In this document: in pieces, positions 1 through 43,560 of the stretch
Position numbering within the stretch: the first letter of the stretch is position 1
Layout of the letters: each line of letters starts with the position of its first letter
DNA from: Chitinophagaceae bacterium
Lineage (GTDB): Bacteria; Bacteroidota; Bacteroidia; Chitinophagales; Chitinophagaceae
Assembly: GCA_009996675.1 (NCBI GenBank)
Contig: JAACZQ010000047.1
Location: 1 to 43,560, forward strand
DNA length: 43,560 nt
Direction: 5' to 3'
Notes under the pieces: generated by a model
Told to the model about the DNA's origin: nothing
Databases searched by the model: none
Seen by the model: only the letters and a program-made list of their open reading frames with translations
Program-made: the position numbers and the translations under genes

Positions 1-1461
1 GACCTGAGCTTCACCCATTTCTTTATCGTAGATGCACAACCCGGCGCCAGTCCCAAAGCCATTACACGCGGGTTCTACCGGTACAGCAGTGCCGACTACC
101 TGCCCAATGGCAAACAACTGATCATCAGCGGCAACAGGGATTCCAAAGAACACCCCGACCGTGTACTGGAATCTGCCATTTCCCTGGTTGATAAGGATGG
201 TAATAACTGGCAGAAATTATTGGGAGAGAGTGGCAAAAGCTACAATAGTCCCCGTGTATCCCCTTCCGGCAAGTGGCTGGCTTTTCAATATGGCACCACT
301 TCTTTTGTAAGTATTCCCGCACTGGCCATCATGCCATTGGATGGGGGCGCAAAAACCATCACAGATATTCCATTCGACCGGAACAAATCCGGTATCACCT
401 GGAGTGAAAATGAGCAATACATTTATTTCACAGCCCAAAGCAATGGTGGTGCGCCGCTTTTCCGGGCAGATATTAAAAGCAAAAAAGTTGAACCACTAAC
501 TGCTGCTGATGCGGGGATCAACAGTTTTGACCTGCACCAGAACAAAATACTCTATGCCAAAACCATGGTAGCTGATCCTTTCGAATTATATGCTACCGAT
601 GCGAATGGAGCCAATGAAAAAAGAATCAGCAGTTTCAACAGCAGCTGGCTCCAGCAGAAAAAGCTGAGTTTCCCGGAGAAAAGAAGTTTTGTAAACGAAA
701 AGGGCATGACAGTAGAATACTGGATCATGAAACCATATAATTATGAGCCCGGGAAAAAATATCCGGCCATCCTGAATATTCATGGCGGACCTTCTGCCAT
801 GTGGGGACCCGGTGAAAATTCCATGTGGCATGAGTTCCAGTATTATGCAGCCAGGGGTTATGTAGTGGTATATGGCAACCCCCGCGGATCCGGTGGTTAT
901 GGACTGGATTTCCTGCGTGGTAATATCAATGACTGGGGAACCGGGCCTACATCCGATGTATTAACTTATCTGGATAAGGCTGTAGGTGAAGGGTATATTG
1001 ATACAGCCCGACTGGCAGTTACCGGTGGTTCTTATGCAGGCTACCTGGTTGCCTGGATAGTAGGCCATGATAACCGTTTCAAGGCGGCCTGTGCCCAAAG
1101 AGGCGTGTATGATCTGCGTACCTTCTTTGGTGAAGGCAATGCCTGGCGGCTGGTACCCAACTATTTTGGCGGCTATCCCTGGGAGGAGAAAGTGAAAGCT
1201 GTTCTGGAAAGAGAATCGCCGATTAATTATGTGCAGAACGTTCAAACGCCCCTGATCATTTTCCATGGTGAGAATGACCTTCGCACCGGTGTTATACAGG
1301 GAGAAATGTATTACCGCAGTCTGAAAGTACTGGGCCGTACGGTGGAATATGTTCGTCACCCCGGCGGCACCCATGAATTAACCAGAAGCGGCAATAACCG
1401 TCAGCGGATTGATCAGATGTTGCGTACCATTGAATTCTTTGACCGGTTCATTAAACATTGA
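1..1461 (+). CDS. S9 family (prolyl oligopeptidase-like) serine peptidase, 5'-truncated
   Basis: The reading frame is open from base 1, so the start lies outside the window; 486 residues are visible. The first part (about residues 1-210) is the end of a beta-propeller-like region with short repeats of the 'SPSGKWLAF' kind. The rest is an alpha/beta-hydrolase domain: HGGP oxyanion region, nucleophile Ser344 in GGSYAGY, Asp426 in HGENDLRTG and His458 in GGTHE (numbering of the visible part). This arrangement is that of S9 acylaminoacyl-peptidase/dipeptidyl-peptidase enzymes, which cleave short peptides; in Bacteroidota they are usually exported, but the signal peptide is not visible here. It ends convergently with the amidase gene, and a long stem-loop lies between them. 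The family is clear; the substrate is not. Confidence 0.93.
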   Translation, partial: DLSFTHFFIVDAQPGASPKAITRGFYRYSSADYLPNGKQLIISGNRDSKEHPDRVLESAISLVDKDGNNWQKLLGESGKSYNSPRVSPSGKWLAFQYGTTSFVSIPALAIMPLDGGAKTITDIPFDRNKSGITWSENEQYIYFTAQSNGGAPLFRADIKSKKVEPLTAADAGINSFDLHQNKILYAKTMVADPFELYATDANGANEKRISSFNSSWLQQKKLSFPEKRSFVNEKGMTVEYWIMKPYNYEPGKKYPAILNIHGGPSAMWGPGENSMWHEFQYYAARGYVVVYGNPRGSGGYGLDFLRGNINDWGTGPTSDVLTYLDKAVGEGYIDTARLAVTGGSYAGYLVAWIVGHDNRFKAACAQRGVYDLRTFFGEGNAWRLVPNYFGGYPWEEKVKAVLERESPINYVQNVQTPLIIFHGENDLRTGVIQGEMYYRSLKVLGRTVEYVRHPGGTHELTRSGNNRQRIDQMLRTIEFFDRFIKH

Positions 1462-1472
1462 TCCGGATTAGG

Positions 1473-1519
1473 ATACCATACAAAAGGCCCGGTGAATCAC
1501 CGGGCCTTTTGTATGGTAT
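1473..1519. terminator. Long bidirectional stem-loop terminator
   Basis: A perfect inverted repeat: arms 1473-1494 and 1498-1519 (22 bp) with a 3-base loop. The core is GGCCCGGTG/CACCGGGCC with A and T tracts on either side, and a T-rich stretch follows at 1519-1527. It lies between the convergent S9 peptidase and amidase genes and can end transcription in both directions. Confidence 0.88.
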
Positions 1520-1537
1520 TATTTTTATGCTGAAGCA

Positions 1538-2707
1538 TCAGCGAACGGATTTAAGCCATTCGGTAATGCCCAGGTATATTTTTTTGGCTACATCGTTATG
1601 GAATTTGGGGTTCACAATACGGGCTTCATCTTCGGCATTACTGAGAAAAGCAATTTCAACCAGGCTATTGGGAAATTCGGTGGGACTGTTCAATGCGAAG
1701 TTGAAGCTCCCTACATTTCCGAATTCATTCAGCTTCAGGTCCAGCATTTTCCGCAGTATGGCTGTTGTGAGTGGCCTGAACCCTATATGTTTATAATAGG
1801 TGCTGGTTCCTTTTACCTGTGCATTGCCGCTGGAGTTCAGGTGCAGACTGATGAGTATATGCGGGCGCAGCTGTTGCAACCAGAGTATCCGGTCTTTATT
1901 GTCGAAACTGGTATCGTAGTTGCGGGTCATGGTAATATTTTTAACGCCCCGTTTTTGCAGGTAATGTTCCAGTGCTTTGGCGAATTGCAGCGTGAGTACT
2001 TTTTCGGAAGCCTTGGTAACAGTGCCTGATGCACCTGTATTGGTACCACCATGCCCGGCATCAATAGCGATATGCAGGTTGCGCAGATCCAGTTTCTCAG
2101 GCTGACGATTGATCTTAAGGACCAGGGATTTATTGATATAGCTGATGCTGTATCCCCAGTGCTGCCGATGCTGGAGTTCGATGGTAACCCGCAGCACATC
2201 ATCTTCAACCTGGTTATAATACAGGTTTTTCACTTCTTTCAGACTACTCAGCTGGGTGATCCAGTTGGTATTACTCTGTACACCGTATACATCTACTACA
2301 ATACGGGAGGGATTGATTTCCATCCAGGTTTTGTAGGGCAGTTTTTCTTCCATACTGATGCCTACATAGTCATAGAGTGAATCGCCTTTGGCACTGAAAG
2401 AGCCCGTCGTATAAGCGGCCTTCATCCGGGTTGCGGTATCTGCTCTCAGGTAAGGCTTTTCAATATAGGCTGTATGCTGAGCGGATAATTTTACTTTGTA
2501 CATACCCCTGGCGGTATCAATTACCTGTAGCAGGACGTTGGAATCGATATAACCCATTTTAGCGCCGCCCAGCCGGTCTTCACCCAGGCCATAAGCCAGC
2601 GCCGGCAGTTTACCGGTGGTTCTCGCATACCAGGCGGGATACGTATTGGTTTGCGCTTGACTATGGGTACAAAACAAGATGGCCAGCAGGGGTAATGCAA
2701 TTTTCAT
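1538..2707 (-). CDS. N-acetylmuramoyl-L-alanine amidase (Amidase_3 fold), secreted
   Basis: A 389-residue zinc amidase that cleaves the bond between N-acetylmuramic acid and L-alanine in peptidoglycan. A signal peptide (about residues 1-19, ending SQAQ) directs it to the periplasm. Residues about 55-90 look like an SH3-type module and 112-205 like an AMIN-type beta domain. The catalytic domain starts near 210, with zinc ligands His219 (AIDAGHGG), Glu235 (ASEKVLTL) and His289 (ISLHLNSS), and catalytic Glu351 (SLVEIAFLSN), as in AmiC/CwlM-type enzymes. It is transcribed alone. A role in daughter-cell separation or wall turnover is inferred from the family. No lipobox was seen. Confidence 0.93.
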   Translation of the reverse strand: MKIALPLLAILFCTHSQAQTNTYPAWYARTTGKLPALAYGLGEDRLGGAKMGYIDSNVLLQVIDTARGMYKVKLSAQHTAYIEKPYLRADTATRMKAAYTTGSFSAKGDSLYDYVGISMEEKLPYKTWMEINPSRIVVDVYGVQSNTNWITQLSSLKEVKNLYYNQVEDDVLRVTIELQHRQHWGYSISYINKSLVLKINRQPEKLDLRNLHIAIDAGHGGTNTGASGTVTKASEKVLTLQFAKALEHYLQKRGVKNITMTRNYDTSFDNKDRILWLQQLRPHILISLHLNSSGNAQVKGTSTYYKHIGFRPLTTAILRKMLDLKLNEFGNVGSFNFALNSPTEFPNSLVEIAFLSNAEDEARIVNPKFHNDVAKKIYLGITEWLKSVR

Positions 2708-2735
2708 TGCGACAAGTTAGGTATTTCCCCAACAA

Positions 2736-2770
2736 AAAGGCCTCATCACCTGGTAAGTAATGAGACCTTT
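2736..2770 (-). terminator. Rho-independent terminator of the acyl-CoA dehydrogenase gene
   Basis: Arms 2736-2746 and 2760-2770 form an 11-bp stem with one G-U pair. Read on the minus strand it is followed by a run of T (complement of 2734-2738). It lies 80 bases beyond the stop of the acyl-CoA dehydrogenase gene and just upstream of the amidase start. Confidence 0.8.
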
Positions 2771-2849
2771 GTTTGAGCAAGCAACCGTAAAACAGATTCA
2801 AATATGTAAAAACTTCCTGAATTCTGATAATATTTTACAGGAATTTTTA

Positions 2850-4640
2850 TCAGATTTTATAGCCATTGTCGGCCACCAGTCTATCACTAATACGTCTGCG
2901 GGCGTCTTTGGTGTTAAAGGGGTCTACTTTGGTAAACCGTTTGAGTCCTATGTGCATCATACGCAGTTCATCGCCATCGGCAAAACTGTTCAGGGCATCT
3001 TTACCGGATTTATTGATTCGGTCGGCGGCATCGTACAGATAGGTACGCATGATATCGGTCTCCAGTGCTGTTGCTGCTTCGCCGCGCAGGCTGGTCAGTT
3101 TCATCACCCGCAGTAAAGCACTTTCTGCATGATAGGCTTCAATAGCCATATCTGCGATATTCATTAATACTTCCTGTTCTTTATCCAGCTGCATCATCAG
3201 TTTTTGTACAGCAGCACCGGCAACCATGAGGATGGCTTTTTTGAAGTTGGCTATGTACTTACGCTCTTTGGCAAAAGCACCTTCTTCTTCCGATCCAAAA
3301 TCCGGAATACTCATCAGTTCTTTCTGAACAGCCATGGCAGGTCCCATCAGATCCAGTTTGCCTTTCATGGCGCGTTTCAGTACCATATCTACGGTAAGCA
3401 GTCGATTGATTTCATTGGTTCCTTCGTATATGCGATTGATACGGCTGTCGCGATAGGCTTTGGAAATCAGGTATTCATCACTGAAACCATTACCACCATG
3501 AATTTGCACGCCCTCATCCACCACATAATCCAGCACTTCGCTGCCAAATACTTTCAGCATGGCACATTCAATGGCGTATTCTTCCGCTGCACCCAGGAGC
3601 GCATCGGCAAAACTTTTACCCGATTCCATGAGCTCGTGCTCTTTATCATCAATCCATTTGGAAGAACGATACAGGGCCGATTCGCAAACCCACATACGGA
3701 TGGCCATTTCAGCCATTTTGTGTCGGATAGCACCAAATTTGGCGATGGGCAGTTTAAACTGTTCGCGTGTCTTGGCGTATTGAATAGCAATACTGGCTGC
3801 ACGCTTGGATCCACCCAGCGCTGCTGCACAGAGTTTCAGACGGCCAATGTTGAGAATATTGAAGGCAATGATATGACCACGGCCGATTTCACCCAGTAAA
3901 TTTTCAACGGGCACTTTACAATCCTGGAAATACAGCTGAACGGTTGAAGATCCCTTGATACCCATTTTATGTTCTTCGGGTCCCTGGGTAAATCCTTCAA
4001 ATCCACGCTCTACGATAAAGCCGGTGAATTTATCACCATCAATTTTGGCAAACACGGTATATACATCTGCAAAGCCACCATTGGTGATCCAGCATTTCTG
4101 TCCGTTCAGGATATAGTATTTACCATCATCACTCAAACGGGCGGTGGTTTTAGCGCCCAGGGCATCGCTGCCACTATTGGGTTCTGTTAACCCATAAGCG
4201 CCCTTCCATTCACCGCTGGCCAGTTTGGGAATATATTTCTGTTTCTGTTCCTCGGTTCCGAAATACAGGATGGGCAGGGAGCCGATACCGGTATGTGCTG
4301 CAACGGCTACTGAAAAAGAATGACCGCCACCCAGTCCTTCGTTAACAATGGTAGACGTGATAAAGTCTTTACCCAGTCCGCCATACTGTTCGGGGAAGGA
4401 GGTGGAAAGCAATCCCTGCTCCCCTGCTTTTACGAGCAGGGAAGGCATGAGGCCCTGTTCCAGTTTATCAATTCTTTCAACAATGGGCAACACTTCCGTG
4501 TCCAGGAACTGCGCACACATGTCCATCACCATTTGTTGTTCTTCATTGAAATCTTCCGGGATAAAAGTTTCCGCGGGATTACTTTCCCGGATGATCCATT
4601 CACCGCCCTGGAGGGCTTTGGCCTGCTTTGTTGTTTCCAT
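2850..4640 (-). CDS. Acyl-CoA dehydrogenase with C-terminal extension
   Basis: A 596-residue flavoprotein that introduces a trans-2 double bond into acyl-CoA, the first step of beta-oxidation. The N-terminal and middle domains carry the FAD/substrate signatures (GAYGLTEPNSGSD near 148-159; CWITNGG near 183-189). Catalytic Glu406 sits in RIYEGTNEI, the position of the base in medium-chain enzymes. Residues about 430-596 are an extra helical C-terminal domain, as in very-long-chain (VLCAD-like) and FadE5-like enzymes; classical short or medium-chain enzymes end near 390. Upstream by 38 bases and in the same direction is a MarR regulator, so the two are probably co-transcribed. Chain-length preference cannot be read from the sequence; long chains are likely by analogy. 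Confidence 0.94.
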   Translation of the reverse strand: METTKQAKALQGGEWIIRESNPAETFIPEDFNEEQQMVMDMCAQFLDTEVLPIVERIDKLEQGLMPSLLVKAGEQGLLSTSFPEQYGGLGKDFITSTIVNEGLGGGHSFSVAVAAHTGIGSLPILYFGTEEQKQKYIPKLASGEWKGAYGLTEPNSGSDALGAKTTARLSDDGKYYILNGQKCWITNGGFADVYTVFAKIDGDKFTGFIVERGFEGFTQGPEEHKMGIKGSSTVQLYFQDCKVPVENLLGEIGRGHIIAFNILNIGRLKLCAAALGGSKRAASIAIQYAKTREQFKLPIAKFGAIRHKMAEMAIRMWVCESALYRSSKWIDDKEHELMESGKSFADALLGAAEEYAIECAMLKVFGSEVLDYVVDEGVQIHGGNGFSDEYLISKAYRDSRINRIYEGTNEINRLLTVDMVLKRAMKGKLDLMGPAMAVQKELMSIPDFGSEEEGAFAKERKYIANFKKAILMVAGAAVQKLMMQLDKEQEVLMNIADMAIEAYHAESALLRVMKLTSLRGEAATALETDIMRTYLYDAADRINKSGKDALNSFADGDELRMMHIGLKRFTKVDPFNTKDARRRISDRLVADNGYKI

Positions 4641-4678
4641 AACAGGAAGTTTTATGTTTGAAAAATTAAGTCGCTCTT

Positions 4679-5137
4679 TTATTTATCCGCCCCCACAAGG
4701 GTGAGGTTGTCGTATACCCGCTGAAAAACAGATTTAACCGTTTCAATTTCTTCCTTACCCACACCCACCAATGCCTCACTCATGGTTTGATTGGCCAGCT
4801 GTAAGGTTAAATCCTGCAATGGCCTGGCCGCTTCCGTGAGACATACCAGGTTAATCCGGCGATCTTCCTTGGACGCAGTTCGTTTAACCAGTTTCTGTTT
4901 TTCCAGGTTGTCAATCAAACGGGTAATACTGGGTTTATCACGGAATGTGCGGTTACACAGTTCCTGCTGACTCAAACAGTCTTCCTTCCATAAATGATAC
5001 AATACACTCCATTGCTCAATGGTGATTTCCAATCCTGCCTGCCGAAAATTTTTCTGCAGGCGCCGCGCCACAGCCGTTGATGCCATACCATTGATGACAC
5101 TGTATAATTCGCCCCGTTTAAATTGGTTGTTTGGCAT
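4679..5137 (-). CDS. MarR-family transcriptional regulator
   Basis: A 152-residue winged-helix repressor. The recognition region reads LSQQELCNRTFRDKPSITRLIDNLEKQ and is followed by the wing (TASKEDRRINLVCLT), the MarR hallmark with a basic DRR at its tip. I chose ATG 5137 (MPNNQFKRGE). A longer frame opening at 5191 would run through the predicted promoter and the dyad operator at 5142-5157, and its extra 18 residues do not look like MarR. The gene is followed by an acyl-CoA dehydrogenase and is divergent from an alpha/beta hydrolase. It therefore probably represses itself and this lipid-related module, released by an acyl or aromatic ligand (inference). Confidence 0.9.
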   Translation of the reverse strand: MPNNQFKRGELYSVINGMASTAVARRLQKNFRQAGLEITIEQWSVLYHLWKEDCLSQQELCNRTFRDKPSITRLIDNLEKQKLVKRTASKEDRRINLVCLTEAARPLQDLTLQLANQTMSEALVGVGKEEIETVKSVFQRVYDNLTLVGADK

Positions 5138-5141
5138 ATAG

Positions 5142-5157
5142 TTAGTTATGCAACTAA
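5142..5157. promoter_or_regulatory. Dyad operator for the MarR regulator
   Basis: Inverted repeat TTAGTT (5142-5147), four bases, AACTAA (5152-5157). Size and composition fit MarR operators. It lies between the -7 box of the predicted marR promoter (5161-5168) and the marR ATG, covering the expected transcription start, so binding would block marR transcription. It is also about 50 bases upstream of the divergent hydrolase start. The MarR assignment is inference. Confidence 0.55.
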
Positions 5158-5160
5158 TAT

Positions 5161-5191
5161 CAAAGTAAATTCGTTTCTTTGGTATTGCCAA
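5161..5191 (-). promoter_or_regulatory. Promoter of the marR/acyl-CoA dehydrogenase unit
   Basis: On the minus strand a TTG -33 element (5191-5189), a 20-base spacer and TTACTTTG (5168-5161). The latter is one mismatch from the Bacteroidota -7 consensus TAnnTTTG. The spacing matches three other promoter candidates in this window. Confidence 0.5.
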
Positions 5192-5208
5192 GAATAAATC
5201 CTTAAAAT

Positions 5209-6030
5209 TTGAATGCTGCTCAGTATATCTCCGTAACCGGCGGGCAATTGCATTATTACCGTTTTGGCCAGGGGCCGGAACTGGTTTTTGCTTTTCATGG
5301 CTATGGTGAGGAAGGCTTGAGTTTCAGCGAGTTGGCGGAAGTATTGGGACCAACCTATACCCTCATCGCCCTGGAAATGCCTTTTCATGGCCAAAGCCTG
5401 TGGCAGGGACCGCTTTTCTTCCCACCGGAACAACTGGCCGGTATACTGGAAAACCTGGCCGGATCACAGCCTTTCAGCCTGCTCGGCTATAGCATGGGCG
5501 GAAGGATTTCGCTGCAATTACTGCAAATGATCCCGGATAAAATCAAAGGGCTGGTATTGATTGCCCCGGACGGATTACACCGCAACCCCTGGCAACGGAT
5601 TGCCACCCGGACCTGGCTGGGCAACAGGATTTTCCGCTTTACCATGCAGCATCCGGCCTGGTTATTTGGATTGATGCGCTTGGGTGTTGCCCTGGGATTT
5701 TTCCAGCCGGGTATCCGCAAATTTGCGATGTATTACCTGGGAGAAGCTGCTGCAAGGCATATACTCTATCAACGCTGGACCACTATGCGGGGCTTCCGGC
5801 CCGCTATAACAACCCTGCGGAAAAATATCAACAACCACCCCATCCAGGTGCAAATGCTGTTCGGCAAATACGACAGGATTATCCTGTCCAAAAATGCTTC
5901 CCGCCTGAGCAGGGGGCTCGAAACCAAAGTGACTACACGAATTGAAGCAACCGGTCACCAGCTAATGCGATCCGATTATTTCACTTTGATCCGTGAGATG
6001 TTAGTCATTGTGAGCCAATCCCGGCTCTAA
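5209..6030 (+). CDS. Alpha/beta-fold hydrolase (TTG start)
   Basis: A 273-residue alpha/beta hydrolase. Visible elements are the oxyanion HGYG (30-33), nucleophile Ser95 in GYSMGG, Asp222 (LFGKYDRII) and His250 (EATGHQL), a complete catalytic triad. The start is almost certainly TTG at 5209: an in-frame TAA lies at 5203-5205 and the next in-frame ATG is deep inside the fold. The gene is divergent from marR and shares its control region, which suggests coregulation with the acyl-CoA dehydrogenase. No signal peptide is seen, so it is probably cytosolic. Esterase, thioesterase or C-C hydrolase activity are all possible; the substrate cannot be assigned. Confidence 0.88.
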   Translation: MNAAQYISVTGGQLHYYRFGQGPELVFAFHGYGEEGLSFSELAEVLGPTYTLIALEMPFHGQSLWQGPLFFPPEQLAGILENLAGSQPFSLLGYSMGGRISLQLLQMIPDKIKGLVLIAPDGLHRNPWQRIATRTWLGNRIFRFTMQHPAWLFGLMRLGVALGFFQPGIRKFAMYYLGEAAARHILYQRWTTMRGFRPAITTLRKNINNHPIQVQMLFGKYDRIILSKNASRLSRGLETKVTTRIEATGHQLMRSDYFTLIREMLVIVSQSRL

Positions 6031-6068
6031 GCCATCCGCGGCATTTATTTATTAGCTTTCTTTGCAGC

Positions 6069-7217
6069 ATGTACACTGCGGGATTGATTTTGCTGCTGCT
6101 ATTATTATTCATTTATTGCGGACTCATCCTGCAGTACCGGCAGTGGTTCCTCCGGTTGCATGTTTTTAAAACCCGTACCGAAGTCCGGCCACATCATTTT
6201 TTTTCCATCATCATACCAGCCAGGAATGAGTCGGATTGTATTGAAAGCTGTCTGCATGCCATCCTCCAGCAAAACTATCCGCCCCATCTGTATGAAATCA
6301 TTGTCATCAATGATCATTCAACAGATGATACCGGGAATAAAGTAATGGCCCTGCAAACGCGTTATCCGCAGATCAAACTGATTAACCTGGCCGATTATCC
6401 CGACTTTCAGCATATCAATTCTTATAAAAAGAAAGCGCTGGAAATGGCCATTGGCCAGAGTAGCGGGGAGTGGATTGTAACTACTGATGCCGACTGCATA
6501 TCTCCCGATAACTGGTTACGCATACTGGACCAGTATATACAGCAAAGCGGAAAAGTGTTTGTGGCGGCACCGGTTATGTTTACACACAAGGGCGGATTTT
6601 TATCCCTGTTTCAATTATTGGATTTCCTGAGTTTACAAGGTATTACGGCTGCGGCGGTTTCTGCAGGATATCATACCATGTGCAACGGGGCCAACCTCGC
6701 TTACCGGAAAGATGTATTTGTGTCTGTAAACGGCTTCCAGGGTATTGATGATCTCGCCAGTGGTGATGATATGTTGCTGATGTATAAAATCAAACAGCAG
6801 TATCCGGAAGGATTGGGGTATCTCTTTCATCCCGATACCATTGTAAGTACCCAACCTATGTCTGGCTGGAAAACATTCATCAACCAGCGTATCCGCTGGG
6901 CCAGTAAAGCCGAGCGTTACCAGGATAAACAGGTTTTCCGGATTCTGTTATTGGTTTATCTCCTGAATGCCGCTTTGTTTATCTGGCTTCCTATAAGCTG
7001 GTGGATGACGGGGAATATATTGCAGTGGGTAGGATTGGTGCTGATTAAAACCCTGATTGAGCTGGGCTTCATGATACCGGTAAGCCGATTTTATGGTAAG
7101 AGCAATACATTGATTTACTTCCCCTTTATGCAACCCATGCATATTGTATACACAGTGGTAGCAGGTTGGTTGGGTAAATTTGGAACCTACCAATGGAAGG
7201 GACGCACCGTTCGGTAA
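6069..7217 (+). CDS. Membrane glycosyltransferase, family 2 (GT-A fold)
   Basis: A 382-residue processive-type GT2 enzyme. It has an N-terminal membrane helix (about residues 4-22) and a nucleotide-sugar domain starting SIIIPARNE (46-54). The DxD metal site is D140-A-D142 (TTDADC), the acceptor-side GDD is at 232-234 and QRIRW at 273-277 is the conserved QxxRW motif. About three further membrane helices fill residues 290-370. This layout resembles polysaccharide and glycolipid glycosyltransferases of the inner membrane. It begins 38 bases after the alpha/beta hydrolase in the same direction and may be read through from it. Donor and acceptor are unknown. Confidence 0.88.
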   Translation: MYTAGLILLLLLLFIYCGLILQYRQWFLRLHVFKTRTEVRPHHFFSIIIPARNESDCIESCLHAILQQNYPPHLYEIIVINDHSTDDTGNKVMALQTRYPQIKLINLADYPDFQHINSYKKKALEMAIGQSSGEWIVTTDADCISPDNWLRILDQYIQQSGKVFVAAPVMFTHKGGFLSLFQLLDFLSLQGITAAAVSAGYHTMCNGANLAYRKDVFVSVNGFQGIDDLASGDDMLLMYKIKQQYPEGLGYLFHPDTIVSTQPMSGWKTFINQRIRWASKAERYQDKQVFRILLLVYLLNAALFIWLPISWWMTGNILQWVGLVLIKTLIELGFMIPVSRFYGKSNTLIYFPFMQPMHIVYTVVAGWLGKFGTYQWKGRTVR

Positions 7218-7221
7218 CAGG

Positions 7222-7320
7222 CTAAGATGTTCTGGGTTTACCCACTTCGGGCCACCAGGCATAAATTAGCAATAGTACCAGTCCCAGGATTACCAAAATG
7301 AATTTAAAAACACCTTTCAT
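7222..7320 (-). CDS. Small single-span membrane peptide (32 aa)
   Basis: A short frame running from ATG (7320-7318) to TAG (7224-7222): a basic start (MKGVFKF), one hydrophobic helix of about 15 residues, then WWPEVGKPRTS. This is a textbook tiny inner-membrane peptide: Lys near the N-terminus, a Leu/Ile/Val helix and a Trp pair at the interface. It fills most of the space between the convergent GT2 gene and the permease gene. No homologue is recognised and translation is not proven; a chance hydrophobic frame is possible. Confidence 0.5.
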   Translation of the reverse strand: MKGVFKFILVILGLVLLLIYAWWPEVGKPRTS

Positions 7321-7391
7321 GGGAATTGCTTGTATATTGTAGACTTATATTATCATTAAACGTTTAGCAAGAATCATACCTTTTCGGTCAA

Positions 7392-8513
7392 ATGACCCCT
7401 GGTATCGGTGATCAACAGCAGAAAAAGTCAGTTTTGTCTACCCCCCATCATACGAATCTCTTTCTTCGGAGGTTGCTTCGCCAACCCATCAGCCTTATCG
7501 CATTGATACTCATCGGCTTGAGTGTTTTTACCGCCGTCGCCGGTTACTGGCTGGCCCCGGATGGTTCTCCGGATGCCAACCGGATGATTCCGGAAATAGG
7601 CAGCAAAAAACCGGGCTTTTCGGTTACACTTTTAAAAATCCGCCGCGACCATACCCCACCCGTACCTGGTTTTTTCAGGCAATTGCTTTCCGGTAAAGAA
7701 GATACCTGGCAGTTTGTTCCTGTTGCCTCGGTGATGGAAAAAAATGACAGCCTGGTATATGAACGTATCATAGATGAATCCATTACCGAAAGAGCGGCAG
7801 TTAGTAAAACAGACTGCGATCAGCTTAATCCAACCATTGCCCAAACATTTTACCTGGGCACGGATAAGTTTGGCAGGGATATTCTCAGCCGGCTAATCAT
7901 TGGTGTTCGGGTAAGCCTGGGGGTGGGTATGATTGCCGTACTGATTTCGCTTACCATTGGTATTGTGCTTGGTTCTCTGGCTGGTTATTTCAAGGGATGG
8001 GTAGACGATCTGATCATGTGGTTTATTAATGTTATCTGGAGTATTCCTACACTGCTCCTTGTTTTCGCCATCACACTGGTTTTGGGTAAAGGATTCTGGC
8101 AGGTTTTTATTGCTGTTGGTTTAACCATGTGGGTGAATGTAGCCCGATTGGTACGCGGACAGGTGATAGCCGTGCGGGAACTGGAATATGTGGAAGCCAC
8201 CCGCGTACTGGGTTTCTCACATACCAGAACCATTTTCAAACACATACTACCCAATATCCTGGGGCCTGTACTGGTGATAGCTGCCAGCAATTTTGCATCT
8301 GCTATTGTCATTGAAGCCGGTTTGAGTTTCCTGGGGGTGGGTGTACAACCTCCCCAACCCAGCTGGGGTCTGATGATCAAGGAAAACTACAATTTCATCA
8401 TCACACACAATCCAATGCTGGCACTGGCACCCGGACTCGCAATCATGTTACTGGTATTGGCCTTTAACCTGCTTGGAAATGCTTTACGGGATGCGCTGGA
8501 GGTAAAAGGTTGA
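7392..8513 (+). CDS. ABC transporter permease, DppC/OppC family
   Basis: A 373-residue inner-membrane permease of the peptide/nickel importer type (BPD_transp_1). The N-terminal domain has one membrane helix (about 35-53). A long polar segment of about 100 residues (55-155) follows, then the conserved FYLGTDKFGRDILSRLIIG entry and about five helices. The EAA loop that contacts the ATPase is visible as RELEYVEATRVLGFSHTR, followed by HILPN. No cognate binding protein, DppB-like permease or ATPase is adjacent, so its partners must be encoded elsewhere. Peptide import is the family inference, not shown by the sequence. Confidence 0.9.
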   Translation: MTPGIGDQQQKKSVLSTPHHTNLFLRRLLRQPISLIALILIGLSVFTAVAGYWLAPDGSPDANRMIPEIGSKKPGFSVTLLKIRRDHTPPVPGFFRQLLSGKEDTWQFVPVASVMEKNDSLVYERIIDESITERAAVSKTDCDQLNPTIAQTFYLGTDKFGRDILSRLIIGVRVSLGVGMIAVLISLTIGIVLGSLAGYFKGWVDDLIMWFINVIWSIPTLLLVFAITLVLGKGFWQVFIAVGLTMWVNVARLVRGQVIAVRELEYVEATRVLGFSHTRTIFKHILPNILGPVLVIAASNFASAIVIEAGLSFLGVGVQPPQPSWGLMIKENYNFIITHNPMLALAPGLAIMLLVLAFNLLGNALRDALEVKG

Positions 8514-8633
8514 GGGAAATGCTTTAGTAAAACAGGGATCGCGAGCGATTATGAAATAAGTTTCGGCTCCCTGCATACCATACGTTGACCATATGATTGG
8601 CATCACACTTGAGCATGCACGCCTCGTTACTCA

Positions 8634-10229
8634 CTATAAAACTGTATTCTGTAAAATTGCACTCTTGTCGCGGTGATCTGTATTGTAATGCAAACCGCGG
8701 CTTTCTTTCCTGAACTGTGCTCCTTTAACGATAAGATAACCTACTGTTATGAGATTGCGCAATTCACAAAGTTGAGGTGATACTTTGGTTGAGCGATACA
8801 ATTCTTCTGTTTCCGCATATAACAGATCCAGTCTTTTCATGGCCCTTTCCAAACGTACATCGGTACGAACGATACCGACGTAATCGCTCATGATCTGTTG
8901 CAGCTCTTTCAGGCTTTGGGTAATCAGAATCATTTCGCGGGGTTCGGAAGTACCGGTTGCTTTCCAGTCGGGGATCAATGGTTCTGTTTGTATCTGCTGT
9001 ATGGATTCAATACTGTTGATATAACAACGATGTCCGAAAACCATGGCTTCAAGAAGACTATTACTGGCGAGGCGATTGGCGCCGTGCAAGCCGGTGCTGG
9101 CGCATTCTCCACAGGCGTATAAATGACGAATAGATGTTCTTCCCCACTCATCGGTTTTAATGCCGCCACAGCTATAATGTGCAGCCGGAGCCACAGGTAT
9201 CATATTTTCCATGACATCAATACCCATGCTTTTACACTTTGCATAAATATTGGGAAAGTGCTGCAGGAATTTCTCGCTGTCCATATGCCTGCAATCGAGG
9301 TACACATATTCGGTACCGGTTGTTTTCATTTCACTATCAATAGCTCTTGCTACGATATCGCGGGGGGCCAGGTCTTTACGGGCATCATAGCGTTCCATAA
9401 ATGCTTCTCCGTTCCGGTTACGCAGAATAGCTCCATCGCCCCGCACCGCTTCCGTGATCAGAAAAGAGGGCGAAACCCCCGGTTCGAACAATGCCGTAGG
9501 ATGAAACTGAATGAATTCCATGTTTTCAATCCTTCCCTTAGCCCGGTATACCATAGCAATACCGTCTCCGGTGGCAATACGTGGATTGGTGGTGCTGCGA
9601 TAAGCCTGTCCGCATCCGCCTGTTGCCAGTAAAGTGATGCGTGCCAGTATTTTTTCAATCTGATTGGTATGAAGGTTCAGCACATATACACCATAACAGG
9701 TAATGTCTGCTGTTGATTTGGTCACCAGGTAACCCAGGTGGTGCTGGGTAATAATATCTACAACAAAACAATGATTGATGAGACTGATATTGGCAGTACG
9801 CGACAGTTCATCCAGCAAAGCGCGTTCTATTTCGCGACCCGTTACATCTTTGTGGTGCAGGATACGGTTTTCGCTATGGCCGCCTTCTTTACCCAGGCTA
9901 TATGCACCTTGCTCATCTTTATCAAATCTTGCTCCGTATTCAATGATTTCACGGATACGTTCCGGACCTTCCTTTACCACAATATTCACTACCTGTTCAT
10001 TACACAATCCATCGCCTGCGATAAGTGTGTCCTCAATATGTTTTTCGTAACTGTCTTTCGCTTCATCCCATACACCGGCAATACCACCCTGTGCATATTT
10101 GGTATTGGTTTCTTCTGCCTGTGTTTTGGTAATAACCGTAACCTGCTTATCGGGATAATGACGAGCAGTCTTTAGTGCATAAGTAAGTCCGGCAATACCA
10201 GATCCGATAACGAGAAAATCAGTTTGCAT
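8634..10229 (-). CDS. nadB: L-aspartate oxidase (NadB)
   Basis: A 531-residue FAD enzyme that oxidises L-aspartate to iminoaspartate, the first step of de novo NAD synthesis. The FAD-binding GSGIAG is at residues 9-14. Diagnostic stretches include TNTKYAQGGIAG, GGHSENRILHHKD (substrate side), HYSCGGIKTDEWGRTS and GLHGANRLASNSLLEAMVFG. The last two are shared with succinate dehydrogenase flavoproteins, but the length and the absence of the SDH covalent FAD histidine motif point to NadB. It starts 16 bases after the stop of ispG, so both are probably on one mRNA. The usual partners nadA and nadC are not in this window. Confidence 0.96.
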   Translation of the reverse strand: MQTDFLVIGSGIAGLTYALKTARHYPDKQVTVITKTQAEETNTKYAQGGIAGVWDEAKDSYEKHIEDTLIAGDGLCNEQVVNIVVKEGPERIREIIEYGARFDKDEQGAYSLGKEGGHSENRILHHKDVTGREIERALLDELSRTANISLINHCFVVDIITQHHLGYLVTKSTADITCYGVYVLNLHTNQIEKILARITLLATGGCGQAYRSTTNPRIATGDGIAMVYRAKGRIENMEFIQFHPTALFEPGVSPSFLITEAVRGDGAILRNRNGEAFMERYDARKDLAPRDIVARAIDSEMKTTGTEYVYLDCRHMDSEKFLQHFPNIYAKCKSMGIDVMENMIPVAPAAHYSCGGIKTDEWGRTSIRHLYACGECASTGLHGANRLASNSLLEAMVFGHRCYINSIESIQQIQTEPLIPDWKATGTSEPREMILITQSLKELQQIMSDYVGIVRTDVRLERAMKRLDLLYAETEELYRSTKVSPQLCELRNLITVGYLIVKGAQFRKESRGLHYNTDHRDKSAILQNTVL

Positions 10230-10245
10230 ATACCTTTGTTTTGCC

Positions 10246-12255
10246 TTAGGCCGGTTCTACCCAGGCATCATACTCTTTTAAAAGATTAATGAGTTCCTGC
10301 ACTGCCACTTCACTCGCCACATTCCGCTTCACCACTTCCTTGCCTTTGTACAGGGTAATTTTCCCGACACCACTACCCACATATCCGAAATCTGCATCGG
10401 CCATTTCTCCGGGGCCATTTACAATACAACCCATAATAGCAATTTTCACACCTTTCAAATGATGTGTTACCGAACGGATTTTAGCAGTAGTCTCCTGCAG
10501 ATCAAAAAGGGTTCTGCCACAACTCGGACAGGATATATATTCTGTTTTGGAAATTCTGGTACGGGTTGCCTGTAAGATACTGAAAGCCGTTGCGTTGATG
10601 AATTGTTCCACACTACTGTTCTCCAGGTAGTTACGCCCGCTGGTGGTTGTAGTGCCATGTGCCGTTTGTTCGGCATAACTGGCTTTACCCATACCAAAAC
10701 AAACCCCGTCACCAAAGCCATCCAGCAACAAAGCTCCCGCTTCCGTAGCATAATGAATCAGGTGTTCATCGGTTGTTTTCCATTGGCTGTCTACGATAAT
10801 AATTACCGGATTGTTTACTTCCTGCAGCATCAGTTCCATAAACATTCGACGTACTGCGGGCATAGCATGTTCATTGGTTGAACTCAGGCAGATCACAGCA
10901 GTTGGATCATTGCGCAACAATGAAAGCCCGGAAGCATCCACCGCTTTATCATCATTATAACAATCCAGCATAACAAAATTTATGGCTGTACTGCGTGATG
11001 TTGCCGACGAATAACTGTTTATATCAAAAATGGGACAATATTTTTCCTGATCAGGTGCCTGTTGCCAGGTATCCGGATTCACAATAACTCGCAGGGTACC
11101 CGGCAGGGCAAAATCCAGTAAACGGTTGGCTGTAAATACATAATCCGCTGCGGTGTCACTGATATTCCATTTATCGGTATCAGCATCGTAGCTATAACCA
11201 ACAGACCGGAGGCTGGCGGGGGTGATTTCGGTAAGATGACTGAGATCGGCCACTACAACCGGCACATGACCAGCACCCATATTCAGTACTTCAAAGCTTG
11301 TTCTTCTGCGATAGCTGAAAGGACTGTACGGCACTTTTTCAATGGGAGGGATCGGTGCTGAACCTGTTCGGGGGGATGTATATCTTTTCACCAGATCGCG
11401 ACAAACCGGTATTTCCAATTCGGGATCCTCTGTCAGACTCACACGAACCGTATCCCCAATACCGTCTTCCAGCAGTGTTCCGATACCAGCTGCGCTTTTA
11501 ACCCGTCCGTCTTCCCCGTCACCGGCCTCGGTAACACCCAGGTGCAGGGGATAACATTCCCCGAATTCAGCATCCATTTGCTGTATGAGTAAGCGGTATG
11601 CCTGTACCATCACCTGTGGGTTACTGGCTTTCATGCTCAGTACAATATTGTGAAAGCTTTCATAGCGACAGATGCGCAGAAATTCCATAGCACTTTCCAC
11701 CATACCCATGGGCGTATCGCCATAGCGACTCATAATACGGTCGCTCAGCGATCCGTGGTTGGTACCAATGCGCATGGCTGTTCCTGCTTCCTTACAAATC
11801 CGTACCAGCGGCGTGAACTTATCCCGGATACGGTCTATTTCTTCGGCATAATCGGCATCGGTATACTCAATTAATTCAAATTTTTTCTTGTCAACATAAT
11901 TGCCGGGATTCACCCTTACTTTTTCTACAATGCGTGCGGCTATTTCAGCGGCATTGGGTGTGAAATGAATATCCGCCACCAGTGGGGTATGGTAACCGCG
12001 TTTCCGCAATTCGTTTTTGATGAGCAGCAGGTTTTCCGCTTCTTTCTTGCTGGGAGCAGTGATACGAACCAGTTCTGCACCAGCCTCAATGCAACGAATG
12101 CTCTGTTCCACCGTAGCCAGGGTATCCATGGTATCGGTGGTAGTCATCGTTTGCATCCGTATCGGGTGAAAATTACCCAATAACAGGCCGCCTATATTAA
12201 CCTCCCGGGTCTTTAATCGGCTGTAACGGGTAAGCGAATCACAGTATAATTGCAT
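10246..12255 (-). CDS. ispG: 4-hydroxy-3-methylbut-2-enyl diphosphate synthase (IspG/GcpE), long form
   Basis: A 669-residue iron-sulfur enzyme of the MEP isoprenoid pathway; it converts methylerythritol cyclodiphosphate to HMBPP. The N-terminal TIM barrel carries VNIGGLLLG and VADIHFTPN. The C-terminal 4Fe-4S domain has ligands Cys576, Cys579 (CPSCGRT), Cys610 (IMGCIVNGPGE) and Glu617. It is about 270 residues longer than the E. coli enzyme because of an inserted domain (about 280-545), the form found in Bacteroidota, Chlamydiae and plants. nadB follows 16 bases downstream. Both products depend on redox cofactors, which may explain the pairing (inference). Confidence 0.96.
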   Translation of the reverse strand: MQLYCDSLTRYSRLKTREVNIGGLLLGNFHPIRMQTMTTTDTMDTLATVEQSIRCIEAGAELVRITAPSKKEAENLLLIKNELRKRGYHTPLVADIHFTPNAAEIAARIVEKVRVNPGNYVDKKKFELIEYTDADYAEEIDRIRDKFTPLVRICKEAGTAMRIGTNHGSLSDRIMSRYGDTPMGMVESAMEFLRICRYESFHNIVLSMKASNPQVMVQAYRLLIQQMDAEFGECYPLHLGVTEAGDGEDGRVKSAAGIGTLLEDGIGDTVRVSLTEDPELEIPVCRDLVKRYTSPRTGSAPIPPIEKVPYSPFSYRRRTSFEVLNMGAGHVPVVVADLSHLTEITPASLRSVGYSYDADTDKWNISDTAADYVFTANRLLDFALPGTLRVIVNPDTWQQAPDQEKYCPIFDINSYSSATSRSTAINFVMLDCYNDDKAVDASGLSLLRNDPTAVICLSSTNEHAMPAVRRMFMELMLQEVNNPVIIIVDSQWKTTDEHLIHYATEAGALLLDGFGDGVCFGMGKASYAEQTAHGTTTTSGRNYLENSSVEQFINATAFSILQATRTRISKTEYISCPSCGRTLFDLQETTAKIRSVTHHLKGVKIAIMGCIVNGPGEMADADFGYVGSGVGKITLYKGKEVVKRNVASEVAVQELINLLKEYDAWVEPA

Positions 12256-12272
12256 AATCTTACAATGAATAA

Positions 12273-12280
12273 CAAAAGTA
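12273..12280 (-). promoter_or_regulatory. -7 box of the ispG-nadB promoter
   Basis: TACTTTTG on the minus strand, an exact match to TAnnTTTG, ending 17 bases upstream of the ispG ATG. No TTG is found at the expected -33 position, so the match is partial. Confidence 0.4.
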
Positions 12281-12328
12281 ACAGATTAAACGGAGATTGG
12301 TTGTTAAGCCGCTACCCTTACTGCGCAT

Positions 12329-12365
12329 AAAAAAGCTGGTCAGACACCCTTTCGGGCCGACCAGC
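12329..12365 (-). terminator. Terminator of the class D beta-lactamase gene
   Basis: Outer arms GCTGGTC (12335-12341) and GACCAGC (12359-12365) with a short inner CCC/GGG pairing. On the minus strand six T follow (complement of 12329-12334). It lies 28 bases beyond the beta-lactamase stop. Confidence 0.85.
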
Positions 12366-12393
12366 CGGTATATTTTCTCACCCAGTGGTGTGA

Positions 12394-13248
12394 TCAGCGT
12401 TTTCCCTCAAAAAAGCCCTGGCTCTTGAGGATTTTACGCAGGATATCAATCCTGGCATCCATCATTTTAGCATCATGGGGACCTTCGGCATTCAGCACAA
12501 AGAAATACGGATGTTTGTTTTCTTCAATCCAGCCAACGATCCAGCCAATCAGGTTACCATTCTCTTTAAAGCCCAGTCCCGTCTTATAAGCCAGGGTATA
12601 ATTGGCATTCTGTTCCCGAACCATTACTTTTTTAACAATTTCCTGCGTTCTTTTCTGAAACGGCAGCTGGTCGAAATACAGTTTTTTCACCAGGCCCATC
12701 TGTTCGTCGGGCGTAATTTTCAGACTATTGTTGATCCAGAATGAATCAACGGCAGTACCGATCTTTTTATTACCATATTGCAAACTATCCAACCAATGCT
12801 GCATCGTATCACGGCCAATCCTGCGGGCCACTTCCTGATAATAGGGTAATGCCGATACTGCAAAAGCTTCCTCCATGGTAAGATCCTTATTCCAGCTGCT
12901 GGCCGTATCGCCACCCGGGAAAATACGCACCACGCCATCCCATTTAATAACCATTTTTTCATTACTGATGCGGCCGGTTTCCAGTCCGATCAGTGAATTC
13001 ACAATTTTAAAAGTAGAAGCAGGCAGGTAAGCAGAATCCTTGAAACGCTCCAGGTTATAAATGGTAAACTGACCAGTACCATTATCATATAAGCCAAAAG
13101 TTCCGCTCAGCTGATGTGCATCAAAATATTGTTTGTAGCTGTTTTCAACAGTTACATTATTGGGAGAACAACCTGGCAGCAGGGAAAAGCTGACAATGAT
13201 GCCCGTTAATAAAACGCGTATTGTTGCGAGAGAATGCTTCATGATCAT
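12394..13248 (-). CDS. Class D (OXA-type) beta-lactamase homologue, predicted lipoprotein
   Basis: A 284-residue serine beta-lactamase-fold protein. A signal sequence ends in the lipobox LPGC, giving a lipidated Cys27. Class D motifs: Ser78-Thr-Phe-Lys81 (acylating serine and the lysine that is carbamylated in OXA enzymes), Tyr158-Gly-Asn160, Trp171 (FWINNSLKI) and Lys222-Thr-Gly224. The usual Ser-x-Val motif reads Ser132-Ala-Leu134. It starts 4 bases after kbl stops, so it is probably translated from the kbl message; an alternative start is Met3. Hydrolysis of penicillin-type drugs is the family expectation, but the changed motif and the metabolic operon leave the true substrate open. No BlaR-like sensor lies nearby. 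Confidence 0.88.
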   Translation of the reverse strand: MIMKHSLATIRVLLTGIIVSFSLLPGCSPNNVTVENSYKQYFDAHQLSGTFGLYDNGTGQFTIYNLERFKDSAYLPASTFKIVNSLIGLETGRISNEKMVIKWDGVVRIFPGGDTASSWNKDLTMEEAFAVSALPYYQEVARRIGRDTMQHWLDSLQYGNKKIGTAVDSFWINNSLKITPDEQMGLVKKLYFDQLPFQKRTQEIVKKVMVREQNANYTLAYKTGLGFKENGNLIGWIVGWIEENKHPYFFVLNAEGPHDAKMMDARIDILRKILKSQGFFEGKR

Positions 13249-13252
13249 AACT

Positions 13253-14440
13253 TTATTTCAATACAGATAATGCTTTACCCACTTTAATGAACGCTGCAAT
13301 GGCTTTATCGAGGTGTTCCTGGCGATGTGCCGCACTAAGCTGTACACGTATACGTGCCTGTCCTTTGGCTACTACCGGATAGAAGAATCCAATCACATAT
13401 ACACCTTCCTCCAGCAAACCGGCAGCAAATTCCTGGGCAAGGGTAGCTTCATATAACATGATGGGTACGATGGGGTGATCGCCGGGTTTAATATCAAATC
13501 CGGCTTCTGTCATTTTTGTACGGAAGTAGCGGGTATTATATTCCAGCTGATCACGCAAGGCTGTGGTTTCGGTAAGCATATCCAGTACCGCAATAGAAGC
13601 ACCCACAATAGATGGGGCTACAGTATTGGAGAAAAGGTATGGACGGCTGCGCTGGCGCAACATTTCAATGATCTCTTTACGGCCGGAAGTAAAACCTCCG
13701 CTGGCTCCACCGAGGGCTTTGCCTAATGTACCGGTGATAATATCAATACGACCCATCACACCACGGTATTCATGGGTGCCGCGGCCTGTTTTACCCAGGA
13801 AACCGGAAGAATGACATTCATCAATCATTACAATCGCGTCATATTGGTCGGCGAGGTCACAGATTTTATCCAGTTGGGCAATAGTACCATCCATACTGAA
13901 TGAACCATCCGTTACAATAATGCGGGAACGGCAACCGGCAGCTTCCTTCAGTTTGGCTTCCAGATCGGCCATATTATTATGCTCATAACGGAACCGCTGC
14001 GCTTTACAGAGACGAACACCATCAATGATGGATGCATGATTCAACGCATCGCTGATGATAGCATCCTGTTCATTAAACAAAGGTTCGAACACACCACCAT
14101 TGGCATCAAAAGCTGCGGCATATAAAATGGTATCTTCAGTACCCAGAAAATCGGCAATTTTTTGTTCCAGTTCTTTATGTATATCCTGTGTGCCACAGAT
14201 AAAACGCACACTGCTCATACCATATCCATGGGTATCAATAGCTTTGTGGGCCGCTTCTATTACTTTGGGGTGTGAAGACAGACCGAGGTAGTTATTGGCA
14301 CAGAAATTCAATACGGTTTTACCGTTTACGGTTATTTCAGGGCCCTGTTCACTGGTAATGATTCTTTCGCGTTTAAAAAGACCGGCAGATTCAATCTCGT
14401 TAAGCTCTTCCCGGATACGGGTTACAAATTTTTCATTCAT
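13253..14440 (-). CDS. kbl: Glycine C-acetyltransferase (2-amino-3-ketobutyrate CoA ligase)
   Basis: A 395-residue PLP enzyme of the alpha-oxoamine synthase family. It splits 2-amino-3-ketobutyrate with CoA into glycine and acetyl-CoA, the second step of threonine degradation. Visible features: [14 protein letters not shown] (46-59), [11 protein letters not shown] (131-141), [10 protein letters not shown] (207-216) and the Schiff-base Lys241 in [10 protein letters not shown]. The full-length match to Kbl includes the [15 protein letters not shown] segment, which favours Kbl over the related BioF, HemA and serine palmitoyltransferase. Threonine dehydrogenase is not adjacent. A beta-lactamase homologue follows 4 bases downstream. 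Confidence 0.94.
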
Positions 14441-14445
14441 GACTG

Positions 14446-14486
14446 GCAGTTTCGAACTGCGAAGATAGGAAAGCGGGGGAATTCCC
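14446..14486. promoter_or_regulatory. Two dyads in the kbl leader
   Basis: GCAGTT-TCG-AACTGC (14446-14460) sits 5 bases upstream of the kbl ATG. A perfect palindrome GGGAATTCCC (14477-14486) lies a little further up. The first could be an operator or a hairpin over the initiation region. Neither is linked to a known regulator. Confidence 0.25.
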
Positions 14487-14535
14487 GGAGCCTGTTATAC
14501 CCGCTCGCAGGCCCGAACCCGTGCCTGACAGGGGA

Positions 14536-15219
14536 TTATACAACAAAACGATAACCCACACCCTTGATGGTAATGATTTCAAGGCTTGAATCTTCCTTCA
14601 GATAACCCCGGATTTTGGTAATATATACATCCAGGTTGCGGCTGTTGAAAAAGGAATCGTTTCCCCAGATATGATTCAGCAGATCGCGCCGGTCGATCAC
14701 ATTATTCCGATGCTGATAGAGGTATTTAATCAGTTCCGACTCCCGGTAAGATAGTTTTCGCTCATCCGACGGGCCAGTTAGTACCTGCTTATTGATATGA
14801 AACTGGTACTTACCCATTTGCAGCAGGTCGCCGGTAACTGTTATGATTTCTTCCTTTTTAACCCGCAGGGCATTCTCAATGCGAACAATCAGTTCCTCCA
14901 TACTGAAAGGCTTTCGGATATAATCGTTCGCTCCCAGCTTAAACCCTTGTACCACATCTTCTGTCTGCGTTTTGGCTGTCAGGAAAATAATGGGCACATC
15001 ATCATTTAATTCCCGGATATCTTTGGCCAGTTCAAAGCCGCTTCTATTGGGCAACATCACATCCAGGATACAGATATCCGGTTGTTCGTCTTCAAAACTA
15101 CGAACCACATCGGCTCCATCTGATTCCATAACCACATCAAAGCCCCTGCCTTCCAGGGTTTCCTTTACGATTTTCCCCAGGAAAAGCTCATCTTCTACAT
15201 ACAATACTTTGATGGGCAT
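14536..15219 (-). CDS. OmpR/PhoB-type response regulator
   Basis: A 227-residue two-component response regulator. The receiver domain (1-120) shows the acidic pair near residues 10-11 (YVEDE), the phosphoacceptor Asp53 (CILDVMLP), Thr81 and the conserved Lys103 (IRKPF). The C-terminal winged helix (about 130-227) has LSYRESELIKYLYQH, the wing region NLDVYITKIRGYLKEDSSL and the terminal GVGYRFVV typical of the OmpR family. The kinase gene ends 32 bases upstream, so they form a pair. Such regulators bind tandem direct repeats spaced by about one helical turn; candidate sites of this form occur at 17149-17186 and 24515-24552. Confidence 0.95.
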   Translation of the reverse strand: MPIKVLYVEDELFLGKIVKETLEGRGFDVVMESDGADVVRSFEDEQPDICILDVMLPNRSGFELAKDIRELNDDVPIIFLTAKTQTEDVVQGFKLGANDYIRKPFSMEELIVRIENALRVKKEEIITVTGDLLQMGKYQFHINKQVLTGPSDERKLSYRESELIKYLYQHRNNVIDRRDLLNHIWGNDSFFNSRNLDVYITKIRGYLKEDSSLEIITIKGVGYRFVV

Positions 15220-15251
15220 ACTGCTCTTTTTTGTTAACTGTAAAATACAAA

Positions 15252-17102
15252 TTATATACTTCTGGCCGGAAGTTCAACTACAAAACTGCTCCCTTCACCG
15301 GGCTGACTTTGTACGGAGATATGTCCATGGTGACTTTTCACTACTTCAGCCACATAACTTAATCCAAGCCCATACCCTTTGATATTATGCTGATTACCGG
15401 TAGGCACCCGGAAAAATTTCTCGAATATTTTGAGCTGGTGTTGCGACGCTATACCCATACCATTGTCCCTGACCGTAAGTATTACTGTATGATTATCACG
15501 GGCAGACAGGCTGATCTGGATGGAGGGCTTGCCGGGAGAATATTTTAGGGCATTATCCAGCAGATTATAAATAACACTGGTGATATGCAGCTTATCTGCT
15601 TCAATCATGAAACTATCAGGGGTAGTTTCAAACTGAACACTGGCTTTGTTTTTTTCAAACTGTAACTTCATCACATGCAATGTTTCTTGCACCAGTTCTT
15701 TCAGATCAAATGGCTCTTTGTTCAGCTCAATCTGCTTTTTCTCAAACATGGAAAGCTTTAATACCTTATCCACCAGCAGACTCAGTCGCTGTAATTCCGC
15801 TGCAGAAATATCCAGGTATTCCCGGGTCCGTTCCGGGCTTTGTATGGCATTGAAATTCCGTAATGCTTCAATAGCAACTCCAACAGTAGCAATTGGAGTT
15901 TTTAGTTCATGGGTGATATTACTGATGAAATCGTTTTTGATATTGGCCAGTCGCTGCTGCGCCATCATATTCCGGTACATGATTACAAAAGCACCAATCA
16001 CAATCAGCAGTAGCAATACCGAACCACCAATTTGCATCTGCATTTGTCGCAGTACATAGCTATTCGTGCCGGTAAATTTTGCCTGATAAGCATAGGGGGT
16101 ATTATACCCAACAAAAAACTCTGAAGTAACCACATCACCACCAACACTGTCCCTGTTTCGTTTGATATTCCAGTTCCGGATACCACTATCCTTATAAGAT
16201 TTAAACAGGATAGAAAAATTGAGTTGTTTATGCAACTTATTCAGCTCCGACCGGTAAGCGGAGTCTACTGATTTAACCGGTATAGAATCATTAATAGTTT
16301 TGTTATTCGACAGAAAAGCCACAATGGGAGAGTTTGTCAATGGCTCCTGGTGTGGTTGGGAGATAAAGATGCGGTCAACCGCCGGTGTTGTTTTTTTACC
16401 GATAACTGCGGAGTCTGTTCTGGCTGACCGGCTGCTGTCGGGTTTGGGTTTGAGCCGAATAGTGGCAACGGCACCCGGCATTATCCTGCCTGCAATTTTC
16501 AGCATACTGTCGCGCATATGCCGTCCCTGACCCGAATCCTTGATTTGCAGGTTATACGTAAAAAAATTGCTTTTGGGTGCTTCCTTGTGATCATCCGTAC
16601 GGGTATTGGTAAAAAAAGAATCAACCCGTATACTGAATTTGGCAGAATCGCCCAGTTCTTGTTTTCGCTTCAGAATAAGTTCAATTAAACCGGGAGGTGG
16701 CGCCCCTTTAAAACTGAAACCGGAGCGTACGGTTACCGATTCAATGGAATCTACCGGAATCTGACTCAGGGTTTGGTCAGGACCCAGGTTCCGATAAATA
16801 ACCCGGGCCGGTTGACCTGAAGCAACAGGTCTGATGGCTATACCATTGATTGTTTTACTAGTCTTATCTGTAGATTTCGTACGAACCGTAACAGCACCGG
16901 TCGTTTTACCAATCAAAGCCGTATCCGTTTCAAAGCGTTTTAGCTGCAGCTTATTCATGGCTTCGCGGAAACTCACATCTACTTCCTTGCTCAGACTCTG
17001 GTATTCATCACGGTACAACTTCCGCAGCCAGTAGCCCTGAAAAGCTGCCAGCAGCAATATGGCCAAAGCCATCAATATCCTGGAAAGTTGTAGTTTATTC
17101 AT
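15252..17102 (-). CDS. Membrane sensor histidine kinase
   Basis: A 616-residue kinase with two membrane helices (about 7-24 and 359-377) that bracket a periplasmic sensor region of about 330 residues without recognisable domains. The dimerisation domain carries phosphoacceptor His398 (NITHELKTP). The ATPase domain has the N box (Asn513/Asn517, YNLLDNALKYS), G1 (RDNGMGI, 545-551) and G2 (GYGLGL, 576-581). It is followed by its response regulator and is divergent from a GLPGLI gene. The large unassigned sensor region suggests detection of an envelope signal (inference). A -7 box lies only 10 bases upstream of the ATG, so the leader must be very short. Confidence 0.95.
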   Translation of the reverse strand: MNKLQLSRILMALAILLLAAFQGYWLRKLYRDEYQSLSKEVDVSFREAMNKLQLKRFETDTALIGKTTGAVTVRTKSTDKTSKTINGIAIRPVASGQPARVIYRNLGPDQTLSQIPVDSIESVTVRSGFSFKGAPPPGLIELILKRKQELGDSAKFSIRVDSFFTNTRTDDHKEAPKSNFFTYNLQIKDSGQGRHMRDSMLKIAGRIMPGAVATIRLKPKPDSSRSARTDSAVIGKKTTPAVDRIFISQPHQEPLTNSPIVAFLSNNKTINDSIPVKSVDSAYRSELNKLHKQLNFSILFKSYKDSGIRNWNIKRNRDSVGGDVVTSEFFVGYNTPYAYQAKFTGTNSYVLRQMQMQIGGSVLLLLIVIGAFVIMYRNMMAQQRLANIKNDFISNITHELKTPIATVGVAIEALRNFNAIQSPERTREYLDISAAELQRLSLLVDKVLKLSMFEKKQIELNKEPFDLKELVQETLHVMKLQFEKNKASVQFETTPDSFMIEADKLHITSVIYNLLDNALKYSPGKPSIQISLSARDNHTVILTVRDNGMGIASQHQLKIFEKFFRVPTGNQHNIKGYGLGLSYVAEVVKSHHGHISVQSQPGEGSSFVVELPARSI

Positions 17103-17112
17103 GTGTAGGATA

Positions 17113-17120
17113 CAAAGGTA
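17113..17120 (-). promoter_or_regulatory. -7 box of the histidine kinase promoter
   Basis: TACCTTTG on the minus strand, an exact TAnnTTTG match, 10 bases upstream of the kinase ATG. No TTG is found at -33; the ATTAACC repeats begin 28 bases further up and could supply an activator. Confidence 0.45.
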
Positions 17121-17148
17121 ACAGGTCTTTCAACCCTGCGAGCCTTTC

Positions 17149-17186
17149 ATTAACCTAAATTAACCTTTGTGCAAGAATGCTTAACA
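17149..17186 (+). promoter_or_regulatory. Direct-repeat array, likely response-regulator binding site
   Basis: Three copies in the same orientation: ATTAACC at 17149, ATTAACC at 17159 and the weaker CTTAACA at 17180, so offsets are 0, 10 and 31 bases, all on one helix face. The same offsets occur upstream of the beta-barrel gene at 24466. OmpR-type regulators typically bind such tandem repeats. The array sits between the divergent kinase and GLPGLI promoters. Confidence 0.55.
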
Positions 17187-17197
17187 CAGTACGCATT

Positions 17198-17205
17198 TAG
17201 CTTTG
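17198..17205 (+). promoter_or_regulatory. -7 box of the GLPGLI promoter
   Basis: TAGCTTTG, an exact match to TAnnTTTG, 52 bases before the ATG at 17258. The position for a -33 TTG holds GAA, so the promoter probably needs an activator bound at the repeat array just upstream. Confidence 0.5.
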
Positions 17206-17257
17206 ACTTCAATCCCTGACAAAGGAGTTGTATATCACTCAAAGTAAAAAATCTTAC

Positions 17258-18085
17258 ATGAAAAAAGTGTTTTTCTCCCTGATGCTCTCTTTGGGCGGCA
17301 TTTCTGCAATGGCCCAATTAAAAGAAGGAACAGTTGTATATGAAAGAAAAGTGAACGTACATCGGACCATTACCGATGAGCAAATGCGTGCCATGATACC
17401 TGAATTCCGCACATCCAAACATATGCTGATGTTTAGTGACAGCGTTTCACTTTTCCGTCTGCTTCCGGAAGACGAAGCACCTGATCCGTTTGCCGGTGGT
17501 AATGGTGGCCGCGTAATGTTCCGTTTTGGGGGCAATACGGATGGTGGTGATCTGTATAAAAACTTATCCCAAAGCAAGTCTGTGCTAACAGCTGAGCTGG
17601 CAGATAAGAATTATCTCATTATCGACACCATTCGCCAGTTACCCTGGAAACTCACCGGCGAAACCAAGCAGATACTGGGATATACTTGTTTGAAAGCTAC
17701 CCGCAAAATGAATGTGAGTATTGCCCCGGCTAGGCGCATGGTTGTAGGCGGTAGTGGTATAAGTGTAAACAATTCAACAGAAAACGATGCGCCCCAGCAG
17801 AAAGAGATTGAAGTGGTAGCCTGGTATACAGAAGCGATTGCCTGTCCCGCTGGCCCCGATAACAACGGTCAGTTGCCCGGATTAATTCTGCAACTCGACA
17901 GTGACAATGGTGCTACCGTTTACAACGCAATAGAAGTGAAAAAAACTGTTGACATGAAGGAATTGAAAGAACCCAAAAAAGGGAAAATTATTACACAGGT
18001 AGAATTCAACAAACTCCGCGCTGATCTGATGCAACAACAGATGCAAAATATGGGCGGCGGCCGCAATATTCGATTTGGCAATTAA
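17258..18085 (+). CDS. GLPGLI-family secreted protein
   Basis: A 275-residue protein with signal peptide MKKVFFSLMLSLGGISAMAQ; ATG 17258 is preferred over a TTG ten codons upstream because it places the basic residues of the signal peptide at the N-terminus. The family's name motif appears as QLPGLI (205-210) in a GQLPGLILQLD context, preceded by a region rich in beta strands (WYTEAIACPAGP). GLPGLI proteins are Bacteroidota-specific, exported and of unknown biochemical role; they often occur near outer-membrane beta-barrel proteins and two-component systems. Here the gene is divergent from the kinase/regulator pair and shares its control region, so it is a likely target of that system. The C-terminus is Gln/Met/Gly rich. 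Confidence 0.9.
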   Translation: MKKVFFSLMLSLGGISAMAQLKEGTVVYERKVNVHRTITDEQMRAMIPEFRTSKHMLMFSDSVSLFRLLPEDEAPDPFAGGNGGRVMFRFGGNTDGGDLYKNLSQSKSVLTAELADKNYLIIDTIRQLPWKLTGETKQILGYTCLKATRKMNVSIAPARRMVVGGSGISVNNSTENDAPQQKEIEVVAWYTEAIACPAGPDNNGQLPGLILQLDSDNGATVYNAIEVKKTVDMKELKEPKKGKIITQVEFNKLRADLMQQQMQNMGGGRNIRFGN

Positions 18086-18104
18086 TAACCTAACACTACC
18101 AATA

Positions 18105-18133
18105 AAAAGCCCGGTCTGATTGATCGGGCTTTT
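18105..18133. terminator. Bidirectional terminator after the GLPGLI gene
   Basis: Arms 18105-18116 and 18122-18133 form a 12-bp stem (one G-U) with a 5-base loop, flanked by A and T tracts. It lies between the convergent GLPGLI gene and the coiled-coil protein gene. Confidence 0.85.
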
Positions 18134-18140
18134 GTTTATC

Positions 18141-19688
18141 CTATTTCAGAAGTTCTTCCAGCCATCCCTTATTGGTTGTTTTCTGAACCGCCTCCATATC
18201 CGCAACATTCAGGCCACGCAGGAAACTCTTATACCCCGACAAATAAGAAGCATTTGACGCAGAAGGACAGTATGCATTGAATACATGCGAGCTGTAGGGT
18301 TTAGACAGGGAAATTACAGCCTGTACGCAGGGGAATACCTGATTCCAGTTACCTCCCACATCCGACCTGGCCTGGTTATATACCGGACAATTCACTGGTT
18401 GGCTGGCAGTAAGCATTCGCCCGCTCTCCGTACCGATGAGGTTATACAAATCGGTTTGCCTCTTTTGCACCTGATCTACGCGATCATTGTATGCATTCTG
18501 TGCCTGTCCACGTTCCGATGTGGCATTGGTTACCGACAACCTCAATTCCCTGATCCTGGCATCAGCAGCAGCCCTTATTTTAGCTACAGCCAGCTCCTGC
18601 TCTTTAGGCAGTCCGATTTTTAATTGCCATATTTCACTGTCAAGTATTTTGTTATCGGCCAGCAATTTTTTAGCTGTATTCTCATAACTGGTTTTAGCTG
18701 ACAGGATTTCGCCATCAAGTCTTTTTATTGCAGCAAGAATCTCCGTTTTACGCGCCGTTAACAGTACGCGTAAACTATCTTTCAGCTTAGGCATGCGCAA
18801 ATCTGTTTCAATACCCCCCAACTCTTTTTGATACTCCCCTTTGGCGGCTTTTTGGGGATCAATCAGTTGTTCCAGTTGAACTTCGGCTTCTGCGAGCTGT
18901 TGTTTATTTCGCGCAATCTTATCATTTTTTAATGCCTGATTCTCCTCGTTCTGCTTTTTCAATGCCTCTCTTTTTTCTGCCGCATCTTTCTGGAATTGCA
19001 CTTCAGTAGCATCAATCCGGGCATTGTAAATAGTTATCTTATCGGTGGCAATGAGCACCGGAGTAACATAATTGAGCAACTCATTCACCCAGGATTCATG
19101 CTTGCTTTTAGCATCCGCAAACACTTGCTTGTCATAACGCTTACTATGTTCTGTGATCTCTGTACAAAGCGATGTGTTATCTTTTTCCGTATCATCGATC
19201 TGCTTTTTCTTAGCCGCAATTGCCGGATCTTCTTTTTGCAAAGCCAATAACTGCACTTTTTTATAGGCAATTTTTTCCCGATACAAAGCCCTTGTAGCTT
19301 CCAGCTCCGAAGTAGGCGCCGGAACGGCATAGCCCTTTACTTCACCCAAATGTTTCTGGAAATCAATGCCCTGTTTTTCAAACTCAGACTTGTATTTACC
19401 GCACTGACTGCATTTAGCACCTACTTTCATATCACGGATCAAGTCATCCATTTCTTTGTACAAGGCATTAATTTCATTCTGCATCCGCTGGATACGGGCT
19501 TTCCAGGCAGAATCAAGGGAAGCAAGTTGTTCTTTATACTGACTGATCCTTTGCCGGTTATCGAGTATCCGTTTGGCTTTTGATTCAATAGCAGTGACTT
19601 CTCCAATACCAACGGTTGACTGAGCATACACTATGCTTGTCATCACAATAAAACAAAAGAAAAGTACGGGCTGTTTTAATTTTTGCAT
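18141..19688 (-). CDS. Secreted coiled-coil protein of unknown function
   Basis: I do not recognise the family. The 515-residue product has a signal peptide (about 1-22, ending VYAQ). A long charged region (about 30-420) is rich in Lys, Glu, Gln, Ala and Leu with heptad-like spacing, so it is probably extended coiled coil. This is interrupted near residue 93 by a CxxC (AKCSQCGKYK), which could bind metal or form a disulfide. The C-terminal 85 residues are different: they contain isolated cysteines and aromatic residues and look globular. It follows the 204-aa protein gene by 18 bases and is probably co-transcribed with it. A periplasmic or surface scaffolding role is only a guess. Confidence 0.75.
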   Translation of the reverse strand: MQKLKQPVLFFCFIVMTSIVYAQSTVGIGEVTAIESKAKRILDNRQRISQYKEQLASLDSAWKARIQRMQNEINALYKEMDDLIRDMKVGAKCSQCGKYKSEFEKQGIDFQKHLGEVKGYAVPAPTSELEATRALYREKIAYKKVQLLALQKEDPAIAAKKKQIDDTEKDNTSLCTEITEHSKRYDKQVFADAKSKHESWVNELLNYVTPVLIATDKITIYNARIDATEVQFQKDAAEKREALKKQNEENQALKNDKIARNKQQLAEAEVQLEQLIDPQKAAKGEYQKELGGIETDLRMPKLKDSLRVLLTARKTEILAAIKRLDGEILSAKTSYENTAKKLLADNKILDSEIWQLKIGLPKEQELAVAKIRAAADARIRELRLSVTNATSERGQAQNAYNDRVDQVQKRQTDLYNLIGTESGRMLTASQPVNCPVYNQARSDVGGNWNQVFPCVQAVISLSKPYSSHVFNAYCPSASNASYLSGYKSFLRGLNVADMEAVQKTTNKGWLEELLK

Positions 19689-19706
19689 GCGACTATGCCT
19701 TGAATA

Positions 19707-20321
19707 TTATTTACCGAAAGGATCATCTTCTGCTTTGGCGAGGTTACGTAAATGTTCCAGTGCCTTGCGTATTTTGTCGAAATTGGTACCATCCGATTTC
19801 AGGTAAGGCATACTTATCTGGTTTACGTAGTACTGTTTGCGATCTGTTTCTTTCCAGTCATAATAATAAACACTACCGTCGTTTCGGGTTCTGTAATAAC
19901 CATATCCGTTAGCGGTTTGGATATCGATTGCCGTTTGTGCCGTTAATGTAATTGTTATTACACCAACCGGGTCTGAAGAATATTGATCTGCAGCGAGCGT
20001 AATAGATGATATCTGTGCCGGGTTAAACGTTGTGTAGTTGTATTTAACGTTATAATTACTTTGCTGATCTCCGGCTGACGAGTTTACATAATTACTCCGC
20101 TGTGTTGTAATCTTTACGCCCTTAGTATCATTGACAAATTCTGAACTCCAGAAATATAATCTTTCGCTGGTACCTACAGGTGTTCGGTAGTAACCAATAA
20201 TTTCTTTAAACTTTTTATTGAGATAGTTAACCGTTTCTTCTTTGGTTAGCATTTCCTTTTGTGCGTGGGCAGTTTGCAACATATACGCACAGGCAAAAAC
20301 AAATAATAATTTGGTTTTCAT
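19707..20321 (-). CDS. Small secreted protein of unknown function
   Basis: A 204-residue protein with signal peptide MKTKLLFVFACAYMLQTAHAQ. The mature part is rich in Tyr, Asn, Ser and Thr, with alternating polar/hydrophobic stretches typical of beta structure, and it ends in a short helix and the acidic tail KAEDDPFGK. I cannot assign a family. It is the first gene of a two-gene unit: the coiled-coil protein begins 18 bases later. A good -7 box (TATATTTG) lies 26 bases upstream of the ATG. The pair's shared export signals suggest that the two products work together outside the cytoplasm (inference). Confidence 0.72.
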   Translation of the reverse strand: MKTKLLFVFACAYMLQTAHAQKEMLTKEETVNYLNKKFKEIIGYYRTPVGTSERLYFWSSEFVNDTKGVKITTQRSNYVNSSAGDQQSNYNVKYNYTTFNPAQISSITLAADQYSSDPVGVITITLTAQTAIDIQTANGYGYYRTRNDGSVYYYDWKETDRKQYYVNQISMPYLKSDGTNFDKIRKALEHLRNLAKAEDDPFGK

Positions 20322-20347
20322 ATGATAGAATTTTACAGTGGCTGACC

Positions 20348-20355
20348 CAAATATA
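20348..20355 (-). promoter_or_regulatory. -7 box upstream of the secreted-protein pair
   Basis: TATATTTG on the minus strand, an exact TAnnTTTG match, 26 bases before the start of the 204-aa protein. No TTG at the -33 position. Confidence 0.45.
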
Positions 20356-20439
20356 AAAACTATGCCATCCGATGATAGCGAAATGCGAACCTAATTTGTG
20401 TTATTTGAGGAGAATACCTGTTTTTCGGTATGCGTAATC

Positions 20440-21549
20440 TCACAGTTTGCCTGTGCTGGCTGATGCCTCCCACCAGGGTTCAAATTTATTGTATTGTCCC
20501 CATGTTACCGGCTCCCCTATTTTGGGGGTAAGCAAGGGTATTTGCTGAAGACTGGAATGAACAATAAGCCGCATGATCGGCTCGTCCCAGGCATGGTTGG
20601 CGAGTTGAAATTTACCCCAATGCACAGGTAATAATTGCTGTGCTTTCAGGTCTCTGGCTGCCTGTGCCACTTCTTCGGGCATCATGTGAATATACTTCCA
20701 GTTTTTATCGTATTGACCACATTCCAGTATCGCCAGATGAAAAGGACCATAGGCTTCTCCTACAGCAGCAAAATGGGTATCGTAACCGCTATCGCCACCC
20801 AGGTAAATACACTGCGACGGGCTGTAGAGTACAAAGGAAGTCCACAATACCTGGTTTCTTTTCAATCCGCGACCGGAAAAATGTCTTGCCGGAGTCAGCA
20901 CTACTTCAAAACCGTCCTGCAGATCAAAACGGTCATGCCATTCCCCTTCGAGGATCTGGTCCGGCTGAAAACCCCATCGTTCCAGGTGTGCTCCCGTACC
21001 CAGCCCGGTAATTACTTTTTTCACCCGCTTACGCAATGCGCTGACAGTTTTATAGTCGAGGTGATCCCAATGATCGTGGGTAATGAATAAGTAATCAATA
21101 TCAGGCAGATCATCCGCGGTATAAGGATCTGTGCCAGGAAAACTTTTACCCGTACCTGGTAAGGGTGAAATGCTGCCGCTCAATACCGGATCCACCAATA
21201 TTTTTTTCCCGTCGAGTTGCATAAAATAACTCGAATGACCCAGCCAAACAAATACCCGTTCCTTGGGTTGCAGGGCATGGAGATCTGTTTTAACAACAGG
21301 CAGGACCTGACCGGGCCTCCCTCTTTTGCTTTTTCCGAAGATAAATTCCCACAAAACCGTTCCATACCTTACCCCTTCCGTAAGGTCTGGCGTATAAGTC
21401 AGATTTTGAAAACGGTTATTCTGGTAATGCGCAGAGGCCCTGATCCGTGCCAGTCTTTCACCCCTGGCTATGGCGCCAAATGCCGGTGTACGGATATACA
21501 GCAGAAAAAAAAGGACAAGTATTCCGGTAATTAAAAAGATATAAAACAT
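20440..21549 (-). CDS. Membrane-anchored metallo-beta-lactamase-fold hydrolase (NAPE-PLD/UlaG-like)
   Basis: A protein of 369 residues from ATG 21549, or 379 from ATG 21579; I prefer the shorter form because it begins with a single 20-residue membrane helix. The metal-binding signature HDHWDHLD gives the HxHxDH motif. Further ligands are expected in TPARHFSGRG, GGDSGYD and LPVHWGKFQL. This order, and the substrate-side GHSSYFMQLDGKKILVDPV, match bacterial relatives of N-acylphosphatidylethanolamine phospholipase D and UlaG-type lactonases. Phospholipid-related hydrolysis near the inner membrane is plausible, but the substrate is not known. It stands between two terminators and appears to be a single-gene unit. 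Confidence 0.85.
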   Translation of the reverse strand: MFYIFLITGILVLFFLLYIRTPAFGAIARGERLARIRASAHYQNNRFQNLTYTPDLTEGVRYGTVLWEFIFGKSKRGRPGQVLPVVKTDLHALQPKERVFVWLGHSSYFMQLDGKKILVDPVLSGSISPLPGTGKSFPGTDPYTADDLPDIDYLFITHDHWDHLDYKTVSALRKRVKKVITGLGTGAHLERWGFQPDQILEGEWHDRFDLQDGFEVVLTPARHFSGRGLKRNQVLWTSFVLYSPSQCIYLGGDSGYDTHFAAVGEAYGPFHLAILECGQYDKNWKYIHMMPEEVAQAARDLKAQQLLPVHWGKFQLANHAWDEPIMRLIVHSSLQQIPLLTPKIGEPVTWGQYNKFEPWWEASASTGKL

Positions 21550-21602
21550 AATTATTGTGCTTACCAGTAAGACGAACATCCCTGAAGGATATTGTACAAA
21601 AA

Positions 21603-21627
21603 CGCCCCGTTTTATTCAAACGGGGCG
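21603..21627 (-). terminator. Terminator of beta-barrel protein 1
   Basis: Arms 21603-21612 and 21618-21627 (10 bp, CGCCCCGTTT/AAACGGGGCG) with a 5-base loop. On the minus strand it is followed by TTTTTG. It lies 31 bases beyond the stop of the beta-barrel gene. Confidence 0.88.
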
Positions 21628-21658
21628 CAAATCATGAGAAAATAACAACGGAAGCCTG

Positions 21659-24466
21659 CTATCCTCCAATTGTTCTAACAAACATGCGTGGTCCACTTGA
21701 TGCATTACCGCTTTTATTCAGGCTCAGCGTAAAGCTCAACAGGAAATAACGTTGCAAAACATTATAGCGGGTATCTTCAATATAGTTCTGATTGGCATTC
21801 CGGGAAATTCCTACGTTTTTATTGAGCAGGTCAAATACGCTCAATTTCACTTCGGCCCGTTTGTTTTTCAGGAAACTTTTAGCCAGAGATGCATTCCAGA
21901 ATGGTACGCTGGTATTGAAGCCATCGGCCCGGCCGGAATTAATCGTATAGTTAAATGTATTATTCAGTATCAGCCCCAGCGGCAGGTAATTATTCATATC
22001 CAGTCCATAGGTTTGCTGCAGGTAATTGCTGTTCAACTGCGATTGCAACGAATATTGCGCCCTGCTGATGTTCAACCTTGCTGAAGCCTGCACATCCATC
22101 AGGTTATCTTTATTGAAGCTATAGGTAAGTGAAGGCCCGATACTGCTATTCCTGATTTCATTCTTTTTACCGTTCAGGAAAGAAATGGTATTGGTAAGAT
22201 TACTACCCAGTCCTATATCTATACGGGATTTTATTTTTTTGATGGGGAATCCGGCATTGATGCTTCCGAACAAAAAGTACTGTCCGTTCGCATTAATAGG
22301 CATACTGATCCGCGAACCATTGGGCTGCAACACATCCGAGTTAATAATAGCATTATTGGTGATATTCGCCGACAGGAAAGCAAAGAAATTGCGTTGCGTA
22401 TACACATTGGTTGCAAAATAATTCAACGAGATACTTTGGGCATAACTCCGCTTTAAATTGGGATTGCCAGTATAGGTATACAGCGGATCACTGACATCTG
22501 CTACCGGCTGCAATTGACTGGTGGATGGTTGTGTAGTAGAAGTATTATAATTAAGTGTCAGGGACTTGGATGAAGCTATACGATACTGTAGCATGGCATT
22601 GGGCAACAAATCCGTAAAGCTTTGTGACACCACATTATTATTGGTCTTATTCACACTCTCCAGTTTTGCAAACTGCATAGAAGCACCCACAGTCATGGTC
22701 AGTTTTTTCATATTGGAGCGGAAATTCAAGCTACCTCCGCCATAACTGTAATTGCTGGAGAAACTATTGGTTAAAGCCGTATTCAGCTTATCGTATTTCC
22801 CGGAAGCTCCATTGTAATCATATGTGGCACGATCGCTTTCGCCGGAATTGGTATTATAAAAACTGCTGATTTCAAGTAAAGACCTTTTACCAATAGGTTC
22901 TGTATACACGAGATTCATGCCAAGGTTTCGGGTAACGGCGTTGCGGCTATTCTTCTGATTGGTGATGGAATCACGCAGCGGAACACCAGCAGCATAAAAT
23001 GTGTTCCTGGTTTGCAGATCCCCGGTTTGCTTACTATCGTTATAATTAATAGTCACTGTGGAAGACAGGGTTCTCCCCTTCTTTTTTAAACGCTGACGGT
23101 ACAGCGCTGTTCCAGCCAGGTTTAATGCCTCAGAATGGGTTTTATTATCGCTATAACCATCATTCAGGGTTACACCTTTATTATCTTTCGATACATAACT
23201 GTTATAGCTGCGTGTATCGTTTTGCTGCGCTGTAATCTGGGGTGTAAACTTCAAAGAAGTAAGGCTGTCGAATTTATGATCAATGCTGCCGTTCCATCTT
23301 TGTTGCTTCACACGGCGGGCCGTATTGGTGTTGGCCAGATAATCAAAATTATTTCCGGGTAACAGATTTTGTCTTGTTACAGTCCGGTTGGTGGCCAGAT
23401 CTATATCGCTTAACATTAAGCTGGTATTCACATCACTTTTCTTATTCCAGTTGTCATTATAGTTCAGACCACCGGCATAGGTTTTTGCAACACCCTGCTG
23501 ATTCTGTCCCAAACCACTTACAGGCAACCCATCATCGCTACCACCTGAGCGAATGGTAATACCACCTCCATTACGCATACCGCGGGCAAGGTCTCCGGTA
23601 AAATTCATTACATCACTCAAGCTAAAGCCCTGCCGGTTGGTATTATTACCCATGGCCAAGAGCGACATCTGCTGATCTCCGTTGAATTTATTGATATTGG
23701 TTTGTCCGTCGTATCGCTCTTTATTTCCCGCACCAGCTGTAACCCGACCGAACAATGATTTATTTCTGTCTTTTTTCAGTTTCAGGTTGATGGCTTTTTC
23801 GCTGTTACCATCATCAATACCTGTAAATTCAGCACGATCGCTTCGTTTATCGAAAACCTGTACTTTATCCACAGCACTGGCATCCAGGTTTTTAGTTGCA
23901 ATTTTAGGATCGCCTGTAAAAAATTCTTTCCCGTTGACCAGTACGCGGTTAATTTTTTGTCCGTTTACCCGAACAGTACCATCATTATCTACCGTTACGC
24001 CCGGCAATTTCTTCAGCAGGTCTTCTACTACTGCATTGGGTTGTGTTTTAAAGTTTTCGGTATTAAATTCTACCGTATCGTTATTAATGGTTACGGGGGC
24101 CCTGCGGGCATTTACTGTTACATCGGATCCGTGTACCAGATCGGTCATGGCCAGGTTACCCATATCCAATGTTTCACCCGGCTTAATATCTATTTCTTTC
24201 CAAACTGGCACAAAGCCAACATAGGAAGCGGAAAGCAGGTAGCTGCCTTTGTCCAGACTTGGGATTGAAAAATAACCTTCAGCATTGGCCCGTGTAAACG
24301 TAACCAATGTTGAATCTTTGGTATTTACCACGGATACCGTTGCATAGGCCAGTCCTTTTTTGGATGCCGTATCATAAACAGTACCTTTTACGGCTACGGG
24401 CTTGGTTTGCGCCTGTAAGCAAAACGGGAGTAAAACAATGGTGATCAGGGTGAGCATGCGATACAT
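21659..24466 (-). CDS. Outer-membrane beta-barrel protein 1 (TonB-receptor-like, N-terminal carboxypeptidase-regulatory domain)
   Basis: A 935-residue outer-membrane protein. Signal peptide about 1-20; carboxypeptidase-regulatory-like domain about 24-105 (VKGTVYDTASKKGLAYATV); plug-like domain about 115-225, including DTVEFNTENFKT, LLKKLPGVTVD and KEFFTGDPKIATKNL. The remainder is barrel, with alternating strands and many Asn/Ser/Thr. No SusD-type partner and no N-terminal FecR-interaction domain are seen, so this is not a standard polysaccharide-utilisation locus. Beta-barrel protein 2 (34111-36996) is a paralogue with the same domain order. The control region carries the direct-repeat array also found at the GLPGLI promoter. 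The transported or displayed ligand is unknown. Confidence 0.9.
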   Translation of the reverse strand: MYRMLTLITIVLLPFCLQAQTKPVAVKGTVYDTASKKGLAYATVSVVNTKDSTLVTFTRANAEGYFSIPSLDKGSYLLSASYVGFVPVWKEIDIKPGETLDMGNLAMTDLVHGSDVTVNARRAPVTINNDTVEFNTENFKTQPNAVVEDLLKKLPGVTVDNDGTVRVNGQKINRVLVNGKEFFTGDPKIATKNLDASAVDKVQVFDKRSDRAEFTGIDDGNSEKAINLKLKKDRNKSLFGRVTAGAGNKERYDGQTNINKFNGDQQMSLLAMGNNTNRQGFSLSDVMNFTGDLARGMRNGGGITIRSGGSDDGLPVSGLGQNQQGVAKTYAGGLNYNDNWNKKSDVNTSLMLSDIDLATNRTVTRQNLLPGNNFDYLANTNTARRVKQQRWNGSIDHKFDSLTSLKFTPQITAQQNDTRSYNSYVSKDNKGVTLNDGYSDNKTHSEALNLAGTALYRQRLKKKGRTLSSTVTINYNDSKQTGDLQTRNTFYAAGVPLRDSITNQKNSRNAVTRNLGMNLVYTEPIGKRSLLEISSFYNTNSGESDRATYDYNGASGKYDKLNTALTNSFSSNYSYGGGSLNFRSNMKKLTMTVGASMQFAKLESVNKTNNNVVSQSFTDLLPNAMLQYRIASSKSLTLNYNTSTTQPSTSQLQPVADVSDPLYTYTGNPNLKRSYAQSISLNYFATNVYTQRNFFAFLSANITNNAIINSDVLQPNGSRISMPINANGQYFLFGSINAGFPIKKIKSRIDIGLGSNLTNTISFLNGKKNEIRNSSIGPSLTYSFNKDNLMDVQASARLNISRAQYSLQSQLNSNYLQQTYGLDMNNYLPLGLILNNTFNYTINSGRADGFNTSVPFWNASLAKSFLKNKRAEVKLSVFDLLNKNVGISRNANQNYIEDTRYNVLQRYFLLSFTLSLNKSGNASSGPRMFVRTIGG

Positions 24467-24485
24467 GAGTCTTGGTTTTGTAGCT

Positions 24486-24552
24486 CAAAAGTATCGGAGG
24501 GATCCCTGATTAGCGGTTAATGAACTTTGGGGAAAGGTTAATGAAGGTTAAA
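24486..24552 (-). promoter_or_regulatory. Promoter of beta-barrel protein 1 with direct-repeat array
   Basis: On the minus strand: TTTAACC (24552-24546), ATTAACC (24542-24536), ATTAACC (24521-24515), giving offsets 0, 10 and 31 as at 17149-17186. An exact -7 box TACTTTTG lies at 24493-24486, 19 bases before the ATG. The -33 position lacks TTG and abuts the third repeat, which suggests activation. Confidence 0.55.
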
Positions 24553-24557
24553 GTAAT

Positions 24558-24598
24558 AAAAAAGCCGATATGAGTTTTGCTCCCATACCGGCTTTTTT
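24558..24598 (-). terminator. Terminator of the FKBP isomerase gene
   Basis: Arms AAAAAAGCCG (24558-24567) and CGGCTTTTTT (24589-24598), with partial inner pairing of TATG and CATA. It is flanked by T on the minus strand and lies 13 bases past the FKBP stop. Confidence 0.85.
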
Positions 24599-24611
24599 AC
24601 TGAACAAAGGA

Positions 24612-25337
24612 TTAATGTTCTATGGCAATCAGTTCTACTTCAAATATCAGGGTTGCGCCCGAAGGAATCTGGGGGCCGGGTGATCTATCGCCGTAAGCGA
24701 GATCGGCTGGTACAAATAATCTCCATTTGCTGCCAACAGTCATCAGTTGTAATGCTTCCTGCCATCCCTGGATTACACCATTTACAGCAAACACCACGGG
24801 TTCACCTCTTTGTACAGAGCTTTCAAAAACCGTTCCATCGGTGAGGGTTCCGTGGTAATGGCACTTGACACGATCCGTGGCGCTCGGCTTTTCTTCACTG
24901 GCTCCTGTCTTCATCACTTCATATTGCAATCCGCTTGGCAGGGTAACCACGCCAGGCTTTTTGGCATTGGCATCCAGGAATACCCGGGCAGCTTTACGGG
25001 CCGACTCTATTTTAGCTTCCGATACTTTTGTTACATAGGAATTGATACAACCATCGAGCAACTCTTCCGGTAATACTATTTTCTTGTTTTGCAGTACATC
25101 AGACAGCGCTTTTTGAAGCAGGTTCACGTTCATACCATCAAAACCCTGCTGTTTCAGATTTTGGGCCACCCGTATTCCCAATGCATAGCTGGCGCTATCG
25201 TTGGAACTTTTGAATAAACCGGGGGTATTGGCTGTTTTAGCGGCAGGCGCTTTTGCAGCTGTTGCCGGTTTTTTAACCTGGGCAATCGCTCCGGCCATGA
25301 GCCCTAATCCTACAATAGAAAGTGTAATTCTTTTCAT
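24612..25337 (-). CDS. FKBP-type peptidyl-prolyl isomerase, exported (FklB/Mip-like)
   Basis: A 241-residue isomerase that speeds cis-trans rotation of proline bonds during folding of exported proteins. A signal peptide (about 1-20) is followed by an Ala/Lys/Pro linker. A helical FKBP_N dimerisation domain (about 45-130, YALGIRVAQNLKQQGF) precedes the catalytic FKBP_C domain (about 135-241: VKCHYHGTLTDGTVFESS, VIQGWQEALQLM, IPSGATLIFEVEL). Asp and Phe of DGTVFESS, and Trp of IQGW, line the active site in the family. It is transcribed from its own promoter candidate downstream of the arginine operon, and no clear terminator separates it from argH. Confidence 0.92.
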   Translation of the reverse strand: MKRITLSIVGLGLMAGAIAQVKKPATAAKAPAAKTANTPGLFKSSNDSASYALGIRVAQNLKQQGFDGMNVNLLQKALSDVLQNKKIVLPEELLDGCINSYVTKVSEAKIESARKAARVFLDANAKKPGVVTLPSGLQYEVMKTGASEEKPSATDRVKCHYHGTLTDGTVFESSVQRGEPVVFAVNGVIQGWQEALQLMTVGSKWRLFVPADLAYGDRSPGPQIPSGATLIFEVELIAIEH

Positions 25338-25356
25338 TTGATCTTTTTTGCTCGTT

Positions 25357-25387
25357 CAAAGCAACAATAAATATCATTAACGGCCAA
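25357..25387 (-). promoter_or_regulatory. Promoter of the FKBP gene
   Basis: Minus strand: TTG (25387-25385), 20-base spacer, TTGCTTTG (25364-25357), one mismatch from TAnnTTTG, 19 bases before the ATG. Confidence 0.45.
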
Positions 25388-25412
25388 AGTATGGCTTTAC
25401 AGTCTGCACATT

Positions 25413-26750
25413 TTAACCATTCAATAGATTATCCAGTGCCGATTTTACTTTCTGAAAGCCAAAACCGGCCAGTACAGACTCCATCATACCATTTATTTCG
25501 GCATTACAGAGGTTTCCGATACTGCCTTCATGTGTGTGATGCAATTGGGTTTCATACGCAAATGTGCCAGATTCTATGGATAAACCAACCTGCTTATAAG
25601 CATCCCGGAATGGAATACCCTGTAGTACCAGCTTATTCACCGCTTCAACGCTGAATGCATACTGATACTTGATGTCTGCCAGGATATCCTGCCGGATCTC
25701 TACAGAACGCAGCATGAGCGATGCCATATCGAGGCAATCATGCAATGTCTGAAAAGCCGGGAATAAATGTTCTTTCAGCAATTGTAAATCCCGATGATAC
25801 CCGGATGGCAGGTTCGTGGTCATAAGCATGATCTCATTGGGTAATGCTTTGATGCGGTTACAGTGTGATCGTATCAGTTCAAATACATCCGGGTTTTTCT
25901 TATGCGGCATAATGCTCGATCCTGTTGTGAGCTCTGGCGGGAAACTGATGAAATCAAAATTCTGATTCAGGTATAAACAGGCATCCATGCTCAGTTTTGC
26001 AAGGGTATCTGCCAGGTTTGCCAGCGCCATTGCCGTAATCCGTTCGGCCTTACCCCTGCCCATCTGCGCATACACCACATTATAATTCAGATTCTCGAAA
26101 CCCAGTAAACTGGTAGTAAGACTGCGATTGACCGGAAAAGAAGATCCATATCCGGCAGCTGATCCCAGGGGATTCTTATTCACCACCTGCCAGGCACCCT
26201 GTAAAGTATGCATATCATCTACCAGACTTTCTGCATAAGCACCAAACCAAAGTCCGAATGAAGAGGGCATGGCCAACTGTAAGTGTGTATATCCGGGGAG
26301 CAAATGCGTTTTGAACTTTTCACTTTGCGACTGCAATAATGTAAAAAATGCCTGTACAGAACCTGTCAGCTTCATCAGTTCATCCCGTAAAAAAAGTTTG
26401 ATATCCACCAGCACCTGGTCGTTTCGACTTCTGGCACTGTGAATTTTTTTACCGGTATCGCCCAGGGCCCTGGTTAACATTAATTCTACCTGTGAGTGTA
26501 TATCTTCCACCCCATCTTCTAGGCTGAACCCGGGATTGGTGGTTACTTCCGCATAGATCGAACGCAATGCCTTCACCAATTCATCCGCTTCAGCCTCGGT
26601 GAGCAATCCAACAGTAGCCAACATACGGGCATGTGCCATGGAGCCCAGTACATCAAAAGGCGCCAGCTGCAGGTCAAATTCTTTATCCCTGCCTACTGTA
26701 AATTTCTCTACACTGTCGGCTACCTGAATATTTTTTTGCCAGAGTTTCAT
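25413..26750 (-). CDS. argH: Argininosuccinate lyase
   Basis: A 445-residue member of the fumarase/aspartase superfamily that splits argininosuccinate into arginine and fumarate, the last step of arginine synthesis. Signatures: HSARSRNDQ (104-112), PGYTHLQLAMP (152-162) and the mobile catalytic loop GSSIMPHKKNP (277-287), whose first serine region contains the catalytic base. Length fits the family. Its ATG overlaps the stop of the upstream M20 deacylase (ATGA), so translation is probably coupled. It is the last gene of the operon. Confidence 0.97.
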   Translation of the reverse strand: MKLWQKNIQVADSVEKFTVGRDKEFDLQLAPFDVLGSMAHARMLATVGLLTEAEADELVKALRSIYAEVTTNPGFSLEDGVEDIHSQVELMLTRALGDTGKKIHSARSRNDQVLVDIKLFLRDELMKLTGSVQAFFTLLQSQSEKFKTHLLPGYTHLQLAMPSSFGLWFGAYAESLVDDMHTLQGAWQVVNKNPLGSAAGYGSSFPVNRSLTTSLLGFENLNYNVVYAQMGRGKAERITAMALANLADTLAKLSMDACLYLNQNFDFISFPPELTTGSSIMPHKKNPDVFELIRSHCNRIKALPNEIMLMTTNLPSGYHRDLQLLKEHLFPAFQTLHDCLDMASLMLRSVEIRQDILADIKYQYAFSVEAVNKLVLQGIPFRDAYKQVGLSIESGTFAYETQLHHTHEGSIGNLCNAEINGMMESVLAGFGFQKVKSALDNLLNG

Positions 26751-27844
26751 GATCTATTTGTTTTTTCAGGATGAAGCACCTGGTTTAATAATGCTATGTA
26801 TAATGCGATACCTTCTTCTATTTCTTTCAAATAAATATACTCATCGGCTGTATGGCTTCGGGCAGAGTCGCCGGGGCCCATTTTTAATGTCACAAAGGGC
26901 ATCAATGCTTTATCCGAAGTAGTAGGGGACCCATAGGTTGTTCTGCCCAGCAACTTCCCTGCCACGATCAGCGGATGTGTTTCCGGAATGGATGTTGAGC
27001 GCATACGAAGACTACGCGGTGTTGCCTGACCCTTGATATGTGCCTGAATCTCTTCGATGATTTCTTCAAAACGATAACACTCATTTACCCGTACATCTAC
27101 CACAAATTTGCATTGCGCAGGTACCACATTATGCGCTTTGTTATCTGTTTCAACAACAGTTACCGTCATTTTAACGGGCCCAAGTAAAGGTGACACTTTC
27201 GCAAATTGGTGATTCCGGAACCACTGTATATCATCCAATGCTTTATACAAAGCATTCTCACCTTCTTCGCGCGCCGCATGTCCGGCACGCCCTTCAACGT
27301 GTACATCAAGCACCAGCAAACCCCTTTCCGCAACTGCCATCTGCATTTGGGTAGGTTCTCCTACAATACCACAATCGATGTCGGGCAGTTCTTTCAACAG
27401 GATTTCAATCCCATTTTTTCCTGATATTTCTTCTTCGGCCGTAGCTGCCAGTAACAGATTATAAGCCAGATCCGGTCGGTCATAATAATGCCGGAATACC
27501 GCAATGAGTGAAACCAGGGAGCCGCCGGCATCATTACTGCCTAAACCATATAATTTACCGTCCTGTACAATTGGATTGAAGGGGTCGAGTGTATAGCCTT
27601 TATTAGGTTTTACCGTATCGTGATGGGAATTGAGCAGCAAAGTAGGTTTAGCCGGATCAAAATACTGGTTAACAGCCCATATATTATTCAGGAATCGCTT
27701 TACGGGTATCTTTGCATCGTGAAAGAACTGTTCAAGCAGTGCCGCAGTTTGATCTTCTTCCTTACTGAAAGAGGGAATCCGAATCAACCCTTGCAATAAT
27801 CCAATGGCATCAGCTATAATGGTATCATTGGGTTGTACAATCAT
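26747..27844 (-). CDS. argE: M20-family N-acyl-ornithine/N-acyl-citrulline deacylase (ArgE-like)
   Basis: A 365-residue zinc aminoacylase/deacylase. Metal and catalytic motifs: His74 and Asp76 (NSHHDTVKP), Asp105 (GSNDAGG), Glu137-139 (TAEEEISG) and VGEPTQ. The lid/dimerisation domain follows. Because the operon carries argF' and no ordinary ornithine transcarbamylase, the likely substrate is N-acyl-citrulline, releasing citrulline and the acyl acid, rather than N-acetylornithine. This matches the transcarbamylase-first route of Xanthomonas and Bacteroides. Whether the acyl group is acetyl or succinyl is not settled. It starts 3 bases after argB stops and overlaps argH by ATGA. Confidence 0.88.
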   Translation of the reverse strand: MIVQPNDTIIADAIGLLQGLIRIPSFSKEEDQTAALLEQFFHDAKIPVKRFLNNIWAVNQYFDPAKPTLLLNSHHDTVKPNKGYTLDPFNPIVQDGKLYGLGSNDAGGSLVSLIAVFRHYYDRPDLAYNLLLAATAEEEISGKNGIEILLKELPDIDCGIVGEPTQMQMAVAERGLLVLDVHVEGRAGHAAREEGENALYKALDDIQWFRNHQFAKVSPLLGPVKMTVTVVETDNKAHNVVPAQCKFVVDVRVNECYRFEEIIEEIQAHIKGQATPRSLRMRSTSIPETHPLIVAGKLLGRTTYGSPTTSDKALMPFVTLKMGPGDSARSHTADEYIYLKEIEEGIALYIALLNQVLHPEKTNRS

Positions 27845-27847
27845 GAT

Positions 27848-28636
27848 TTATGCAGATTGAATAGTGGTGCCGGCCATACTCCTGGTCAGCAAGTTAAGCT
27901 GTTCTGCCTTCCCGATAATCACCCTGCTTACACCTTTTGAAACCGCTGCAAATGCATTATCCAGCTTGGGAATCATACCGGCAAATACTTTCTGTTCCGC
28001 TTTCAGGGTTTCATAATACGCAGGGGTAATAACAGGAATAACCGTTGTTTCATCATCAGCATTCAGTAATACGCCTGCTTTTTCAAAAGAAAAAATCAAT
28101 GATGTATCATATAAACGACTCATTGCGGTGGCAATTTCCTGTGCCATCGTATCGGCATTGGTGTTGAGTAACAGTCCTTTTTGATCATGAGTGATAGGGG
28201 CTACCACCAGCAGGTCTACCTGATTAAGCCATACATGAAAAGCAGCAGTATTCACCATATCCACATCTCCGACAAATCCATAGTCAATGGCTTGGCCTAC
28301 CCTTTTATGTGCCAGAATACAATTGGCATCGGCTCCGGTAACACCCATTGCATTACATCCAAACTGCTGCAATTGCGCCACAATATTTTTATTGATGTAA
28401 CCGGCATAAACCATGGTTACAATTTTTAGTGTTTCCGCATCTGTAATACGCCGGCCGGCTACCATCTGCTGCTGTATACCCATGCCTTCCGCCACCTTAG
28501 TAGCCAGTTTGCCACCTCCGTGCACGAGTATTTTCTTTCCGGGCAGGTGTGCAAGTTCTTCTAAGAATGCAGTCAGGCGGGAAGGATCGTCGATGATATT
28601 CCCGCCAATTTTTATGATATATAGTTTCTCAAACAT
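27848..28636 (-). CDS. argB: N-acylglutamate kinase
   Basis: A 262-residue amino-acid kinase that phosphorylates the gamma-carboxylate of N-acylglutamate. Lys9 with Gly-Gly (IKIGGN) and the second glycine-rich loop VHGGGK (38-43) form the ATP site. GVTGADANCI and NLNTNADTMA-like downstream segments are typical of ArgB. No N-terminal arginine-feedback helix is present, so the enzyme is probably the arginine-insensitive hexamer-lacking type (inference). It sits between argF' (12 bases) and the deacylase (3 bases). In this operon the substrate may be N-succinylglutamate rather than N-acetylglutamate. Confidence 0.95.
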   Translation of the reverse strand: MFEKLYIIKIGGNIIDDPSRLTAFLEELAHLPGKKILVHGGGKLATKVAEGMGIQQQMVAGRRITDAETLKIVTMVYAGYINKNIVAQLQQFGCNAMGVTGADANCILAHKRVGQAIDYGFVGDVDMVNTAAFHVWLNQVDLLVVAPITHDQKGLLLNTNADTMAQEIATAMSRLYDTSLIFSFEKAGVLLNADDETTVIPVITPAYYETLKAEQKVFAGMIPKLDNAFAAVSKGVSRVIIGKAEQLNLLTRSMAGTTIQSA

Positions 28637-28648
28637 GATCAGTTACGC

Positions 28649-29611
28649 TTATCGATGCTTCAACATTGCACTCAATACAGCCTGCGCTGCCCACACACGG
28701 TTACCTGCCTGACGGGTTACCAGGCTATTAGGGCCATCCAGTATTTCATCACTTAATTCCACATTTCTTCTCACCGGCAGGCAATGCATAACCCGGGCCT
28801 GGTTACTCTCTTTCAATTTTTCCTCTGTTAACATCCAGGATGGATCATTTTCATAAATCTTGCCATAGTCATTATACGTACTCCAGTTTTTTACATACAC
28901 AAAATCAGCCTCCTTCAGCGCTTCCTCCTGGTTATGGGTAATGGTTGCTCCTTTGGTAAACTGCTCTGCCAGCTCATAATCTGCCGGATGCGTAATAACA
29001 AAATCAGCCTCCCCCCATGCATTAATCCATTGCGAAAAACTATTCGCCACACATTGCGGCAGTGGTTTTACATGCGGGGCCCAGGTTAATACAATTTTGG
29101 GTTTATGTGTGTGTTTCTGTTCCTTTCGGTATTCGGTTATGGTTACAAGATCTGTTAAGGATTGCAGCGGATGCAGGGTAGCGCTTTCCAGACTTACCAC
29201 CGGCACGCCGGCATATTTAATAAATTGACTGATATACATTTCACTGTAATCGTCATCCCGGTTTTTCAGAGAAGGAAATGTACGAATACACAGTATATCA
29301 AAGTATTGCCCCAGTATGGGTGCCGCATCTTTAATATGCTCTACGGTATTACCGCTCATGATAGCGCCTTCTTCAAACTCCAACGCCCAACCTTCCTTGT
29401 CTACATTAAACACCACGGCTTCCATACCCAGATTGGAGGCAGCCACCTGCGTGCTCAAACGGGTACGCAGACTCGGATTCAGGAATAATAATCCAATTCG
29501 CTTATCAGCACCCAGCTGTCTGTCGAGAAAAGGTTGCGCTTTATACAACAATGCCTGATCAACAAGTGCCCTGATATCAGCTACATCGTTTACAGAAATA
29601 AATTGTTTCAT
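28649..29611 (-). CDS. argF': N-acyl-ornithine transcarbamylase (ArgF', SOTCase/AOTCase group)
   Basis: A 320-residue transcarbamylase that carbamoylates N-acylornithine to N-acylcitrulline. The carbamoyl-phosphate site is SLRTR (47-51) and HPLQ (147-150). HCLPVRRN (276-283) is the version of the HCLP loop found in this subgroup, not in ordinary ornithine transcarbamylase. By memory the sequence aligns without gaps to the Bacteroides fragilis succinylornithine enzyme through residue 100, including WALEFEEG and the GNTVEHI loop. At position 90, proline in that enzyme and glutamate at the equivalent position in the Xanthomonas acetylornithine enzyme, it has Val. The acyl specificity is therefore unclear. 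Confidence 0.93.
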   Translation of the reverse strand: MKQFISVNDVADIRALVDQALLYKAQPFLDRQLGADKRIGLLFLNPSLRTRLSTQVAASNLGMEAVVFNVDKEGWALEFEEGAIMSGNTVEHIKDAAPILGQYFDILCIRTFPSLKNRDDDYSEMYISQFIKYAGVPVVSLESATLHPLQSLTDLVTITEYRKEQKHTHKPKIVLTWAPHVKPLPQCVANSFSQWINAWGEADFVITHPADYELAEQFTKGATITHNQEEALKEADFVYVKNWSTYNDYGKIYENDPSWMLTEEKLKESNQARVMHCLPVRRNVELSDEILDGPNSLVTRQAGNRVWAAQAVLSAMLKHR

Positions 29612-29629
29612 GTTGGGGTTGGTTGAACG

Positions 29630-30763
29630 TTAGGATGTGATGGCTTTCTTTAAAGCGTCGAGAAAATCATTGATCTGCTGCCGACTGATAGCGAGTGATG
29701 GAAGCAGGCGGATAACATTCGGCTTGGCTTCGCCAGTAAAAATATGGTACTCGCTTAATAATTTCTTTTTCAGGTCGCGAATAGCGTCGGGCACATCAAA
29801 ACCAATCATTAATCCCTTACCTCGAACATGGGTAATAGCTTCTATTTTATTCAGTTCCTGCATCAGGTAAGCACCATTATCAGCAGCCAGCTGTATCAGG
29901 TTTTCCGATTCCATTACTTCCAATACAGCCAACGCTGCTGCACAAGCCAGGTGGTTACCACCGAAAGTAGTGCCCAGCATGCCGTGCTTGGGGCTGATAT
30001 GAGGTCCTATCAGGATACCGCCAATGGGGAATCCATTACCCATTCCTTTGGCCATGGAATAAATATCGGCATATACACCGGCATGATCATGAGCAAAAAA
30101 TTTACCACTGCGACCATACCCACATTGTACACTATCTGCTATATATACCGAACCATGTTCGTTACAAAGTGAACGTATCAATTGCAGGAATTCATCACTG
30201 GCTACATTAATACCGCCCACACCCTGGATACCTTCTATAATCACTGCAGCGATTTCTTTACCCTGCGCGTCAAAGCAGGCCTGTAAAGTAGTCGTATCAT
30301 TAAACGGCAGGAAAATAACCTGATCTGTTTCATTCACCGGCGCTACAATAGCAGGATTATCGGTTGCTGCCACGGCCAGTGAAGTACGGCCATGAAATGA
30401 TTTTTTAAAAGCAACTATTTTTTTTCTACCAGTATGAAAAGAAGCCAGTTTCAAGGCGTTTTCATTGGCTTCAGCACCACTGTTGCAGAGGAATAACTGG
30501 TAATCTTCCTTCCCACTCAGCTTTCCCAGTTTTTCTGCCAGCTGTTGTTGCAAAGGAATGATGACAGAATTGGAATAGAAAGCAATTTTGTTTAACTGAT
30601 CTTCAATCCGCTTTACCCAGTGTGGGTGTGTATGGCCAATACTGATTACGGCATGACCACCATACATATCCAGGTAGGAAGTTCCTTGGTCGTCCCATAC
30701 ATAGGAACCACTGGCCTTTGTAATCGTAATGGGATTTAAAGGATATACATCAAAGAGTTTCAT
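29630..30763 (-). CDS. argD: N-acylornithine aminotransferase
   Basis: A 377-residue class III PLP aminotransferase that converts N-acylglutamate semialdehyde to N-acylornithine with glutamate as amino donor. Features: NSGAEANENALKLA (95-108), KSFHGRTSLA (121-130), the PLP Lys239 in SMAKGMGNGFPIGG and GTTFGGNHLAC. The usual DE-x-Q-x-G motif reads DSVQCGYGRSG (210-220), keeping the PLP-binding Asp210 but replacing the Glu with Ser. The product and neighbours place it in the arginine pathway; a role in lysine synthesis as well is possible in such enzymes. Confidence 0.94.
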   Translation of the reverse strand: MKLFDVYPLNPITITKASGSYVWDDQGTSYLDMYGGHAVISIGHTHPHWVKRIEDQLNKIAFYSNSVIIPLQQQLAEKLGKLSGKEDYQLFLCNSGAEANENALKLASFHTGRKKIVAFKKSFHGRTSLAVAATDNPAIVAPVNETDQVIFLPFNDTTTLQACFDAQGKEIAAVIIEGIQGVGGINVASDEFLQLIRSLCNEHGSVYIADSVQCGYGRSGKFFAHDHAGVYADIYSMAKGMGNGFPIGGILIGPHISPKHGMLGTTFGGNHLACAAALAVLEVMESENLIQLAADNGAYLMQELNKIEAITHVRGKGLMIGFDVPDAIRDLKKKLLSEYHIFTGEAKPNVIRLLPSLAISRQQINDFLDALKKAITS

Positions 30764-30785
30764 GTTATGTGTTTGTTTGAGGGAT

Positions 30786-31778
30786 TTAAAAATAACCGGC
30801 TTTCAATCGTAAGCCCAGGTCCTCTTCCAGACCAAAAATCAGGTTCATATTTTGCACCGCCTGACCGCTGGCTCCTTTGAGCAGGTTATCGATAGCACTG
30901 TGTACTACCAGTTTACCTTCCTGTTTTTCCAATGAAATAAGACATTTGTTGGTATTCACCACTTGCTTCAGGTCAATCATCTGAGCACTCACATGGGTGA
31001 ATACCTGTCCTCGGTAGAAATCCTCATACAAATTTTGTGCATCCTGCAACGACAGGCTACAATCCAGCACAGAGCTGGTGTAAATGCCGCGGGTAAAATC
31101 GCCACGCCAGGGAACAAAATACACAGATGGCGTTCTGGCTGGTGTCACCACTTTCTGTAAGCTGTTCAGCGATTCGGTAATTTCCTTGATATGCTGGTGT
31201 TGCAGTGTTTTATACGCCTGTATATTATTGGCCCGCCAGCTGAAATGTGATGTAGTTGAGAGGCTTTGTCCCGCCCCGGTAGATCCTGTAATGCCGGTAG
31301 TATGAACATCGCCTATAATGCCGGCTTTGGCCAATGGCAGCAGTGCCAGTTGAATAGCGGTTGCAAAACAACCCGGATTGGCAATATTTTTTGCGTTGCG
31401 AATAGCTTCACGCTGTAATTCAGGCAGGCCATATACAAATGCACGACCTCCGATCTCGGCCTTCGCCTGAAGCCTGAAATCATGGGATAAATCGATGATG
31501 GCAATATGTTGCGGGATATCGTTTGCTTCCAGAAATTTTCGCGCATCGCCATGTCCTACACAGAGAAACAATACATCAATATCTGTTTGCAGGCTTCCCG
31601 TAAACACCAGATCGGTGTCTCCAAGTAAATCGGTATGTATTTTGGCTACAGGGTTCCCGGCATTACTACTGCTCAACACAAATACCAGTTCGGTTGCAGG
31701 GTGACCCAGCAATAACCGAATGGTTTCTCCGCCGGTATAACCAGCGCCTCCCACAATACCTACCCTGATTTTTTTCAT
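30786..31778 (-). CDS. argC: N-acetyl-gamma-glutamyl-phosphate reductase
   Basis: A 330-residue NADPH enzyme that reduces N-acylglutamyl phosphate to the semialdehyde. The N-terminal Rossmann motif is GGAGYTGGE (10-18); the catalytic cysteine is Cys137 in IANPGCFATAIQLALLPL. The chain is a little longer than some ArgC enzymes but matches the long form. Its ATG overlaps the argG stop (ATGA). The acyl group carried by the substrate depends on the acyltransferase encoded two genes upstream. Confidence 0.96.
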   Translation of the reverse strand: MKKIRVGIVGGAGYTGGETIRLLLGHPATELVFVLSSSNAGNPVAKIHTDLLGDTDLVFTGSLQTDIDVLFLCVGHGDARKFLEANDIPQHIAIIDLSHDFRLQAKAEIGGRAFVYGLPELQREAIRNAKNIANPGCFATAIQLALLPLAKAGIIGDVHTTGITGSTGAGQSLSTTSHFSWRANNIQAYKTLQHQHIKEITESLNSLQKVVTPARTPSVYFVPWRGDFTRGIYTSSVLDCSLSLQDAQNLYEDFYRGQVFTHVSAQMIDLKQVVNTNKCLISLEKQEGKLVVHSAIDNLLKGASGQAVQNMNLIFGLEEDLGLRLKAGYF

Positions 31779-32998
31779 TGATTATCTGCTTTTACGCTGT
31801 GAAAAATAGCGGTCTGGTTACCAAATATTTTGGAGAACCCGCGAACATCATCACCGGTCCATCCACTGTTCATTTCACCGTATTTACCAAACTTGCTACT
31901 CATGAGATCAAAGGGTGATTCAATACCCAATACCACAAAACGATAAGGTAGCAACTGCACATATACATCACCCGTAACCTGTTGCTGGGCACTGGTGAGA
32001 TAGGCTTCTATATCACGCATAACCGGATCCAGTATCTGGCCTTCATGCAGCCAGTTACCATAAAACTGGGCCAGCTGATCTTTCCAGCTTAACTGCCATT
32101 TGGTAAGCACATGTTTCTCCAGCGCATGGTGTGCTTTCAGGATCACCATTGGAGCAGCCGCTTCAAAACCAACGCGACCTTTGATACCAATGATGGTATC
32201 ACCTACATGCACGTCCCGACCAATACCATAGGCACCGGCTATCTGCTGTAGGTGTCGGATAGCTTCGGCCGGATGGGCAAAATGATTTCCATTCACAGCA
32301 GTCAGCTCCCCTTTCTCAAAATGCAGCACTACTTCTTCGCTGCCGGATTTGGTTACCTGGGTTGGCCAGGCATCTTCTGGCAGCATGCCTTTGGATTGCA
32401 GGGTTTCCTTTCCTCCTACACTGGTACCCCAAAGTCCTTTATTGATGGAGTAAGCCGCTTTTTCAAAATTCATTTCAACACCCTTTGATTTCAGGTAATT
32501 GATTTCTTCCTCCCGGCTTAATTTCCAGTCTCGTATGGGGGTAATAATCTGCACATCAGGAATCATGATATGAAAAACCATATCAAAGCGCACCTGATCA
32601 TTTCCAGCACCGGTACTGCCATGTACCACAGCAGTAGCTCCCACTTTTTTTACGTGCTCCGCAATATGTAATGCCTGGCTCAGTCGCTCGGCACTTACAC
32701 TCAGCGGATAGGTATTGTTCTTCAGTACATTTCCATAAATCAGGTAACGGATGATGCTATCGTAATAACTTTTAACTGCGTCAACCGTAGTATGGGTAGT
32801 TACGCCCAGTTTATAGGCATGTTGCTCAACATGTTTTAATTCTTCGTCCGTAAACCCACCCGTATTCACAATCACGCTATGCACTTCATAGCCCAGTTCG
32901 TCGGTTAGGTATTTCGCACAATAAGAAGTATCCAACCCGCCGCTAAAGCCGAGTACTACTTTGGTGCCCTTGGGAAGTGTTGCCTGATTGCTGCTCAT
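31775..32998 (-). CDS. argG: Argininosuccinate synthase
   Basis: A 407-residue ATP-dependent enzyme that joins citrulline and aspartate to form argininosuccinate. The ATP pyrophosphatase loop is GFSGGLDTS (17-25). Further signatures are VHGSTGAGNDQVRFD and SVGGKETLQ. The operon places it second, after the GNAT acyltransferase (27 bases) and before argC with a 4-base overlap. The pathway order in the operon does not follow the reaction order. Residues 1-10 are a short extension before the first strand. Confidence 0.97.
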   Translation of the reverse strand: MSSNQATLPKGTKVVLGFSGGLDTSYCAKYLTDELGYEVHSVIVNTGGFTDEELKHVEQHAYKLGVTTHTTVDAVKSYYDSIIRYLIYGNVLKNNTYPLSVSAERLSQALHIAEHVKKVGATAVVHGSTGAGNDQVRFDMVFHIMIPDVQIITPIRDWKLSREEEINYLKSKGVEMNFEKAAYSINKGLWGTSVGGKETLQSKGMLPEDAWPTQVTKSGSEEVVLHFEKGELTAVNGNHFAHPAEAIRHLQQIAGAYGIGRDVHVGDTIIGIKGRVGFEAAAPMVILKAHHALEKHVLTKWQLSWKDQLAQFYGNWLHEGQILDPVMRDIEAYLTSAQQQVTGDVYVQLLPYRFVVLGIESPFDLMSSKFGKYGEMNSGWTGDDVRGFSKIFGNQTAIFHSVKADNQ

Positions 32999-33025
32999 AT
33001 ATCAAGTATTGATTTGGGGTGAGGG

Positions 33026-33730
33026 TCAGAAATTGAATAGCTGATGGAAAAAAGATTTTGGCTTTACAGCTGCGCCACCGCCCTCTTTCTTCCGAAACAT
33101 TTTTAATAAACGGCTTTGCTTGATCTTCATAAACCGCTCATATATTTTGGACTTTTTCCGGAAATCAGATGAAGTTTCCTCTGGCTCATAATGATCTGCC
33201 GGATCATAGAGCATAGCTGTACACATACAATTCTTCCGGTTCTTACTCATCAGAATATCATAGTTCACACAGCTTTTACAGCCTGCCCAGAATTCCTCAT
33301 CGTCGGTCAACTCGCTATAAGTAACCGGCTCATAACCCAGATCGCTGTTAATTTTCATTACAGCCAGTCCTGTGGTTAGTCCGAATATTTTTGCCTGGGG
33401 GTATTTTTCGCGGGAGAGATTAAAAATTTTCTGCTTGATCAGCTTGGCCACACCACTTTTCCTGAATTCGGGCGATACAATCAAACCGCTGTTGGCCACA
33501 AAAGCCTCATGCCCCCAGACTTCTATATAACAAAAGCCAACCCAGGTGCCATCAGGTAAATGCGCAATAACCGCTTTGCCTTCTTCCATCTTCTTGGCCA
33601 CATATTCCGGACTGCGCTTGGCAATACCGGTACCACGGGCTTTGGCAGACGCTTCCATCTCGTCCGTGATGGTTTGCGCGTAATGTGTGTCGCCACTATT
33701 GGCTACACGAACAATGGTATGATGTTCCAA
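33026..33730 (-). CDS. GNAT acyltransferase, likely N-acylglutamate synthase of the arginine pathway (TTG start)
   Basis: A 234-residue protein whose GNAT fold has the acyl-CoA motif FRKSGVAKLI (Arg90, Gly93, Ala95). It begins at TTG 33730: an in-frame TAA lies at 33743-33745 and the next ATG is 25 codons in. As first gene of the arginine operon it takes the place of argA. The homologue in Bacteroides thetaiotaomicron has been reported as N-succinylglutamate synthase, so succinyl transfer is possible. The C-terminal 85 residues are an unusual extra: Cys151-x-x-Cys154, then Cys168-x-Cys170, followed by a basic tail, probably a metal-binding or regulatory region (inference). Confidence 0.85.
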   Translation of the reverse strand: MEHHTIVRVANSGDTHYAQTITDEMEASAKARGTGIAKRSPEYVAKKMEEGKAVIAHLPDGTWVGFCYIEVWGHEAFVANSGLIVSPEFRKSGVAKLIKQKIFNLSREKYPQAKIFGLTTGLAVMKINSDLGYEPVTYSELTDDEEFWAGCKSCVNYDILMSKNRKNCMCTAMLYDPADHYEPEETSSDFRKKSKIYERFMKIKQSRLLKMFRKKEGGGAAVKPKSFFHQLFNF

Positions 33731-33910
33731 CTTGCGAAAAAATTAAAAAGAGTGAAAAAGAATGACAGCTACCTGCCATAACAATTATTCCGGGGGATTT
33801 TCCACTGATAGGGGCAAGTGCCAGTTGCTCGTCCTATCAGCAACCACGTCGCAACCTGGGCGAAAAGGTAAAAATGCCCGGGCGGACCAGTACCGGTCGC
33901 GGTCTGATTT
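33731..33910 (-). ncRNA. Candidate structured 5' leader of the arginine operon
   Basis: This covers most of a 380-base gene-free stretch (33731-34110). From the promoter candidate at 33917-33947 the transcript would carry about 180 bases of leader. Stem-loops in order on the minus strand: GACC/GGTC at 33898-33885, CCCGGGC/GCCCAGG (one G-U) near 33882-33856, and CTGATAGG/CCTATCAG (33840-33833 with 33812-33805). An inner GCAA/TTGC pairs inside the last hairpin, and an alternative GTTGC/GCAAC pairing is possible. No U-run follows, so it is not a plain terminator. I recognise no known RNA family. Confidence 0.4.
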
Positions 33911-33916
33911 GCAGTA

Positions 33917-33947
33917 AAAAGCTAATATGTTGCAATACCTGTTTCAA
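33917..33947 (-). promoter_or_regulatory. Promoter candidate of the arginine operon
   Basis: Minus strand: TTG (33947-33945), 20-base spacer, TAGCTTTT (33924-33917), one mismatch from TAnnTTTG. The spacing is identical to that of the comB, marR and FKBP promoter candidates. The 33948-34058 stretch upstream is A/T rich and I see nothing else in it. Confidence 0.45.
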
Positions 33948-34058
33948 TGATATTGTTCGCTGCTTTTGAAATGAGGTGTAAAATTATAACAGTTTGACAA
34001 AAAGGGCGGTAAATTTTTTTTTAAATTTTAACCGAAGCCAATGCTCACAGGCGTTAGC

Positions 34059-34090
34059 AAAAGAGCCGTTCCAGCAGGAACGGCTCTTTT
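34059..34090. terminator. Terminator of beta-barrel protein 2
   Basis: Arms 34059-34072 and 34077-34090 form a perfect 14-bp stem (core GAGCCGTTCC) with a 4-base loop and A/T ends. It lies 20 bases past the stop of the beta-barrel gene. Confidence 0.88.
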
Positions 34091-34110
34091 TCAATAGGTT
34101 TTCCGGTAAT

Positions 34111-36996
34111 TTATTCATTTCCGCCACGGAAACTGCCGCCGGCCCGCATGATCTGGCGGTTCATGCCGGGTGGCATCATCATATTGGGACCACGTTGTTG
34201 CTGGTTATTGGCTCCAAAGCGACGCAGGTTATAGGTAAAACTCACCATAAAATAGCGCTTCAGCACCCTGGTTTGTACGTCCTGGATGGTATTGCCGGTC
34301 GTATATCGAAATATAGACTGATTTTGGTTCATGAGGTCAAACAGGAAAAATTTCAGTTCGCCGGACTTGTCTTTCAGCATCTGCTTGGATAAACTCAGAT
34401 TCAGCAGGGGAATACTGGTATTATAACCAGCAGCACGGCCACCATTGTAAGTATAATCAAAGTCAGTCGCAAAAACCCATCCACTCTTGCTGTAAACAGT
34501 TGCATCTACGGAGACCGTTTGCGAGAAGAAGTTGGCATTTTGCTGCGGCTGCAGTGTATAACGGGCAATATTATAGGTTGACATCGTACCAAAATTCATG
34601 TCAAACCCTTCCTTGATATTGGTAGTCCAGTTAATCCCACCATTCAGTGTGGTACTGCGTGTATAATTGTGTTGTGCATTTACAAGAGTCTGGGTCTGGC
34701 TACGCATAGCCCCGATCGTAAAATTCATATTGCTCTTGGGCTTTTTGAAGGGGAAGCCATAGTTGAAGAATCCATTCAGGTTATAGGTACCATTCAGGTT
34801 TACCGGCCGGGTAATCTGTGCGCCGTTGGGTAATATGGTAGTTGAGTTCTGAATATCATTCTGAATAAAGCTGGCATTGATGGTAGCAAAAATCAGTTTC
34901 TGGGTGAACATGTCAAATGAGTTGTACAGCAGTCTGAAACTATGTGTGAACTGCTGCTTCAGGTTGGGATTACCCGTTTTAATGTTCAGCGGATTGGAAT
35001 TGTCTACCACTGGCTGTAACTGGTCTGCCGAAGGTTGTGAAGTACGGCCATTATAAAAAAACCGCAGGTTCTTCGATTTACTGAAATCATACCGGAAATT
35101 GGCTGATGGGAAGAAATTCACATAATGCTGACGCAGGGTGCTGTCTTTAGTGATGTTGTAGCTGGTCAGATCCCCCACCTGCACACCCGATCCTATACTA
35201 AAATTATACTTGGCATTCTGAATACGATAGTTCAGTGTAAAGCGGTTTGAGCTGAATGTATTCTCGAATGTATTGCTCAGGTTGGGTACAACAATATCGT
35301 ATTTACCCGTACCACCATTGTATTGCAAAGTGCTCTTCCCTGAAGTGTTTTTATTGTATGAGTAGTTGTAGTTGAACTCCAACTGCTGGTTTTTGGCAAT
35401 AGGTTCGGTATAAGAAGCGGTAACACTGATATTTTGTGCATCGCGGTTACTGGTATAAATCTGGTCGATGGTATCTTTATAGGCAGGCGCACTCACCGGG
35501 TAGTACTGGTTGAGAGAATAGTTTCTGCCACTACCATCATTTGTATTGCCACCTGCATTAATACCTATGGAATAAGTGCGGCCTCTTTTAGCAAAACGGT
35601 GACGGAAAGTTGCGTCGATATTACCATTGATGCCTTTATTCTCACGGGTATTATTTACATCAGAACCATTCAATGCGGTTATTTTACCACGGGTTGAGCT
35701 GCTTTGCTGTAATGTTTGTGACCAGGTATCCTGGAAAGTAATATTGGACCGTATGATCATGGAATTCATACTATCGAACTGGTGTTCGATATTGAAGTTA
35801 ATCCGGTGGTTCTTATTATAGGTCTTGGAAGACTGGGTCTGATCACTGTACAGGGAAGAATCCGGACTTCCGGGGATGAGGTTTTGTGTTAGGCTTTTCT
35901 GATCGCGGTACGTTTTCTGATCGTTGTAGAAATAGCTTCCTGAAAACTGTGTTTTAGGGCTCCAGGTATCGCGATAGTTAATACCACCAGCCCAGGTATT
36001 CACCAATCCACCACCGCTACCGGTTCCTAACAGGCCCTGAACAGCAGCCATGCCTCCGCCACCAAAGTTACCGCCGCCGCCGCGGTTACCACCGCCACCG
36101 CCGCCAAAATTGCCTCCACCCAAAGAACCCAGGATATCCTGTACGGAGAAATTCTGTTTATTGACATTATTTCCCTGGCCGATAAAAGTGATTTGTCTGT
36201 CGCCGTTAAACCGGCTCAGGTTAATGCTATTATCATACACAGCTTCATCGGTATTGGCACCAGCTCCAAGGCTGGCTTTACCGAAATACCCCTTGCGTTT
36301 ATCCTTACGGGTGGTGATATTGATGGTTTTAATCCGGTTACCATCATCAAATCCGGTGAAAGCACTTTGATCGCTCATGGCATCAAATACCTGGATTTTG
36401 TCGATTACATCCGGAGGCAGGTTACGGGTAGCCATTTTAGGGTCATCACCAAAAAAACGCTTACCGTCTACCAGGATGCGCTGTACTTGTTCACCCTGCG
36501 CTTTTACCGTTCCGTCTTTATCTACCTGTATACCTGGTATTTTTTTCAGCAGGTCTTCTGCAACAGCATTGGGTTTGGTCTTGAAAGCAGATGCGGTAAA
36601 CTCTACCGTATCTTTTTTCATCTGCACCGGCGATTGGGTAACCGTTACATTACCCAGATCATTGGCTCCCATGGCCATATAAATCGTACCCAGGTCTACC
36701 GAGCTGTTGGTTTTTGAAAATGTGATATGCCGGGAAATGGGTTCATAACCCTGGAATTTGATCTGGACGATCATCGGTCCGAAACTAATATTACTGATGA
36801 GAAAGCTGCCATCGGATTTGGCCAAACCAAAAACATCCAAAGTAGAATCTTTGGCATCCAACACGGTAATGGAAGCATCCTTCATGGATTGTTTGGCAAC
36901 AGAATCAACCAGCTTTCCTTTGAGGGTTGCAGTATTTTGCGCATAACCAATGCCAGCCGTTAATAAAAGGCCCAGAAAAAGTATAAATTTCCGCAT
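34111..36996 (-). CDS. Outer-membrane beta-barrel protein 2 (paralogue of protein 1)
   Basis: A 961-residue outer-membrane protein with signal peptide (about 1-19), a carboxypeptidase-regulatory-like domain (about 23-105), a plug-like domain ([44 protein letters not shown]) and a long barrel. The order is that of the protein encoded at 21659-24466, with clear similarity throughout, so the two are paralogues. Two differences stand out: a glycine-rich insertion at residues 289-330, and a 30-residue Gln/Met/Pro/Gly tail after the last barrel strand ([10 protein letters not shown]). Its upstream region lacks the ATTAACC array seen for protein 1, so it is probably controlled differently. No SusD partner. 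Confidence 0.9.
36007..36131 (-). repeat. Glycine-codon low-complexity tract
   Basis: Inside beta-barrel gene 2: runs of GGN codons (read as CC/CCG/CCA triplets on the plus strand) encode [19 protein letters not shown] and more. Imperfect triplet repeats of this sort can expand or contract. The paralogue has only a short GGG here. Confidence 0.8.
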
Positions 36997-37147
36997 AATC
37001 AGAGATTAGTAGTCAATAGGTAAAGCTATGACGTTGACATAACCCTACCATTTATTACAAGACAATCGGAAAACTATAAGGATAGCTGGAAACCCATCTG
37101 TTAAAATCGGTGAATTTTCATTCAAGATAGGTAGCCACCGCTGGTGC

Positions 37148-40100
37148 TTAACTGAAAAGGTATTCCACATCTTCCCGGGTGAGGGATTTCACAAAACCTT
37201 CATCATCAGTAATCAATTCCCGGGCAAGACTTCTTTTTCTTTCCTGCAGCTTCAGAATTTTATCCTCTACCGTGTCGGTACAGATCATCCGGTAAGCAAA
37301 AATATTCTTGGTTTGTCCGATTCGGTGTGTCCGATCAATGGCCTGCTGTTCCACTGCGGGGTTCCACCAGGGATCTACAATATATACATAGTCTGCCGCG
37401 GTTAGGTTCAAACCCACACCACCGGCTTTGAGTGAGATCAGGAATACACGGCAATTCTCATCGTTCTGGAATCTCTCAATAGCCCTTTCTCTTTCGGCCA
37501 CTGTACTGCTGCCATCGAAATATTCATAATCAACACCCAATTCTTTCATCTTCTCCTTGATCAGTGATAACATACCCAGGAACTGGGAGAATACAAGGGC
37601 CTTGTGATTGCTGATATTTTCCGTGATCTCCCGTCCGATTTCTTCCAGTTTCACCGACGCGTTCGGGAACTTTTCCTCGTCCTTAACAATCGCAGGACTG
37701 TCGCAGATCTGGCGAAGTTTCATCAGACCCTGCAAAATGGTCAGCTGCGACTTCTGTATACCCTGGTTATCTACAACACCCAGGATTTTATCCCGGTAAT
37801 CGTTGCGGAAAGCATCATAAATACGTCTTTGTTCATCTCCCATTTCACAGAACAATACCATTTCCTGTTTTTCAGGCAGATCCTTGGCTACCTGTTCCTT
37901 GGTACGGCGCAGGATAAAAGGGTAGAGCAATTTGCGCAAGTGTTCTTTCTGTTCTTTCTCACCAAATTTGTCGATGGGAATTGAAAATTCCTGTTTGAAG
38001 AACTCTACACTACCCAGCATACCCGGATTGAGAAAGTTCATCTGTGCATAAATATCAAAAGTATTGTTCTGCAAAGGGGTACCACTCAAACACAAGCGGT
38101 TTTTTGCTTTGATCAGACCAGCAGCTTTGGTGACTTTACTGCTGGGATTCTTGATAGCCTGACTTTCATCCAGCACTACATAATCGAACGACACTTCTAC
38201 AAACTGTTTAATATCGCTGCGCAATGTGCCATAGGTTGTAATAATTACATCAGCGTGATGAGAAGCCAGGTTTTCACGGGTACGGCTACCACCGTGATGC
38301 ACATAAAAACTGATCCCGGGTGTAAATTTCTTTATCTCGTTCTGCCAGTTGTACATGAGGGTAGTCGGGCAAACGACCAACGCTTTAAGGCTGCCATTTT
38401 CTTCTTTTAAATGATGCAAAAAACTCAGCGCCTGTATGGTTTTACCCAAACCCATATCATCTGCCAGTATTCCGCCCCATTGCACTTCCCGGAGGTAATT
38501 CAACCACTGGAATCCACTCTCCTGGTACGGACGTAGTATTTTTTTCAAATGCGCCGGAGCAGGCACTTCTTTGATGGAGTGATTGCTTTTGAGGCGTTCA
38601 TATTTTTCTTCCAGCTGAAAGAACAACTCCTCCTCATCACGCTGCAGGTATAATTCTTCAATAACGCTGAAATGATACTTGCTCAGCTTCATATTACCCG
38701 ACTTTCCTTCTCCCACACGGAATAAAAGCGAGTATTTTTTGATCCACTCCTCCGGCAGTATCCCAAGGGTGCCGTCTTCCAGCTGCACAAACTGTTGCTT
38801 GTTACCCAGGGCACGTTTTACTTCATCAACGGTTACTTTCTGGTCGCCGAAATGAATTTCCACTTTGGCATCAAACCAGTCGGTATTGCTGCTGATATAG
38901 ATTTTGGTAGAGGGCTTGGCCGTATTAAAGCGGAAATTCTTCAATGCATCGAACCCGAATACCGGGATATTCATCTCCTTTACCGCATCTACAAATAGAA
39001 AGAACCAGTTATTCTTCAGCACTTCTGTTCCCTTCAATGCCAGCGTATCTCCTTCCTGCGGCCGTATAAAATGCGAGTGCAGGGATTCGATTTTATGAAC
39101 AAATTCACGCTCTGCTTCCAGGTTTCGCTGTATCACATACAATTTATCGGCCACGGGCAGAATTACTTTCTCCTTGTCGGCACTGCGCACATCATAGCCT
39201 TTATATGTGAATACCGGCTGAAAAAGCAGGTACTCTCCTTTTTCGCGCAGCATTACTTTTACTTCCGGCCTGATGTCTTTCACTTCTTCTTTCTGCACAT
39301 TCCCAAAATGAACATTGTACTCTTTAGAAAGTGGCAATATGAATTGCTGCAACTGTGCGGCCCATTGTTCTGCGGGTATGCGAACCTTCCCATCTTTCTG
39401 GAACTGTTCAATTATCATGATGTCTTCTGTCCGTTTCCAGGTAAAAAACTGGTTATGGTACTGAAAGAGCATGGGTGAGCGGCTCTCGTTTTCAGATACA
39501 TTCAAATCTGCGAGCGGCAGTTTAACGCGACAGGCCACTTCATAAATCCCGTTCTGATAATTTACTTCAAAATCGGGACTGATGGGCTCTGTTGCCAGCT
39601 CTGCCTGTTGAATATTGGCAGTTGTAAAAGGTTTTCCCTGGGGCAGGTAAAACACAAAATTGCCGGTTGATAATTCAGCAAAAAGCTTTTGTATTTTGGG
39701 ATGCAGGTATTCATTAATGAGGTGCCTGGTTTCTTCCGGCAATTCATCATCATGCTGCTGAATAATATTTTCCCAGATACCACTGAAAGGTGAGTTTCGA
39801 TCGAGGTAACGGCTAACTTCAGCCGGCAGCAATTTGCGCAACTGTTGTAAAGTTATCTTATCATCTTCACTGAACTGCTCTGTGTTTACAAAGCGACCCA
39901 GATCAAGCCGGGCGGCCTTGCCTGTATAGCGCGTCAGGCTTTCATCTGCATCACCCTGCACTGCATCAAACTGCAGATACGGATATTGGGTTTCATTGAA
40001 CGTAATTACTACGCCTAATTTTTGCAGTTCCCGCTCATTAATTTCTTCCTCTTCCGGCAATGGCTCCGCAGCGGCGGCTACCGGAGCCGCTTCTTCTACG

Positions 40101-40927
40101 GGTTTGGGACGAAGATCAGCAGCCGGATTCAGGCTAACCCTTTTGATGGTGGTATCCAATACCCGCAGAAAAGGTTTCCCATCCGTATAAGTGAATTCAA
40201 ATTTACCTGTCAGGTCATCGCTTAGCGAGTACCCATAGAGCGCCAATAATTTATTTTTTTCTTTATCCCAGTTTCTGATGGTGTCGAAATAACCAGGGCC
40301 ATAATTGTGCAATAATTGCAGCAGCACAATTACTTTATGTACGCATAAAGGATGAGCCTGATCTGTTTTACAGGCACAGCTGGTATCAAAATTTCTTTCT
40401 TCGTTCTTCTGCAGTAAAATTTTATACAGCTGCCCTTCATACTCAAGCTCTGCTAACACGCGCTCATCTTTTGCTTCGAGTATGTTAGACCGGTTGCTGC
40501 GCAGATAATTTTCAGCTTTTTCAAAACTTTCCGGGGCGGAAAGCATGCGGATCAGTTTCAGATCCAGCTGTTTCATTTTCACAACCGTATGTTTCTGGTC
40601 GTAAGAAGTTTCTTTCTCGCCCAACTGATTCCGGTCGAGCAGGTCCTGCAGGTAAAATAAAGCTCCTGCTTTGTGCCGACAAATTTCGGACAGGTTATAC
40701 GGACAACTACAACGAAGCGATAATGTTTTGGGATCTTTGAATTGGTTGATATGCACTTTATAAAAAGTAGCATAACCATCATCTTTCACCCGAAACACCA
40801 CATTCGCCATCAGCTCATCGTACTCTACCAGTTCAACGTTGCCCAGCGCGTGAATTTTTTTCCCCCGACGAATCACTTCTTCGGTCCCACTGTTGTAAAT
40901 ATGTTTGATCAGATAAGGAAGTGCCAT
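37148..40927 (-). CDS. SNF2-family helicase with two SWIM zinc fingers
   Basis: A 1259-residue DNA translocase. ATG 40927 (MALPYLIKHIYNSG) is chosen; the open frame continues to 41218 but would overlap comB. Two SWIM fingers: Cys73-x-Cys75-Cys83-x-His85 and Cys184-x-Cys186-Cys195-x-His197. A long middle part includes an Ala/Glu-rich linker. The SNF2 motor starts near 800: DDMGLGKT (about 823), DESQ (about 919), LSGTPLQNN, then helicase motifs V and VI (GGVGLNLTAADYVYIVDPWW, DRTHRIGQ). It probably remodels protein-DNA complexes or helps in recombination and transcription; bacterial members of this group are little studied. It is transcribed alone, downstream of comB. Confidence 0.93.
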   Translation of the reverse strand: MALPYLIKHIYNSGTEEVIRRGKKIHALGNVELVEYDELMANVVFRVKDDGYATFYKVHINQFKDPKTLSLRCSCPYNLSEICRHKAGALFYLQDLLDRNQLGEKETSYDQKHTVVKMKQLDLKLIRMLSAPESFEKAENYLRSNRSNILEAKDERVLAELEYEGQLYKILLQKNEERNFDTSCACKTDQAHPLCVHKVIVLLQLLHNYGPGYFDTIRNWDKEKNKLLALYGYSLSDDLTGKFEFTYTDGKPFLRVLDTTIKRVSLNPAADLRPKPVEEAAPVAAAAEPLPEEEEINERELQKLGVVITFNETQYPYLQFDAVQGDADESLTRYTGKAARLDLGRFVNTEQFSEDDKITLQQLRKLLPAEVSRYLDRNSPFSGIWENIIQQHDDELPEETRHLINEYLHPKIQKLFAELSTGNFVFYLPQGKPFTTANIQQAELATEPISPDFEVNYQNGIYEVACRVKLPLADLNVSENESRSPMLFQYHNQFFTWKRTEDIMIIEQFQKDGKVRIPAEQWAAQLQQFILPLSKEYNVHFGNVQKEEVKDIRPEVKVMLREKGEYLLFQPVFTYKGYDVRSADKEKVILPVADKLYVIQRNLEAEREFVHKIESLHSHFIRPQEGDTLALKGTEVLKNNWFFLFVDAVKEMNIPVFGFDALKNFRFNTAKPSTKIYISSNTDWFDAKVEIHFGDQKVTVDEVKRALGNKQQFVQLEDGTLGILPEEWIKKYSLLFRVGEGKSGNMKLSKYHFSVIEELYLQRDEEELFFQLEEKYERLKSNHSIKEVPAPAHLKKILRPYQESGFQWLNYLREVQWGGILADDMGLGKTIQALSFLHHLKEENGSLKALVVCPTTLMYNWQNEIKKFTPGISFYVHHGGSRTRENLASHHADVIITTYGTLRSDIKQFVEVSFDYVVLDESQAIKNPSSKVTKAAGLIKAKNRLCLSGTPLQNNTFDIYAQMNFLNPGMLGSVEFFKQEFSIPIDKFGEKEQKEHLRKLLYPFILRRTKEQVAKDLPEKQEMVLFCEMGDEQRRIYDAFRNDYRDKILGVVDNQGIQKSQLTILQGLMKLRQICDSPAIVKDEEKFPNASVKLEEIGREITENISNHKALVFSQFLGMLSLIKEKMKELGVDYEYFDGSSTVAERERAIERFQNDENCRVFLISLKAGGVGLNLTAADYVYIVDPWWNPAVEQQAIDRTHRIGQTKNIFAYRMICTDTVEDKILKLQERKRSLARELITDDEGFVKSLTREDVEYLFS

Positions 40928-41069
40928 AATCAGTTTCTCCGGCAAACGAAATGCCTGCCTTTTTTGGTTGATCGCCGTTTCGAAAAGGGCAATTTGCAAA
41001 AGTAAAGGAAAGCTATCCAGTTGCCGAAGCAAATAGCAGAGAATGTGGATGAAATGTTTGTTAATTAAG

Positions 41070-41094
41070 GGCTGCCGCATTGGCGATGCCAGCC
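41070..41094 (-). terminator. Possible terminator after comB
   Basis: GGCTG (41070-41074)/CAGCC (41090-41094) plus GCAT (41077-41080)/ATGC (41086-41089) make a bulged hairpin 13 bases past the comB stop. Only a weak T-rich tail follows. Confidence 0.35.
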
Positions 41095-41106
41095 AGGTTT
41101 TGGCTA

Positions 41107-41829
41107 TCAGCCTTTTATGAGGTCCCCGTTCCGATACAGCGGTAAAATATTGGCCAGATCCGGAGTTACGCAATATTCCAGGTCTTTTTCCAGGCCGTAG
41201 GAGGCCAAACGGTGCCAATGGGTGGTTTTCCGTATGAGCGACTGCATATCGGAGCGGTGGAGGCGGTAGAGATCGGAAGCCATCAGGCTGCTGTCGCAGT
41301 GTATGGTAAATGCATCTGCAATGCGGCTGATTACAGCACCTGCAAAGAGGGTATCTTCCAGGTTAAAACGGTCTTTCCAGGCCGAGCAGCCCAGAATGAC
41401 ATTTCTTTTTTGTCCGGCGAGGTAATCACAAACGGCCGACAGGTTGGGGAATGAACCGGTAACGATTTCGGCCGCCCCGCTATTCAGCGCCATATGCAGC
41501 AAACGTGTACCATTGGTGGTGGTTAATACCAGGGTTTTCCCCTCAATAAATGAACGGGGGTATTCGGCCGGAGAATTGCCGTAAGCCAGTCCAGGAATCA
41601 CTTTGCCATCACGCTCCCCGGCAGTTATGCCACCGGTTTGTTGTCCCAGTTGAATACATTTCTCTACCGAATCAACCGGTATTACTTTTTCCGCCCCGTT
41701 ATACAAAGCCGTTGCAATGGTAGAAGTAGCTCTGAATACATCAATAATCACTACTACGGCATCATTGAGATTATACAAGTGTAATAGTTGCGGAGATAAT
41801 ACAGTATGGAGCGTAGGCTTTGCTTGCAT
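41107..41829 (-). CDS. comB: 2-phosphosulfolactate phosphatase (ComB family)
   Basis: A 240-residue Mg-dependent phosphatase that converts 2-phosphosulfolactate to sulfolactate, a step of coenzyme M synthesis in methanogens. Family motifs: IIDVFRAT (28-35), ITAGERDG (68-75), AYGNSPAEYP (82-91), LTTTNGTRLL (102-111) and GCSAWKDRFNLEDTLFAGA. ATG 41829 is chosen because a perfect promoter lies 5 bases upstream; the longer frame to 41901 would run through that promoter and the ssb terminator. Bacteroidota do not make coenzyme M by a known route, and ComA (phosphosulfolactate synthase) is not nearby, so the true role, perhaps in sulfonate metabolism, is open. Confidence 0.88.
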   Translation of the reverse strand: MQAKPTLHTVLSPQLLHLYNLNDAVVVIIDVFRATSTIATALYNGAEKVIPVDSVEKCIQLGQQTGGITAGERDGKVIPGLAYGNSPAEYPRSFIEGKTLVLTTTNGTRLLHMALNSGAAEIVTGSFPNLSAVCDYLAGQKRNVILGCSAWKDRFNLEDTLFAGAVISRIADAFTIHCDSSLMASDLYRLHRSDMQSLIRKTTHWHRLASYGLEKDLEYCVTPDLANILPLYRNGDLIKG

Positions 41830-41834
41830 GGGCG

Positions 41835-41865
41835 CAAAGATACACCAATAGATCTCCCATCGCAA
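41835..41865 (-). promoter_or_regulatory. Promoter of comB
   Basis: Minus strand: TTTTTG (TTG at 41865-41863), exactly 20 bases, TATCTTTG (41842-41835). Both elements match the Bacteroidota consensus. The -7 box ends 5 bases before the ATG, so the mRNA is nearly leaderless. The -33 TTTTTG is also the T tract of the ssb terminator. Confidence 0.7.
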
Positions 41866-41868
41866 AAA

Positions 41869-41890
41869 GGCCAGCCTGGAAAGGCCGGCC
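41869..41890 (-). terminator. Terminator of ssb
   Basis: Arms GGCCAGCCT (41869-41877) and AGGCCGGCC (41882-41890), one mismatch, GGAA loop, then TTTTTG on the minus strand. A second short hairpin (GCACG/CGTGC, 41898-41911) lies between it and the ssb stop. Confidence 0.82.
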
Positions 41891-41933
41891 CCACGACGCA
41901 CGAAAGCGTGCCCTAAAGCACAGGAAACAGGGG

Positions 41934-42272
41934 CTAAACTTTCTTGGAAAGAATCAATATTTCATTGGCATATATCTCTGTCGTATTCTTTTTCGCTCCT
42001 TTTTTATCGGTATAGGTTCGGTATACCAATTTCCCCTCTACCGCAATTTCTGTTCCCTTGTTTAGAAACTTCTCAGCGATATCGGCCAGCTTACCCCAGG
42101 CTACAATTACATGCCACTGGGTATCGGTTACTTTTTCCCCTTCCGGGTTCTTATAATGCTCATTGGTGGCCAGGCTTAATTGAGCCACTTTGCGACCATC
42201 CGTGATCTGTTTGATTTCGGGCGGCTGTCCCAGGTAGCCAATCAGCTGTACTTTGTTTTTAATGGCTGTCAT
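41934..42272 (-). CDS. ssb: Short single-stranded DNA-binding protein
   Basis: A 112-residue OB-fold protein (MTAIKNKVQLIGYLGQ...). ATG 42272 is chosen: a start at 42311 would add 13 unrelated residues. Typical SSB stretches are NKVQLIGYLGQPPE, RKVAQLSLATNE, WHVIVAWGKLADIAEKFLNKGTEIAVEGKL and RTYTDKKG. It ends just after the OB fold (LILSKKV), without the acidic DDDIPF-like tail that recruits replication and repair partners. It is therefore probably a second, accessory SSB, with the main one elsewhere. It is divergent from the zinc-finger gene. Confidence 0.9.
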   Translation of the reverse strand: MTAIKNKVQLIGYLGQPPEIKQITDGRKVAQLSLATNEHYKNPEGEKVTDTQWHVIVAWGKLADIAEKFLNKGTEIAVEGKLVYRTYTDKKGAKKNTTEIYANEILILSKKV

Positions 42273-42362
42273 ACGAAATGAATTAAGGATTAATAATGGC
42301 GGTTGCTCCATGCGAATATGGACACAAACAGGCCCGCCAGCCGGAGAATAGCCGGATACTTT

Positions 42363-42465
42363 CGTTTATAAACGTATCAGAGAAATATCAGGTAGGAATA
42401 GCAGAAAAATTGAGAAAATCTACCTGTTTCAACAGTCGGAACAACGACTACGTAAGAGTCGTAGT
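42363..42465. promoter_or_regulatory. Dyads between ssb and the zinc-finger gene
   Basis: A perfect 12-bp palindrome CGTTTATAAACG (42363-42374) and two interlocked dyads: ACGACT/AGTCGT (42444-42462) and ACTACG/CGTAGT (42447-42465). They lie in the 230-base divergent region and may be operators. No matching regulator is evident. Confidence 0.3.
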
Positions 42466-42502
42466 GATGTATGGTATTTTCAGTCCATTAACAGGTAATA
42501 GT

Positions 42503-42892
42503 ATGGAAACCACAACCTGCTTCAGCTGCAATAACCCCCTCAGGGGCAGGACCGACAAAAAATTTTGTAACGATTACTGTCGCAGTATTTATCATAATGC
42601 GAGAAGAAATAAGGCCAATGCCCATATGAAGCTCATCAACCGACAGCTTTTACGCAACTGGTGCATTCTTGCAGGATTATTGCAGCACAAAAAGGAATGT
42701 CTCATACCCGCGGAACTGCCGGTTATGCAAGGCTTTCTCCGGCAATTTCACACAGAAACGGCGATCAATACGGAAGGCATTCCCTATTGCTTCTGCTATG
42801 ATATCGGGTTTCGTTTTGTACCCGGCCAGCATATTCACATCGTTCAGAAAAAGGCAAAAAAATGGAGGTTTGCCCATGCGCAGAACGATTAG
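42503..42892 (+). CDS. Small zinc-finger protein of unknown function
   Basis: A 129-residue protein; ATG 42503 (METTTCFSCNNP) is chosen because an earlier start at 42296 adds a low-complexity N-terminus that overlaps the control region. Cys6-x-x-Cys9 and Cys22-x-x-x-Cys26 form a treble-clef/zinc-ribbon-like finger (GRTDKKFCNDYCRSIYHNARR), a type common in small Bacteroidota proteins. The middle is helical and the last 30 residues are basic (VQKKAKKWRF), suggesting nucleic-acid contact (inference). Its 3' end overlaps the left arm of the gcvT terminator. I do not know its function. Confidence 0.72.
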   Translation: METTTCFSCNNPLRGRTDKKFCNDYCRSIYHNARRNKANAHMKLINRQLLRNWCILAGLLQHKKECLIPAELPVMQGFLRQFHTETAINTEGIPYCFCYDIGFRFVPGQHIHIVQKKAKKWRFAHAQND

Positions 42893-42911
42893 TCACACAG
42901 CAAACCTCCAT
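42862..42911 (-). terminator. Terminator of gcvT, overlapping the zinc-finger gene
   Basis: A perfect 12-bp stem: 42862-42873 with 42900-42911 (core GGAGGTTTGC), loop 26 bases. On the minus strand it is followed by seven T (complement of 42855-42861). It ends gcvT transcription; its left arm and T tract lie inside the zinc-finger coding sequence. Confidence 0.75.
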
Positions 42912-42929
42912 ACATTTCTTTAAACAGGA

Positions 42930-43560
42930 TCAGGCAAAGGGAAACTTCACCACTTTGGCTTTTACCGGCGTATTGCGGATATCAATAAAAATTTCACTGT
43001 CAACCGCCGAATGTGATACCGCTACGTAACCCAGGCCAATGGCTTTCCCCAATGAAGGTGCCTGTGTACCACTGGTTACTTTACCAATTGTATTACCCGC
43101 TGCATCCTTAATCAGGTAATCGTGGCGGGGAATACCGCGGTCGATCATTTCAAAACCAACGAGCTTGCGGGTTACGCCTTCGGCTTTCTGTTTTTCCAGG
43201 ATTGGTTTAGCCGTGAACTCTTTCGTGAATTTAGTGATCCACCCCAATCCGCCTTCCAGTGGCGAAGTGGTATCATCAATATCATTCCCATATAAACAGT
43301 AACCCATTTCCAAACGAAGGGTATCGCGTGCACCCAGGCCAATAGGCTTGATGCCATAAGCCGCACCTGCTTCAAAAATGGCATCCCATATTTTATCCGC
43401 AGCACCATTACTGTCTTCAAAATAAATTTCCACCCCACCCGAACCGGTATAACCGGTAGCACTCACCAATACATTATCAACACCTGCAAAAACACCCTTG
43501 GTAAAAGTGTAATATTTCAGGTTCATGATATCCATATCAGTCAGGGGTTGTAAGAGTTTG
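42930..43560 (-). CDS. gcvT: Aminomethyltransferase (glycine cleavage T protein), 5' part outside window
   Basis: The last 209 residues of GcvT are visible; the frame remains open to base 43560 ([17 protein letters not shown]), so the start is outside. GcvT transfers the methylene group of the aminomethyl-lipoyl H protein to tetrahydrofolate, releasing ammonia. Recognisable parts are [46 protein letters not shown] and the C-terminal barrel ([39 protein letters not shown]). The Met at 43535 is internal, not the start. The other glycine-cleavage genes are not in this window. Confidence 0.95.

What the first reader, a model, noticed from the sequence alone, without database searches (positions are those of the whole stretch)
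17149..24552. Same three-part direct repeat at two promoters suggests a local two-component regulon
Seen: upstream of the GLPGLI gene, ATTAACC/ATTAACC/CTTAACA at 17149, 17159 and 17180. Upstream of beta-barrel protein 1, on its own strand, TTTAACC/ATTAACC/ATTAACC at 24552, 24542 and 24521. Both have offsets 0, 10 and 31 and the same orientation to the gene; the second copy continues ATTAACCTTT in both. Both promoters have an exact TAnnTTTG box but no -33 TTG, and the distance from the last repeat to the -7 box differs by 10 bases, one helical turn. Known: OmpR-type regulators bind such repeats and activate weak promoters. Inference: the regulator encoded at 14536-15219 controls its own divergent GLPGLI gene and the barrel protein.
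Basis: partly seen in the sequence, partly recalled or inferred. Interest (0 to 1): 0.72.

Follow-up and report, generated by a model that had tools for sequence, protein, structure and literature searches.

The report
Shared switch controls envelope gene pair
In this genome the same 36-base DNA pattern occurs at just two places, in front of a gene for a predicted secreted protein and a gene for a predicted outer-membrane barrel, and it is likely the docking site of the two-component regulator encoded next to the first copy, which would switch on both genes and probably its own operon.

Summary
The repeats are real and not chance. TTAAC-N5-TTAAC-N16-TTAAC occurs exactly twice in the 3.25-Mb genome, before GLPGLI and before the barrel gene; a 25-letter consensus at up to 3 mismatches finds only these two. 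Of 394 family genomes 149 hold the exact pattern (reversed control: 38), and it tracks the kinase orthologue: 134 of 165 genomes with it, 15 of 229 without. In 46 loci read, mostly chosen for holding sites, 41 of 77 exact sites precede GLPGLI and 34 the barrel gene.

Geometry is rigid. The GLPGLI -7 box lies 16/17 or 27 bases from the last half-site, the barrel box at 27; on the kinase side a box lies 42-45 bases away in 77 of 86 distinct sequences, so the kinase operon is probably a third target. All 33 loci with two exact sites have the two genes on opposite strands; all 7 loci with them in one operon have one site.

The operator is better read as four half-sites. The kind of system is ordinary, its geometry unusually sharp.

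The parts
17150..17185 (+). Operator 1: TTAAC at 17150, 17160 and 17181, degenerate half-site GCAAG at 17171-17175
   Evidence: Exact in sequence; one of only two exact genome matches
24516..24551 (-). Operator 2: TTAAC at 24551, 24541 and 24520, degenerate half-site CCAAA at 24530-24526
   Evidence: Exact in sequence; second of two exact genome matches
17198..17205 (+). -7 box TAGCTTTG of the GLPGLI promoter, offset 17 from the last half-site
   Evidence: Sequence; offset 16/17 or 27 in 56 of 59 distinct rows
24486..24493 (-). -7 box TACTTTTG of the barrel promoter, offset 27
   Evidence: Sequence; offset 27 in 32 of 34 barrel sites, 16 strict and 16 relaxed
17113..17120 (-). -7 box TACCTTTG of the kinase-regulator operon, 44 bases from the end of operator 1's distal pair
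   Evidence: a box at 42-45 in 77 of 86 distinct upstream sequences
14536..15219 (-). OmpR-type response regulator (227 aa), predicted binder of both operators
   Evidence: Response_reg and Trans_reg_C; best NCBIfam RprY, 239.6 bits, below its cut-off of 370
15252..17102 (-). Sensor histidine kinase (616 aa)
   Evidence: HisKA and HATPase_c
17258..18085 (+). GLPGLI family protein, target 1; signal-peptide-like start, predicted beta fold
   Evidence: TIGR01200, 122.3 bits against a cut-off of 50; model
21659..24466 (-). Outer-membrane beta-barrel family protein with CarboxypepD_reg domain, target 2
   Evidence: PF14905, 126.8 bits against a cut-off of 27

Best explanation
Two copies of one 36-base operator stand in front of the GLPGLI gene and an outer-membrane beta-barrel gene, and the OmpR-type response regulator encoded beside the first copy likely binds both and would activate these two genes and its own kinase-regulator operon. 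Each operator holds four quasi-repeats at 0, 10, 21 and 31, which would take two head-to-tail regulator dimers centred two helical turns apart (inferred). The target promoters have a -7 box but almost never a -33 TTG (shown), so the regulator would replace the missing -33 contact (inferred). RNA polymerase would be reached at either of two positions one helical turn apart (spacings shown, contact inferred). At operator 1 the distal pair also lies at a fixed distance from the kinase promoter's -7 box on the other strand (shown), so autoregulation is likely.
For: Uniqueness in the genome. Exact pattern in 149 of 394 family genomes, tracking the kinase orthologue: 134 of 165 with it, 15 of 229 without (not corrected for shared ancestry). 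Genus: 10 of 11 orthologous kinase loci, own included, against 0 of 19 paralogous ones. Of 77 exact sites in 46 loci (40 chosen because they hold sites, 6 the window and kinase relatives), 41 precede GLPGLI, 34 the barrel gene, 2 neither. Fixed spacing: GLPGLI, 25 distinct rows at 16/17 and 31 at 27 of 59, none between, 3 switches on the tree by parsimony of which starred branches force 1; barrel 27 in 32 of 34; kinase side 42-45 in 77 of 86. Of loci where both target genes were seen, all 33 with two exact sites have them on opposite strands, and of 11 with one site 7 have them in one operon. Of 24 kinase loci without the exact pattern, 22 keep the pair but only 4 have GLPGLI. Own genome: 22 PF14905 matches over cut-off, from about 20 genes, and 2 GLPGLI genes over cut-off; only one of each has the operator.
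Against: No binding, expression or start-site data. 31 of 165 kinase-bearing genomes lack the exact pattern and 15 of 229 without the kinase have it. L186 and L187 keep GLPGLI and the pair but no third half-site; L192 and L201 have it at 30, not 31. In L220 the barrel has no site within 2 mismatches. In L164 the operator lies about 800 bases upstream of the kinase and points the same way as it. Five distinct kinase rows keep the full operator without GLPGLI. With ancestry taken into account, loss of GLPGLI and loss of the third half-site go together in 4.7 of 7 independent pairs, sign test p 0.0625; after dropping two loci that cannot be judged, 2.8 of 5, p 0.25, never the other way: consistent but not significant. 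Outside the family the number of genomes with the pattern does not exceed the reversed control. In Riemerella the direct beta-barrel target and two of five GLPGLI genes were repressed, not activated (passages, PMC9603813).
Confidence: 0.8

Rival explanations
1. The same regulator binds both operators but represses, or both activates and represses depending on phosphorylation or on the promoter.
For: Riemerella PhoP, with a TTTAACA core, directly activates three GLPGLI genes and represses two and a beta-barrel gene (passages of PMC9603813). In the 16/17 class the last half-site would overlap the -33 region (inferred).
Against: In the 27 class the operator lies wholly upstream of the core promoter (inferred from the box position); target promoters lack a -33 TTG in 53 of 55, as expected where an activator is needed.
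Confidence: 0.2
2. Another OmpR-type regulator in the genome binds the operators and the neighbouring kinase-regulator pair is only a passenger.
For: OmpR-family binding sites resemble each other (recalled); outside the family, similar operators stand beside kinases that are not closest to this one.
Against: Presence of the operator follows this kinase orthologue (134 of 165 against 15 of 229); it was seen beside 0 of 19 paralogous kinases; the pair lies 41-55 bases from the kinase start in 66 of 101 loci that hold it.
Confidence: 0.08
3. The shared repeats are chance AT-rich words or a mobile repeat element.
For: Short AT-rich words are common; the reversed pattern occurs in 38 of 394 family genomes (my count from the table), and the bare pair alone is no commoner than its control in this genome.
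Against: Two exact matches in the genome, both in front of these genes, and conserved spacing on both sides. The two copies differ between the half-sites, unlike recent copies of an element.
Confidence: 0.01

Closest known systems
PhoPR of Riemerella anatipestifer (PMC9603813, start of abstract and passages seen; PMC5399024, start of abstract and passages seen)
   Same: OmpR-type regulator of a Bacteroidota; motif core TTTAACA; binds a 35-nt region upstream of its own operon; direct targets include five GLPGLI genes and an outer-membrane beta-barrel gene.
   Different: 583 DAP-seq peaks and 50 direct, differentially expressed targets there, two exact sites here. No 0/10/21/31 architecture in the passages seen. 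Regulator orthology not testable here.
RprY of Bacteroidota (NCBIfam NF051850)
   Same: Best NCBIfam match of this regulator, over nearly its full length.
   Different: 239.6 bits against a cut-off of 370, so not RprY itself; a term search of PMC3646045 found no motif, consensus or binding-site passage.
HaeR (PGN_0753) and PG0720 of Porphyromonas gingivalis, which I recall to be the same regulator (PMC3764172 and PMC8757827, one passage and the start of the abstract of each seen)
   Same: HaeR binds its own promoter; two GLPGLI genes are listed among the changed genes in the PG0720 study.
   Different: By title and passage the stress lies on heme and capsule genes; no operator in the passages seen.
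OmpR/PhoB-type tandem sites (recalled, from no call)
   Same: Direct 10-11 base repeats bound head to tail, replacing a weak -35 contact.
   Different: Here one operator faces two divergent promoters at fixed distances.

Membership tests
OmpR/PhoB family two-component regulator | Receiver plus winged-helix Trans_reg_C domains | tested here: met
   PF00072 98.7 bits, PF00486 66.9 bits
OmpR/PhoB family two-component regulator | Operator of direct repeats on one helix face | tested here: met
   Repeats at 0/10/31 in the window's two sites and 73 further GLPGLI and barrel sites, with a degenerate one at 21; that this regulator binds them is inferred
OmpR/PhoB family two-component regulator | Phosphorylation-dependent binding | not testable with these tools
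   Needs purified protein
RprY (NF051850) | Score at or above the curated cut-off | tested here: not met
   239.6 against 370 bits
Riemerella PhoP regulon | TTTAACA-type half-site | tested here: inconclusive
   TTAAC core shared. Before the first TTAAC: A in 42, T in 18 of 75 sites; after it: C in 66, A in 3; after the second TTAAC: C in 43, A in 26 (columns -1, 5 and 15)
Riemerella PhoP regulon | Orthologous regulator | not testable with these tools
GLPGLI family (TIGR01200) | Score at or above the curated cut-off | tested here: met
   122.3 against 50 bits
OMP_b-brl_3 (PF14905) | Score at or above the curated cut-off | tested here: met
   126.8 against 27 bits
LolA/RseB-like fold for GLPGLI | Structural match | tested here: inconclusive

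The most novel reading that the evidence does not exclude
A single 36-base operator of two tandem dimer sites drives two divergent promoters at once, reaching RNA polymerase at quantised helical distances on both sides. This logic is shared well beyond this family across Bacteroidota, with the divergent target swapped between GLPGLI-barrel pairs and other secreted proteins while the operator geometry stays, so that the operator, not the target, is the ancient part. GLPGLI, a LolA/RseB-like periplasmic protein, works with the barrel in envelope surveillance and feeds back on the kinase.
Probability: 0.3. Interest if true: 0.7.

Novelty: new member of a known kind. Interest (0 to 1): 0.5.

Why it matters
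GLPGLI proteins and their barrel partners recur in Bacteroidota and, as far as I know, have no established job. A two-promoter regulon that goes with them through gene moves says they act together and under which regulator. The exact operator and the 10-base quantum of promoter spacing give ready-made mutants for testing how this phylum's unusual promoters are activated.

Tried and rejected
Chance words: rejected. Many genomic sites: rejected; 2-mismatch matches do not exceed the reversed control. A bare pair TTAAC-N5-TTAAC as the signal: 9 genome matches against 8 in the control, so the pair alone is not specific. Orthology of the kinases beside similar operators outside the family: not shown; in the tree most of them group with paralogues rather than with this kinase, with one very long branch at the midpoint root. 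The first tree lost most of those rows because my H-box pattern was too narrow. Barrels or GLPGLI genes in general as targets: rejected, since the own genome has about 20 genes with PF14905 matches over cut-off and 2 GLPGLI genes over cut-off and only one of each has the operator. A phylogenetically corrected link between GLPGLI loss and third-half-site loss: same direction but not significant. Literature: no paper describing this operator turned up in the listings; subscription papers are mostly not held.

Selection and rows dropped: the 40 regions were chosen from the matches, mostly because two sites lay close together, so numbers of sites per locus are not a random sample (37 of the 149 motif genomes; G383 was not read). 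Regions were also chosen by hand; sites were counted within the fetched stretch, and some genomes have further matches elsewhere. In one search, 18 of 62 loci did not show both target genes and cannot be judged. From one search's 105 loci (some from the same genome) duplicates were removed; one search skipped L089, L200 and L201 for short kinase pieces and one contig-end locus. On re-checking, L164 and L177 could not be judged (operator far from the kinase; locus ends at the kinase) and were dropped, which weakened the tree test. Of the 31 kinase-bearing genomes without the motif, 24 were read; 7 had no listed coordinates. The 1e-100 line between orthologue and paralogue kinases is mine; paralogue best scores ended near 1e-91.
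Full report
The observation. On + coordinates TTAAC begins at 17150, 17160 and 17181 before the GLPGLI gene, and on the - strand at 24551, 24541 and 24520 before the barrel gene. The exact pattern TTAAC-N5-TTAAC-N16-TTAAC has two matches in the 3,249,067-base genome, and they are these two. Letting in 2 mismatches adds four places, while the same pattern read backwards gives 13, so there is no sign of more sites. A 25-letter consensus built from relatives finds only these two at up to 3 mismatches, with no control match. The genome is 95% complete in 166 contigs, so a missing site cannot be excluded.

The genes. The regulator has receiver and Trans_reg_C domains, the kinase HisKA and HATPase_c domains. 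GLPGLI matches TIGR01200 at 122.3 bits (cut-off 50) and the barrel PF14905 at 126.8 bits (cut-off 27). The closest NCBIfam model of the regulator is RprY, but far below that model's cut-off. Those of the 120 listed regulator relatives that bear an organism name are Sediminibacterium or unnamed Chitinophagaceae and Bacteroidota assemblies, and a contig of family genome G382 has the length of a named Puia contig, so the family is Chitinophagaceae (inferred).

Conservation. In 394 genomes drawn from the family, 149 hold the exact pattern; the reversed control matches in 38 (my count from the table). With a profile of the kinase, 165 genomes have a best match under 1e-100; the other best matches end near 1e-91, and 12 genomes have none at the limit used. 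Of these 165, 134 have the pattern; of the other 229, 15 do, which is of the order of the control. Fisher p is 3e-56, but genomes share ancestry. In the genus (61 genomes), the operator with 0 or 1 mismatch lies beside 10 of 11 orthologous kinase loci, the window's own included (the last is cut by a contig end), and beside 0 of 19 paralogous ones that were fetched.

What the operators stand in front of. I read 46 loci: the window, five named relatives, and 40 regions from 37 of the 149 genomes, chosen because they hold sites. Of 77 exact sites, 41 are followed by GLPGLI, 34 by the barrel, and 2 by neither: L007, where GLPGLI is gone, and L071, where a TMEM260-like membrane protein stands instead. 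The GLPGLI sites have a kinase divergent behind them in the table.

Geometry. Measured from the first base of the last TTAAC, the -7 box TAnnTTTG of GLPGLI lies at 16 or 17 in 25 distinct rows and at 27 in 31; 3 of 59 have no strict box, and no value between 17 and 27 occurs. The label changes 3 times on the kinase tree by parsimony; well-supported branches force only one change. The barrel box lies at 27 in 16 sites by the strict pattern and in 16 more by a relaxed one (often TAnnTTCG), with 2 sites showing none. On the kinase side, on the other strand, a strict box lies 42-45 bases from the end of the distal pair in 77 of 86 distinct sequences, 69 of them at 43 or 44. A TTG at the -33 spacing is found in 2 of 55 target promoters with a strict box (1.8 expected from shuffling) and in 8 of 76 kinase promoters (5.0 expected). 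The offset-21 half-site is degenerate but conserved: A at 24 in 37 of 41 and 33 of 34 sites. Two tandem dimer sites, 0/10 and 21/31, are my inference from this.

Gene moves and losses. In one search, 44 of 62 loci show both target genes. All 33 with two exact sites have them on opposite strands. Of 11 with one exact site, 7 have them in one operon (six GLPGLI then barrel, one the reverse) and 4 on opposite strands: L009 (second site with 1 mismatch), L070 and L220 (the same genome; in L220 no site before the barrel) and L202 (barrel start outside the fetched stretch). The loci were chosen by their sites, not by gene order, so the link is informative but the rates are not. In 24 loci that have the kinase but not the exact pattern, GLPGLI was seen beside the kinase in 4; the pair TTAAC-N5-TTAAC was still there in 22. 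These were picked for lacking the exact pattern, so the missing third half-site is by selection; the missing GLPGLI and the kept pair are not. Among 84 distinct kinases that can be judged, GLPGLI and third half-site are both present in 59, both absent in 17, and split in 8. Independent pairs on the tree go the same way in 2.8 of 5 and never the other way, p 0.25 (with two unjudgeable loci left in, 4.7 of 7, p 0.0625), so the link is suggestive only once ancestry is allowed for. I read the pair as the autoregulatory half and the full site as the target half (inferred).

Beyond the family. In 395 genomes across the phylum, 31 have the exact pattern, 24 of them outside the 14 genomes of the family; outside the family the reversed control matches in 26 genomes (my counts), so the number alone shows nothing. 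The places do: of the 23 such loci read, 18 lie in front of a histidine kinase or its fragment on the opposite strand, in many cases about 40 bases from its start, and one more (L133) faces a barrel-GLPGLI operon. In one family (code f17) 8 of 11 genomes have four perfect TTAAC at 0, 10, 20 and 31. There the strict kinase-side box lies at 42 in 5 of 11 and the target-side box at 27 in 3 by the strict and 5 more by a relaxed pattern. The divergent genes there encode acidic repeat proteins; of three scanned, two have no Pfam match and one only a sub-threshold match. The f17 kinases form a clade that groups with paralogues, not with this kinase. In family f8, GLPGLI and barrel form an operon behind one such operator in the two genomes read there that have GLPGLI (L210, L216).

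Known work. In Riemerella, PhoP DAP-seq gives a TTTAACA core, binding to a 35-nt stretch before its own operon, and direct GLPGLI and beta-barrel targets, some activated and some repressed (passages of PMC9603813). This is the closest tested parallel; I could not test whether the regulators are orthologous.

Verdict. It is ordinary in kind and unusually sharp in geometry. Binding and direction of regulation are still to be shown.

Noticed in passing
window 34114-36996 (-): A second PF14905-type barrel gene in the window without the operator in front of it; a natural negative control.
   Followed up: partly
L007 9945 (-) and L093: In these two close relatives no GLPGLI gene was found beside the kinase but the full operator remains.
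   Followed up: partly
L071 4212-7342: The operator beside the kinase faces a TMEM260-like membrane protein instead of GLPGLI: target apparently replaced, operator kept.
   Followed up: partly
L137-L148 (family code f17, L137 f35): Similar operators, many with four perfect half-sites, face acidic secreted-looking proteins with repeats like VTTxENGEExTxVYEGEEAEEFL; of three scanned, two had no Pfam match and one only a sub-threshold one.
   Followed up: partly
L208 1635 and 2374: Tandem copies of the operator with a kinase fragment, as if the start of the kinase gene and its operator had been duplicated.
   Followed up: no
L164 3188 (-): An exact operator about 800 bases upstream of the kinase and pointing the same way as it, unlike the usual divergent layout; possibly a rearrangement.
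   Followed up: no
G000:C70:10876-12980: The genome's other GLPGLI gene over cut-off also lies beside a PF14905 barrel on the same strand, but without this operator, so the pairing recurs outside this regulon.
   Followed up: no
window 12394-13248 (-): Class D beta-lactamase-like gene just at the NCBIfam cut-off (250.3 against 250 bits); homologues lie at the same place in L007 and L008.
   Followed up: no
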